Assembly: GCF_026210795.1 (NCBI RefSeq)
Contig: NC_089455.1
Span: forward strand, 992,001 to 1,056,000
Direction of reading: 5' to 3'
Source: Rhizophagus irregularis
Lineage: Eukaryota; Glomeromycota; Glomeromycetes; Glomerales; Glomeraceae
Length of the DNA: 64,000 nucleotides
The translations under genes and the position numbers were made by a program. The notes beneath the pieces are model-generated. The model saw nothing but the letters and a program-made list of their open reading frames with translations. It was not told the origin of the DNA and ran no database searches. How positions within the stretch are numbered: the first letter of the stretch is position 1; every line of letters starts with the position of its first letter. Shown here piece by piece: positions 1-64,000 of this stretch.

Positions 1-414
1 ATCAACTGTATCATGTAAAAAAAAAAAAAATTCTTAAATAATAAATGAATATACTTCACATTAACAGATTTCGTAAATAGTAAATCCAACTTCTCTATTT
101 AATTCATTTATAATATTTACGTTATGTTTATTGAAGCGGTAAAATACTCGCAAATTAAATGTCCATATTTTATAATATTATGACCATAGAAAGAAAAGTA
201 AAAAATTTTTTTTGTGTATTCAATTTATATTAATTTCGATCTGCAAAATTGATTATCTAATATAAACTGATGAGTGGCTTAGCAATAATTTTTTAATATT
301 TTTTTATTTTTCTTTTCGATTTATTTGTTGTTTTTTCCTTGATTTTAATTATTTTTAAATAGAAATTGGCGTATTTTTAATTTCGATTTATAAGTATTAA
401 AGCATGATTAAATA
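1..414. other. Non-coding AT-rich flank upstream of the Myb gene
   Basis: This stretch has no open frame that resembles a protein. It is AT-rich with homopolymer runs of A and T. It presumably includes the promoter and 5' leader of the Myb/SANT gene that starts at 415. I see no repeat, RNA gene or clear regulatory motif in it. Confidence 0.5.
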
Positions 415-2670
415 ATGACTTTGTTTAAGAAACTTTGTAATCAAAAAAATATAGCATTTTTTAACCAAGTTAGATTATTTTATATACGTGAAGTTTGCTA
501 TAATGAAAGTTTTCATAAACCAACTTTTTACATAAATAATACGAAAGGAAATTTAAATTTTTTTGAAAGAACATTCTCTACAAAAAATGAAATAGATAAT
601 GTAAATATTGTTGAAGAAACAGAAGAATTGAAAGATTTATCAGGTTTGAGAGAATTCTCAAACGATAAAGATAGAATAATTGAGAAAGATAATAGAGGAT
701 TTCGTGCTATAACATGGTCTAGATTAGAAACAAAAGTTTTAGATAACCTTGTTGAAAAGTATGGTAAAAGCTGGGAAACAATTTCTCAATATATGTTTGA
801 CAAAACACCACAAGAATGTAAAGTTCAATATGAAAAGATAAGAAGACAACAAGATTCCAATTTTAGTTACCAATTTATGGATTTACCTGAATTTACAGAT
901 GATGAAATTGATCAAATAAACATTTTAATTCAAAAAAATGGACGTAATTGGCGCAGGATTGCAAAATTGTTTCCCGATAAATCATCACTTGATATTGAAC
1001 GTTTTGTAAAAGATAATTCAGATAGATTCCCATCCCTTTATAGTGACCCAATATTTATAAAACGATACAAAGGATCAACATGGACAGATAATGATTTAAA
1101 ATCCCTTAATGAACTTCTTATGAAGCATGGACGAAATCTTGATGCAATTTCACAAGAACTACCTCATAGAACTCCTAAATCTATAGAGAGAGCCATTTCT
1201 AAACATATGTTAGATCTTCCTGCACTTCATTCAGGAAAAGTTGCAGACTGGTTTAGGTCATCAACTATATGGAGTGAATCAGAAACACGTTCATTAAACG
1301 AATTAGTTGAAATATATGGTTTTAATTGGGAAAAAATTTCAGAATACCTTCCAGGAAGATCACCACTTTCTTGTAGCTCAAAATTTTATGCTAGTTGGTC
1401 AACTTGGAATAATAAGGTGACCGCTCTAGTACCTCATAAATGGCCTAAAGAAGTAATACAATTCTTAGATCTTTTAATAGAAAAATATGGGAAATGGCAA
1501 ATATTACCGATTCTTGTATCAGGAATGACACCAGCAAATTGGTTTTCACCTTTTTCCCCTCAATCAAGAGTTTGGACAATAAGTGAGAAACAAATTTTAC
1601 AATATTTGATAAAAACTAATGGATATAATTGGGAAAAAATTTCTGAGTATTTTCCTCATAGGCAACGTTGGACAATTATACGTGAAGTACTTGGTAATAT
1701 TGAAGATTATGGATCTACGTATTCGGATGAAAATGTTTCGACATCAAATCTTATAAATTCAAAAAAACGCAAAAGACGCTCTTTTTATTGGCCGTATGAA
1801 GAAGTAAAAAAATTATATGAACTTAAGGAAAAATATTCATCTAATTGGTATAAAATATCGGAAGAACTCCCTGGAAGGGCTCCCGCTGCATGTTATCTTA
1901 AAGATTTCGTACTATTGAATGCGCGTAAGAAAATTAATTATAAATTGGATGTACTCGAAATATGTCATTTACAGGAACTTCTCAGATATCATGGATCTGA
2001 TTGGGAAGCAATTGCGAGTCATATAAAAAAAGATCCAAATGAAATTAAGGACATTGTAAATGAATATCCTGAAATTTTCCCCTCTGTATTATTCGGATTA
2101 CAAATAAAAAATACGGCCAATTGGACGGAAAAGGAAAAAGAATTACTTAAAAATCTTATTGCATCACAAGGAAACAATTGGAAGTTCATCAAAAAATTTT
2201 TCCCAAAAAAATCATACCAACAAATTTTTGATTATTATTATAAGCATTTAGAAGATTTTCCTGATAATTTGAATAAAAATTACCGGTCCTTTTATCGTGC
2301 TTTTTGGAATAAAGAAGAAAATGAATTGCTGAAAGAATTATTGCAAAAACATGGTAACAATTTTGAATATATTTCTCAATATTTCCCTGGAAGAACGAGT
2401 CTTGCTATTAAGACTCATATTCGTAACTACCCAGAACTTTTCTACTCTGAAAATGAACAAAATTATCGAATAGATGCAAAATATAAAAAGGATCAAAAGA
2501 GGTCAAATATGAGTTGGACGAAGTATGAAGAAGATAAATTATTAGCGCTAACGAAATCGTATCCAGTTGATTGGAATAAAATTGCTGCTGAATTTCCTTC
2601 TAGGACAATACATGCTTGCAAAGCCAAATATCGAGATTTAAAGATACACAGTTTTACAAGGATAACTTAA
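415..2670 (+). CDS. Multi-repeat Myb/SANT-domain protein
   Basis: Single-exon gene encoding 751 residues. From about residue 100 to the end I count eleven Myb/SANT-like repeats of about 55-60 residues. Each opens with an aromatic-acidic start (for example WTDNDLKSLNELL, WSESETRSLNELV, WTEKEKELLKNLI) and carries a central NWEKIS-type helix and a third helix beginning PGRS or PGRT. Two or three repeats have lost the first Trp (FTDDEID, LDVLEI). Such repeats bind DNA, or chromatin in SANT form, so a nuclear regulator is the usual expectation. The first 25 residues, however, are basic and hydrophobic without acids, which resembles a mitochondrial presequence, so location is uncertain. The start is the first ATG of the frame. 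The repeat identity is secure; the target and function are not known. Confidence 0.88.
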   Translation: MTLFKKLCNQKNIAFFNQVRLFYIREVCYNESFHKPTFYINNTKGNLNFFERTFSTKNEIDNVNIVEETEELKDLSGLREFSNDKDRIIEKDNRGFRAITWSRLETKVLDNLVEKYGKSWETISQYMFDKTPQECKVQYEKIRRQQDSNFSYQFMDLPEFTDDEIDQINILIQKNGRNWRRIAKLFPDKSSLDIERFVKDNSDRFPSLYSDPIFIKRYKGSTWTDNDLKSLNELLMKHGRNLDAISQELPHRTPKSIERAISKHMLDLPALHSGKVADWFRSSTIWSESETRSLNELVEIYGFNWEKISEYLPGRSPLSCSSKFYASWSTWNNKVTALVPHKWPKEVIQFLDLLIEKYGKWQILPILVSGMTPANWFSPFSPQSRVWTISEKQILQYLIKTNGYNWEKISEYFPHRQRWTIIREVLGNIEDYGSTYSDENVSTSNLINSKKRKRRSFYWPYEEVKKLYELKEKYSSNWYKISEELPGRAPAACYLKDFVLLNARKKINYKLDVLEICHLQELLRYHGSDWEAIASHIKKDPNEIKDIVNEYPEIFPSVLFGLQIKNTANWTEKEKELLKNLIASQGNNWKFIKKFFPKKSYQQIFDYYYKHLEDFPDNLNKNYRSFYRAFWNKEENELLKELLQKHGNNFEYISQYFPGRTSLAIKTHIRNYPELFYSENEQNYRIDAKYKKDQKRSNMSWTKYEEDKLLALTKSYPVDWNKIAAEFPSRTIHACKAKYRDLKIHSFTRIT

Positions 2671-2828
2671 TATTTTATCATGATTAGGTCGTGATTTTTA
2701 GTACAATTTTGGTATCATTTTTAATGAATTAATAAATAATTTAATGAACTAAAGCTTAATAAATCTAACTTACTTATTGTGTTATACAATAAATTTTTGC
2801 TTAAATTAGCTGATCATTCTTAGCCGGA

Positions 2829-5800
2829 ATGATCGATACATTATATGCTAATGTAAAGCGGATCAATCAAGGAATCGAGGATCTACGAACCGGTTTTTTT
2901 CAGGTTCAAAACTTCCCGCGCCACGCCAAAGACATTATTTTTACAAAAATGGATTCATTTTCTGAAAAGGATCTGATACAAAACGCTGAGCGTCAACGTA
3001 AAGCAAGCTCTCTAGATTCACATAACATTAGTTACGAACAGTTTTCAAACTCTTCTTCACCTAATTCTCCAAAAAAGTCGCGACCAATCTCCATGTTTGT
3101 TCACCCACAGGAAAAATTAAATCAGACTTCCGAAGTAACAAATAATAATAATTTTAATATAATGCCTACACCAGAAAATACCATACCTCCCTCACTTCCC
3201 TCAATACCTTATCCTTTAGCTCAAGAGGTTGATGTAGCATCAGTTAATTCCTTTAAAACTGTGGAAACAAGTCATACCGGAGATCAAGAAAGTTTATGTT
3301 CTGATGTTTTAGAGAGGGCAAATAATCCACAAGGAATCATAAAGATGCTTTGTGAGCTTGATGTATGGTAAATTTAATACATATAAATTTTGATCTGAAT
3401 CTTAATAACCTAAAAAAAAATTATTTTTTTTATTAGGGTGGTCTGAGTATAGCACTGGAAAGAGTTAAACAAGATGTGATATCAGCAAAAGCATGTATAA
3501 CAATTTTTATATTTTAAGATCAATTAATTAAATTCATTAATATTTAATTACATTTAAATGTTAATATTAGTGATTGCATTATTTTATTTTATTAGGAAGT
3601 AGCTACTTTTTTGAAAAAAAGAGCTTCACTCGAAGAAGAATATGGAAGAATGATGATAAAAATGTCAAGAAGTTTACAAGAAAGCCATAATACTAATGAT
3701 ACCAAACAAGGGTTAGTTTTTTCACTTTTTTTTTTAGTTTTCACATGGTAATTAATATATATTGTGATTTGTTTTATAATCAGATCATATGGTGAAAGTT
3801 GGATGAATATGTTAAAATTGCATGAATCTATAGGGGAAAATAGAGTTAAATTTGCAGCTGCCATTCAAGAAATATCTGAAGATGTGTCTGTTCTTTACAA
3901 AGAAACAGACAAATCAAGAAAGAATGTAGGATTTTTCGAATTATTTATAGTATAGCAAAAATAAAAATTATGATTTAATTAAAAATATATTCTTGTAATT
4001 TAAAATAGCTTAAAGATTCCGGTCATAAACATGAAAAAGCAATTCAAGAATCAGAAACAGCCTTAGAGAAGGTGATTTGTTAAATCTTTATTCAACAATA
4101 CCTCAAAATTTCTAATTATAAGTGTCGTTTCTTTATTATGTTTACAGGCAAGAGGAAAGTATGAATCACACAGCGAGGATTGGGAACGTACTCTTTTACA
4201 AAAGAATGGAGATATCCCTACTACTTCAAAACCAAGAACTTTAACAAAAGTATTCTCTAAGCAATCAAAGTCACCAACACAGGTTCAATCATATTTTTTA
4301 TTTGAAGTTTTAATGAGAAAATAAATTAGATTTGATCATTTATCATGAAAATGTTCTTTAGTTAGTTAAAATGGAAGAGGATGCTAGAAATAAAGCAGAA
4401 GCTGCTAACGCCACTTATAAACAACATCTAAATTCTACAAATGCAACACGACACGATTATTATGAAGTACATTTGCCCCGCATGATTACGGTAATATAAA
4501 AGAATTTATTCCACAATTTTTTGAAATATTTATACGACCTTTCTTTAATAAAAAAATAGTCCCTTAAAGATACCGCCGATGAATGTGATATAGGTCTCCA
4601 ATATCATCTAGCGCGATACTCTTACCTATTTGAAAATACCATGATGAGTGATGCATTAGTTATAACTCCAGTTAATGAAGCTGATGGTAACTATGCAAAC
4701 AAAGGAAAATGGATCTTCTCTCGAAAGTTTATGTTTTTAAAATAATTTTATGAATTTCTTTCTCTGAAGGTCCTGCTTTACGTAAAATCGTGGAGCAAAT
4801 CAATAATGATGCGGATTTTCATACGTATGTCCAGAATTATGGTGCAAAAACAAGAAGAAAGATAATTAATTTTGACATTCCATACGATCAATATAACATG
4901 GTATTTATTAATTAAAACTTATTTTGAAGGTATTGATATTTTGTATAAATTATCTATTTACATTTCATCTTTATCACTTTTAGTCTGAGCAAGCTGTTAA
5001 TATCATGAATCCCAAAAATATTTTTGGTGTAGATTTGGCCGAACAAATGCAAAGAGACGGTCAAGAAATTCCATTAATATTGGTTAAATGTTGTGAGGCG
5101 ATTGAGCAGTCTGGTAAGGTTACCAACAAATTAAATATTTGTGTATTTCATATTTCGTTTGGTTTATTGACTGACAGATATTTTATAAGGGGGGTTGAGA
5201 AGTCAAGGCCTTTATCGCCTTTCGGGAGTAAAATCACATATTGAAAGATTACAAGCACTATTTGATAGAAGTAGGGTTTAAAAAAATGTATATTAATTAT
5301 ATGTAGTGAACAATTTTGAGTAATTAAGAATTCATACACTTATAATAGATGCGGAAGCGGTTGATTTGAATGCGGAAGAACATCTTGCAGATGTGAATAA
5401 TGTCACTGGAGTTTTGAAATTATGGTTTCGTGAATTACCTGACCCACTCTTTACTAGAGAAATGTATCAAGATTTTGTTAATGCTTCAAGTGAGTTATTT
5501 GTTATTTGTGCAAGGATTCAAAGAATAAATGTTAATTAGTAATTATTTAATTCAAGAAATTGCTGATGACAAGAAACGTGTTCTTGCGCTCCATGAACGT
5601 GTCAATAATCTTCCGGATGCGAATTATAGTACCCTAAAATATCTTATGGGGCACTTAAACAAGTAAGATAATCTTTTTAATCATTTACAAAAAATTGTGC
5701 AAAATATTCTAACGAATATTGATATTTTACAGAGTGGTGGAAAACCAAGAATATAATAAGATGAATGAACACAATCTTAGTATAGTATTTGGACCTACAT

Positions 5801-5925
5801 TAATGGGAACTCCACTTCCAGATCATTCACAAAATGATGCTGCAGGACTTAATGATATGGGCTTGCAATACAAAGTTGTAGAAACAATTTTAATGAGTTA
5901 TCGTTCTATTTTTGTGATGGAATAA
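2829..5925 (+). CDS. F-BAR and RhoGAP domain protein (Rgd1-like), 14 exons
   Basis: Rho GTPase-activating protein with a membrane-bending F-BAR module, about 693 residues. Exons: 2829-3362, 3437-3490, 3596-3711, 3784-3925, 4009-4071, 4148-4282, 4362-4490, 4560-4686, 4770-4900, 4984-5113, 5190-5270, 5349-5489, 5557-5662, 5733-5925. Residues 1-178 are Ser/Pro/Asn-rich and probably disordered. An F-BAR helical region follows (VATFLKKRASLEEEYG is its signature), then RhoGAP from about residue 485, with the arginine finger at about R530 in GLYRLSG, then LKLWFRELPDPLF and NLSIVFGPTLM. F-BAR plus RhoGAP is the layout of yeast Rgd1, which acts on Rho3/Rho4 at growth sites; applying that role here is inference. 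Intron 2 appears to use a GC donor. All exon phases join cleanly, which supports the model. Confidence 0.88.
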
Positions 5926-6510
5926 GTAAATTGTTGAAGAAATTAATTTGATAATTTATCCTGGTGGTAAAATATCATGTATTGATTGATAAAAAGAGAT
6001 AAATAATGAACATTTTATTTTAGTTAAAATTAAAAAAATTTCATAAATATTTATTAATTCTAATTAATTATTTATTATTAATTTATAATAAGAGGTGTAT
6101 GGAAAATTTGATTAATTAATGGGTTTTGAATTTTTTTTTTTTTATTAAATTTAATCAAAAGTTTACCTTCTTAAGGTAATAAAAAAATGTCATTTATTTT
6201 GTTTTTTTTCTTTATGGGGTAAAATGTTCATTAACAAAAAAAACTTTTTTATTAAAAATTAAAAAATTTATGTAACTTAGATTAATGTTATTCTATGTTC
6301 TCGTCTAATGGTTATAACTTATAAAGTTGCTAATTTGTAACGTTAGCACTACGTTAGCTTAAAATTTAATATAATATTAATTTGGAAATACGCGTAATCC
6401 GCGTAATCTATTCACGTGTTCTAAGCCTCTGAAATATTACGTAATAATCTAATAAAAAAGGACTTTGGTCACCGTAAAAAAAAACCAGCGTTGGAAAAAA
6501 AATTTTCGTA
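5926..6510. other. Intergenic region with SEM1 promoter
   Basis: This 585-bp gap has no coding potential. Just upstream of the next gene lie a short tandem GCGTAATCC/GCGTAATCT pair and TTCACGTGTT (about 6393-6422), an E-box-like CACGTG core. These could be promoter elements of the Sem1 gene; that is inference from position only. Confidence 0.4.
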
Positions 6511-7102
6511 ATGTCTTCAAATAATCCGGGTTCCCCATCAAAAGTATCACAAGTTGATAATAATACTGGTGATAAGCAACAGCAACAACAACAACAGGCT
6601 CAGCCACAAAAAGAATCGATACCACAACTCGGTGCTTTAGAAGAAGACGACGAATTTGAAGAATTTATTGCTGAAGGTAAAGTGATAGGATAGGAATGGT
6701 AATCATTATGATATAATTAGAATAATGCAAAATAAATTTTTGTTAATATTTTAATACATAATAACTTTCAAGAGTAGTAGTATTTTAATAAGCAAATTTA
6801 GTTTTTTTTTCTAGTTGCTTTTTAAAACATTTTACTGGTATTAATTCTTTTCATGCTTAATATATATAGACTGGAATGAAACAGAAGAAGATCAAGAAAC
6901 TCATTTATGGGAAGATAACTGGGATGATGAGGATGTTGAAGACGATTTCTCTAAACAATTAAGGTTAATTGACAACTTTATTTATCTATTTTACTCTTAC
7001 ATTTAATTTTTGATTTAATTTATTTATTGATTTTAATTAATTTATATCAGAGCTGAAATCACAAAAGATAGTGGTAATTCACCAATGCCTATGAAAATTT
7101 AA
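6511..7102 (+). CDS. SEM1: Sem1/Dss1, 26S proteasome lid and TREX-2 subunit
   Basis: Three exons, 6511-6676, 6870-6963 and 7051-7102, give 103 residues. The conserved acidic core is easy to recognise: [10 protein letters not shown], then [20 protein letters not shown], then [13 protein letters not shown]. Sem1/Dss1 is a small, mostly disordered acidic protein that tethers lid subunits of the 26S proteasome and also sits in the TREX-2 mRNA export complex and with BRCA2-type proteins. The N-terminus is longer than the roughly 70-residue animal form and holds a Gln-rich stretch ([12 protein letters not shown]). Each splice junction restores the family core exactly, so the model is strong. Confidence 0.96.
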
Positions 7103-7475
7103 TAATAAAGTTTAATAGAGATATATAAAAATGCTTAATAGCTTTTTTTTATAAATGTTTAATAAAGCAATTTTCTAGTTAATTGATATTTCCATAATGT
7201 CTAATATGTACATTTGCTTCAGAAAGTAATATTTAATTTTGCATTATATAATAATACATTAAATATTCCTTTTTTTTTATTATTTTAAGATCATATTACA
7301 TTGAATTATTTTCTTTAAATAAAAAAAAAATACTGATATAAATAGAAAATTTCAATGCTATATCAGAATAAAACTAATCATTATATTTAAGAAGAAAAGA
7401 TAACTGAAAATTTACTGTAATTAAGGTAGCTATCTAGTAATAAAAGATTGAAATTAATTGTTGAATTTAAGTATA

Positions 7476-7641
7476 GTTTAACAATTGGGAGGTGGTCAGT
7501 AGAAAAGGGGGAAATCCAAATTTTGGTCAAAATTTTTTTTATCAGTTTACTTCACCAATCATGGTCATGGAAACAAAATTAGCTTAATAACCAAAAATCT
7601 TAAAATTTTTATTTCTACTGACTGCCTTCCAATTATTAAAC
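7476..7641. mobile_element. Small inverted-repeat element (MITE-like)
   Basis: The left end reads GTTTAACAATTGGGAGG followed by TGGTCAGTAGAAA. The right end, on the other strand, reads GTTTAATAATTGGAAGG followed by CAGTCAGTAGAAA. The two ends therefore form an imperfect terminal inverted repeat of about 30 bp around a 166-bp element with no coding content. I see no clear target-site duplication. It resembles a non-autonomous DNA transposon, but the family is not certain. Confidence 0.55.
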
Positions 7642-8990
7642 ATGTATCAGTTTGTATTAATTAATTTTTAACTATTAGTATTTTTCAAGTTTTACTTTTT
7701 TTGCAAATATTAAACAGAATAAAGTAATTCAGTTGTTTTTTTATTTTTTATTATAATTAAAGTAAGATTTCATAATTTTTGCATTAATGCAAATTTTATA
7801 AATTAATAAAACAAAATAAAGCAATTTGATTACTTCTTTTATTTCTTATTACAACTAGAATTATAACAATAATTTAAAGAACTGTTTTTTTGTTTAATTT
7901 TTTTACTTATAATGATTTTAAAATTAAAAGTGTAAAAAAACCAAACTACTTATATTTATACTTTAAAAAAAAATATAAAGAAAAAAAGTTTATAATTAAA
8001 TACAAGTTATTTTTTCAAATAAGTAAAATATAAAGTATTGTAAATAAAAATTTTAATAAAAAAATTAATATTGAAATTTTTAATAGTGATTAATACTTAT
8101 CTTTAAAAATAGTTAAAAATTAATATTGAAATTTTTAATACTTATCTTTAAAAATAAATAAAAATTAATTTAATGTCAGTTTAGATTCAAAGCTCTAATT
8201 ATTACTTATTATTTAAAATAAAGTAAAGAATTATATATATTTATATACTATAAAAAATAAGTTTAGTAGTAATAATTATAATTTTTTATTGAATTTTTTT
8301 GCATTAATATTTTTTTTTTAAAGAAAATTACAGTATATTTATAAATTTATTAATATAAAATTAATAAATTATTACAAAATGTAAAATATATAACCAAAAG
8401 TTATATTAATATAATTAACTTATAAACCATTATTATTTTAAGTGCACTATTAATTAGCCATTTTTCCTATATAAGTAAATTATATGTAAAACAGATTTTC
8501 TTATACAATCTCTTATAATTTGAAAAAAGTAATCAAAAGATCTATTATATTATAATTAATAAACTTAAGAAATTTAAAAACAAACTGCAAAAAAGGGTTT
8601 ATCAAAGATATATTATAATAAAATAAATAAATAAATGGTATTTTTATTTAATTAAATAATTTATAAATGATTTTAGTTAGTATTATAACTTACTATATTT
8701 ATCGGTAGCAATATCTGTGAAAATTAGTATTTAAATTATTTTTTTTAATTATTGTATAATTAATTCTATATGAAGTAATAATGAATTATCAATAAAAATT
8801 TGAATTAAAATTTGTTTTTCTTACATGTAATTCTTATTGTCTACTTATTAATAAAAAGTTAATAAATATGAAGATTTTTTGAATAAGAAAAAGAAATAGA
8901 TAAAAGACATTATATTTAGCTTCTTTACTAAAAATAGCCAATTTTTGAAATGATTTTATAATAATTTTAAAATACTACTAAAATACATTT

Positions 8991-9174
8991 TTTTTTTTTT
9001 CCAAAACGTATTTGCAGTTTTATTAAAGTAAAAAATATAGAAAAAATATACAAAGTAAATTCCCTAATAACTACAAACCACTCGTCATACCAATAGTACC
9101 TCATGTATGCACTATCAAATGATCATTTGATTCTGTAGATAGACTTCGTTTAGTCAGGTGATCACGGGATCTAC
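8991..9174 (-). mobile_element. SINE-like retroposed insertion with 14-bp target-site duplication
   Basis: A 14-bp direct repeat, ACTAAAATACATTT, occurs at 8977-8990 and again at 9175-9188. Between the copies is a 184-bp segment that starts with a long T run (poly-A tail on the minus strand) and ends in a more GC-rich head unlike the surrounding AT desert. A long target duplication, a terminal poly-A and a short body are the hallmarks of target-primed retroposition, as for SINEs or processed RNAs. I could not find convincing pol III A and B boxes in the head, so the parent RNA is unknown. Confidence 0.65.
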
Positions 9175-10017
9175 ACTAAAATACATTTAATACATCAAAA
9201 TGTTTTTATTAATATACTTTTATTATTATTTTGTAATTGTATAATTTGTATTATATTTAAGTTTATAAAATAATTCAAAATAATAATATTACAATAATTT
9301 TTTAATGCTTTTATTATTATTTTATTATTACAATATAATTAACTTTAATATTATATTAATATTTTAAATTTCAAAAATACTTTAAATATATTAATATATT
9401 TTAAAATTTTACTTTAAAAGCCATTATATCTAGGTCTATATAAAAATATTTCAAAAAATTGGCAATTTTTAATAAAGTTGTAAGCAGACTTTTCAACTTG
9501 AAAAAATAATAACAATAGAAAAATATATAATTAGTAATTATTTATTAAAGATAGACCATTCAATTATAAGGAAATATTTTCTGGAACTAATGTTAAATAG
9601 CAAAATAATGATCAAATTATTGAAAAATTTTTATGAAAGTTTAGATTTAAGTAAAAAATAAAAAGAAGACATTAATATAATTTTTATCAAGACATTTATA
9701 TATTGTGATTTATTTTGGTATTTAGTTGAATATCCATTTATTATTGAATTGTTAAGCAGCTTAGATCAAATTATAATTTACCAAATAGAAAGACTTGCTA
9801 ATACTATATTAATATAGAAATCTTACAGGTTAATGTAAAGTTATATAAGTTGTTTAAAAAAAAAGTTATTTAATGTTAAATAAGTATATACAAAAGTTAT
9901 AAAATTAAAATTTTTTAAATTCTATTAAATACTAATTATTTTTTTTTTTCAAATTTTAATTAAATTACAGATAATTGAATTAGTTTATCAGGTAAATTTA
10001 AGGTTGCTGGAGAAACT

Positions 10018-10230
10018 AGGGGGTTTTGGCAAATTAGCAAAATGCCAAAATAGCAAAACTTTGCCAAAACTATATGAAAGTCTTATTAAAAAGTTGGTGA
10101 AACTCTGGAGAAAAGTGAAACCTGTTGAAACTTATTATAAATGCTAGCGCCTTTTCTGTATAATAAAGCCTTTATAGTAAAAATCTTGGAAAAACTAATC
10201 GTAGAATTTTGGAGAGGTTTAGGCGAGCCT
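10018..10230. repeat. GC-richer island with TTTTGGCAAA palindrome
   Basis: This patch contains TTTTGGCAAA at about 10023 and its complement TTTGCCAAAA at about 10061, with GCAAAATGCCAAAAT between, so it can fold into a hairpin. Composition is clearly less AT-rich than either flank. It has no open frame. It is probably a remnant of a dispersed element, but I see no ends or target duplication. Confidence 0.35.
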
Positions 10231-11959
10231 TTTAGGTAAATTTCTTTAGAGCTTTATTATTAATTAATAATGAATAGGATATTTTTTGAAAAATTGGTAA
10301 TTTTTCAGAAGAAAGTCATACTGCTAAGTTTTTTATTTAACAAATACAGTTGATTCTTAAAGAAATTAGCATCCAAAATTTTGCAGATATTATAATAAAT
10401 ATTGGATCAAATGTTTATTTTACATGAAATTTAATTTTTGAAAATATTTGCCTATTTTTAATATTCGATATATAGCAAAAGATTTGATTAAATATACATT
10501 TATAAAGAAAATTATTCAATAGTAATAACTAAGTTTTTTTATTATTTACTTTTAATATTAAGTTTAAGTTTAAATTCTATTTTATTTATATAGATTAATG
10601 CAAAAAGATTTGTATATTATAAAAAAAGAATAAGGTTTATACCAAAGAAAAATTTTATATAACTAAACATAATAGGCTGAAATTTACATATTTATTAGTA
10701 AATAATTATCCAAATTTGCTGCTAAAATTTTTTATTATATGATACTTTTAGTCTAATACAATGCTTTCAACTAGTGTCTCAGTAATTCACTTGTGTAATT
10801 TATAACTTTTTTTGTAAAATTAGCCTTTGAAAAATAATTATATGCATTTATTATTATTAGTTTCTTATTGACTGTTAGTGATATACTATTAAAAAAAAGA
10901 AATAGTATGATAATAGTATATTTACATTATAATAAAATACTTGGATAGTCTAATCTGATTTCAAGTACAAAAAAACTGGAAATCAATATTATTTTTTAAA
11001 CAAATTACAAAAACTAGAACTATTAGAACATTAAATTAAACTTGCTATATTATTAGTAGTTTATAGTGCAGTTATAACTTCAGTTATTATGGCCAAAATA
11101 TTAAATTTAATGTAAAATAATGATTACATAATAGATAAAATGTTGTAACATGAAAAAGGGCTGAAATGTAATTGATAATAGTAATCTATTACAAAAAAAT
11201 GTATTCATTTTATATATATCAAAAATATTCTGAAAAATATTGAAAAAATTTGAATATATAGTATTAGTATATAATAAATAAATAATAAAAGGATTATTAG
11301 ATTTGTTAAGTATAAAGAATAAAAAAAAAAGAATTATCTTACAAAAAAAAGAGTTTTATTAGAGATATTATTAGAAAAGTATTATTAATATATAAATAAG
11401 TATTTAATTGGTATGCTTATATTTTGTTTTCTCAAAATATAAATTCTTTATTTTACCTTTCAGTTGCTGTATTTGTTAATTCTGATTAGTAATGGTAATT
11501 TATTTTTCCAATAAATAAATTAGGTAGCAATTTATTTGCATATATCATTTTGATAATAACAGTTTAAATATAATTAATATTGCAAATTTACCTGGCCATT
11601 TATATTTGAAAGGATGGAAAATTTTTGATTTTTTTTACAAAAACAAGTAATTAGTAAAATCCAATAAAGATATTATATTTTATTTATAAAAAATATTTTT
11701 ATACTTATTATAAAAATTTTAAGTTAATGATAAATTGGGTAATTTTATTAGTAAATTATTGGCTTAATTTAGGTAAAGATCATATTAAATTTTTGAAAAT
11801 TTGAAACAATTATATTAAAATAAATCTTTGATATTTTAAAAATATTAGTATAATTTAAAGAGAATTTATTAAAATTAGTTTGCTTTTTTTGGAATTCTAT
11901 ATAAAAATTTTAAATAAGAAAAGAGAAGTCTTGGAAACAAATCAGTGACTCAGTGTAAA

Positions 11960-14830
11960 TATATGGTATACAAATATATTTTTCTGTGATGATCTTCCTT
12001 TAGAAAAACATAAATTATATGCTTATAATTAGTATCAAATTATTTTGAAATATTTATGAATACAGCCAGAAGTTGGTAAAATATTATTATAGTGATAATG
12101 GTCAGAAATATACCAATATACTATACACAATATACTCAATAATAAATGAAAACACATTATGATTTGATGATAATCCTAAATTTATTGTTGTTACGGCCGT
12201 ATATATAACTCTATAATGTATTCAATATACCCATAATGAACGAAAACACTATGATTTGATGATAATTATTGTTGTTACGGCTGTACAGAAATCTGTTTAC
12301 ACACTATTTTACGAATACATAGATACATAACGAATTATGAAAATCAAATGATAATAACATTTTGACAAAAATGAAAACAACAGCCTTTTTTTTTAAAAAA
12401 AAAATACTAATCAGTTATACATATGACGTGCAAGAAGCATCTTGGATTAGTTTTTTATTAAAATTTTTAAATTGTTTTTTTGTCATAATAACTAACATAA
12501 ATTTTAGAAATTTTACATAACAATTTTAAATGAAGTCTGAGAAGATTTGTTAAACAGAATTAAATTAATGGTATACAAATATACTTTTCTGCAATAAAAA
12601 AGATTCGATCCGAGCATAAATTATAAAATAGAATTATATTATAATTAGTATCAAAATACTTATGATCACAGCCAGAAGTTGGTAAAATATTATAATGACA
12701 ATTTACACATTTTGAAACATAATCATATAACCAAATAATGTATTCAATATACTCCATAATAAACGAAAACACTATGATTTGATGATAAATTATGTTATTA
12801 CGGCCGTACTGCTTGCTCACTATTTTACGAATATTACAGAGAACACGAATGACGAAAATCAATTGACGATAACATTTGATAAATATGAAAACAAAAGTAA
12901 ATTGGACGAGAATTACAACCTCTTTTTTTTATAAAAAAATACTAATCAATTATACATATGTCATGTAAGAAATATCTTGGATTAGTTTTTTAAATCATTT
13001 TTTTGTCATAAATTAATATAAATTTTTAGGAAGTTTTGGAGGATTTATTAAACAGAATCAAATGTATGGTATACAGATATACTTTTCTGCAATAAAAAAG
13101 GGTTCGATTCGAGCATAAATTATATTATAATTAGTGTCGAATCATTTTAAAATATTTATGATCACAGCCAGAAGTTGTTAAGATATTATGGTGACAATTT
13201 ACACATTTTGAAACATAAAATCACTTGGCAGAAATCATATAATCATAATGTACTCAATATACCCATAATGAACGATTTGATGATAAACCGAGATTTATTA
13301 TTGTTACGGGCCGTACAGAAATCTGTTTACTCGCTATTTTACGAATACCTATAGATACACAACGAATTACAAAAATCAAATGATAATAACATTTTAATAA
13401 AAATGAAAACAAATGAGCAAAAAGTAATATGAACGAGAATTACAACCCCCTTTTTTTTTTTTTAAAAAAAAAATACTAACATGCAAGAAGCATCTTGGAT
13501 TAGTTCTTCTTAAAATTTTTAAATCATTTTTTTTTTTTGTCATAATTAATTTTATATAATAATTTTAAATGAAGTTTTGGGAAGATTTGTAAATGTATGG
13601 TATACAAATATACTTTTCTGCAATAAAAAAGATTTCGATTCGAGCATAAATTATATTATAATTAGTGTCGAATCATTTTAAAATATTTATGATCACAGTC
13701 AGAAGTTGGTAAGATATTATTATATGACAATTTACACATTTTGAAACATAAAATCATTTAGCAATTGGCAGAGATAATGTACTCGATATATCCATAATGA
13801 ACGAAAACATTATGATTTGATGATAATTGAGATTTATAATTGTTCGGGCCGTACAGAAATCTATTTACTCGTTATTTTACGAATACATAGATACACAACG
13901 AATTACAAAAATCAAATGATAATAACATTTTGACAAAAATGAAAACAAATGAGCAAAAAGTAAATTGAATGAGAATTACAACCTTTTTTTTTTTAAAAAA
14001 AAAAAATACTATTAATCAATTATGCATATGACATGCAAGAAGCATCTTGGATAAAATTTTTAAATCATTTTTTTTTGTCATAATTAAGAAAACTAATATA
14101 AATTCTATATAACAATTTTAAATGAAGTCTTGGAAAACAGAATTAAATTAGTGGTATACAAATATACTTTTCCGCAATAAAAAAGTTTTCGATTCGAGCA
14201 TAAATTATATTATAATTAGTATCAAATCATATTAAAATACAGCCAAAAGTTGGTAAAATATTATGACAATTTACACATTTTGAAACATAAAATCATTTGG
14301 CAATTGGCAGAAATAATGTACTCAATATAGCCATAATGAACGAAAACATTATGATTTGATAATACGGGCGTATAGAAATCTGTTTACTTAATATTTTACG
14401 AATACTACAGAGAACATAGATACACAACGAATTACGAAAATCAAATGACAATAACATTTTGGTAAACATGAAAACAAATGAGCAAAAAGTAAATTACAAC
14501 CTTTTTTTTTTTAAAAAAAAAAATACTAATCAAATATACAAATGTATTTTTCTGTAATAATAATGATTTCGATCCTCCCTTAGGATAGCATAAATTATAT
14601 ATGTTTATGGTTAGTTGGGGAAATATTATGATGATAATTTTACACATTTTGAAACTTAAAAAATTTTATGGACAGAAATATAACGGCCGTGCAGAAGTCT
14701 GTTTGCACACGGAGAGCGCGAATAATGACGATAACATTCGATAAACATGTAAAATTTATAAAAGAATTACAAATTTTAAAAAGAATACTAAACTTTAATC
14801 TATTATGCATATGATCAAAAATTAAAGTTT
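11960..14830. repeat. Satellite array, five to six copies of a ~0.5-kb unit
   Basis: A block beginning GGTATACAAATATACTTTTC recurs at about 11965 (diverged), 12570, 13068, 13599, 14153 and 14533 (diverged), with spacings of about 605, 498, 531, 554 and 380 bp. Within each unit the same order recurs: CAATAAAAAAG, GAGCATAAATTATATTATAA, CAGCCAGAAGTTGGTAA, TTACACATTTTGAAACATAA, CATAATGAACGAAAAC, GGCCGTACAGAAATCTGTTTAC, ACGAATTACAAAAATC, a T-run/A-run palindrome, then ATGCAAGAAGCATCTTGGAT. No unit codes for protein. This is a tandem satellite with edge copies more decayed than inner ones. Confidence 0.85.
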
Positions 14831-16718
14831 TAAAGGAGGTTTTTTTTTTAAACGTAGAGTAATTAATTTTGCGTCATTTCAAACTTCCTATTAAGTATTG
14901 TAATACTCAAATGGTAAGAAAACAATAAACATAACAATTTGTGTAATCTGTCAAGCATATTAAGACAAACCCCAAGAATAAAAAGATCTTTTTTTAAGGT
15001 TCGTATCTTTTCTTTACCTAATTTAGAAAAAGAAGAAATAATTATTATTAAACAATATGATTGTAGAGGAACAAATAGAAGTGATAGAATATTGAAAAAA
15101 AAAGATTTAAAAGGAAAGAAAATTTTCACCAACGGAATTTGAAACAAAAAGACGAAACCTTTATATGATGTTATTTGATGTACATGAAACAAAAAACCGG
15201 TTTTTTGAGTTTTGAATTTTAGCAGATTGGGAAAGATTAAAGTTAAACTTACGTCATGAAACATTACTTTTTTTGTAAAATTAGAATATTGTGGACGGAA
15301 ATCAAAACTTGTTTTAAAAGAAGTATCTTAGATAGGAAGTTCTGCTAACCATAACAGATAATTTATATAATTTTTATTATACTGTATATTTTTTACTATT
15401 TTTTATTATTTTTTTACTAAAAGATTGAAAAAGAAAAAAAGAAAAAGACGAATTTTGACAAAGGTTTTATTAATAAATAAAATGTTTATAAATATTTAAT
15501 GTATATTTATTTTTAATATATATTTCTTTTTTTAATACATATTTCATATTTCTTTCTTTTTTGGTAATATTTTCTTTATAACCAATTTTAATAATATTTC
15601 CAGAATATTACGTAAATTATAAACAATAAAAAGTTTAAACAACGAAGAATAATAATAAAATTAATATTAAAAGTAATAATGGCCCAAAAAAACAAAGGAC
15701 TTAATTAATGATCAATCAATGGTGGAGGATCAATTATTATTGGTCTTGTAATTAATTAAACTTTTAAGTTAGGAAATTCATGAAATTTATTTTGTATAAA
15801 ATTGGAAATTGGATAAATTTAAATTTATTATTATCAATATTTCAAAAAAAGAACATCTTCTTTATTTTCTTTTCCTTTATCTAAAAAAGATTATAATTTT
15901 ATTTCTGCAAGATAAAAATAAATCCTCGTATTATCCGTAAGATTAATTAATGTATTGCCTTTTTATAGTTATAGAAATAATTTATATTGCATGAATAAAC
16001 AATTTTTTAAAGAAAAAAAAAAGTCGGTTTCTCTCTTTTCCAAAAAAGATCACGTGATTCATGTTGTGTTCACGTTATGTATTTTATTTTTCTTTGTTTG
16101 ATAATAAATAAAATATATTTTTCTTCTTTGTTTTTCATAGATGTAACAACCAAAAAGCAAGCGGTGATACTTTTTAAAACTGAAAAGTTTTAATTATAAT
16201 ACAAAAATAATTTTTTTATTGTTAAAAAAAAAAAAAATTCTTGATTTCTTGTTATCATTTATTCCGTTAAATTCGTGGCTTTCTCTATGAGGCTTTTTTT
16301 AATAAAAAAAAATTTTTTTGAAAGGCTTATAATATAATTTTAGATTAGTTGTTACATGCTTATTTTAAACTATGTCGATACTAACTGTATCAGGTATATA
16401 TATTATTGTAACATAATTTTATTTATACATATTACATTGTCCTCTAATATTCTAAATATTCTAATATATTTTATTTCCCTTTTGTGGCTATATCTAAACA
16501 ATCTATTTTATACCGTAATTTTTAAATTGTTTATCCGTTTTTAATTTTCATATATAATATGCGCATTTACTTGCATTTCCCTCTTTTTTATTTTCTTACT
16601 CCTTTTTGATTTTTCTTCAAACCTCAAAATATTCTAATTAAAAATTTTTTTACTAACTAAATTTAATATAGATTTTTATTCTCTTTTATATAAATATATT
16701 TAAAAAAAAAAAAATATT
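14831..16718. other. Intergenic region upstream of the RGS gene
   Basis: About 1.9 kb with open frames on both strands near 14863-15264 that match no family I know and overlap each other, so I do not call a gene. The right half is rich in A and T tracts and probably holds the RGS gene promoter and 5' leader. A palindromic TCACGTGA lies at 16050-16057. Confidence 0.45.
16050..16057. promoter_or_regulatory. TCACGTGA palindrome (E-box/CACGTG type)
   Basis: An 8-bp perfect palindrome containing CACGTG, inside GATCACGTGATTC, about 660 bp upstream of the RGS gene start. In fungi such cores are bound by bHLH factors of the Cbf1/Pho4 type. The same 8-mer recurs in the window at 17986, 23817 and 47256. 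Function here is inference. Confidence 0.35.
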
Positions 16719-18597
16719 ATGAATAATAATAATTCCCTTCACAGATCTTCTACAAGAAGACGTCCTTCCGTTATTGATATTGTAACGTCAAAATTTAATG
16801 AGGAAAAATCTCTGCTGGCAGCGAAAACTCCAAATATAATTTCAAAACGTCGTGGATCGACCGTTTCAATAGATTCTATTCAATCAAATTCTCGTAGAAA
16901 TTCTATCGTTATGATAGATTCTATTACTACTACAAGTACTACTTCTTCTTCTTCTTCTTCTACCGCTTTATTAAGAGAGATTACTACCACTACCACTACT
17001 TTAATATCTGAAATAATTTTATCTCAACCAATGAACACTGATGAATTTATAACAAAATCTTCGGATTTTTCTTCTTCAAAATTACATTTTCCTCCACCTC
17101 CTCCACCTCCTCCTTTATCAGAATATGATGAAAATGTTAGGGATGTATTTGATGATTATGATGATGGTGATGATTATATATTTTCTGATGATGATTTAAA
17201 AAGTTATAATAAAAAACATGTTAAAACTTTATCTCAACATGCTCAACGTCATCATCTTCATCATCATTCTCGTTCTCTTTCTTCCCCTTCTGTAATCCCT
17301 TCTCTTAGTTCTCAACGTCCTTTAATTCCTTCTATAAATTATGATAATCATAATGAATATAAACAACGTACTATAAATTCTTCTATTAAACTTAATAAAT
17401 TTTTTGGTGATAAACCTCCCTTAGATATTTGTGTTAAAGAAATTGAAAAGGAAGGTTTAAAAGCTATGTTACATTCCAAAATACCTTTATGTTATTTCTT
17501 ATATTCTTTATTAGAAGAATATTCGTGCGAAAACTTGGTAAGCATTCATGGTTTTTTTTATATAATAGTTTTTTTTACTTTTAATAGTTCTTTACTTTAA
17601 TAGTTCTTTACTTACCTTACTTACTTACTTTACTTAACTTACTTTTTAGTTCTTCTTTTTGGAGGTGGAACAATATGAATCATTTGTCTTTGTTAATTCA
17701 ACTCAACAATATACAACTGCTCAACATATATTCGATACTTATTTAACTCATAATTCTCAATTTGAAGTAAATGTTGATGATAAAGTCCGTAAATCTGTTA
17801 TATCTTCAATTAAAAGTCAACGTGATCCAAAACATTGTTTTGATGAAGCGAAAAGAGCCATTTTCGTTTTATTAGAAGTTAGTTTTGCACGATTTATTAG
17901 AAGTCCTATGGCTGATTTAATGAAACAAGAAATAGGTATGTTATTATTTCTCCTTAAAAAAGTTTTTTTTTTTTAATTATGATAATCACGTGATTTTCGC
18001 TCATATCTTAATTTTTTATTTTTTTTAGGAGAAACAACAACTCATTATACTAATAAAGCTCGAGATGCAGCAGTAATATTATTATTTCGATATTTAGAAA
18101 AGAAAAATGGTTCATTAAATTTAAAACCCATTAAACCATTCATAATCAATACACAATCATCCGTAAACATTAATGATATTGATCTAATATCACCACTTCC
18201 ATCACCGAGTTTATCAATATCTCGGAAAAGAAATGATTTAATGTGTACAATGATTTATGAATTTTTGAGAACATTATTAGAAATAGATGTTGAAAGTTTT
18301 TATTATGAACATTTTAAAAATAATAATAATAATAAGAATAAAAGTAATGATAAAGTTAATGAACCATTTTATAACGGTAATAATCATAATAATAATAGTA
18401 ATGATAGATTTTATGCTGGTAGTAATGGATCAAGTAGTGGTGGTATTGATGATGAATTTGATATATGGAGTAATGATGATGAATGTATTGAAATGGTAAA
18501 TACTGGTCATAAAAAAGTTTCCCCGAGGGATCAATTAAAGAAAAAAACATTTAGAAGACCAACGATTAAATCCAGAAGAAAAATCAAAGGGAATTAG
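16719..18597 (+). CDS. RGS-domain protein (regulator of G-protein signalling)
   Basis: Three exons, 16719-17537, 17650-17935 and 18029-18597, give about 557 residues. The N-terminal ~220 residues are low complexity: Thr/Ser runs, a PPPPPPPP tract, Asp-rich and His-rich stretches. The RGS fold begins near LNKFFGDKPP and runs through FLYSLLEEYSCENL, then across intron 1 into EVEQYESFVF, TAQHIFDTYL, VNVDDKVRKSVISSI and CFDEAKRAIFVLLE, ending near FARFIRSP. RGS domains speed GTP hydrolysis by G-alpha subunits. The C-terminal tail includes a helical stretch (TMIYEFLRTLLEIDVESFYY), an Asn run and a basic end. The start is the first ATG after an A-rich leader. The domain call is good; which receptor or G-alpha it serves is unknown. 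Confidence 0.85.
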
Positions 18598-19313
18598 TGA
18601 AATTATTAGGGAAACTAGGGAAACTAGGGAAACTAGGGAAACTAGGGAATTAGGGAATTTAAAAAAAAAAAATTGTATACTATGTATTACTTGTATATCA
18701 AAAATTATTAATTAGAATTTTTTTTTTGGTTTTTTTTTTTTAGAATTTCTTATTTTTTTTAGTTTTTTTTTATATAGATTTTTTTTTTAGTCATTTTCAT
18801 TTCCTTTCAACTTTTTTTTTCTCCTTTTTTTTTTAATGATTCAGGTTAATCGAAAAGAAAGAAAGGAGAAGAAAAAAAAAAAGGAAAAAGAAAAAAAATT
18901 TCAAAGAACATTTTTTTTTTAAAAAAAAAATTATTTTTTGTGTATATGTTTCTCAATTTAAGTTGTATAAAAATCAAAGCATTAAAAATCAAGCATTATC
19001 AATTATTCTTGTTTTTATATATATATATACAATATATAAATAATATATATGTTTGTACAATTTTATTAATTTTTTTATTTAATTTGTATTCTAATTATTT
19101 AGAAAAATCTTTCGTGTCTACGCGAGTACGCGTCTAAAAATGAAAATTATTTTTTTTAAATGTGGTGCAACACATCAATTACATAAATTACATAACAGCT
19201 TTTTAACAGCTTTTACTTACCATATTCACGTATGTATTATTGTATTCCAGCCTTACGTATCAAGCCTTTAAACGTATCAGCCTTTAAGACCCTTTACGTA
19301 TTATATCAGCTTT
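18598..19313. other. Convergent intergenic region with minisatellite
   Basis: Lies between two genes that point towards each other. Directly after the RGS stop is a tandem (GGGAAACTA) minisatellite, followed by long T and A runs in both orientations that could serve as 3'-end signals on both strands. No coding sequence is seen. Confidence 0.5.
18606..18656. repeat. GGGAAACTA minisatellite
   Basis: At least four perfect 9-bp copies of GGGAAACTA, then degenerate GGGAATTA copies, directly downstream of the RGS stop codon and thus probably in the 3' untranslated region. Confidence 0.8.
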
Positions 19314-19520
19314 TTACATACCAGCTTTGTGTCTTTGTTCAATTATAAGAAAAATAATAAGTATAATAGCCGAAGCAACAACAACCCATATACTAGCCAT
19401 TCTACAACGTTTTCTCCATTTATAATCTTCAGTACCATTAGGTTTATAAAAACTACCAAACCACCAAATAGGTATAAATAAGAAACCAAACCAAAAAAAA
19501 TATTTTATATACATTTTATT

Positions 19521-19552
<32 letters not shown>

Positions 19553-20630
19553 AATAATTCTTATCATCAAACTTTTTATTATTATTAATATTATTATTAT
19601 AAATATTTTTTTTAATTTCAACATTATTATTATTAATATTAATTTTCTTTTCTTGCTTTTCTTGAATTATATTAAAATAATTATTAATATCATTTTTATT
19701 TTCATAAAAAGATTTTGTTAATGATGGTCTTTGAATATTTGAATAACGTCTTGGAGGAGTATAATTAGCAGAATTACGAGAATTACGACGTGAATTATTA
19801 TTATTACGAGTGGATGTAGGAGAAGTATTATCAGCATAAAGTACCGAATTACGATGATGATGAGATAATGGATTATGACTTATTGAATTATATAATAATG
19901 ATTGTGATGATGTAGGTCTTGAATTATTTGTAGTAAATTCAAATTGAGTATTAATACGAAGTGGATGTTCCGGTTTAATTTCTTGTAATACTTCATAAAC
20001 ACTTGAAATTCCTTTATTATCATTATTATTATTATTTGATCTTGTCATAGCTTTTAATGGTCTTATAGGTGATGATAAAGGTTCATTTTCATTATTACTA
20101 CTACTAAATGAGCCATTAGTAGGAGTTTGTACTAATTCAGCTGAATAAGGTGAACTTGAAGTAGAATTAGATGAAGTGGATGATATTTGTAAATTTTCTT
20201 CAAATGATTGAATCGATGATTCTTCTTCTTCTTGAGATGATTGAGTTGATTCTTGTTTTGAATGAATTTGATGTATTATAGGTTGATTTATTATAGGTTG
20301 ATTTATTATAGGTTGATGTATTATAGGTTGATGTATTATAGGTACGTCAATATCAATGTTAATGTTAACCTCAACGTTTTCGTTAATGTTCTCATTTTCT
20401 TGAGCATTATCATCTTTATGATAATAATTCACATTATAATCCTTCTCATTATCGTATTTTAAATTATCCTTCTCGCCATAAATTTCCCCTCCTCCTTTTG
20501 TTAACCATTCAACCACTTTTTTTGAACCATAAGATTTGGTGTGTTTCTTGTGTTTCTCTAAATGATTTTTTACATTTGTTGTTGTTATTGTGTTTGTTGA
20601 TGTTGATGTTGATGCCTCTGTCGGTATCAT
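19314..20630 (-). CDS. Low-complexity protein with C-terminal membrane anchor
   Basis: Single exon on the minus strand, 438 residues, starting at the first true ATG (20630). The body is Asn, Ser, Asp and Glu-rich and probably disordered. It carries tandem pentads of the INQPI/IHQPI type (about five copies, from a 15-bp DNA repeat at 20270-20345) and an Asp run of about nine. The last ~70 residues differ sharply: FFWFGFLFIPIWWFGSFY, then a basic WRKRCRM, then a second hydrophobic helix (WVVVASAIILIIFLII), ending QRHKAGM. Hydrophobic tails with an aromatic IPIWW core before a basic loop occur in other fungal proteins of unknown function. I infer a membrane protein with a long cytosolic tail and do not name it further. 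Confidence 0.7.
20270..20345. repeat. In-frame 15-bp tandem repeat
   Basis: About five copies of a 15-bp unit (TTATAGGTTGATNTA on the plus strand) lie inside the low-complexity gene and encode alternating INQPI and IHQPI pentads on the minus strand. Such coding minisatellites can vary in length between strains. Confidence 0.8.
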
Positions 20631-23470
20631 TATCAACACATACTAAAAAACTTCTTTTAAATGAAAAAAAAAAAAGACAAAAAAAGGAATTATGAAAAGA
20701 AATAATGGGGACAAAAAAAGAACAAAGAACAAAGAAAAAAGAGGAAAAAAAAATTATAAAATACTAAAAAAGAATAATAAAATAATAAATAGTAAAAAAA
20801 AAGTTTTAAAAAAGAAATTATTGAAAAAAAGAGAAATACAATCAAATAAAACTTTTTTTTTTTTTTTTAGTTCAAAAATATTCGAAAAATATCAGGTGAA
20901 CAAGTGTGAAAAAAAAAAAATAAATAAATATTTTTATAAATTTATAAAAAAAACGCGTTTATTTTATTTTTATTTTTAAATGATTAAATTGTTTTTAGAA
21001 AAATTACTTAATATGGCTCATTCATTGTTTTACCTGATAAAGGATAATTTAAAATATTTTATTTTTTATGATTGAACTAAAAAAAATCGTTTTTTTTTTT
21101 GACACAAAATCGATTCATTTCTTTATTTAACTAAAAGTACTTTTGATGATTTACAGATTATCACATATTATTATTATAATTTATCAAATATTACAAAATA
21201 TAATAAAAATCATAATTAATTAATTAATTAATTAATTACAAGTTTATTATTTATTATTTTAAAATGGTTCTTTAAAAGCTTTTTATGAAAAGAATTAAAA
21301 ATCAAATCAGTCACCTTATTATTACTGCGAGAGGGAGATCTACTTCATACATACATTAAAATTATTTCGGAAAAATTATACTGAAAGTTAATCCCGTATT
21401 TTGTACCTCCAGGTATTATTAATAATGTATAAAATTTGATTTGCCAAAAATAAATGAATCATTTACATCATTATACGCAGTATGACGGTAAATACGCGAT
21501 TGCCAAGAATAAATGCAAGTAATGTAGTATGTAATATATATTTTAATTTGTCACGGCATATGACAATCATTTTACTATGATGTCTATTAATAAATTTACT
21601 CCACGGTGTTTATTACTATAATGACTAAACTTATTATGAGATATGAGGTTCCGATCAGCTCCTTCAAATATTTCAAATATTAGATGCCAAGAATCAGGGA
21701 AATGACAAATTTGGTAATTATACTCCATTACCCGATCCAATAAGGATGTTGGACAAAATAATGAAATATTACAATAAATTCTATTGTGATTATTTGATTA
21801 TTTCTGACAATCGGACTATCAAATTACTCAAAATTTCAAATTTTCCCAGTGATTAAACCTTAGATATGTAAATGTCATTTTTTTGTTGGATGTTGATTAT
21901 CTTTTAGATACCATAAAAAAGTTTTTTTTTTTTTTTGTATCATTTTACTACATTACTATATTTTGACACTGTTTCTGTACTTCCGATAATAAGAAAATTT
22001 GATAATGATGGGATGATGGATGATGATGATCACTGGGAAAATTTGGACCCTTACAGCTAGTTAATCAACTAACCATTTTCATTTTTTTTATATGAATTTT
22101 CCATATTTAATATTTTTCATATTTATAATGAAAAAAAAAAAATAATTTTTTTTGAAATAAAAAAAAACCATTTGTTAAAAATATTGTTTTAAGGAGGTAG
22201 GGTAAAACGATGAATAGAAATATAAAAAATGCAACTATATAAACCATATAATAATAATAAACGTTATCTTATCGCAAGGAAATTAAAAAAGAAAGTTTAA
22301 AAAATTTAATCTTATTTCTTACGTAACAAAAAGTTACGCCATTTACTTTTAATATTTTTAATATTTCTTTTTTTAAAAAAAAAACGAAAAAAAACTATGA
22401 AAAAAAAAACTGATAAGTTAAAAATAAATAAATAAAATAAATAAAAAATAAATAAAATCATAAATAAATAAAGATATACATGTAAATATAAGCCTCATTG
22501 GATTTTCTATCGTGATAGAATCATATTCGTTTGATTTTATTTTTTTTTTTGATAAAAAAGAAATTTCTAAAAAAACCTTTTGTTTAGTTTTTTTTATAAA
22601 ATAATAAGCCACGAGAAAAAATAAAAAAAAAAACATTCAATTAAAAAAAATTATTCCTTTAAAAAGTCATATATTATATCTCAAATGATTCCTTTAAAAA
22701 GTCATATATAGCTCAAATTATTCCTTTAAAAAGTCATTTATAACTCAAAAAAAAATCTTTTTTAATTTTAGAACTCTTTTTTTTTTTTCGAGACACATTA
22801 TCGGAATAAATAAACAATGAAATGGCCTGATTTGGTAAATTTTCATTTTTTTATTTATTTATTTTTTTATTTTTAAATAGAGTTTTGATTGATGTGTAAT
22901 ATATCATGAAGTGTATATACCATGACATTGACCTGATAAATCGCATATATGGCGTATATGGCATATACAGTATGTATACAAGTAAAAGGTTCAATTAAAT
23001 CACGAGAGTTTTCCGAAGCTTTTGTTAAAAAAAGTTTTTAAGGAACACGATGCTGTTTTTGATTCTTTTCTTTCGCGAATTCTATTGGCCTTTCTTTGTT
23101 ACTTCGCCACACAAGAACTACTTTTAAAAAAAAAAAGCAATGAGCAAGCCTCGTTAATTCCTTTATTTTTAAGAGAAACAAGCCTCAAAATAAAACACAT
23201 TAGTTTTAAAAAAACACACTTTTTATAATGACTTGTATAATAGAGCCACGTTTTAACATTAACTAAGCCATTTATAAAATGAAACGTAATCGAAGTTGAA
23301 ACGTAATCGAAGATTATTATTATTATTATTTAAGGGAGAAAGAAAAACAAGTTAAGGAAAAGACTTTTTCAAGAATTTTTTTCATATATAAAAGAGAATT
23401 TGTTTTTTATTTAAAGAAAAAAAAAATTTCTTTTCATCACCTCATCACTTGTAGATACTTTTTTTCAAAG
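20631..23470. other. Divergent intergenic region
   Basis: About 2.8 kb between the minus-strand low-complexity gene and the plus-strand transporter. It is full of A and T runs; open frames near 20692, 22418 and 23022 are composition artefacts. The central part (21290-22070) is less AT-biased but has no frame longer than a few dozen codons on either strand. A three-copy tandem repeat lies at 22651-22747. The right end should hold the transporter's promoter and probably a first exon. Confidence 0.5.
22651..22747. repeat. Three-copy tandem repeat
   Basis: Three imperfect copies, starting near 22651, 22688 and 22720, share ATTCCTTTAAAAAGTCAT followed by ATAT/TTAT and a CTCAAA ending. No coding function is visible. 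Confidence 0.75.
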
Positions 23471-25566
23471 TGGCGTCAAATCGTGATTATATCGAATATA
23501 ATAAACTCTATGAAGAAAAAAGTGTTATACAAGAGGAGATTGTAAGAGATCATTCAATTTCTTTAACAACATGCCTTTTTACAAAAAATGAAGTTAAAAA
23601 ATTTCTTTTCCTTTAGAATGATGATTCGAAAAAAGATTCAGTTAGTACGTTTAATGGCGATTATGAATTACATTTAGATGATGAACCTACGTCACCAACT
23701 TTCATTGAGAATGATCCAAAAAATTGGACAGATTTTAAGAAAAATGCTATTCTTACTATAGTAACTATAGCTGCAATGCTTTCTCCAATTGCAAACACGT
23801 AAATATTTCGTCTTGTTCACGTGAAACACGTGAAACGCTATAATAAACTGACTGATATTTTCAAAAAAAATGTAATAGAATATTTTTTCCCGCAATATTA
23901 ACAGTACGTGAAGAATTGCAAACAACTGAAACAGTTATAAATGCAGTAGGTAAGTAATTAAAATATTTAATTATTAAGATATATATATATATATATTTTT
24001 AATATTCGATCTTTTCTAGTTGCCATATTCGTATATCTTATGGGAATTTCTGTAAGAAATTTAATTTTTTTTTTTATTTCTCTAATTTAATCCAACATTT
24101 ATAATATATCAATTGGGGTTGGAAGGTTGGAATTGGAAGAATTGGATGTGAGGAGGTTGTTGGAATTAGAAGAATTGTAAGTTTTCAATAGTTTCCCAAT
24201 CACTAATATACGTATCATTTTATTGTGATATATATTTATATTATAATTTTCTTAATTGAAGTCCCAATAGTTTCCAATCTTCCAATCTTCCAATCTTCCA
24301 ATCATCCAATTCTCCAATTCTCCAATCTTTCATAAAATTATCTCATATAATCATCTCTTTTTAGCCATTGTTTTGGGCATCATATTCAGATTTAAGAGAA
24401 ACAAGAAGAAAAGTTTATTTATTAGCTAGTGCTATGTTTATAATAGCAGCATTTTTATGCATTTCGGTGACTAATATTTGGTGGTTAATGATCCTTCGTG
24501 CATTACAAGCAACTGGTTCTTCAGCTGTATTATGTATTGGTGCAGGAACTCTTAGCGATATTTACGTCCCAACAGGTATAATTCTCGTCAAAATACTTTG
24601 TCAAATTTTTATAAAATTCACATTAATTAAATTCTCTTTACAGAACTTGGTACTGCATATGGATTATTTTATTTTGGATTTTTCGTAGGACCTTTAATTG
24701 GACCATTGATAGGAGGATATTTAACACAATATGTTCATTGGAGGGCAATATTTTGGTTTTTAACAATATATGGAAGTACATTATTTTTGGTAATTTATTT
24801 ATTTTTACCAGAAACTTCAAGACCAAAACAAACATCAAAAATTCCATTATCAAAATTACGATCAGAAGAAATTTCATTATCTTTACAAAAATCTTTTAAT
24901 CCATTATCACCTATATCATTATTAAAATATCCAAATCTTACATTAATAATTTTATATAAAATTTGGGTAACATCAACAATTTATGTACAAAATATTCTTA
25001 TACCAGAAAGATTTGCTATAACTTATGGATTATCAGCATCACAAATTGGTTTAGTATTTTTAGCACCAGGTTTAGGATTAATGAGTGGTAGTTTAGTTGG
25101 TGGTAAATTATCAGATTATGTATTAAGTAAAAGAATGAAAAAAATTGGTGGTAATTATTTACCTGAATTAAGATTATATAGTGCTTGGTTTGGTAGTATA
25201 TTAATTCCATTAGCATATTTTAGTTTTGGTTGGTTACTTGAAAATGGCGTATCTATTTTTTATCCTTTATTTACAATGTTTTTAGGTGGGTTTGGTACTT
25301 TAATGGCTTTTAATCCTACTTCTACTTATTTAGTTGAATCTTATCCAACAAGAAGTGCTTCAATTGTAGCATTAAATAATTTTATGAGAGCTTTAGTAGC
25401 TGGTAGTATGTCTGCTCTCGCTGCTCCTTTAAGTGATGCTGTAGGTACCGGTTGGACTTTTACTTTAATGGCTAGTGGAAATGTTCTTACTATAACTTTT
25501 TTAATAATCGTTTATAATTATGGTAGAAAATGGAGAGAAAAAATACGTAAAGAGAATCCTAGATAA
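23471..25566 (+). CDS. Major facilitator superfamily transporter, DHA1 drug:H+ antiporter type
   Basis: Six exons are visible: 23471-23541, 23617-23798, 23879-23949, 24020-24051, 24365-24575 and 24644-25566, about 496 residues. After a ~60-residue soluble N-terminus (NDPKNWTDFKKN), helix 1 (AILTIVTIAAMLSPIANTIF) continues into FFPAILTVREEL. The loop between helices 2 and 3 carries the MFS signature ASYSDLRETRRK. The loop after helix 5 shows GPLIGGYLTQYVHWRAIFW, typical of DHA1 exporters such as Qdr1, Aqr1 and Flr1. A second-half loop GGKLSDYVLSKR is also present. The first exon has no ATG: acceptor CAAAG at 23466-23470 is followed by TGGCGTCA, so the start codon may be split by an unseen upstream intron. 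Substrate is unknown. Confidence 0.85.
24052..24364 (+). other. Intron with self-complementary TTGGAA/TTCCAA repeats
   Basis: The fourth visible intron of the transporter is 313 bp, several times longer than its neighbours. Its left part is rich in TTGGAA-type motifs (for example GGAATTGGAAGAATTGGATG at 24129-24148). Its right part has the complementary set (TTCCAATC repeats at about 24271-24302 and CATCCAATTCTCCAATTC at 24303-24320). The transcript could fold into a long imperfect hairpin that brings the splice sites together. Confidence 0.65.
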
Positions 25567-27146
25567 ATAATTATAGCTATCTTAGGTTAGGTTATCAATT
25601 TATTATTAGATTTTATATAAATTAAAAATAAAAATATTGTAAAAAAAGCTTTTTTTTGATGTTTCAAATTATCAAATTTTTGAATGAAAAATTCTCAAAT
25701 TTTCTTCCCTGTAAAAAAAGTCAATCCGTTTTTTTTATTCCAACTTTTTCCGTAAAAGGCTCATATTTCCGGAATCAATAACTTTATATCAGAATTATTT
25801 ACATTTTCCGTGAATGGATCCGTAAAAGGCTCATTTTTACAGAAATAACGGATAAAATTTTTTATAGGGCTTTTGTACCTCTGAAATCCAGAACACTTAT
25901 GTATAAAGTATGATTTATGCCTACAGATAAGAACTATCTCGTCATATGGATCTATCACGATTTGAGGTTGGCTCATTCCTTTTTCAATTAGAGGTTTCAA
26001 AAGAAATATAGACTTTTTTTCTGATTTTGAGCATTTCGCATTTTTTCAGATGATAAGCCTGTCTATCCTTTCTATTTGGTCTATCTGGTCTAGCACACGC
26101 GTCTCATCACCAATCAAGCATGTGTAACAATTTCATTTTGGAAGTTCCGACAACTTTTTTAATGGTTAAATAACGGGGTTTTTACTGTTTTTTTAATAGT
26201 TTTTTTTTTACATATTTCCCATTTTAATTTAATATTAATAATTTTTAATAAAAAAAATAAAATATAATTTTAGTTAAAAGCATTTGAATATACAGTAATT
26301 AAATTATTTTACATTCATATAAAAAATTGACTTTTTATTTTTATCTAAAGTATTAATTAGAATTATTATTGGATGATTAAGCTAAATAATAGTCTGATAG
26401 CGGCCGCATTAGTTTATTATATAGTTTAAATCATCCAATAATAATATTATCGGTTTGACGGGACCGTTCACGCAATTTTAGTTATAATAAACTCCCGTTA
26501 CTATCCAATAATTTTATTACATAGTAATATGAGATAACCGACCTAAATAACAATTATGTAAAATCTGCATGAACTTATGAGGATAACTGATAATAAATAT
26601 TATAGATACTGTATTATCTATCTATCATGCATAAGTCATCGTAAAATATTAATTTTTTTATACAAGTATAAAGAATACTTTCTATTGATTTGTTCCCCTC
26701 TTAACTTTTCCCTACGCTCTACTAACAATTGATAAATCACCCGTTTTTGTCATCACAAATTATATAATTCACTTCAAAAATTTTAAAAATTTTGAAGATT
26801 TAAAAATATTTATTTTTTATTAAACAAGTTTTTTTTTTCTATATTTACATTAACATATTGAATTAATTAAATTTGACCTTATTATATAATTTTAAAAGGT
26901 TATATGATCTAATTCTATAAAAAAAAAATTTATCCCATTATGTAAATTAAATAACAAAGTTTCTGAGTTAGATTTAGATTGTTCTAAAATAACAATACAT
27001 ATTTTATACAAATAGAAGGATAAGGTTTTAGAATATATTGAATATTAATAGTATAATGATACTGGAAATTCAAATAAGTGTTAATTAAGAAAAAAATACC
27101 ACCTTTAAACAAAAACATATATGAAGAAGTACCCACCCTTCTTTTC
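25567..27146. other. Convergent intergenic region
   Basis: About 1.6 kb between converging genes. Part of it (25740-26040) is less AT-rich and holds a repeated CCGTAAAAGGCTCAT motif (about 25752 and 25811) and a minus-strand frame of 79 codons with no recognised match. A short inverted repeat lies at about 26361-26453. The rest is AT-rich and featureless. Confidence 0.45.
26361..26453. repeat. Short palindromic element around a GCGGCCGC core
   Basis: The left arm ATTATTATTGGATGATT is mirrored by the right arm AATCATCCAATAATAAT about 60 bp later. Between them is GATAGCGGCCGCATTAG, with an 8-bp GC palindrome that is rare in this AT-rich sequence. It may be a tiny fold-back element; no target duplication could be set. 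Confidence 0.5.
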
Positions 27147-29036
27147 TTAATTGTCATATTCTATAACCACTTCACCACCTCTGCTTACACTTTCAAATAC
27201 GATCAAAGCTCTTCTAAGTCCTTCATTCGACACTCTTGTCCTTCTGGCTAAAATTAATTTTTTTAGAGTTCCTATTACTTCCGCATACTGTGTAATCAAA
27301 CAAAGGTATTCATCATCAATACAACTACTCCTAGGAAATTGTAATACTTCTAATGGAGCTTTACAATTTCCAAGTAACCAGTGTATTACCATTAACCAAA
27401 ATGTTCCTTCAATAACAACCATCAAATTCTTTAGTTTTGGTGGAAATGCTCGAGAAACACGTTTCCAAAACTGTTCATCATCCATCAATTCTGTTCCTAC
27501 TGAAATATGAAGTTGTTGAAGAAGTTGACAATTATTTAAAAGTATAAGTAATTGAGGGAAAATTTCTCTACTTGTATGAGTTTCTAATTTAACTAAATAT
27601 GGGCATGTTATAGAAAGTGTAGAGAGAATGGATGATGGTGGGAAATCTCCCACTCCTCTGGATATTAATCCTAGAGGTCTTCTCACATTCCATACTTTTC
27701 TTCCTAATCTGATATCCTTTAATGAACCACATGTATTTTGTATCATTCTCGCCAAAGGATGATCAGAAGTGGTGGAAGAAGATGATGATGAAGATGAAGA
27801 AGAAGATGATGGTGGTGAATATGTTGATGTTGATGTCAATAATGCCGATGATATAGGAGGAATTCCTCTTAAAACAGGTCCTATTACATTTACATTACCC
27901 TGAATATGATTTCCCGTAATGGGTACAACTGATGGGGGAGCAAGTATTGTTCTTAAATCTCTAAATCCAACACTTTTCCTAAACACAAATTTTTTTAATT
28001 TTTTAAAGGTCGCAAAAGCTAAAGGTTCAACAATATCATCATTTAATCCTAAGCACCTCTCGAATACTAAAGTTTGCAAGTTTACACAAATAACTAAAGG
28101 TGTTAAACTAACACTTATTCTAAAATCAGCTCCAATAAATTCTAAATGATTTAATGAACTAGCTTGAGTACTTAATCCTCCAATTAAAATAGGTAAACAA
28201 TTTGATCCACCCCTTCTCAAGATTACACGATGCAATGCATGTTGAGCTGTTAAAAGGCTTAACATCATTTGAGGATCTGCGTGCCTCCTTTGCCATGATG
28301 AAAAACTTATTTCCAAAGTGTTTAAATTTTGAGATACTTCAGAGAGAACTTGCATGATTTTTCCATCCGTCGCATCTCCCCCATATTCAAATTTTTGTAA
28401 ATGTACCAAACAATTATTTGCTCCAGGATAATTCGGAATTTGTAATAAATCATCAAAACCATAAGCGCTACGAAATTCCTCAAAACTTGTTGGTGTATAT
28501 TGAATATCTCCAGGATGATGTGACCAAAATCTCCTATCAATCAATCCGATTAATCTTTGCGTATTCAACGAAAGAGATTCGAGTATTCGAGTTTTCGAAA
28601 ATAAAAGTTTAACGAGTTCGTTGACAATTAACTTTACGATCCGTAGATCGTCGAACATTACAAGGTCATGTCTGATTTGTCGTCCTTTTTCGTATTCTTC
28701 TTGTAACCAAGCTGAAGTTGATTCGTATAAATCATCAAATCTAAAATCGCGGATAAAAGATGGATAATCAAAAATTTTAGTTGTATCATTAAGTGGAATA
28801 TTAACCCCTTCGGATAATAGATAATTTTTAACTATCGGAGAAAAAAATGAAATGTAAATTTCGATGATGTCCGAACAAGGTTTTTTAGCTAATTGGAAAG
28901 GTCGTTTCCATAAGAATCTTATTACACTAATACACCAAGATCTGTTTACTAAAAGACAGGAATGTAATGTAGATTTTTCATATTCTAAAATGTGAAATAT
29001 TTCTTCCAAGCATTCTCTTGGTAAACGATTTGCCAT
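27147..29036 (-). CDS. F-box protein with leucine-rich tail
   Basis: Single exon, 629 residues; the start is the ATG at 29036, just before the F-box, because the longer frame upstream is A/T-run sequence. The F-box is at residues 1-50: LPRECLEEIFHIL, CLLVNRSWC, FLWKRPFQL. This module normally binds Skp1 in an SCF ubiquitin ligase, and the remainder picks the substrate. The body has irregular leucine-rich repeats (LHRVILRRGGSNCL, LNHLEFIGADF, LQTLVFERCLGL, LKKFVFRKSVGF), broken by a Pro/Ser-run linker (SPPSSSSSSSS). Proteins of this build are hugely multiplied in Rhizophagus. The substrate is unknown. The second F-box gene at 31222-33027 shares the N-terminal pattern but little else, so the two are not a recent duplicate. 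Confidence 0.88.
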   Translation of the reverse strand: MANRLPRECLEEIFHILEYEKSTLHSCLLVNRSWCISVIRFLWKRPFQLAKKPCSDIIEIYISFFSPIVKNYLLSEGVNIPLNDTTKIFDYPSFIRDFRFDDLYESTSAWLQEEYEKGRQIRHDLVMFDDLRIVKLIVNELVKLLFSKTRILESLSLNTQRLIGLIDRRFWSHHPGDIQYTPTSFEEFRSAYGFDDLLQIPNYPGANNCLVHLQKFEYGGDATDGKIMQVLSEVSQNLNTLEISFSSWQRRHADPQMMLSLLTAQHALHRVILRRGGSNCLPILIGGLSTQASSLNHLEFIGADFRISVSLTPLVICVNLQTLVFERCLGLNDDIVEPLAFATFKKLKKFVFRKSVGFRDLRTILAPPSVVPITGNHIQGNVNVIGPVLRGIPPISSALLTSTSTYSPPSSSSSSSSSSSSTTSDHPLARMIQNTCGSLKDIRLGRKVWNVRRPLGLISRGVGDFPPSSILSTLSITCPYLVKLETHTSREIFPQLLILLNNCQLLQQLHISVGTELMDDEQFWKRVSRAFPPKLKNLMVVIEGTFWLMVIHWLLGNCKAPLEVLQFPRSSCIDDEYLCLITQYAEVIGTLKKLILARRTRVSNEGLRRALIVFESVSRGGEVVIEYDN

Positions 29037-31221
29037 AATGAGAGAATTTTTTTTTTTTTTATTGTAAAATTCGTTAAACCTGAATAAAAAAAAATAAAAA
29101 AAAATACAATAAATAAAATAAATTAAAATTAACAATCAATTACATCATAATAAAGTAAAATTTATGGTATAATTTTTTTTTAAGAAAATTATAACGTAGT
29201 TTGGCTAGTTTCTTGAATTAGTAAATTTGAATAAATTTTTTTATATTGATACCTGAAATTTTAAATCAATGTGATAATAAATAAATAAATATATAAAGGT
29301 ATTTATTTGTTTTATATTAATTTAATTAATATGGACAAATTAATTTAATTATTGGTATTAAATAAAGTAGTAAAATGCCGAATTTTAATTAATTATCTGC
29401 AAAAGTAATTTGTTTTTAAAAAGGGGAATTATTAAATGTAATAAAAAAAGAAAAACAATAATAATTCCCGAAATAGTTTTGAAAAAATAAAAAGAGAAAG
29501 TTTTGAAGAATAAGAAAAAGCAGTTTTTTTTTTTCCTTAAATAAGGGGGATAATCCAATTTTTTTTTAAAAAAATAGTTCCCTTTATGAGATACAAAAAG
29601 ATATCATTCAGCCTAAACAGCCACTTGCGTAGCTTGTACAATATTAAGATGAAAATCAGAGGATCGATTGGATATTCCTTACTAGCGTAGTCTATAAACG
29701 GCTATAATTACTGACAAGGCGGGTCGATTCTTTCCATTGCTGCGGTATTTACTTTTGTTTTTGTATCGAAAGAAGGATATGAGATAATATTGATCTACTG
29801 TAGATCCAAAAGCTATTGTTTTTTGAACTTTGATAAAATTGTTGTGACTAGTGTTTAGGGAATATAATATTACTTTTTTTTTTGATGATCATCGAAAGAA
29901 GTTACAAATGATTAAATGATTTTATTACGGAAAAAAATGCTCGATTAAGTTAAGCACGAAAAATTAACATGGACAATCATGATGTAATATTAAAAATCGG
30001 AAATTACTTAGGTTTTTAAAACTTTTTTTTTTCGTGAAAATTGACACGAGAATGTTGATTCGAAAAAATAATTATGTTTGTCGGTCATTCGGACACTTTA
30101 ATTGGTGCGTGCAAAATGCAAACTTGTACACCTGAATACAAAAGACAGATCGCGATGATATGACTTTGCAGCTAAAAATATTACCACAAACCACCACATA
30201 CATAATATTAATTAAGACCGCGCAGATTTCGCGCGGGTGATGTAATTTACTTTTTCTACCCCGTTTTTTTAGGTTATCCGAAATATTTTGAAAAAAGATT
30301 CAAAGATACAATAAAAAAGATTCAAAATTCAATGGCTTTATTTAAAATTTATCTTATTATGATGGAATAATAAAATGTGAACAAGCCAATTATCGCGCGT
30401 CTTGCATAACGCAGTAATGTTTTATTCTATAATTCTACTTTCACCAATGATGATTATATGCCACATGATCTTTCACGTGTCAATTCTCATCAAACTTCGA
30501 GCGGAACATAATTTCGTATCAAGAACTCTTTGAAAAGATATTATTCGAACCGGTTATTTAAAAAAAAGCATTATGAATATTTAACGTTTGAAATCTAATT
30601 ATACTTACTGTATTTAAATTGACATATACATATACTTGACATGACTCTTTCACAGATATGCCTTTAAAGGAAGTTTGTAAATTTATGAATGGGAGATAAA
30701 TAATTACATAAAATCAACGATAATGACTTGCATTACATATATTATATAATTGATATGTTGCAGAAGTAATAACATTTGATTTTGAACAATGAAATTTATG
30801 GTTCATATTATTACAATTTATCTTTTTTTTTCGATTTATTTGGTCTTAAATAAATAAATAAATAAAAAAATAAAAAAAAAATACAGTTCGCCTCAATGTT
30901 CGTAATGTTTTCATTTAATCTTTATCTTAAGAAATTCTTAAATAAAACATGTTTGATAAATAAATAAATATATTATATATATATATGTCTCTTTTTTACG
31001 AAATAAGAGACATATATACATATATATGTCTCTTTTTTACGAAATAAGAGACATATATACATATATATATACGCATACTATACACATACACACACATATA
31101 TATATACATATGTAATAAATAAATAAGTAAATGAATGAATGAGTGAAGAATGAAATGAACGAAAAAACTTTTCTAAAAAATATAAGCTTTTAGATACATA
31201 TATATATATATATATATTCAT
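29037..31221. other. Intergenic region between two F-box genes
   Basis: About 2.2 kb with no supported gene. It contains GC-richer patches without open frames (29580-29780, 30050-30250, 30390-30540), a small GC hairpin at 30218-30236 (CCGCGC...GCGCGG), and a palindromic microsatellite at 30980-31090. The right-hand side is the 3' flank of the second F-box gene, rich in TATA repeats. Confidence 0.5.
30979..31090. repeat. 41-bp tandem repeat, each unit a perfect hairpin
   Basis: Two identical 41-bp copies, at about 30980-31020 and 31021-31061. Each holds TATATATGTCTCTT and its exact complement AAGAGACATATATA around an 11-nt loop, giving a 14-bp perfect stem. They are followed by (TA)n/(CA)n microsatellite. 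Confidence 0.85.
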
Positions 31222-33027
31222 TTACCAATTAAAATCATAATTATTAATTTTGAAATCATATTCCTTAATAACATTTAAGTATGAATGCTGTGAATTCTGA
31301 AAACCCAGTTCCAGATCTTCATTTACACCTTTTACCTTTTCCAAAAAACCTTTTAATCCTTTAACATTAAATGGTAATTTTTTCTTATTTCTAATTTCAA
31401 TCCATTGTAATTCTTTAGGAATATTTTCACCCAATTCTTCCATATGTTCATCCCAATTTGATTGTTCATTAAATGTGACACTTAACTTTTGTAAATGAAC
31501 AAGAGATTTAAAAATTAAAAGTAATTCATTAGGAAATATAGTTTCAAGATACAAATTTTCAACTTGAGTACAATGATTTGTTAAAATTTGAATTCTCTTA
31601 AAACTTTCTTCCATATTATATGAAGAATTTGTTGAAATTGGATTAAGTGCATTACTAAATAATAATTGTGAAGGTGAATTAATTTGAGGAAGTGAATTTG
31701 ATTTCCAACCCAAATAAATATTTTTTAAATTAATATTTGAAATTTGAAAAAATTCTGTAATAAAATTTAAATCTTGTTCATAACAAATAACTTTTAAATT
31801 GTTTAATTTTGTTAAAGAATGTTGTAAAGGGGTTAAAGAATTAATTGATACACAATTATTTAATTCAAGTGTATGTAATCTATTGCATTTTTTGATCATA
31901 TAATCTAAAGTATGTTTTTGAATATTATTTAAATTTGTTTTTGTAAGTTTAAGTCGATTTAAAGAAGGTGGAAGATTATTTTTCTTCTTATTAATTGATG
32001 ATGTTGATGATTTTTTTGATTGATATAATTTTTGTAAATGTGGAGGTAACTGAATTTGATTATATTGATCATCAAAAAGTGATTGAAAAATTTGTTCATA
32101 AGTTGTAAAATTATAAAAATTTGAATAATTTAATTCTATACATGTTAAATAATTTTGAGATGAAACAAGGGATGCCATAACTTTACCCAATTTTAAAGAA
32201 ATAATATCATAAATTTTAATAGAATTTATAAATTTACAATTCTTTGTCATAATTGTAAGAAGATCATAAGTAGGTTTATCATCACTTAACGAACCACATG
32301 AAAATTCTTTTAATGTATAAAATAATGGATTAGAAGAATTTGATGAAGAAGAGGAGGAGGAAGTAGAAGAAGAAAAAGATGATGAGGAAGAAGAAGAAGA
32401 TGATGATAATAATAATAAATTATTATTATTATATAATGAAGAAGAACGATTATTTTGTTGTGATGATGATAAAATCTTAAGAAAATTTGATAAAAAATCA
32501 CATTTATAAAGTTCTAAGGAATGTAATTTGGTACAACCTCTCAACAAAACTTTTGATAATTCTTGTTCAACTGATTGTTTTTGTAATTCGAAAATCCATT
32601 TATCATTAGCCGACATAGTCTGAATCTTTTGTTGTAATTCAGTTTTTGATGAAATTTTGATATTTTTTAATCTAAAGATTAATGGAACCAAATCAAATGT
32701 ATTTTGATCTATAGTTAAACTTTGTAAATAAGAAATATAATCGAATAAAGGTTTACGAGGAAATTCCGACATATTAATCCCAACATTTATTAACTTTTTT
32801 CTAGAATCTTCTGAAATACATGATAGATAGGTTCTAGTTATCATATTACACCGTTCTTTAGATGTACCAGCTATATTAAACGGATATTTCCATAGATAGG
32901 GGATAACCACTGTACACCAAAACCTATTTACCATTAAACAGGAATATAAATCCTTTGTTTCGGAAAGATTTGAAAGAATATTTTCTAAACATTCTGGTAA
33001 TAATTGTTGTGAATATTGTTGTGACAT
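31222..33027 (-). CDS. F-box protein
   Basis: Single exon; using the first true ATG (33027) gives 601 residues. The F-box is at the N-terminus: LLPECLENILSNL, YSCLMVNRFWCTVVIPYLWKYPF. This is the form typical of Rhizophagus F-box proteins, which are expected to join Skp1-cullin ubiquitin ligases. The rest has irregular leucine-rich segments (LHSLELYKCDF, LTCIELNYSNFY, LNRLKLTKTNLN, LHTLELNNCVSIN, VENLYLETIF) and a Ser-run of more than 30 residues, from GAA/GAT trinucleotide expansion at about 32335-32470, that probably forms a flexible loop. The terminus is NYDFNW. Substrate unknown. Confidence 0.86.
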   Translation of the reverse strand: MSQQYSQQLLPECLENILSNLSETKDLYSCLMVNRFWCTVVIPYLWKYPFNIAGTSKERCNMITRTYLSCISEDSRKKLINVGINMSEFPRKPLFDYISYLQSLTIDQNTFDLVPLIFRLKNIKISSKTELQQKIQTMSANDKWIFELQKQSVEQELSKVLLRGCTKLHSLELYKCDFLSNFLKILSSSQQNNRSSSLYNNNNLLLLSSSSSSSSSSFSSSTSSSSSSSNSSNPLFYTLKEFSCGSLSDDKPTYDLLTIMTKNCKFINSIKIYDIISLKLGKVMASLVSSQNYLTCIELNYSNFYNFTTYEQIFQSLFDDQYNQIQLPPHLQKLYQSKKSSTSSINKKKNNLPPSLNRLKLTKTNLNNIQKHTLDYMIKKCNRLHTLELNNCVSINSLTPLQHSLTKLNNLKVICYEQDLNFITEFFQISNINLKNIYLGWKSNSLPQINSPSQLLFSNALNPISTNSSYNMEESFKRIQILTNHCTQVENLYLETIFPNELLLIFKSLVHLQKLSVTFNEQSNWDEHMEELGENIPKELQWIEIRNKKKLPFNVKGLKGFLEKVKGVNEDLELGFQNSQHSYLNVIKEYDFKINNYDFNW

Positions 33028-35169
33028 AGGTAAAGTTGGTTGTTTCACCTCAATGTGAATAATTTTAGTATGATGAATTCAAAGTGGATGCTTTTAGAAA
33101 AAATTTAAGAAGTTTTTTTTTTAAAAAATTTTTTTTGAAGAAAAAAAAAAAATAAAGATAATACAACCTACAATGGGTCCTTTTTTGATATTCCTACTTA
33201 CTAATTTTGGTTTGTGGCGTACAATCAATTATGTAAGAACGAACAGAAATAATGAACTACTTGGGTCCTACGAAATCACGGAGAAAGATGAGTGGTCGGC
33301 TATTTATATATATATATATATTTTTTTGCTGCGGTATAACAATATTCATTTTAGGTAAAAAAGAAAGAGAAGAGAACTTCAAAAAAAAAAAAGAAATAGA
33401 AAAAAAGCAAAAGAAGCTGAAACTTAAAAATCGGCAATCAAACTTATAAACAATTAAGCATGTAACATATATAAACTTTCATGTATAATATTATATAAAA
33501 ATGTATTTTTGCATGAAAAATGATGAAAATGTCAATTGAATTCTCTCTTTTATAGCATTAGATTTACAAAATTCCCAAAAAAGTAATGAGCCGCAGTAAG
33601 ATCACGTGGAGTGATTCGATCGCCGTAAATTCCGTGGATCTCATGTGACATTGTGACAGCTACAGGTTACAGAAACAACAAAGAACCATAGCAAACAGGT
33701 TTTTTTCATTTTTGGTCGTTATTGTTTTTTTATTGTTTACCGGCGAATATTTTCTTTAATAAAAAAAAGCGGCAAGTTGTCGCTCAACTAGATGCTTTGC
33801 ATTATCTGTTATCTTATCTCTTTTTTTATCAGATATTACTTTATTAGTTAATCATAAATCATGAGAATATTTTATTAAAATCATTAAATTAAAATTAATA
33901 ATAATTATTATTAATTATGAATCAATAAATTACCGATATTATTAATAAAGATTCATTGAGAAAAAAAAAGAAACTCCTATATGCAAAATATGCAAAGGCG
34001 TTGCGGTTAATCAATCAACCCTATATATATCCAAATAATTTATTTTCTTTAAAAGTAAAAGTGAACAACCAATTATTTCAAACCCTGTACGCAGCAATAA
34101 CGTGAATAACGTGGGCGGAAAAAGGTAGTAAAAAACTAATTTAATTTCTTCCCTTTTATATTTCAAACAAAATCGAACACAAACAGATTTACAACAATTA
34201 AAAATCACCCGGAATATCAAAATTGGAAACTTTTACTTAGGTAAGTTAATAATAATAAAATAAACCGGTTATATTTGTTTATATGTATAAGCGGTTCGCT
34301 CCTGTTGTACAAGATTCCCATATCATTCATTCTAACTATGACGAGATGTCAATTTTCCAAGATGGACTTCTTAGATTTCCTCCCATGAATCTTTATATTC
34401 ATTTTGATAAGAGGTGTCACATTTTTTTTTTAATTAAAGTTATCGCGTGTCTTAAACATGATGATTATCAATTAATGAATTGCCAATTATTTTGTTAATA
34501 TCACGTCACAGAAACGTACAAATAATAAACAATCCAACGTTGTAGCATGATTTTATCGATTTAAGCCCACTTTTAAAACAAAGAATGCTCATTCCTCATT
34601 TAGTATATCTAATGTTTTATTCGATTGGTTTAGATAAGGTAAAATAAATATTTATTTAGAGTCAACCATAGTAATTTCCGATGTTTCATATTTAATGCGA
34701 GGAATATCCCCTAAATATTTTTTCATTCCTGAACTTTCATGAAATTTTAAAAAATTTTTTTTTATTCTTCAAGTTTCAGGTTTATTATAATTTCAATTCA
34801 TTACTGTATAATATATTTATTATATATTATATGTATATCACGCGGTGATACAAAATTGATTAACCCTACTTATTCCTTAGTGTTTCATTTTTTTCTCCAT
34901 TTATTTCCTTTTAATTCTTCCTTCCCCTTCCCCTTCATGTATTTAAACTTTTTGTTTTCATTCATATCATAACAATTTTCTAATTCCCCGTTTTCCCTTC
35001 CTTTTTTTTCCTTTGCCCTTTTCTCCTTTGATAGGTTACACTTTATCACGGGTATCTCCGTATTCTTATCTTAACGAAATCCATCAATTATTAATTATAA
35101 ATTCTTTGAATTTTTGATAAATTCAAAAAACCCTTTTTTTTTATACTTAATATATTTGTTATCGTAAAT
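33028..35169. other. Intergenic region upstream of the kinase gene
   Basis: About 2.1 kb. A TCACGTGG motif sits at 33602-33609. A short plus-strand frame at 34283-34498 has moderately coding-like composition but matches nothing I know, so no gene is called. At 34836-34850 is the near-palindrome TATCACGCGGTGATA. The last 250 bp before the kinase ATG are strongly pyrimidine-rich (CTTCCTTCCCCTTCC type), as in many fungal promoters and 5' leaders. Confidence 0.45.
34836..34850. promoter_or_regulatory. Near-palindromic TATCACGCGGTGATA site
   Basis: A 15-bp sequence with 6-bp arms (TATCAC and GTGATA) about 320 bp upstream of the kinase start, in an otherwise AT-rich region. It looks like a dimeric transcription factor site. 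Placement is the only evidence of function. Confidence 0.3.
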
Positions 35170-36531
35170 ATGGCAAGGCTATTTGGTAGTATTAAGATAA
35201 AATATAAATCCCATAATTGTAAAGATTGTAGGAGTAGAAGGAAGAATAATAAAATAAACCCTACGGCAAATTATGTTTGGTGTGATGTTTGCTCTCCTAT
35301 TCACCTTCAAAGAGAGTTTTCCTCTTGGTCAAGTGGTAATAAGGAAGTGGATGAATTTATAAAGTTTCAACAACTTAAGACAAAAAAATCTGGTGATTTA
35401 ATAGAATGGATACCTTATGATAGATTATCAAATATTAAATACGTAGCAGAAGGAGGCTTCTCCAAAGTTTATTCAGCTTCATGGTTGGATGGTTTAATTC
35501 AAGGATGGAACTTTGAACAAAAACAATGGAAAAGACTTGGCAAGACTGAAGTTGCCTTAAAAGTTCTTCAAGATTCACAAAATATTTCATCAGAGTTCTT
35601 GGAAGAGGTAAATTAATTTAATTATTTAAACTATTAACCTATTAAACTGTTATATTGAATCGTACTTAAAAAATTTATTTTCTTTTTTTTTTTACTTTTT
35701 TTTGATTAATAGTTACATTTGAATTTACAACGTGGTTCCACATACGTTGCAAAATGTTTTGGTTTCACCAAAGAACCAAAATCAAATAATTACGTCATGG
35801 TTCTCGAATATGCAGAAAATGGAAATTTAAGAAATTTTTTGACTAAGTCAGAATCCATTGATTGGTATCAAAAGGTTGAAATTTTAAAACAAATTGGACA
35901 TCATCTTTGTAGACTTCATGAAAAAGAGATCATTCATAAAGATTTCCATATTGGGAACATATTATATGAAACCAATCATCGTATTGATGATTTTTTAATT
36001 ATAAGCGATTTAGGTGTTTGTCAACCTATTAGCAAGAGGCCTTGTTTTGTTATGCAATCATCAGAAATCTACGGAGTGTTACCTTATATGGCACCAGAAG
36101 TTCTGAAAGATCATTCATATAGTAAAGCTTCTAATATTTATGCTTTTGGTGGAATTATCTATGAAATTGTAACTGGATATCCTCCTTTTTATAATAGACC
36201 TCATGATTTTCAACTTGCTTTAGATATTTGTAAAGGTGTTCATCCTGATATTCCTGAACACGTTCCTAAATCTATCGCTAATTTGATTTTAAGATGCTGG
36301 GAACCAAATCCTAAAAAAAGAATTACTGCAATAGAAATTTTTAGTATGATCAGATGTTGTTTTATTTATGAAGATGAAAATAAATTATCTCCTAGGTTAA
36401 CGAAAGAAATAGAGGAATTTAAATCTGCTCATCAAGTATATCAAGCAGAGCAAATAAAAATTCATCCTGAGGCTGTTTACATTAGTAGACTTCTTTCTTT
36501 CCCTAAGCTTGAAGAATCTTTGAAGAATTAA
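35170..36531 (+). CDS. TKL-like protein kinase with Cys-rich N-terminal module
   Basis: Two exons, 35170-35607 and 35713-36531, give 418 residues. Residues 17-75 form the module CKDC...WCDVC...FSSWSSGNKEVDEFIKFQQL, seen in front of kinases in large Rhizophagus families; it may bind a metal. The kinase domain runs from about residue 91. It has the Gly-rich loop AEGGFSKVYSA, lysine K131 in VALKVL, catalytic loop HKDFHIGNIL (D223, N228), a metal-binding motif SDLGVC (D245) and YMAPEVL. The HRD arginine is replaced by lysine, and DFG is DLG, a common variant. After the domain is a ~60-residue tail without known motif. All catalytic residues are present, so it is probably active. Pathway unknown. 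Confidence 0.9.
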
Positions 36532-36918
36532 TTTGTTAATTTAAATTCATTCATTTATACTTTTAAAAAAATTCTTTAAAATATCATATATATTTAATTT
36601 GTCAAGGGCAAAAATGACAGATATGATACAAGTGTATATTATACTTATTGTTTTATTATAGACCGTTACCTAGTTGTTTATAATTTTTATGATTTAATGA
36701 TGTATTTAAAAAAAAGTGATTGTAATAAAGGCATTTAAATTGTACAGCTTCATAGCACAATCGATTCTAAATTTCTTTTATTTATTTTTTTTTTTATTTG
36801 CAATATTTGAGATTTAGGATAAAAGTCCTTAAACTCATTTCATGTGTAATGAAAAATAACAATTTTATGCAGGTAATATTTTGACGATATATGTTTGCCA
36901 TATCTAAATTAGGAATTT
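36532..36918. other. Short intergenic region, 3' flank of kinase
   Basis: AT-rich sequence between the kinase stop and the hAT element. Nothing beyond likely 3' untranslated sequence is seen. Confidence 0.5.
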
Positions 36919-39381
36919 GTCACAAATAGGGATGTTAACAGTTTATGATTGGATGGTTCGAACCGCAGTTTGATCATAGGACCGGTTTCAGTTCAGTTCA
37001 AACGTCAAACCAAACCGAGACCGAACCGATAGAAACCGGTTTAGTGAACCGGTTTTAGATCGGTTCAATTAACGGTTACGTGTATCTGCACGCGTAACTT
37101 TTTACAATAAAAGAATAACGGATTTTACATTCTTACATTTTTTTATATCACCTTGCATTATTACAACTATGTCGGGAGTTTTTGAAAATGACGATAATAA
37201 TTTATCAGATGATTCCTTAGCATCTGATGATGAAAGAATTATAAATAAGAAATTGTCAGCAGATGTTTGGGAGTTTTTTCAAAAAATTCAAGATGAGGAA
37301 AGTTGGTTAATTACAAACTATAAGTGTATTTTGTGTGCAAAACTTTATTCACCTGGTAATCCAACATCTACACTTCGACGTCATTTAACTAAAAAACATC
37401 CATCACATTATAAAAAACCTGAAACCCGCCAAACTACTTTACGTTTTAAACCTTACTCTCCATCAAAATCTAAACCTATCACAGATTCTTTGGTTGATTT
37501 TGTTGCAACTGATTTGCAACCTTTTACCATTGTTGAAAATCCTGAATTCAAATTATTAATTAATAAATTGAATCCCCACTATATTTTACCTTGCAGACAA
37601 ACCTTAAAGGAAAAATTCATAGAAAATTATAAAATGAGAAAAAATGTGTTAATTAATGAAGTCTCACAAATTAACTCAAAAATCTCTCTTACTACTGATA
37701 TTTGGACTTCAGAAATCTCAAAAGATTGTTATCTTGGAGTAACAATGCATTATATTAACAACAATTGGGAATTAAAAAATCTCTTACTTGATTTAATTCC
37801 TGTAAATGGTTCTCATACAGCTGGGTTAATTACTAGCAAGCTTTTACAAATTCTTGAAGAGTTTAGTATCAGTAATAATATTCTTGCATTAACTACAGAC
37901 AATGGAAGCAACATGATAGCATGTGGTAATCAACTAGCAACTGAATTAGATCAGGAGTTTAATAATATGGCTTTTACTCATTACAGATGTGCTGCACATA
38001 TTATAAATTTAGCAGTAAAAGCAGGAATGAGTCATGTTGGAAATGAAATCAAAAAACTTCGTCAATTTGTTGTTAAAATCAAGAATTCACCATTATTTTT
38101 GGATAAATTATCAGAAATTTGTACCCTTAAAAAAGTTAAATTTCTTAAACCAATTTTAGATATAGACATTCGCTGGAATTCCACATATTTTATGATTAAT
38201 AGACAAATCTTAATGCAGGGTGTTTCAGAATTACTTGCAACAACAAATGTTGAAGAACTTGGAGATTTATTTCCAACAATATCTGAATGGCGACATATTA
38301 AGGTATTTTTTATTTTATAAATTATTATTTATTTTATTTTATAATTATATATTTATTAATTATTATTTTTTTTTTACAGGAATTAGCAAAGGTATTAGAA
38401 CCTATGTATGAAGCAACCAATTTATTATCATCATCAAAAAATCCTACACAAGGTGATATAAGATTGGTTTTTAATGGAATGTTTAAAAAATTGGATCATT
38501 ATCAAAGAGGAAATCACCATACACAAAAGGCAATAGCATCAGCAATTTGTAATAAATTGAAAGCCTATTGGGACAAATATTTGAATCAATCTTCCATTAC
38601 TTCTTCAATATTAGATCCACGCTACAAAACCACATTATTTAGTCATAATGATATAACTGAAATTATTAGTAAATTACAAGAATTATATTTGTCATATTTA
38701 CCCTTAAATAATCAAACCATACCATCAGCACCAGCACGATCATCTCGTGATTATTTTCTTAATTTACTTAATCCAAATAATATTCGTCAAGAAGTATCGC
38801 ATGATGAATTAGATCGATACTTAAATTCTCCAGTAGATAGTAATACAGGTTCTTTAATTTGGTGGAAAACTTATGAAAAGGATTACCCAGTACTATCTCA
38901 AATAGCTAAGGATTATTTAACAATCCAAGCAACGTCGGTTCCATCAGAAAGGGCATTTTCAATTTCGGGATTAACTATTTCAAAAACTAGAAATAGGTTA
39001 GATCCCTGAAACGGCAAGAAGGCAATTATATGCACGAAAAATTGGATATCAGAAAAAGAAAGAATGGAAAATTGAATCAATACTTGCAATATGTCTTTTT
39101 TTTTTCCTTTTTTTTACATTATGTGAAATTTTGTTGGTAATTTTTTTTCTTATAATAAAAAATTTTTTGACGATATACGATATATTTAAATTCATGATCT
39201 GCATTACACAATTTTGTATAAAATACTATAAATATCCGGTCTAAACTTCGGTCTAAACTTCAGTCCAAACTTCGGTTCAAACTCTGGTTCTAAACCTATA
39301 ACGGTTCGGTTTTGTACTCAAACCACCAGTTTTTGGACCGAAAACCGGATGGACCGAACCGTTAACATCCCTAGTCACAAA
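36919..39381 (+). mobile_element. hAT DNA transposon with 8-bp target-site duplication
   Basis: The element proper is 36927-39373 (2447 bp). It is bounded by a 13-bp perfect terminal inverted repeat, TAGGGATGTTAAC at the left and its complement at the right, and flanked by a perfect 8-bp duplication GTCACAAA (36919-36926 and 39374-39381), the size diagnostic of hAT. Both subterminal regions are packed with ACCGGTT/GGTTCGG-type motifs (about 36955-37080 and 39235-39350), likely transposase binding sites. Inside is one two-exon transposase gene. Intact ends and target duplication indicate a fairly recent insertion. Confidence 0.96.
37169..39009 (+). CDS. hAT transposase with BED zinc finger, frameshifted at the C-terminus
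   Basis: Exons 37169-38302 and 38380-39009 give 587 residues. An N-terminal BED finger (CILCAKLY...LRRHLTKKH) is followed by the catalytic core. LTTDIWTS carries the first Asp, LTTDNGSNM the second, and RCAAHIINLAVKAG is the conserved CxxH region; the C-terminal dimerisation block is IQATSVPSERAFSISG. The frame stops at a TGA directly after NRLDP. The family continues here with a short helix, and the +1 frame does continue (ETARRQLYARK), so one extra base in the CCC at about 39003-39005 has removed about 25-30 residues. The copy may be inactive or weakened, but ends and active site look intact. Confidence 0.92.
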
Positions 39382-40408
39382 CATTGCAAATATATGAAAT
39401 ATGTGTGATATGATCTATTAAAATGAAACACTACTTTTCCATTAACTGGAATTGCGGATTAATAAAAATTAGTTATACATTCTGTTAACCTTTAAGAAAA
39501 ATAAATTGAGTTAATTGTCTTTTAGCAAATGAAATTATTTATTTGGATTTATAATTCTTTTTTTTTTACTTACTTTCTCGACAGTTAAATTAATGAAATA
39601 TATTTAAATTATCATATATAATTTCTTTATTTTATACAAAAAATATGGTATAAATTGATTTTCATCTAGAATAAAAACGATCTTATATTATTATATTAAT
39701 ATAATTTTAATATAATACTATAATAAATTTAAATAGTATTTGTAAATAAGAATTATAATATTTTTGAATAAATAAATATCAACTTTATTAAATTATATTA
39801 CTAATGTAATAAGTATTTTTACAAAAACTATAGTTTAAATATAAATATCATCAATTTAAGTTTTTAAGAAATTCAAATTATTTTATATATAATATATTAA
39901 AACAATATAATTTTAAAATATCTATAATTATAAGTTTAAATTAAAAATTAAAACTGCTTAATATTTTAAATATTTAGAAAAAGAATTTAATTAGTACTAT
40001 TTATTATTTTTTTTATCTTAAATAAAGTACATTCATTATATCTAATTTATTTAAAAAAATAAAATAAAATAAAAAAAATACTAATAAAAAAAATAATACA
40101 TATAACTGTAATATTAAATACCATTTACATTATTTGTAATTTTCAATAAATATTATCAATTATATAATATTTTAATTATTCAAATATAAAAATAAATTAT
40201 AAATTATTTATTATGATATATTTTACAGTATATTTTTATTTTTGAATTAATATTATTTAATTAGTTTTATTATACAAATTTTAAATTTAAATACCTGCTA
40301 AAAAATTAAAAATCTTAATTTTTTAAAAATTATAAAACAAAATATAAAATAATATTACATTAAAATATCAATAAATTAATAACCAATAAGAATATTATAA
40401 TAAATAAA
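39382..40408. other. AT-rich intergenic region
   Basis: About 1 kb between the hAT element and the 3' end of the golgin gene, almost entirely AT with short TTATTA tracts. No gene or element is visible. Confidence 0.55.
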
Positions 40409-43400
40409 TTAACTAGCATTTTTATGTTTTTCTAATTCTGCAGCTAGTTCAGTTATTTGATTACGATATACATCTTTCATATCTTTAATATCTGCTTGTA
40501 ATTCATCCACTTGTTCTGTCTTTTCTCCAAGTAATTCCAAAGTAATATGATATCTAAATAGAAAAAAACCAATGTGTTAAAATATAAATTTTAATTAATA
40601 ATTTGTTAATTATTTTATACCTTTCATTTAATTCATAAAGTTGTTGTTCTAGTACTGAAAGCTTTTCTGCTTTTGTAGAACTAAATTACATTTATTTAAA
40701 AAAAATATATTAGTTAAAAATTTGTTTTTTTAAATAATTTTTTAATTATTTACTTACTAATCTTCCATTTGAACAGTTAATTTGACTAATTCATCTGCTA
40801 ATTCATCTAATTAAATACAAAATAGCAATTAATAAATATTTTAAATAGAAATATTTTAATATATATAATTACCTCTATTTTTTGTAGTCATTTGTAATTG
40901 AGCTTGTAAAGCACCAACTTGTCCTTCTAAATGTCTTACTGAAGAATTTAGTTTCTCGACCATCATAACACAACTTATCATACTACTACTTCCATCAACA
41001 CTTGATCTTGCACTTGATGTTGGACTATATACTACAGGCGATGATAATGCTCCATCATAATGTTTTTCCAAATGCGTTTCACTTGCTGATTTCAATGATC
41101 CCAATTGTGTTTCACTAGCTGATTTCAAAAAATTTCTCTTTATCGATTCTAATTTTATTTGACGTTTTTCTTGTTCATGTTCTTTAATAAGTTTGTTCTT
41201 TTGTTCAGAATGTAATTTTTGTTCCAATTCTTCTTGTTTTTCTTCTAATGCCTGCCTTAATGCACAACGGTACTGTTCTTCTGCTTCTTGCAATGCTATT
41301 TTATGAGTTTCTTTAGAAGATTCAAGTTCTGAAACTAAATCCTCAATTTTAGCTTCTAAATTAGGAATTCGAGCACGTAATGATTTGATTTCCTCGTTTA
41401 ACTTTATGTTTTGATTATGTTTATCTATTAATTGAAGTTCTTGTTGCTCTGCAGTTAATGACTTTTTAATTGTAACATAAATGTGAATTAGAAATATTTA
41501 TATATAAGACCAAGAAAATAAAATAAATTAATTACCATTTCTTTAAATTGATTATTTAAATTTTCAAACTTATCGGCGAAATGATCACGTTCCATTTCCA
41601 TTTCAGTTAATTGTTTAGAAAGACTAAGAAAAAAAAAAATTTTTTTAATTTTCAATATAAGTAAAAAAATTGGGGTACATTAATTTATTTTATTACCTGT
41701 TTTCAATTTTTTCCCAATTCTTCATGGACAGAGCATGCTGTGTCTGTACATCTTCTATTTGTCGAAGTATTTGAATATGCTCTACATCCCTTTCTCCTGA
41801 TGTTACATCTTGTGCTGCAGCCTCAGCAATTTGCAATCGTTTTTGTAAAGTCTACATATATTAGAGTCGAATCATTTTCAAACAAATGACTTTGTAAATT
41901 GAAATAAAGTACTACATTTTGTTATCTTACCGATATTTCATGACGTAAATTATCTTCTCTTAAACCAGCCTGCTCTTCAATTCGTGCAAGCGTTGCTCTC
42001 AATTCACGAATCTGTAATAAATGGAAATTCAATAAAGAAACCTATTGAATAAATACACAAGTTAAATATCAGACCTCTGTTCGCAAAGAATTTTCTGTGT
42101 TCTCTGACTCGGTACGTAACTGTTCCAGTTCATGGTGAAGCCTTTCGTTTATTTGAATCTATAAAATAAATATCAAAATACATTTTATAATCTTTTAACG
42201 CAGGAAGATTTATTCCTATAGTAAATCATGTGAATTACGGTCATAGATATACCTCCTTTTCCAAAGCTGCAGTTTGCGCTTGCGATGATAAAGTAGCATT
42301 AATCTCAAGTGTTCTCTTAAGTTCTTCATTTGTCTGATCTAAAAGACGCTTTAAAAACGCGTTATAATTTTTTAAAAAAAAAATTTATTGTTGTCAACCC
42401 AATAGTATAAGAGCTCAATCCAAATTTAAATAACCGATAACAGTGCCACCATATGCAGAAATTACGTTAAATATTCTATCTCTCCCCTCTCTCTCAACTA
42501 CAAACATACTTGAAGTTTTTCTCGTTCTTCTTTTGCAACAGCAACATCAATTTCTAATTTCAAATTTTTCTGTGTTTTCTTTTCCTTCTCGTTTTCGAGA
42601 CTTTTCAAATCGTAACTATTCTTTTTTTCAATTTCTCGCAGTTGTTTTAAATTACTCGACAATTCCGCTATTTCTGATGTAGCCTTATCATATTTCTTTT
42701 GAAGATCAGCCAATCGATTTTCTTGCTCAATATCTTTAGCCCGATATTTTTTTAGATTTGTGCGATATTCAAGTTCACTTTTTGACAATTTTTCACCTGC
42801 ATAATAAAAGAATCGTCAATAATTACTTAAATTAATTGTTGATAATAATAAATCATTTACCCTCGGACATGAGTCCGGAAATTTGCTCATCTTTCTCCAA
42901 CAGCAATTTTCTCTGCATTTCAAGTAAATTTTGAATAGATGAACTCTCTTTACTTGCTTCTTGTTGTCTGAACATATTTAGCTCCTAAATTAATAATATA
43001 AAATCAATTCGATACAATCCACATTCGAAAAATAAAATTTTGATAATTTATATCAACCTTATTTGCGCCTTTTAATTGATTTTCCAAACCTTCTACATGA
43101 TTTCTTGCAATTTTCAACTCGTCATTTTTATTTTCTTCCAGCTCCTTTAATTGTAATTTAAACTTTTCTACGGTATCATTTAATAATGCATTTTGCTCTA
43201 TGGCACTTGTAAGCTGTCGTTCTCTTTGTTCAATAATCAATTGGAAATTTTTAGAAGTCTCAGGAGATTCAATAATCGATGATTTTTGATTGTCTATAAC
43301 ATCATTCTCCTGAGATTCTTCGTTTGTAGATTCTTCAAAAACTTTAATACCATTATTTTCTACATTATTTCCATTAATTTTAGAACTTGTATCAGATTCT

Positions 43401-44179
43401 TCCTTCTGCTTATCTGTTACAGATTCACTAGAAACCGGTATTAAACTATTGATCGAATGTCCATCTTTAATAGTTTCACTCTCATTTTGACTTGATTCAT
43501 TCGTACTTGAAAAATCAGAAATACCATTTATAACAGGAGTATCTACTTTATTCTCATTATTGTCTTGGTTCTCATTTGGAACAGAAACAGAATTATTACT
43601 CTCTCTCGTATTGTCCTTTGTATTATTTAAATTTGGTTCCAACGTTGAATTCTTACTGGATGAATTATTAGGAACTTCAGAATCACTTTCTAATGAAGTT
43701 TTATGTAAAGAAGAACGGGGAGATTCTCCTTGTAATGACGATCGAGGTGAGCCAGTTTGTATACGAATGTTGGCAAGTAAATCACTACTCTTAGATTTTA
43801 AAGATTCAATTAAATCACTTGAATTGGATCGTGGACCTAATTTAGGTGAAGGTTTATTTGGTGTTGATGTTGGAGAAGCTGAAATATTATTATTTGAAAT
43901 ATTTGGCGATTTTGGACGTGCAGGAGGATCGATTGTAGTAACAAATCCAGTTATTGGATCAACATAGACGTCCCCCTGATAAGAATTATCTGGCGTGAAA
44001 CAATTGCTTAATTATCATTGAGTAAATTTTTTTTTTAAAAAAAAAAATTTATTAATACACTTACTTTCACTCATGTCAAGAGCTTTATCAAGTTTGCTCT
44101 CGACAGTATTCATAGCCTGTTTTAACATATTTCCCCAGGACGATCCGCCCGAGCCATTTTTGTTATTAAAAAAACTCAT
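40409..44179 (-). CDS. TMF1/Sgm1-type golgin (TATA element modulatory factor family), 13 exons
   Basis: Long coiled-coil Golgi tether, about 934 residues. Exons in transcript order: 44179-44065, 43989-43058, 42984-42861, 42796-42510, 42348-42253, 42158-42075, 42011-41931, 41851-41697, 41623-41536, 41461-40873, 40806-40758, 40680-40621, 40553-40409. The N-terminus has a GNMLKQAMNTVESKLDKAL amphipathic helix; a Ser/Asn-rich linker and a very long Glu/Gln/Lys coiled coil follow. The C-terminus (LELLGEKTEQVDELQADIKD) matches the TMF TATA-binding domain, which in this family binds the small GTPase Rab6 (Ypt6) at the Golgi. The DNA-binding name is historical. A near-duplicate motif LKSASETQ/LKSASETH lies in exon 10. 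All 12 introns join in phase. The promoter is shared with the divergent gene at 44404. Confidence 0.9.
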
Positions 44180-44403
44180 TTGAAAATATAATATCTTTTT
44201 TACACGGAAAGTTTTAAACAGAGAGCAAAGATATATTAAGGAATAGTGCAAAAAATTTCCAAATAAGGTTCAATCAAGGGTTCAACAAGGTTCAACCACG
44301 TCTTACGTTATTTTAAACTAGCTCAAATCATTCGTCATTGTTACACACAAATAAAATATATATAGTAAACTTTTTCACGATGTTCTTTTATCATTCGTTT
44401 ATA
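44180..44403. promoter_or_regulatory. Divergent promoter region
   Basis: A 224-bp gap between the golgin gene (minus) and a small plus-strand gene. It contains repeated GGTTCAA motifs (about 44265-44300) and a TATA-like AAATATATATAG at about 44353-44364 facing the plus-strand gene. A shared bidirectional promoter is inferred from the short spacing. Confidence 0.45.
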
Positions 44404-45101
44404 ATGTCTAATAGTCCTAATAACCGGTTTATGAATCAGCCTTCAGGAACATATTGGCGACCAGTACCTATACAACCACCAGCACCAAGTGATCCCAGAA
44501 TTATAAATCAATTTCATTCATATGAGACTGATAGTGATAGCGATATAACGAGAACTTATGGTACAATATATAGTAATACGAATTCTCCTGAAAGCAGCAC
44601 TCCAGAGGTTTCACCAAGAGCAACACCTGAAATATCTTCTGCAATGCGAATGCGAATGATTGCACATACATCTCGTCCTATACCTTCCGTACAAAGTTAT
44701 GATAATAATGGAATGAATTATACAGGTTTTTTTATTGTTACATGAATAATGTTATTAGCTAGATGTATTTATTGTCGAATTTTAATTCAGATGGTATAGA
44801 TGACCAAAATAATGGTACAAGAGAAGTTTCAGAAATTGATGAAGTAAATAATGATTTGAATGGTGAAAATATATCTCAGCAGAATCAACTAGATCAACTA
44901 GATGGTAAATAATGCAAAAGAAAAAAAAAGCAAGTGTAATTCTAATTAAATAATGATTTATTTGTAATTATGTAAAATTTTTTAATAGAACCTACGAGAC
45001 TTTTTTTAGTAACTTTACAAGCTTTACGTCAAAGAGTGCGCGAATTAGATTCCGATGCATGGATGTATGTAAAAACGAATGATAGATTTTCAAAATTTTA
45101 A
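44404..45101 (+). CDS. Small hypothetical protein, three exons
   Basis: Exons 44404-44725, 44791-44904 and 44989-45101 give 182 residues starting MSNSPNNR. An upstream in-frame ATG at 44380 would add eight residues; I chose 44404 because what precedes it is hydrophobic and unlike the rest. The body is Pro, Ser, Thr and Asn-rich and probably disordered (PVPIQPPAPSDP; TNSPESSTPEVSP). The last 35 residues differ: RLFLVTLQALRQRVRELDSD, then AWMYVK and RFSKF, a probable amphipathic helix. Phases across both introns agree, which supports a real gene. I do not recognise a family. It shares a short divergent promoter with the golgin gene. Confidence 0.6.
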
Positions 45102-45723
45102 ACTTACGCGTCTTACGGAATGAAATTGTAAGCGAGTCCTTGAAATATTATTTAGATAAAATCAAAAAGTCAATTGTATAATTAACTGTATTCGTTTTTT
45201 TAAAACCTATTTATTTAACTGCTTAAAGAATCAAAATGCAAGAATAAATAGACAATTAACATTTGGAATGCGCGGCAATTATCTTCTTTACATTAAGTAA
45301 AGAAGATTATTTTATGTTTTCGCTTTTGACTTTAACTAGCCAGATCCAGAAAACTGGAGAAACAACTCGTGACAACTAGCGTGAAGGTTGGGTAAATCCA
45401 CAAAGTCATTGGACAACTGCATTTAATATGATATGATAGGCAGAACGAAATCTAAATCGACCCTAATGTATAAAATGTCTTGAACGTTACTTAAATCCTA
45501 GGAATAAATAACAATGCCATTTCCCGTAAAATACTGAGTTTCCCTCAATGAATCGACTTACGGCACACAAGATTCTGGATTCTAACCGCAAATAAAAAAA
45601 AAGATTCATATAATTGAAATAATGCAATTACATAAAATTTTTTTCTTTGAATAATCTATCATATTTTTATTTATTTTAAATATTATGAGTATATTTATAT
45701 AATTTTTTTTTATTTCTATAAAA
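45102..45723. other. Convergent intergenic region
   Basis: About 620 bp between two converging genes. It contains a GC-richer section (45320-45600) without open frames and T runs near the end of the BTB gene. No element ends are visible. Confidence 0.45.
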
Positions 45724-47177
45724 TTAGCTTTTCTTAATTACTTGAAACACTTCATATTCATCAAATTGATTACTTTGAGCAATAAGCTTGTCATATGAAT
45801 TTTTAGTACACTCAAATCGTTTATCACTAACGTAAACCATCAAATCATCTTTACCTCCATCTACATGTCTTCCAAACCTTGGTCCTCTTTCCTTACAATT
45901 ATAAATGGCACAATTACTATTTATTACTTTACTTATAATCGACTTATTAATATCTTCTTTGTTTAACGAAAAAATGAAACTATCATTAGTAACATAATAA
46001 TCTCTTTTGGATGCCCAATTCAACGGATTATAACCTCCAAGTATTTCCCCAGTATTTTTGATACGTAAAATTGTTAATGAATGATCCTTACTATCACATC
46101 TATTATGAAATACTTGCTCACTAAATCCATCTCTGCTACCACGAGTTAATAATTCAAATTTAAAATAAGAATCTTTTGAAATCCATTTTGAAATGAATCT
46201 TAATTGTTTTGAATCAATTAAGATAGAATCTAATCTACAACGAAAATTTGTTGAATATAAAATAGATTTATCTCTTTTTTCAGGAACCAAATAATATTCT
46301 AAAATCGATTGATAAAAATTCTCTTCAAAAATTTTTCTATAAGGATTAATTTTAATATAAAAATCACTTGAACTAATAAAACCAAATCTAATAAATGATA
46401 TAAGAGGATTTAAATTTTCTTTAAGAGCTTTAAAATCATTATCAGACCAAGATGATAATTCATTAGATAAATTTGATGTTCGCGCTATTCCCCATTTAAT
46501 TACGTGATTCCAGATTTCAATTTCATCTAATTGTAAACCATCAAGTTGAATAAGTGATATTAAAAATTCTTGAGAAATATTTGAAATATCTGTATCATTA
46601 AAAATAAATTCTGGTGCATTTGTTATAATATCTTTAATATATTCATTCAATTTGAAAAATTCATTATGTTTTAATGTAAATTGATAAACTTTATAAAAAT
46701 TTTCTCTTAACCAGTTTTTATGATATTTTAAAATATAATCTTGAATATAATCGAGAATTTCGGTTAAACATAATTCATCTGCCAATTTCAAGACTTCTAA
46801 TAAAATCATCCCATTTTGTTCATTAAAATCCAAATTTCCGTTATATATATACCTAAAAAGAAAAAGAAATGTTAAAATAATCAATATATATATACGGTAT
46901 TTACTGTATAAATTTATATTTACTTGAGAATAATATCAAAGGCTTTTATTGAAGAATTTGGTTTATCAAAATATATTTTGCCATCTTTAATATTTGCCCA
47001 TTTATTTGATAATGCCGTACGGAAATATTTTGATCTTGCACAAAGTATAATCGAATGAACTCGAAATTCTTTAAAATTGGATTCATCTCCAACTTTAATA
47101 ATCACATCATAAAAATTTTCACTTTCATATAACCTGCTATAATCTTTTAATAAAAATTCAATAAAATTTGAATTCAT
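45724..47177 (-). CDS. BTB-BACK-TLDc domain protein
   Basis: Two exons, 47177-46924 and 46852-45724, give 460 residues. The N-terminal BTB/POZ fold shows FYDVIIKVGDESNFKEFRVH, SIILCARSKYFRTALS and, across the intron, FDIILKYIYNGNLDF. A BACK-type helical region follows (LKLADELCLTEILDYIQDYI, QLDEIEIWNHVIKWGIA). The C-terminal half is a TLDc domain (CDSKDHSLTILRIKNTGEIL, GGYNPLNW, FIFSLNKED, GPRFG). BTB proteins often serve as substrate adaptors for cullin-3 ubiquitin ligases, and TLDc domains bind the V-ATPase in several proteins; which applies here is unknown. This exact architecture is strongly amplified in Rhizophagus. The single intron interrupts the BTB fold, as usual for the family. Confidence 0.9.
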
Positions 47178-47390
47178 TTTATTTTTGTTTGAAAGATTGT
47201 TTAAGTATGTTCTACAAGTATGTTCTAAGATATAAATATGTTATCTGAACACCAATCACGTGAATTACTCCTATGTAATTTTACCACCCGCAAGCCCAAA
47301 TAATAATATACAGGTAATGTTTTTATATAAGAGAATCTACAAAGATAAAAATAAACAAAAAAAAAACAAGTAAAAATAAAAATAGACCAT
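47178..47390. promoter_or_regulatory. Upstream region of the BTB gene with TCACGTGA
   Basis: A 213-bp gap between two minus-strand genes. It contains a palindromic TCACGTGA at 47256-47263, about 80 bp upstream of the BTB start, and a repeated GTATGTTCTA motif. The left side is the 3' flank of... the upstream-lying genes read away from it, so the motif most plausibly serves the BTB gene or its leader. Confidence 0.35.
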
Positions 47391-50300
47391 TTAAAGTACA
47401 TCACTAAATTGTTGCCTGTTTATATTATCCTCAGAATTTCTGTGATAAGAACTTTCAAATTCGGCAACATCCACCAACTTTCTTACATGCCCTTCAGCAA
47501 CTTGTATCAATTTATATATATCTTCTATTTGATTATGAAGATTTTGTGAAGAAATTGGTTTAGACTTGAAATGATGTCCATCTTCAGAATTAATTTGTGA
47601 GGAAGATAAAACTTCAGACGATGTAGTATGATCTGTTTGTTCCGAATTGGATGTGTGAAACGCACTCTGTCTCTTCTCAGCTTCATCATACATTTTTGAT
47701 CTTTCTTGTAACCACTGCCAAAGGGGATTATCTTTTTCATCTTCAAATCGCTCAACAAACAATGGGGTATATTCTCGATGTTCATATGATTTAGAGAAAA
47801 GGTCACTACCTCTTCTATTATTCATACTGTCAAGTTTATGTCCAATATTTCGAAGCGTTAGCCAATTGTTAATATTGTTAATTACCAAAATTAATAGTAT
47901 TAACAACATTATGATATTTGAGGAGGGCATTGTGATATTTTTAATCAATGAATTTAGAATCGATGACAATATATTCGTCACAACATTCCAAATATTATTC
48001 TGATGTTGTACTGTTACTGATTCATTTTCTTGTAAGTTCGATACTTCTGTATTCGCTGGACGAATGCGATCTTTAGGTCGCGTATGTGCTCTCTTAAGTG
48101 ATGCCTTTTCATCCACTGCTTCAGAATCAACAGTTTCTTCTTGAGCTGGAGCTCCTGATTCTTCTCCAAATTCTGAAGGATGAGCTGCAATATATTTTTT
48201 AATAGCTTGTGCAAGTTCTTTCCAATATGTTTGCTGTCCATCGATACAAGCCCTTTCGATTGTCCCTAGTTAAAAATTTTTTTATCGCAATTTTCTTATT
48301 AGCAATTTTGACGAAACAAAAATTGTTTATTAGAAGCATTTCTTATTTACCTTTCAACCAGCTTGATTTTGACCATTCTACAGAACAGGTAACAATTAAT
48401 CTGGATTCATTAGCTCCCGCCCACATAATACATATTCTGGTTTTTACGCAAAAACTACTTCCAGATGGTACATCGGGTGTAGTTGTTGTTGACGCATTGG
48501 TAACATAATTGTCAAAATCTCGATGTTGACATTCATCTTTGATAATGCATTTAGTACTCTTGGGACCTAGATTTTAGAATCATGTTTATTATCTCAACTT
48601 TTATTTTATAATTATTATATTATATTTCTCACCTATAGAATTGTTTAATGGCTTTATATAACTTTGTGATCTTGTCCATGTACAACTTTCGGTATTCCAT
48701 TCTCCAATTTCGACATCTTTTTTTTACAGAAATAATATGTTAAATATCACAAAAGGTCATAAAATAAAGAAAATATAATTTATGATTTCGTTACCTGTAC
48801 ACTTTTCTTCTTCTGTAAGGTATCGTTTCAAAAATTCACTCGTGAAAAGCAAATTAAAAATCTTTTCAACGCTACCAGTAAATTTTGTATCCAATGATAC
48901 ATTATTATAATGTTGTCCTTTTTTCAAACAAGCACATTGAGTAGATCGACGTTTTTTAATATTATTGTTTGCTGTGTGACGAGGTTGGTTTCGAGGGGAC
49001 ACGGGATGATATTTTTCTATACGTTTTGAATCAGCAATGTCAGCATCAAATAATTGCAACTCAGCATCAGACTTTGATCTTTGACGCTGTATCTTTTGTC
49101 CTTTTGTTATTTCACTAGAACTAACAAAATCACGCTTTTTCGGGGAAGGAGGTAATGATTGAAATAAACTATCAACTTTTTCTTGATGTAACGTATTATC
49201 ATCATCCAAAAATAATGCCGAATTCGAAGATCCACGCATTAATCTCATTGGATCAAGCGTTAATCTTGGTAAGGCGAATTTCTTACGAGGACCTCTTTGT
49301 GAAGTTGTTGATTTTCCTGATCGCATACGATAAAATTTTCATACATCAAATAAAGATATACACTATTGGACTACTTATATTTCCCAATAATAATTTGAAT
49401 ATCCTGTAACATTCACTATTTTCTAATTACTCCATTGTATGGTAGAAAAAAAAAGAACATACCTTCATCATCGCCATCATCACTAGACGTAAAACCATCA
49501 CCACCTGATGTTTCTGAAGCATCGGAACATTTTTGACTTGTTCCATATTCAGATTCGGTAAGGGAGGTCATCGGAAGAGATGGATGAACCTGCTTCCACA
49601 ATGCAAACAACAAATCATAAACGCTATCCCTTGAAAGGAACGTCGTAAAGAAATGCTAATGTAATGTAACAAAAAATTAAAAGAAATTTCATACAAAAAA
49701 AAAAATAATAATAATAAAATAAATAAATAAATAATCTTATAACTTACTTTAGCATGCAGTGTAGATATTTGAATTGCATTAGGTATGACATATGCTGTCA
49801 TCCTTTTTTCAATTGAAACAATATCAGAAAACGCAATCACCAACTGCAACGAACGGAATAGATTTAGTATCTGTCAGGTATAAATAAGTATATAACAACT
49901 ATGATTTACATACGTTTGTAACCCATCCAAAAATATTTGCATTGAAACACACATGATTTGCAGAAACATATAATCGTCCTTGTACAAGGATTTCCTTCTG
50001 TAAAGCACATCCATAATCTTCAAATATAATAAATATATTTCGAATTAATAAATGCCTAATTGATGGAATGATAGAATTTTCCTCACCTACCATTTATAAG
50101 AAAATCTTCTTCCGGAACACTTCTAAATAAGGCATGAAATTCTGCATTCCTTCTTGGAGCAGCAGGAACGTGACCATTCAGTGGTGGAGATTCGATTAAG
50201 TTTTCATCAAAAACATTTACACTAGGTCTTTTCCTCTGTTTTGATGACTTTGCAGAATTTGACTTTGTAGGTAAACGAAACTTTTTTGAAGAATTTGAAT

Positions 50301-50778
50301 CACTCAAAAGTAATGAATCACTTCGATCGGTTAAATTGGCATTTGAAGCATTAGGTATTTGTGAAGCAATATCACCAGCTATAGGTGTGGTAAGTTCATC
50401 GTCAAACTCACGGTCAAAATGTTCAATTTTCAAAGAAGTAACAGAATTACTAGGTGAAATAGAAATAGAAGGTTGAATTATGATTGGCGTGGTATCTACT
50501 GGTTCCACCGTTCCTGCCAAGTTTTCTTGCAACGACGTAGACGAATCAACGTTTACATCCAATTGTTTATTTTCGTCTTTTGGTGTTGATATAGGAGTAG
50601 GAAAGGGATAATTTCCGTTGGTTTCGTTAAGTCTTGTATTACCTAACAAGTCTGTTTTATCACTTTGTTTTTGTGGAGAACCGTTTGTGCCGTCCCTAGA
50701 TTGTTCACTATCCGAGTTATTCCTAGATAATGTGTCTCTTATAGTAGAAGGCAAAGCGGTTTTCGCAATTGATAACAT
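47391..50778 (-). CDS. GRAM-VASt sterol-transfer protein (Lam/Ltc/Aster family), 8 exons
   Basis: About 925 residues. Exons in transcript order: 50778-50091, 50017-49914, 49843-49748, 49655-49463, 49316-48795, 48716-48633, 48566-48351, 48265-47391. After a Ser-rich disordered N-terminus, the GRAM domain begins near EFHALFRSVPEEDFL and includes LVQGRLYVSANHVCFNANIF and LVIAFSDIVSIEKR. The VASt domain starts at VEKIFNLLFTSEFLKRYL and includes EIGEWNTESCTWTRSQSYIK, PLNNSIGPKSTKC and FCVKTRICIMWAG. A hydrophobic helix (IIMLLILLILVI, about residue 750) anchors it, followed by a ~150-residue tail. The family sits in the endoplasmic reticulum at membrane contact sites and moves sterols, as yeast Lam1-6 and animal GRAMD1. 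Phases agree at all seven introns. Confidence 0.92.
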
Positions 50779-53428
50779 TTAAAACAAAAGTGTATAAAGA
50801 AGATTGTTAGAAGTTGGAAAGACTGAGCGAACTGGGCAAAGTTTTTAATAATTTTGATCAAGAATGTTTGTTGGGAGCACAACGCTCGGTTTATTTATGT
50901 AAACTAATGAGAGTGTGACATTTAATGGCTTTTTTGTTATTAAACATTGATTTTTTCAGTATAAAAACAATGCAGTCATAATTACATATAAAATCTTTTT
51001 TGCATAAAGGTAAGACGATCTCACGGTGGATAATCGTTGGCAAAACGCCATACGGTAATACATCTGAATTTCATTATGTTTTCTATTTTAGCAAAAGATA
51101 ATCGCAAAATATTGGCATCTAAAAATAAGTTAAGAATTTTACTATGGAAAAAAATGACGACACCAAGCAGCAAATGAGACTCCCCTCCCTAAAATTCTTA
51201 AATTCCCAAAGGTAATCTCATGAATTCTTTTCGGTTGTACAATAAACTGGGGAAATGAAAATCATTGTAATCTTGATGGTTATATGGTTATATGGCTTTT
51301 TTTTTTATTAATTACGGAAATTCCTTTAATTGAAATGGCTTGGCAATATCAGTAAAAAATGCAAACAAAAAAATCTAGTATATTAATTATATTATTTATA
51401 AGCAAAAGATTTTTTTATTACCAGATTTACAACCGTATTATAATTTTAGATTTTATAATGAGACTTGCTATATATCGCCTAATTATATAATTATATTAAA
51501 ATAAATTATTAATGAACCTTTTCCGGGAATTTTCTTATTATTTTATTGGTTTATTAATTATTATCAATTTGAAGGTTAATTAATTCGTTATTCGTTATCT
51601 GTTAATAGCATATAGATTTTATTATATTAGTAATATTTTTTTTTAGAAAATGTAGTTTTAAATGTTTTAAATACTTCAACAAGGATTAAATATGAGCCAA
51701 TATAACAAAAAGATAGCCTTAATTTATCTCACCCTGCACATCATAAAATACCACGCCCCCACGGGTATAATTCAGGGTAAATTTGATCAGTTGGGGGGTA
51801 TCGATATTGAATATGACAGTATGATTACAAATCAACTATACTATATATACCGTCAACGAAGTAAGGTTATATGAAAATATTATAGAATATTACAAAAGTA
51901 AAAAAAGTAATACAATATTGAGGTCATATTAAGTTTTTTATGTGTGTATTTATTAGATGTCATTTTAAAAATTGTTAGGAATTGCTAAAAATATGGAACT
52001 TATTAAAAGAAATGAACATTTTATAAAACCAAATTACAATTATTAAATTATATAAAGTTATAGAATAAAAGTTAATAGTAAAATGATTAAATTTATATAT
52101 TTTTATATCTAATGAAATACCTGTATATATTTATACTGAAGAAATATAATATAAAAATTAATATATATTAGGATATTAAATATTAGTAGTATTAAGTTTG
52201 AACCCTTGAAAAACTGTAATTTGGCAAGAATTTTAGATTTAGATTTGAAATATTTTTATATATAAAAAAAAAAGTAATTATACAATTTAATATATTTTAG
52301 GTCAAAGAATTCAAATAATTTCAGATATAATTTTGGATATTAAGTAAATTAATTTGTTTACTATAAAAGATAATTTCAGATTTCAGATTTTAATAAGATA
52401 TAACTTTACTATAAAAATCAATTTCAAAGCTATCTATAGGCTAAACTGAACTGATGGAATTAATAATTTAATTTAACTTAAGAGTTTTCAAATTGCAGTT
52501 TGATTTAACTTGAAAAATTTCAAGTTGCAATCTGATTTAATCTGAAAATTTCAAATTAATAGAATTGTAAAATCAATAGTAATTTTGCAAATATTATTAT
52601 TTATTTAATATTATTAAATTAAACTGAATTTTCAAGTTGTGATCTAGTTTGACTTGAAAGTTTCAAGTTGTCAATTCAGTTTAATTTAACTTGAATTTTA
52701 TCAATTAATTTTAATTTTAAATAAAATCAAATTGAATTTTTAATAATATTAATATTAAGATTTAATTGTAATAAAAAAAGTAACATTTATAACATAATTA
52801 TTAAAAAAGGAAAAAAAATAGGTAAGATCTTACTGTATATTATACTTAATAAAATTATATAATTTATAATATAATAATTTAATTGGCTATTAAATCTGAT
52901 GACATATAATATAATATATCTGATATATTATTATTCTAAATATTATTTAAAATCTTTTAATTGCTAAATAAAATTATAAAGTAAATATAAATAAATATAA
53001 AAATAATAAAATATAATTTTAAAAAAATTCTATAAAAGTATAATATATAAAGGTTTTGTTTTTTATTACATCTGCGTTATATCATATCCCTATAATATAT
53101 TACATATAAAAGTCATAAATAATATTCTAAATCCTTTTTGATATATTAAAAAAACTTGTAAAGCAGTCAAAAATATATATAATATAAGGTTTTTTATATC
53201 AGAATTTTTTAAAAAATAGGAAATCTTAATAAAGTTATATGATCAAAATGATCAATATAATTAATATATAAAGATTACCAAAAAGAGAAATGTGATATAT
53301 TGCAGATTTTATTTTATTTTTTTTTTGCTTTTTAATTATTAATATAAATATTATATAAGATAACTTTACATTATAAAAACTTTAATAATAAAATAAATAT
53401 TTTGCCAAATAAAACATATATTAATAAA
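50779..53428. other. Gene-poor AT-rich region
   Basis: The first ~200 bp are the promoter side of the Lam-type gene. The remainder is AT-rich. A GC-richer island at about 51690-51880 has a 60-codon frame that matches nothing known. At about 52490-52700 short motifs such as TTTCAAGTTG and AACTTGAAA alternate in both orientations, a degenerate foldback repeat. No gene is called. Confidence 0.5.
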
Positions 53429-53850
53429 CACAGGTCGAAAAGTGAAAAATCAGGCACCAATCGGTGACTGATAAGCATTTTTGCCAAATGTATCGCCCAA
53501 TCGAGGCAGTTTGCTAACTTTTGATCCAGTGATCAGAAAAGATGAAATATAGCTCATTGGAATCGTCTCAACATTACGAATCTAATGGTAGTAAAATCGC
53601 ATTTCTAGGATTAATAATTGATGAGAAATTAAGTAAAATATAAAAATAAAAATGTATCATTTATATTTTATTTAATTTTTTATTAACTATTAATCCTAGA
53701 GATGCGATTTTACTACCATTAGATCCGTCTTGTTGATTGGTTCGATTCCAATGAGTTATATTTCATTCTTTTCTGATCATTGGATCAAAAGTTAGCAAAC
53801 TGCCTGATTGGTGACTGATTGATGCCTGATTTTTCACTTTTCGACCTGTG
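53429..53850. mobile_element. Snap-back MITE, 422 bp with ~190-bp inverted arms
   Basis: The first 28 bp (CACAGGTCGAAAAGTG, then AAAAATCAGGCA) are repeated exactly on the opposite strand at the right end (53823-53850). The arms continue inwards for about 190 bp with few mismatches (for example AGTTTGCTAACTTTTGATCC, ATCTAATGGTAGTAAAATCG) around an AT-rich centre. There is no coding sequence. CACAG ends with possible AAA direct repeats outside (3 bp) would suit the CACTA/CMC superfamily, but a 3-bp A-run is weak evidence. Confidence 0.85.
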
Positions 53851-54689
53851 AAATATTCTGTATTTAAAAAAAAAAGTTTTTATAATTTATTATTTTAAAA
53901 GTAAAATTTAAAATTTATAAATTTTTTTACAATTTTAATTTTATAATTCTGATTAGAATTAAATAATTAGTATATAAAATAATTTTTTTTGAAATAAAAA
54001 TGAGATTAAATATTACATATAGATAAAATTGATACCTTAATTATTTTTTAATATATAAAAATATAGAATTACAGTTGTAAATTGTAAGTTACAATTAGTA
54101 ACTAAAATCTAATTGCTATATATATAAGTGAAATTTAAATTTATTCTTTTAAAAATATTATAAAAAAATATATTAATTGAATTAAATTGATTGATAAAAT
54201 TAATAAACTAATTATTAAAATACAATAAAAGTAATAATAAATAACAATATATATTTCATTATTTTTTATAATAATAAAAAATTCAAATAATTAAAATTAA
54301 TTAGTTTATATAAATTATAAAATAGGATATAAAATAAATTTTTTACTAATTATCTATTAATAAAGTCAAATTATGATTTATTTTATATATATCTAAAATT
54401 CTATTTTAAAAAATTATTACAATTTGCAACTTATAATGCATACATAAGTTTTTTTACAGTAAAAAAAATTATTAAATTATTTTAATGAATGCAGTATGTC
54501 AAATGCATAGTTTTTTTGATGGGCAGTCAAAATTTTTATTATACCCATTTAGACTATTTTGATCAACAATAAACTATTTTATTTCCTACACTCTTTCTCT
54601 CTTAGCTTACTCTTTCCTTACACTCTTTCCCTTTTCATCAAATATTACTATCCTTTACTCTTTTCCTTTCTATAAATACAATTAATATA

Positions 54690-57430
54690 AGCGATTCAGA
54701 ATCTTTTTCAAGTGATGATGAGTTTTTTCCCACTGATTTTCCTGAAAATATAACAAAAGATAGTGATTCTAGTGATGGCGAAGATTATACATGCCACCCA
54801 AATTATTTTGGGCTGCCATAATTATAAGTGAAATCCCAAATTCAATTATAGCATCCCAAATTATTTTGGCACTTTACATAGTAAATTATATATAAACTAA
54901 ATGAATTACGGCATCCCAAATTATAATTATGGCATCCCAAAATAATTTGGGCAGCATGTATAGCGAAAATGATGATTTCTATTCTTATAATATAAGTAGT
55001 TCAACTTTAACATTAGATGTTGGATTAACATTTTCCTTTTAGAAGATAGCTTTTCAACATATTAAATAATGAGTTCATCAACAAGGTTTTTTTGTTTGTA
55101 AAGGAAGATTAGAAAAAGTGCAATCTGAACAAAGAAAACAAACAATTGTGTATCATTGTGAAGAAGTTCCTAATATTAAGCCAAATAAATAAACAAAATC
55201 ATGTTATACAAATTGTAAGTGGTATGTTAACCTTTCTAGACCAATAAAAAACAATCCTAACTTTTTGATTTTTGTTACTACACTTTTAAATGAACACTCT
55301 GGTCATAATTTAGATGTTTCTGCATGTCATTTTGAAGCATTTAAAGCTTTTACAAAGCCTATGTTAAAAGATATTGAATGGATGTCTATACATGATTATT
55401 TGAAATCATTGGCAATTAAACGTATGTTAAAAGCCAAATATAACAGAAAAGTTTATAATCAAGACCTTTACAAAGTGATTTACAAGTATCATCATAACAA
55501 TAATACATATGGTAATGATGTTTTATAAGTTTTTGAATACCTTGAAAAATGTAAAGATGATGATTCACATTGGATAATTTATAAAGATTAGGACCATGAA
55601 ACTAATACACTGATGAAGCTTTTTTGGATGAGTCCTAAGTAACAAGAAACTTAGTGTTTATATAGTGATGTAGTTCTTAATGACAATACCTTAAAAACAA
55701 ATCATTATGATATGTTTCTTTCATTTTTTGTAGCAATTGATAACAATATGAAGTCACGAATTATAGTTCAAGTATTAATGAATTAGGAAACTAAGAAAGC
55801 ATACAGTTGGATTCTGCAATATACAATAGATGCAACAAGATTAATGCCAAAAGTATTTGTAACAGATGCTGATCCCGGTATGGACACAGCAATTCAATTA
55901 AAATATCCTTCTACATTTGCAATTCACTGTATTTAGTATATTAGATAAAATCTACTATTGCGTTTGAAATCAAAACTTGGTGGATCATTTAACCAATTCA
56001 AAAATGATTTTTATGAATGTCGAAATAGTTTAGACTTTAAAGCAAGAAGTGTTTGAAAAACGTTGGCAAGATTTACTTGCTAACTATCCAAATGCAGTTA
56101 GTTATCTTAAGAAAGTTCTTTATCCATCAAAAACTTCTTAGACACATGCATTTAGTACTAATATCTTTACAATAGATATACAAATTACATTACGTAGTGA
56201 ATCAGTTAATGGTACCTTTAAACGTCTTTTGTACAATTCAAATAGCACACTAGTAGATATACTTCTTAAAGTTGAGGAACGATTAGAAGAGAAGCAAGAT
56301 AATTAAGATTACGTGAACTGGCATAATACTCTTTTAATTATCCAGTCTACAACTATTGCATCAAATGCTTTTAGTGATATAATCAGTGAACTTAAAGAAT
56401 TTACTACATTTCCAATTCAAAAAATTCATTACAATGAAATGGAATTGGCATTTAATTATGATGCAAAACTTTTAGATCGATCTTGTATTATTAATGAAGA
56501 TTTAAAGGTTAGAAATTTCAAAGCATGATAATAAATATTCATTTGAAATATACTTATCTAATCACATTTTATTTACCAAATTAAATTTTTAGGATTGGTC
56601 ATTTTATTGAGAAATAAGAAATAAGACAAGTTATATTTCAAAACCTTTTGTCATCATATAATGAAACAACTATTAAATGTCTTTGGGAAGTTAATTATTT
56701 AACTTCTTTTGAAGTACATCACTTGGTTATTTTATTGAATAATAGAATATACAAATGTTTGTGTATGTCTCTAGTAACCTGTGGAATGATCTGCAGACAC
56801 TATTTTAGTGTAATGTTACGAACTTCAGATGCACAATTTCATATTGGATTTCTTAATCAATGCTGGTTTATTTCAAATCAATTGGATTTTAGAAAGCAAC
56901 CTTTTTATCCTGCTACGAAATTTAAAAGTGAATCAAACGCTTAATTTTTAGCTCTTAGTAATACCATATCTGATTTTTCTAACTCAACAGATGAAGTTTC
57001 TAAACTTAATATTAATCAATATGCTTCTCTTAAAAAGCAACATCTATATAATGTTAATGTACGAGAGCTGACCAATCAAGCTAAGCAGATTGCTTGCAAA
57101 AGTTGTGATAAATTCTTTATTACTTTACTTGAGGAATATATTGACAAAAAAAACTGGAAAGCAATAAATTTACAACATATTGATGTATATAGTAGTCAAC
57201 ATCAAATCATAAATGAAGAAGTAGACCAAGAAAATGATAGAATTATTGGAAATCCTATAATCAGACATCCTAAAGGATGACCATCTGAAACTGCAAGATT
57301 TAAAGGACCTTTACAAACTTCAACTCAGTCTAATGAAGTTCCAACAGGTCAAAAATATAGTTTATGCAATAGAAATGGTCATAATCATGCTACATATCCA
57401 ATGAATCCAATCGAAAGAAAAGAAACAATG
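54690..57430 (+). pseudogene. Decayed FAR1-related Mutator-like (MULE) transposase
   Basis: Conceptual reading on the plus strand follows the FAR1-family transposase order, interrupted by many stops. An acidic N-terminus leads into a FAR1-type zinc region (YTNCKWYVNLSRP, TTLLNEHSGHNLDVS). The MULE core follows (LNDNTLKTNHYDMFLSFFVA, VFVTDADPGMDTAI, a second block FAIHCI), then SESVNGTFKRLLYNS, then a SWIM zinc finger (CLCMSLVTCGMICRH). Stops lie where the family has Gln or Trp, for example at about 55639 (TAA), 55651 (TAG) and 56140 (TAG), consistent with C-to-T and G-to-A changes. A MITE has inserted at 54788-54960. No terminal inverted repeats of this element could be set. It cannot make a working protein. 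Confidence 0.88.
54786..54962. mobile_element. MITE nested inside the MULE pseudogene
   Basis: An insertion of 169-173 bp with terminal inverted repeats of about 40 bp: CATGCCACCCAAATTATTTT at the left, and CATGCTGCCCAAATTATTTT on the other strand at the right. GGCATCCCAAA motifs recur internally. TATA stands on both sides (54786-54789 and 54959-54962). If TATA is the 4-bp target duplication, removing the element restores the host reading frame (GED-Y-SENDD); a plain TA duplication would not. No coding sequence. Confidence 0.85.
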
Positions 57431-57918
57431 AAGTATTGAATCATTAGATTTGTAATATTGAATTAAGGTAAGTGTTGAGTCAGATTAAAGTTAAGGTTGG
57501 GGTTAGGGTTAGGGTTAGGATTAGGATTAGGGTTAGAGTTAGGATTAGGATTAGGTTAGGGTTAGGGTTAGGGTTAGGTTGGTTTAGTTAAAATTTAAAA
57601 GTTTAAAATGCTAACTCAATTATTTTTTTTATTTTGTAGATATAAAGTATGAATTTGCATTTATTTATTAATATGTTATTATAATTGTTTACAATAAAAT
57701 TTATAAAATATTAGTTAGGTGCACATAGAATAATGTACGTGACTACGTGTTGCTATAATTTCTAATAAATTTTTTATATTTTTTATGCATGCGTAGAAAT
57801 AATAAGAGTTTAAAATTTTATATATAATTTATGCACCTCTGCACTTTGTGCAGATGCGTAGAAAAAAAAAACCTGATATTATATATATATATTTTTTAAT
57901 ATTTATATTTACAGATTA
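57431..57918. other. Spacer between MULE pseudogene and mariner element
   Basis: About 490 bp. It holds the telomere-like tract at 57491-57590, then AT-rich sequence with two related motifs, TGCGTAGAAA at about 57788 and 57855. No gene is visible. Confidence 0.5.
57491..57590. repeat. Interstitial telomere-type (TTAGGG)n repeats
   Basis: About 100 bp made of TTAGGG units mixed with variants TTAGGA, TTAGAG, TTAGG and TTGGGG, all in one orientation (G-rich strand is plus). TTAGGG is the telomere repeat of most filamentous fungi. Here it lies internally, between two transposon remnants, and is degenerate, so it is not a live chromosome end. Confidence 0.9.
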
Positions 57919-58101
57919 TCGCTATTTTCGATTTGGTTGAATCTGTACTATGTTGATCAATTATAATAAATTTACCAAAAACACCAAAAACACCCAAGTT
58001 ATTTGATTTGTTAATAAAAGCGTGACTCTTAAATGATTTTCAATTAAAATATGATATAAAAGGATAGTACCTGGCGCAGTTTGTACAATAAAATCCAAAA
58101 A

Positions 58102-59772
58102 ATGACGCGTGAATATCTACCTGCTAATTGCTACACTTGTAAAAAGTGTTTAATTTGTTTTACTTTAGACACTTGCAAGTGTGATAAAAGTGTGAAACCA
58201 ACAAGAGTAGGCAACCCACAACGCGGTCAACAAATTTATTCTCACGTTTTTACTCCCAACGAAGAACTGTAAACGGCAAACCAATTTCTTTTTTCTGCTA
58301 ACGAAAATTTTCAATACAATAGCAATTTTAACATTCCATTTTCTTTCACCTTTTGTTCTACTTGCAATAGTAAATTTCAAAGATTGAAAGGTAATGATAA
58401 GTTAGCTAAAAGAAAAGACATATATACTAAAAAAAAAATACTTGCTGAAAAAGAGGAGAAGATATTAGAAAAATCTACTAATAAAATGAATAGTATATCT
58501 ATTGATGTTGAAGATACTAAATCTAGTGATTTTGTTGATGGAGAAGATGAGGATGATATTTCTGAATTTTCTGAAGTTGAAGACTATGGAATTGATCAAA
58601 TCAAGTTACAAATAGCTATTGAAAAGAAGGGTAAGAAAACTTCTACTTCTAAAACTATAACCATCAAACCAGTTGAATATATTACTGTTATAGAAGGAAT
58701 CAATAATGCTGTTCAAAAAGCACTTAAGAATAGAAATATCAAGCCAGCAGATTACAGTATGTCATATAAAGCAGTAAATGCGCGTGGCCCTTCAAGTACA
58801 TTAGAAGATAAATTGGATTTTAATGAATTTATTGAAGATTATAAGAAAATCATTGCTGCAGGCAAGAAAGTGTCAATAATAATTGTAATTGGTGATGATT
58901 CTACAAATGAAAAAACAAAATCAAAGCGTTTAAAGGTAAGAAAGTTCTGAAGTTCAACTGTTTTTTTAGTTTTTTCAATATCTAATTTCATATTAAAAAT
59001 TTCAGGCTTCTGACAAAAGTGATTCCTCAGCTTCGATGAAGAAAGAAATCAAAGAATATTATCAAATTCTAAAAAGAAAAGAAAGTCGCGTGCTACTCAA
59101 GAAAATGATTTATCTAAAGAAGAACAAACAAGAGCGGGAATCTAGCTGCTTTATGTGAAAAATACAAGTGTGATATGCATAATACACCATGCTTTATTCA
59201 AGAAAATCGCCATTTACAACTAAATCCAGCTAGATTACAGCTTTGGGCACGTGAAATTGTAAGTAATTTTAATTATTAGCAAATTGATTTTGCATTTATT
59301 TCAATTCTAACCTCAATAAAAATTATAGCATAATAAAAATACTACTTATGACGTTCCTCAAACATTTCCAACATTCAATGCAGCATTGGGCACGTTGGTA
59401 AACAAAAATAATGATACACAAATACCAACTATAGCGTCTACTACATCTACTACACCTGTTAATCCTATTGTGATTCAAATGCCATATCCTTATTCTCATT
59501 CTCCTTCAAATACATCTATTCATCCAACATCTATTCATCCAATATCATCACCTACTACAAATCATGAATTACCTTCAGTTACTGAATTTTTTCTTAACTT
59601 AGATCAAAAATATAATTGTAATAATGTATATTCCAAATTTGAAAATGCTTTTTTAAAAGAAGAAATTACGGTAAATGCAATTAAAGATTTGACTGATGAA
59701 CAAATGGTAAAATTAGGAATTGTTAAAATTGGGTGGCAAAAAAACATTAGGCAAGCAGCACAAAGATATTGA
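58102..59772 (+). pseudogene. SAM-domain passenger gene of the mariner element, disrupted
   Basis: The reading starts MTREYLPANCYTCKKC with a Cys-rich N-terminus, then an in-frame TAA (58270-58272) where Gln (CAA) would fit, then ANQFLFSANENFQYN and IPFSFTFCSTCNSKFQRL. After an acidic/Lys-rich linker comes a domain of unknown type (KPVEYITVIEGINNAVQKAL). Introns at about 58936-59005 and 59259-59328 keep phase. In the middle exon two frameshifts lie near 59065 and 59140. The C-terminus is a SAM domain (VTEFFLNLDQKYN, ITVNAIKDLTDEQMVKLGIV, GWQKNIRQAA), a protein- or RNA-binding helical bundle. Proteins with this end are frequent in Rhizophagus. It lies wholly inside the element's inverted repeats and faces the transposase, so it appears to be cargo. 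Its role in transposition is unknown. Confidence 0.8.
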
Positions 59773-59873
59773 TTGATTAGTATATTTTTGTATTTCATTA
59801 TAAAATATAATAAAAAATTGTTTACTAATAAAATTGATATTCTAATTTTATTTTATTTTTTATAATAAATTTT

Positions 59874-60973
59874 TTACAAATAAATTGATGACTTAAAAAA
59901 TGATTGTGCCATTTGAGGTGTAATTTGACTGCATGCAATTAATAAAGCATATATTGGATCATTACAAGCATCCATAAAATCATAATTACATTTAATCCAT
60001 GATTTAATTATTGAAAATGCTGTTTCTATAGGGTTATAATCAGGAGAATAAGGTGGAAGAAAAATTACGTAACATCCCAATCCTTCTAATAGCGAAATAA
60101 GATCATCATCATAATGTATTCTGGCATTATCCATTATAATAACGCTATTATTACCAGGATAGGGATTCATTACAGGAACCTATATTGAAATATTGAGAAT
60201 TTATATAAGTTATAATTTTAAAATAATATTATAATTTTACATACCACTTGATCAAGTACAAATTTAACGAATTTATTTTTATCACATGCCCCTTTAAACA
60301 CATCAACTGCAACAAATCCATCTAAAGTAAGAGCAGACAAGATTGTATATCTTTTTCCTCGTACAAATACCACTTTTTTGCATGCACGTATATTTCTAGG
60401 AGAATATCCATATAATTCTTACAAACTTCTCTCATCCTTAGCACTTTCATCAATAAAGATTAATTGATTTGGAGTATAATGCTCACCAATAATTCCTAAA
60501 TAATGTGCACGCATAATTTCACTTCTCTCATATGCTTCTTTTTGTAACTTTATAAAAAAAAAAAACTATAATTAGAATATGCAGTTACTAATTTTTTTCT
60601 GAAAATTAAAATTTTCAATACCTTTTTTCTGGTAATTCCTAAATAATGAAGTGATCTCCAGAGTGTTACAATAGAAGCTCTTTTTCCTGTAAGATTTTCC
60701 ATCTCACTCACCAACTCGTCTAAATACCAGTTAACTTTATCTCTAATGAGATTTTGGAGTATATACATATCATTTCTACTGAAAAGCTTTCTTCTTCCAG
60801 AAATCCCTTTATATGGATTGGTAACACACACCCATTTTTCATAAATATTTATTATTCTAGTTACAGAAGACTTGCTCATATATAATGTATTAGCAATATC
60901 TATAATGATAAAACCATCGGTATATAAATATACTACTACTCCATTGTAAATCCTCACTAAATTCTTTAGGCAT
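59874..60973 (-). pseudogene. IS630/mariner-type DDE transposase, disrupted
   Basis: Three exons on the minus strand: 60973-60622, 60547-60245 and 60179-59874. The N-terminus has a helix-turn-helix (IANTLYMSKSSVTRIINIYE) and a second one (LVSEMENLTGKRASIVTLWR). The catalytic triad is readable: FIDESAKDERS (first Asp), VIIMDNARIHYDDD (second Asp) and PPYSPDYNPIETAFS (the Glu), the order of the IS630/Tc1-mariner superfamily. Two lesions break it: a one-base shift close to the start (about 60925, between EDLQW and VVYLYTDGF) and an in-frame TAA at about 60419-60421 after DERSL. It would have cut and pasted the element at TA sites. Confidence 0.88.
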
Positions 60974-61424
60974 GAGGTATTTCTATTTATAAATAAGATA
61001 AAATTTTAGTTGAATAAGCAGAAATAATCATAAATATAGTATAGAACCTAATGTTGAAGTAAATCTAACAAATGGAAGCGAAATAAATCTAAAAAATACA
61101 TACACAAGGTCTTTTCTATCAAGAAATAAATATTTCAGTTCAAAATTTTAGTTGAACAAGCGTTATAATTGTAGTGATTGCAATATATAATGTGGACCGA
61201 ATGTTGAATCGCTAGTAATCTTCTAATAAATAGAAAAAAAAATTCAAAGAAAGTACAAAAACATACGCGTTATAACTCAATCATCATGCGTAATACAAAA
61301 AATTTGCATGTTGATAAGCAAAGCATAAAGTTTTATATGTACTACTTTACAAAATCACGAGTTTTTGCCAATTTTATTATAATTGATCAACATAGTGCAG
61401 ATTCAATCAAATCGAAAACGGCGA

Positions 61425-63352
61425 TAAATAAATAATTATATTTTAAAATATTAAAAAAAAATTAATTTTATATTTATTTAAGATTAATTTAAATTAATTT
61501 ATTAAAAATGAATTTTACTTTGATTTATATATAATTTAATATATTAAATTTTTTAAATTTTTTAAATTAGAATTTTATAAAATATCTTTAAATAAGTCAT
61601 GAATTATACTTTTAGATCTAAAGTTTAAATAAAAAGTTAAAAATTGGAATTATGTAGTAATCTAATTTTGATGATTTTTTTTTGGTTTGTAACTTTGTAA
61701 TTTAAAAAAAAAAATTATTAAAATTAAATTATTGGATACTATAATATTTGCAAAATACAAATTTTTGAATTTTAGTAAAAAAGTGTGATTTTGGCTAATT
61801 TTAATATCTTATTTTAGCATTAAAATTTTATAAAAAATTTTTATTTTTTAAATTTTTTTTTTAGTTTTTTTAGTTTTTTTTAAAAACTTTTTTTTAATTG
61901 TAATACATTTATGAATTTATTAAATTAAAAAAAATAGGATGGATATATATTAAGTAAAGAACTATTTATATAATTCTAATATTATTAATCTATAAATTAC
62001 CTTAAATAAACAGTTTTATTGAATAGATAGTTAGGATTTATTATTTTTATAAAAAACAATTTAATAATTAATCTTTTATTTTTATTAAAATCCATTTATT
62101 ACAGTTTACTCTTGATATATTGTAAGAACAAAGGAAACTATATTAAAAAATGAAAATATAAGTTTAAGAAATGCCTTTTAATATTAACAACATATCTATG
62201 AATATAAAAATAAAATAAGTTTATATTAAGAAGACTTAAAGAAAAAATAAAGAAAAAATAAAAATTATATTTGTAAAAAAAAAATGGTTAGAAATAAAAT
62301 TTAAACTGAAAAAATTTAAATTTCAATAAAATATACTTTAGGTGATTTTTTACCTAGTGAATTTTACTTCTGGTATACATTAAGATTATTAAATAAGATA
62401 AATAAGTATTAAATTATAGTTTATTATTATAAAGGCATACTAAAATACTTGCAATTCTAGTTATAATGTGTTAGCAGGCTTTATATATATAAATTATAAA
62501 ATCATATTTAACAATCTGGTTTTTTTTAATATAAAGAAATATATAAAATAGTTTTATTTCTTATCATTATTTAACCTTAAAATCTTAATTTTAATCTTAA
62601 AGAAATCAAAAATTTTAAATAGTTCCTATCAATTTTACGCATAATTAAAAACATTAAAAATAATAAAATAACGTTTTTATCTGTCTAAATTTTTTTTTTT
62701 TTTTGCAAGTTGATTATTAGTTTCTTTTCAGAAAAAGTATATAATAATTTCTCTTTTTTTTTGTAATTGATAACTAAACAATTATATAATAATATCTTAC
62801 GCTTCGCTCCGGACAATTAAAAGATGTATTCTTTCTTTAAGGTATAATAAAGGCGAAACATCTTTCAAACCTTTGTAAAAGTAAAGTGAAATATAAAAAG
62901 AATTCCAAATTAAGTAGATGTTAAATTTTTTAAAAAAAAAGTAAAAACATTACATTCGGAAAAAAATTATATATTATGTTGATTTTATGGAATTCCTTTT
63001 AGCTCTCATAAACGTTACCTTATTAAGACGCGTTATTTTAGCCAAAAAAAAATAAATATTAGCCAAAGTTCGCGTAAATTTTTTTTTTTTGTGTTGATTT
63101 TTTGAAAAAAAATGGATATATTAAATATTAAAAATTTACAAATTTTACAATGTAAAAAAAGATAAAGAACCTCTTCCGCTCCATTAATAACCAAGAGAAA
63201 ATAAATCAAGTGTTAAATATTTTACAAATTCTATAAATTTAACTTAATTAAATTATAAATATAATACATAGGCTGTATATTAGAAAATATACATCTTGTA
63301 AATAAAATAATCCATAGAAGCCATATGATAAATGACTGGCGGGATTTAATTA
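61425..63352. other. AT-rich intergenic region
   Basis: About 1.9 kb, almost all A and T, with poly-T runs and no coding frame. A slightly GC-richer spot at about 62800-62830 (TTACGCTTCGCTCCGGACAA) shows nothing recognisable. The right end is the 3' flank of the receiver-domain gene. Confidence 0.55.
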
Positions 63353-64000
63353 TTACTCTTCTCCAAGCCACTTTTCTAGCATCTCTTTCAATTGACCAAT
63401 CTTAAGTGGCTTAGTAAGATAATCATTCATCCCACTTTCTAAGCATCTATCACGAGTCCCTTGTACTGCCGAAGCTGTCAATGCTATTATTGGTATCTTT
63501 GACAATGGAGATTGAAATAATCTAATAGCTTTAGATGCATCAAAACCTGACATTTCCGGCTAAAAGAAATTATTTTTGTAATTAATAGAGTATATATGAT
63601 AATTAAAAGAAAAAAGTAAATATTGTAATTATTATTTAATTACCATAGCACAATCCATTAAAATTAAAGAAATTCTTGGAGATTCATCATTTGGAGTACT
63701 ATTTGCTATTTCTGCTTCAATTACATTAACAGCCTCTTGCCCATTTGTGGCCGATAAAGTAGGATATCCAAGTTTTGCTAATTGATGCTGAATAACTCGT
63801 AAATTTATTGGATTATCTTCCTGCAATATTTACATATTTTCGATTAAAGACCAATTAGTTATAACCAAAAAAAAAGTATTTATCAAACACTTATTAAAAG
63901 TAAACTAACCACACATAAGATACATTTTGATTTAGTTATTTTCCTTGATCGAGATTTCTGAGCACGTGGATTATTATCAGTCACATTTCTTTTAACACCA
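63353..64000 (-). CDS. Response-regulator receiver domain, C-terminal part of a probable hybrid histidine kinase (partial)
   Basis: Runs off the right edge; three exons are visible on the minus strand: beyond 64000 to 63910, 63820-63644 and 63559-63353. Together they form a receiver domain. CILCVEDNPINLRVIQHQLA gives the acidic pocket (E-D), ISLILMDCAMPEMSGFDA contains the phospho-acceptor Asp (in MDCAMP), IPIIALTASAVQGTRDRC the conserved Thr/Ser, and NDYLTKPLK the conserved Lys. The protein ends LEKWLGEE. The residue ahead of the domain is basic and Ser-rich. A receiver at the extreme C-terminus is the usual layout of fungal hybrid histidine kinases, which signal to Ypd1 and Ssk1/Skn7; the kinase part is outside the window, so a stand-alone regulator is not excluded. 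Confidence 0.88.

Follow-up and report, generated by a model that had tools for sequence, protein, structure and literature searches.

Mariners are mostly regarded as single-gene transposons. Passenger-bearing mariners are already known, though: PMC3627910 describes some mariners in which genes for Fanzor1, endonucleases, or methyltransferases accompany the transposase gene and which target TA sites. Here we describe an element from Rhizophagus irregularis that resembles these mariners, with a Mariner transposase and a gene for an extra protein within the same terminal inverted repeats (TIRs), and with TA sites. The kind of passenger is different: the extra gene here encodes a Cys-rich protein with a SAM domain, and we liken our element to those in PMC3627910 by description. 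More broadly, the element resembles the Tc1/mariner (IS630-Tc1-mariner) superfamily in its TIRs, its TA flanks, and its DDE_3 domain with D-x34-E; the N terminus of the transposase, with a weak HTH-like match, may be a further likeness. It differs from that superfamily in its length (~3.5 kb instead of 1.3-2 kb), in carrying a further gene on the other strand, and in having introns in both genes.

R. irregularis is reported to contain Tc1 elements (PMC8647823). New Tc1-Mariner families have also been reported from this fungus, and two-thirds of its transposable elements are unclassified (PMC11075540). Among its families with known domains, kinase, BTB/POZ, Sel1-like, and Kelch-like proteins have been amplified the most, and MULEs are overrepresented next to these (PMC8647823). 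The SAM domain is not named among the most amplified families in the excerpts of PMC8647823, and SAM genes in mariners are not mentioned in the excerpts of either PMC8647823 or PMC11075540. A full-text literature search for the SAM domain together with mariners, DNA transposons, or Rhizophagus returned no such report; papers on SAMHD1 and on fungal NLRs that came up were unrelated. Another comparison is to Pack-MULEs and to the MULE-linked amplification in R. irregularis (PMC8647823), which are similar in that genes lie on or near DNA transposons. However, those systems belong to another superfamily, and in our element, one pair of ends encloses both the passenger and a transposase gene.

If the second gene is a stable part of the element, then one would have to ask what help a mariner transposase requires, and there would be a route for a transposon to amplify signalling-type domains in a symbiotic fungus. 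If the second gene was captured a single time, then this is one more passenger-bearing mariner, of local interest only.

The element lies at positions 57919-61424 of the window, which is the whole 64-kb stretch of DNA that we analyzed. It is 3,506 bp long, and its GC content is 27.8%. An earlier note on this DNA had proposed these same boundaries, with TA on both sides, and both boundaries are exact. The note had also proposed TIRs of about 50 bp: the TIRs are present, but they are 64 bp long (Table 1). The left and right TIRs differ at seven positions, and five of these seven differences are transitions. Among the 90 inverted pairs that were reported in 57400-62000, the TIRs are the longest (67 nt with neighboring bases), and the next pairs are 35-38 nt. 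Across the whole 64-kb window, the best other 64-mer match to the left end is 38/64, and a 25-base pattern for both ends, with up to 3 mismatches, matches only the element's own two ends. Given these results and the 57/64 identity of the two ends, we conclude that the TIRs are real and do not repeat elsewhere in the 64 kb.

Table 1. Features of the element and of its two genes (positions are those of the window).
Feature	Positions	Strand	Basis
TA, left target-site copy	57917-57918		Sequence
Left TIR, 64 bp	57919-57982	+	57/64 identical to right end
SAM gene exon 1 (ATG 58102; in-frame stop 58270-58272; Cys-rich start)	58102-58935	+	Frame open before and after the stop; codon-usage scan (weak before ~58370)
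Middle segment, predicted beta-grasp-like strand/helix order	58579-58899	+	Single-sequence model, mean pLDDT 56.6 (tentative)
SAM gene intron 1 (GTAAGA...CAG, phase 0)	58936-59005	+	Splice signals, exon length, and frame; putative acceptor
SAM gene exon 2 (one or two reading-frame changes)	59006-59258	+	Coding frame shifts inside the exon
SAM gene intron 2 (GTAAGT...TAG)	59259-59328	+	Splice signals and frame
SAM gene exon 3 (ends in TGA)	59329-59772	+	ORF; codon scan
SAM domain, Pfam-aligned part	59632-59766	+	SAM_1, E = 5.1e-6
Transposase exon 3 (second Asp 60129-60131; Glu 60024-60026; stop 59874-59876)	59874-60179	-	DDE_3
Transposase intron 2 (GTATGT...TAG, phase 0)	60180-60244	-	Splice signals and frames
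Transposase exon 2 (first Asp 60449-60451; in-frame stop 60419-60421)	60245-60547	-	Frames and sequence
Transposase intron 1 (GTATTG...AAG, phase 0)	60548-60621	-	Putative, from frames
Transposase exon 1, HTH region (proposed ATG 60973)	60622-60973	-	HTH_33 match and frames; putative ATG
Right TIR, 64 bp	61361-61424	-	57/64 identical to left end
TA, right target-site copy	61425-61426		Sequence

The window contains one copy of the element. We searched the window for further copies or short derivatives with a 53-base pattern from the left end or with the 25-base two-end pattern (up to 3 mismatches), and we found none. Besides itself and its own TIRs (E = 9.75e-18), the element matched many short segments of the window by blastn (E = 7e-7 or weaker), which we take for chance matches between AT-rich sequences. 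Using tblastn, seven protein pieces from the element matched themselves, and the other hits in the window had E = 0.53 or weaker. We also considered and set aside CpG depletion as a sign of methylation-driven decay: the observed/expected ratio for CpG in the element is 0.665, which is unremarkable, since 21% of 605 stretches of the same length have a ratio this low.

As the earlier note had proposed, there is a DDE transposase on the minus strand. The gene has three exons and about 320 codons. The DDE_3 family in Pfam matches the last exon alone with E = 1.2e-15, and it matches the read-through, with X at the in-frame stop, with E = 1.4e-24. The catalytic residues have the spacing D(84)D(34)E (with the X at the stop codon counted), and a DD34E spacing is Tc1-like. 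The N-terminal part has a match to HTH_33 (E = 0.0016) whose score of 18.4 bits is below the Pfam cutoff of 25. By sequence, the nearest solved chain is SETMAR (E = 0.013 with the last exon as query and 0.075 with the read-through); the read-through also matched two kappa-carrageenase chains (E of 0.45-0.48). SETMAR is a domesticated Tc/mariner-like transposase (PMC5718144).

This copy of the transposase is not intact, which bears on the autonomy of the present copy and not on its superfamily membership. Its in-frame stop separates the first catalytic Asp from the second. Also, the proposed ATG and the HTH region are in different frames, and there is probably a frame break near the start of the gene. 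An upstream exon that we do not see could explain the mismatch between these frames, but it would not explain the in-frame stop.

The plus-strand gene has three exons and about 510 codons. The claim that it is a multi-exon gene that ends in a SAM domain holds up: exon 3 matches SAM_1 with 27.2 bits (the cutoff is 23), and the alignment covers positions 18-62 of the 64 in the profile. In a single-sequence model, the SAM domain has five helices, with a mean pLDDT of 74.4. When we compared this model to the PDB, the best 50 of the 234 fold matches were all SAM entries, and two of these were listed as EphA5/SAMD5; none of the 234 had E <= 0.001. By sequence, the hits for exon 3 among the solved structures are SAM-containing chains (best E = 0.025).

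The middle segment of this protein is modeled with the order beta-beta-alpha-beta-beta-alpha-beta. Given the low mean pLDDT of this model (Table 1), the assignment as beta-grasp-like is tentative. None of its 875 fold matches had E <= 0.001, and the top match was to EapH1, an unrelated bacterial protein (2.4e-3). Among the best 50 of the 875 were PB1, ubiquitin-like, and Ras-binding domains, along with numerous proteins from staphylococci. The only match in Pfam was to Jacalin (E = 0.015), which is below the cutoff. On this model, a beta-grasp is a reasonable guess but nothing firmer.

The SAM gene is disrupted as well. Its frame is open for 56 codons and then meets an in-frame stop. With the intron 1 acceptor that we chose, the coding frame moves twice within exon 2. 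A later acceptor could remove the first of these moves. So, there is at least one frame change in exon 2, and there are probably two. To score the coding potential of the element, we used a codon-usage scan that was trained on 14 long ORFs of the window. From ~58370 on, the scan favors the proposed frames of the SAM gene; before that, the signal is weak, and this includes the Cys-rich part. In the SAM half of the element, the maximum score was 19.5 on the sense strand and up to 12.3 on the antisense strand. In the transposase half, the corresponding scores were 11.5 and up to 10.3, so the scan barely distinguishes the strands of the transposase. We rejected the capture of a retrocopy as the origin of the SAM gene because two introns are retained.

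The two genes are convergent (tail to tail), with 101 bp between their stop codons (59773-59873). The SAM gene starts 183 bp inside the left end, and together, the two genes occupy most of the element. This agrees with the earlier proposal of a mariner-type element with a second gene inside its ends: the TIRs, the TA dinucleotides, DDE_3, and a SAM gene between the ends are all present. Each gene has two introns, which are in phase 0 as judged by the frames. The two halves of the element have similar composition, though this is not specific (28.8% vs. 26.7% GC and CpG ratios of 0.63 vs. 0.72). Both genes have disabling lesions, which fits what is expected if they decayed together. Because of the in-frame stops, the present copy could not make either protein in full.

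Our best explanation, in which we have about as much confidence as doubt, is that these are the decayed remains of a Tc1/mariner-superfamily element that carried two genes within one pair of ends: a DD34E transposase and a Cys-rich/beta-grasp-like/SAM protein. In the living element, the transposase would have acted by binding the TIRs and carrying all 3.5 kb to TA sites, and the SAM gene would have traveled along. We suggest more cautiously that the second protein belonged to the element as a regular part and was not a one-off capture. SAM domains often oligomerize, and the second protein might have been a self-associating adaptor that aided assembly or nuclear targeting. We lean slightly toward doubt on a broader proposal, which is that a lineage of Tc1/mariner elements in glomeromycetes regularly encodes an accessory Cys-rich/beta-grasp/SAM protein, which multiplied with the transposon and seeded SAM-domain genes in the host. 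We found no confirmed relative in viral and prokaryotic contigs (using single protein pieces, which would identify close relatives only, and the exact end pattern). These collections are unlikely to contain such DNA, and the absence of relatives from them is close to uninformative.

The decay of both genes and the lack of an above-chance repeat at the borders of the SAM half fit a two-gene unit that died whole. One copy would look no different if a host gene had been captured once, long ago, and this is a strong rival, to which we give clearly less than even credence. Under this scenario, a single-gene Tc1/mariner element took up a host SAM gene, introns included, between the stop codon of the transposase and the left end; both genes then decayed, and the SAM gene had no role in transposition. 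Passenger genes can come and go sporadically in transposons (PMC5718144), and, as discussed above, extra genes are known in mariners (PMC3627910). Since the SAM gene kept its introns, its source was DNA, as this scenario would have it, and the single copy in the 64-kb window is also what a one-off event would leave. On the other hand, the SAM gene looks whole, not like a fragment, and it lies very near the end of the transposase gene without a detectable junction.

Alternatively, the SAM gene could have arrived with a different mobile element that landed inside the mariner. There are remains of other transposons in the window, such as the hAT-type gene at 37073-39009. However, no direct or inverted repeat brackets the SAM half at above-chance length. 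At its borders, the longest exact match was 8 bp, which was reached by 128 of 200 shuffled sequences for direct repeats and by 150 of 200 for inverted repeats. (These were mononucleotide shuffles, which are a rough control.) Also, among the 25 longest of the 90 inverted pairs, none but the TIRs is long enough to hint at the ends of a second element around the SAM half. We consider a nested insertion to be improbable.

It is very improbable that the open frame of the SAM gene arose by chance or that the gene is an artifact of gene calling: there are weak codon scores before ~58370, broken frames, and sizeable antisense scores, but the SAM_1 match is above the Pfam cutoff, long stretches of the proposed frame have a codon-usage signal (up to 19.5), two introns fit the frames, and SAM entries are among the best 50 of the 234 fold matches.

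The window as a whole is AT-rich (15-32% GC in 2-kb segments), with a very AT-rich segment at 8001-10000 (15% GC). We compared ten translated stretches of the window to Pfam; two had no match, and the other eight were two F-box-like proteins, a protein kinase, a BACK-TLDc protein, an MFS transporter, a Myb-repeat protein, and two pieces of a hAT-type gene. The hAT-type transposase gene (37073-39009) spans two overlapping open frames, in which there are a BED finger and a hAT dimerisation domain. At 55193-57439, several short open frames with Cys/His motifs follow one another on the plus strand. By eye, our guess is that they are what is left of a MULE-type transposase that had a SWIM-like finger; four pieces of this stretch had no match in Pfam above the cutoff. 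A single open frame of 752 codons, at 412-2670, contains eight Myb-like stretches. Finally, about 340 bp to the left of the element (57490-57578), there is a degenerate array with about 15 copies of the telomere-like hexamer GTTAGG, which is possibly an interstitial telomeric tract.
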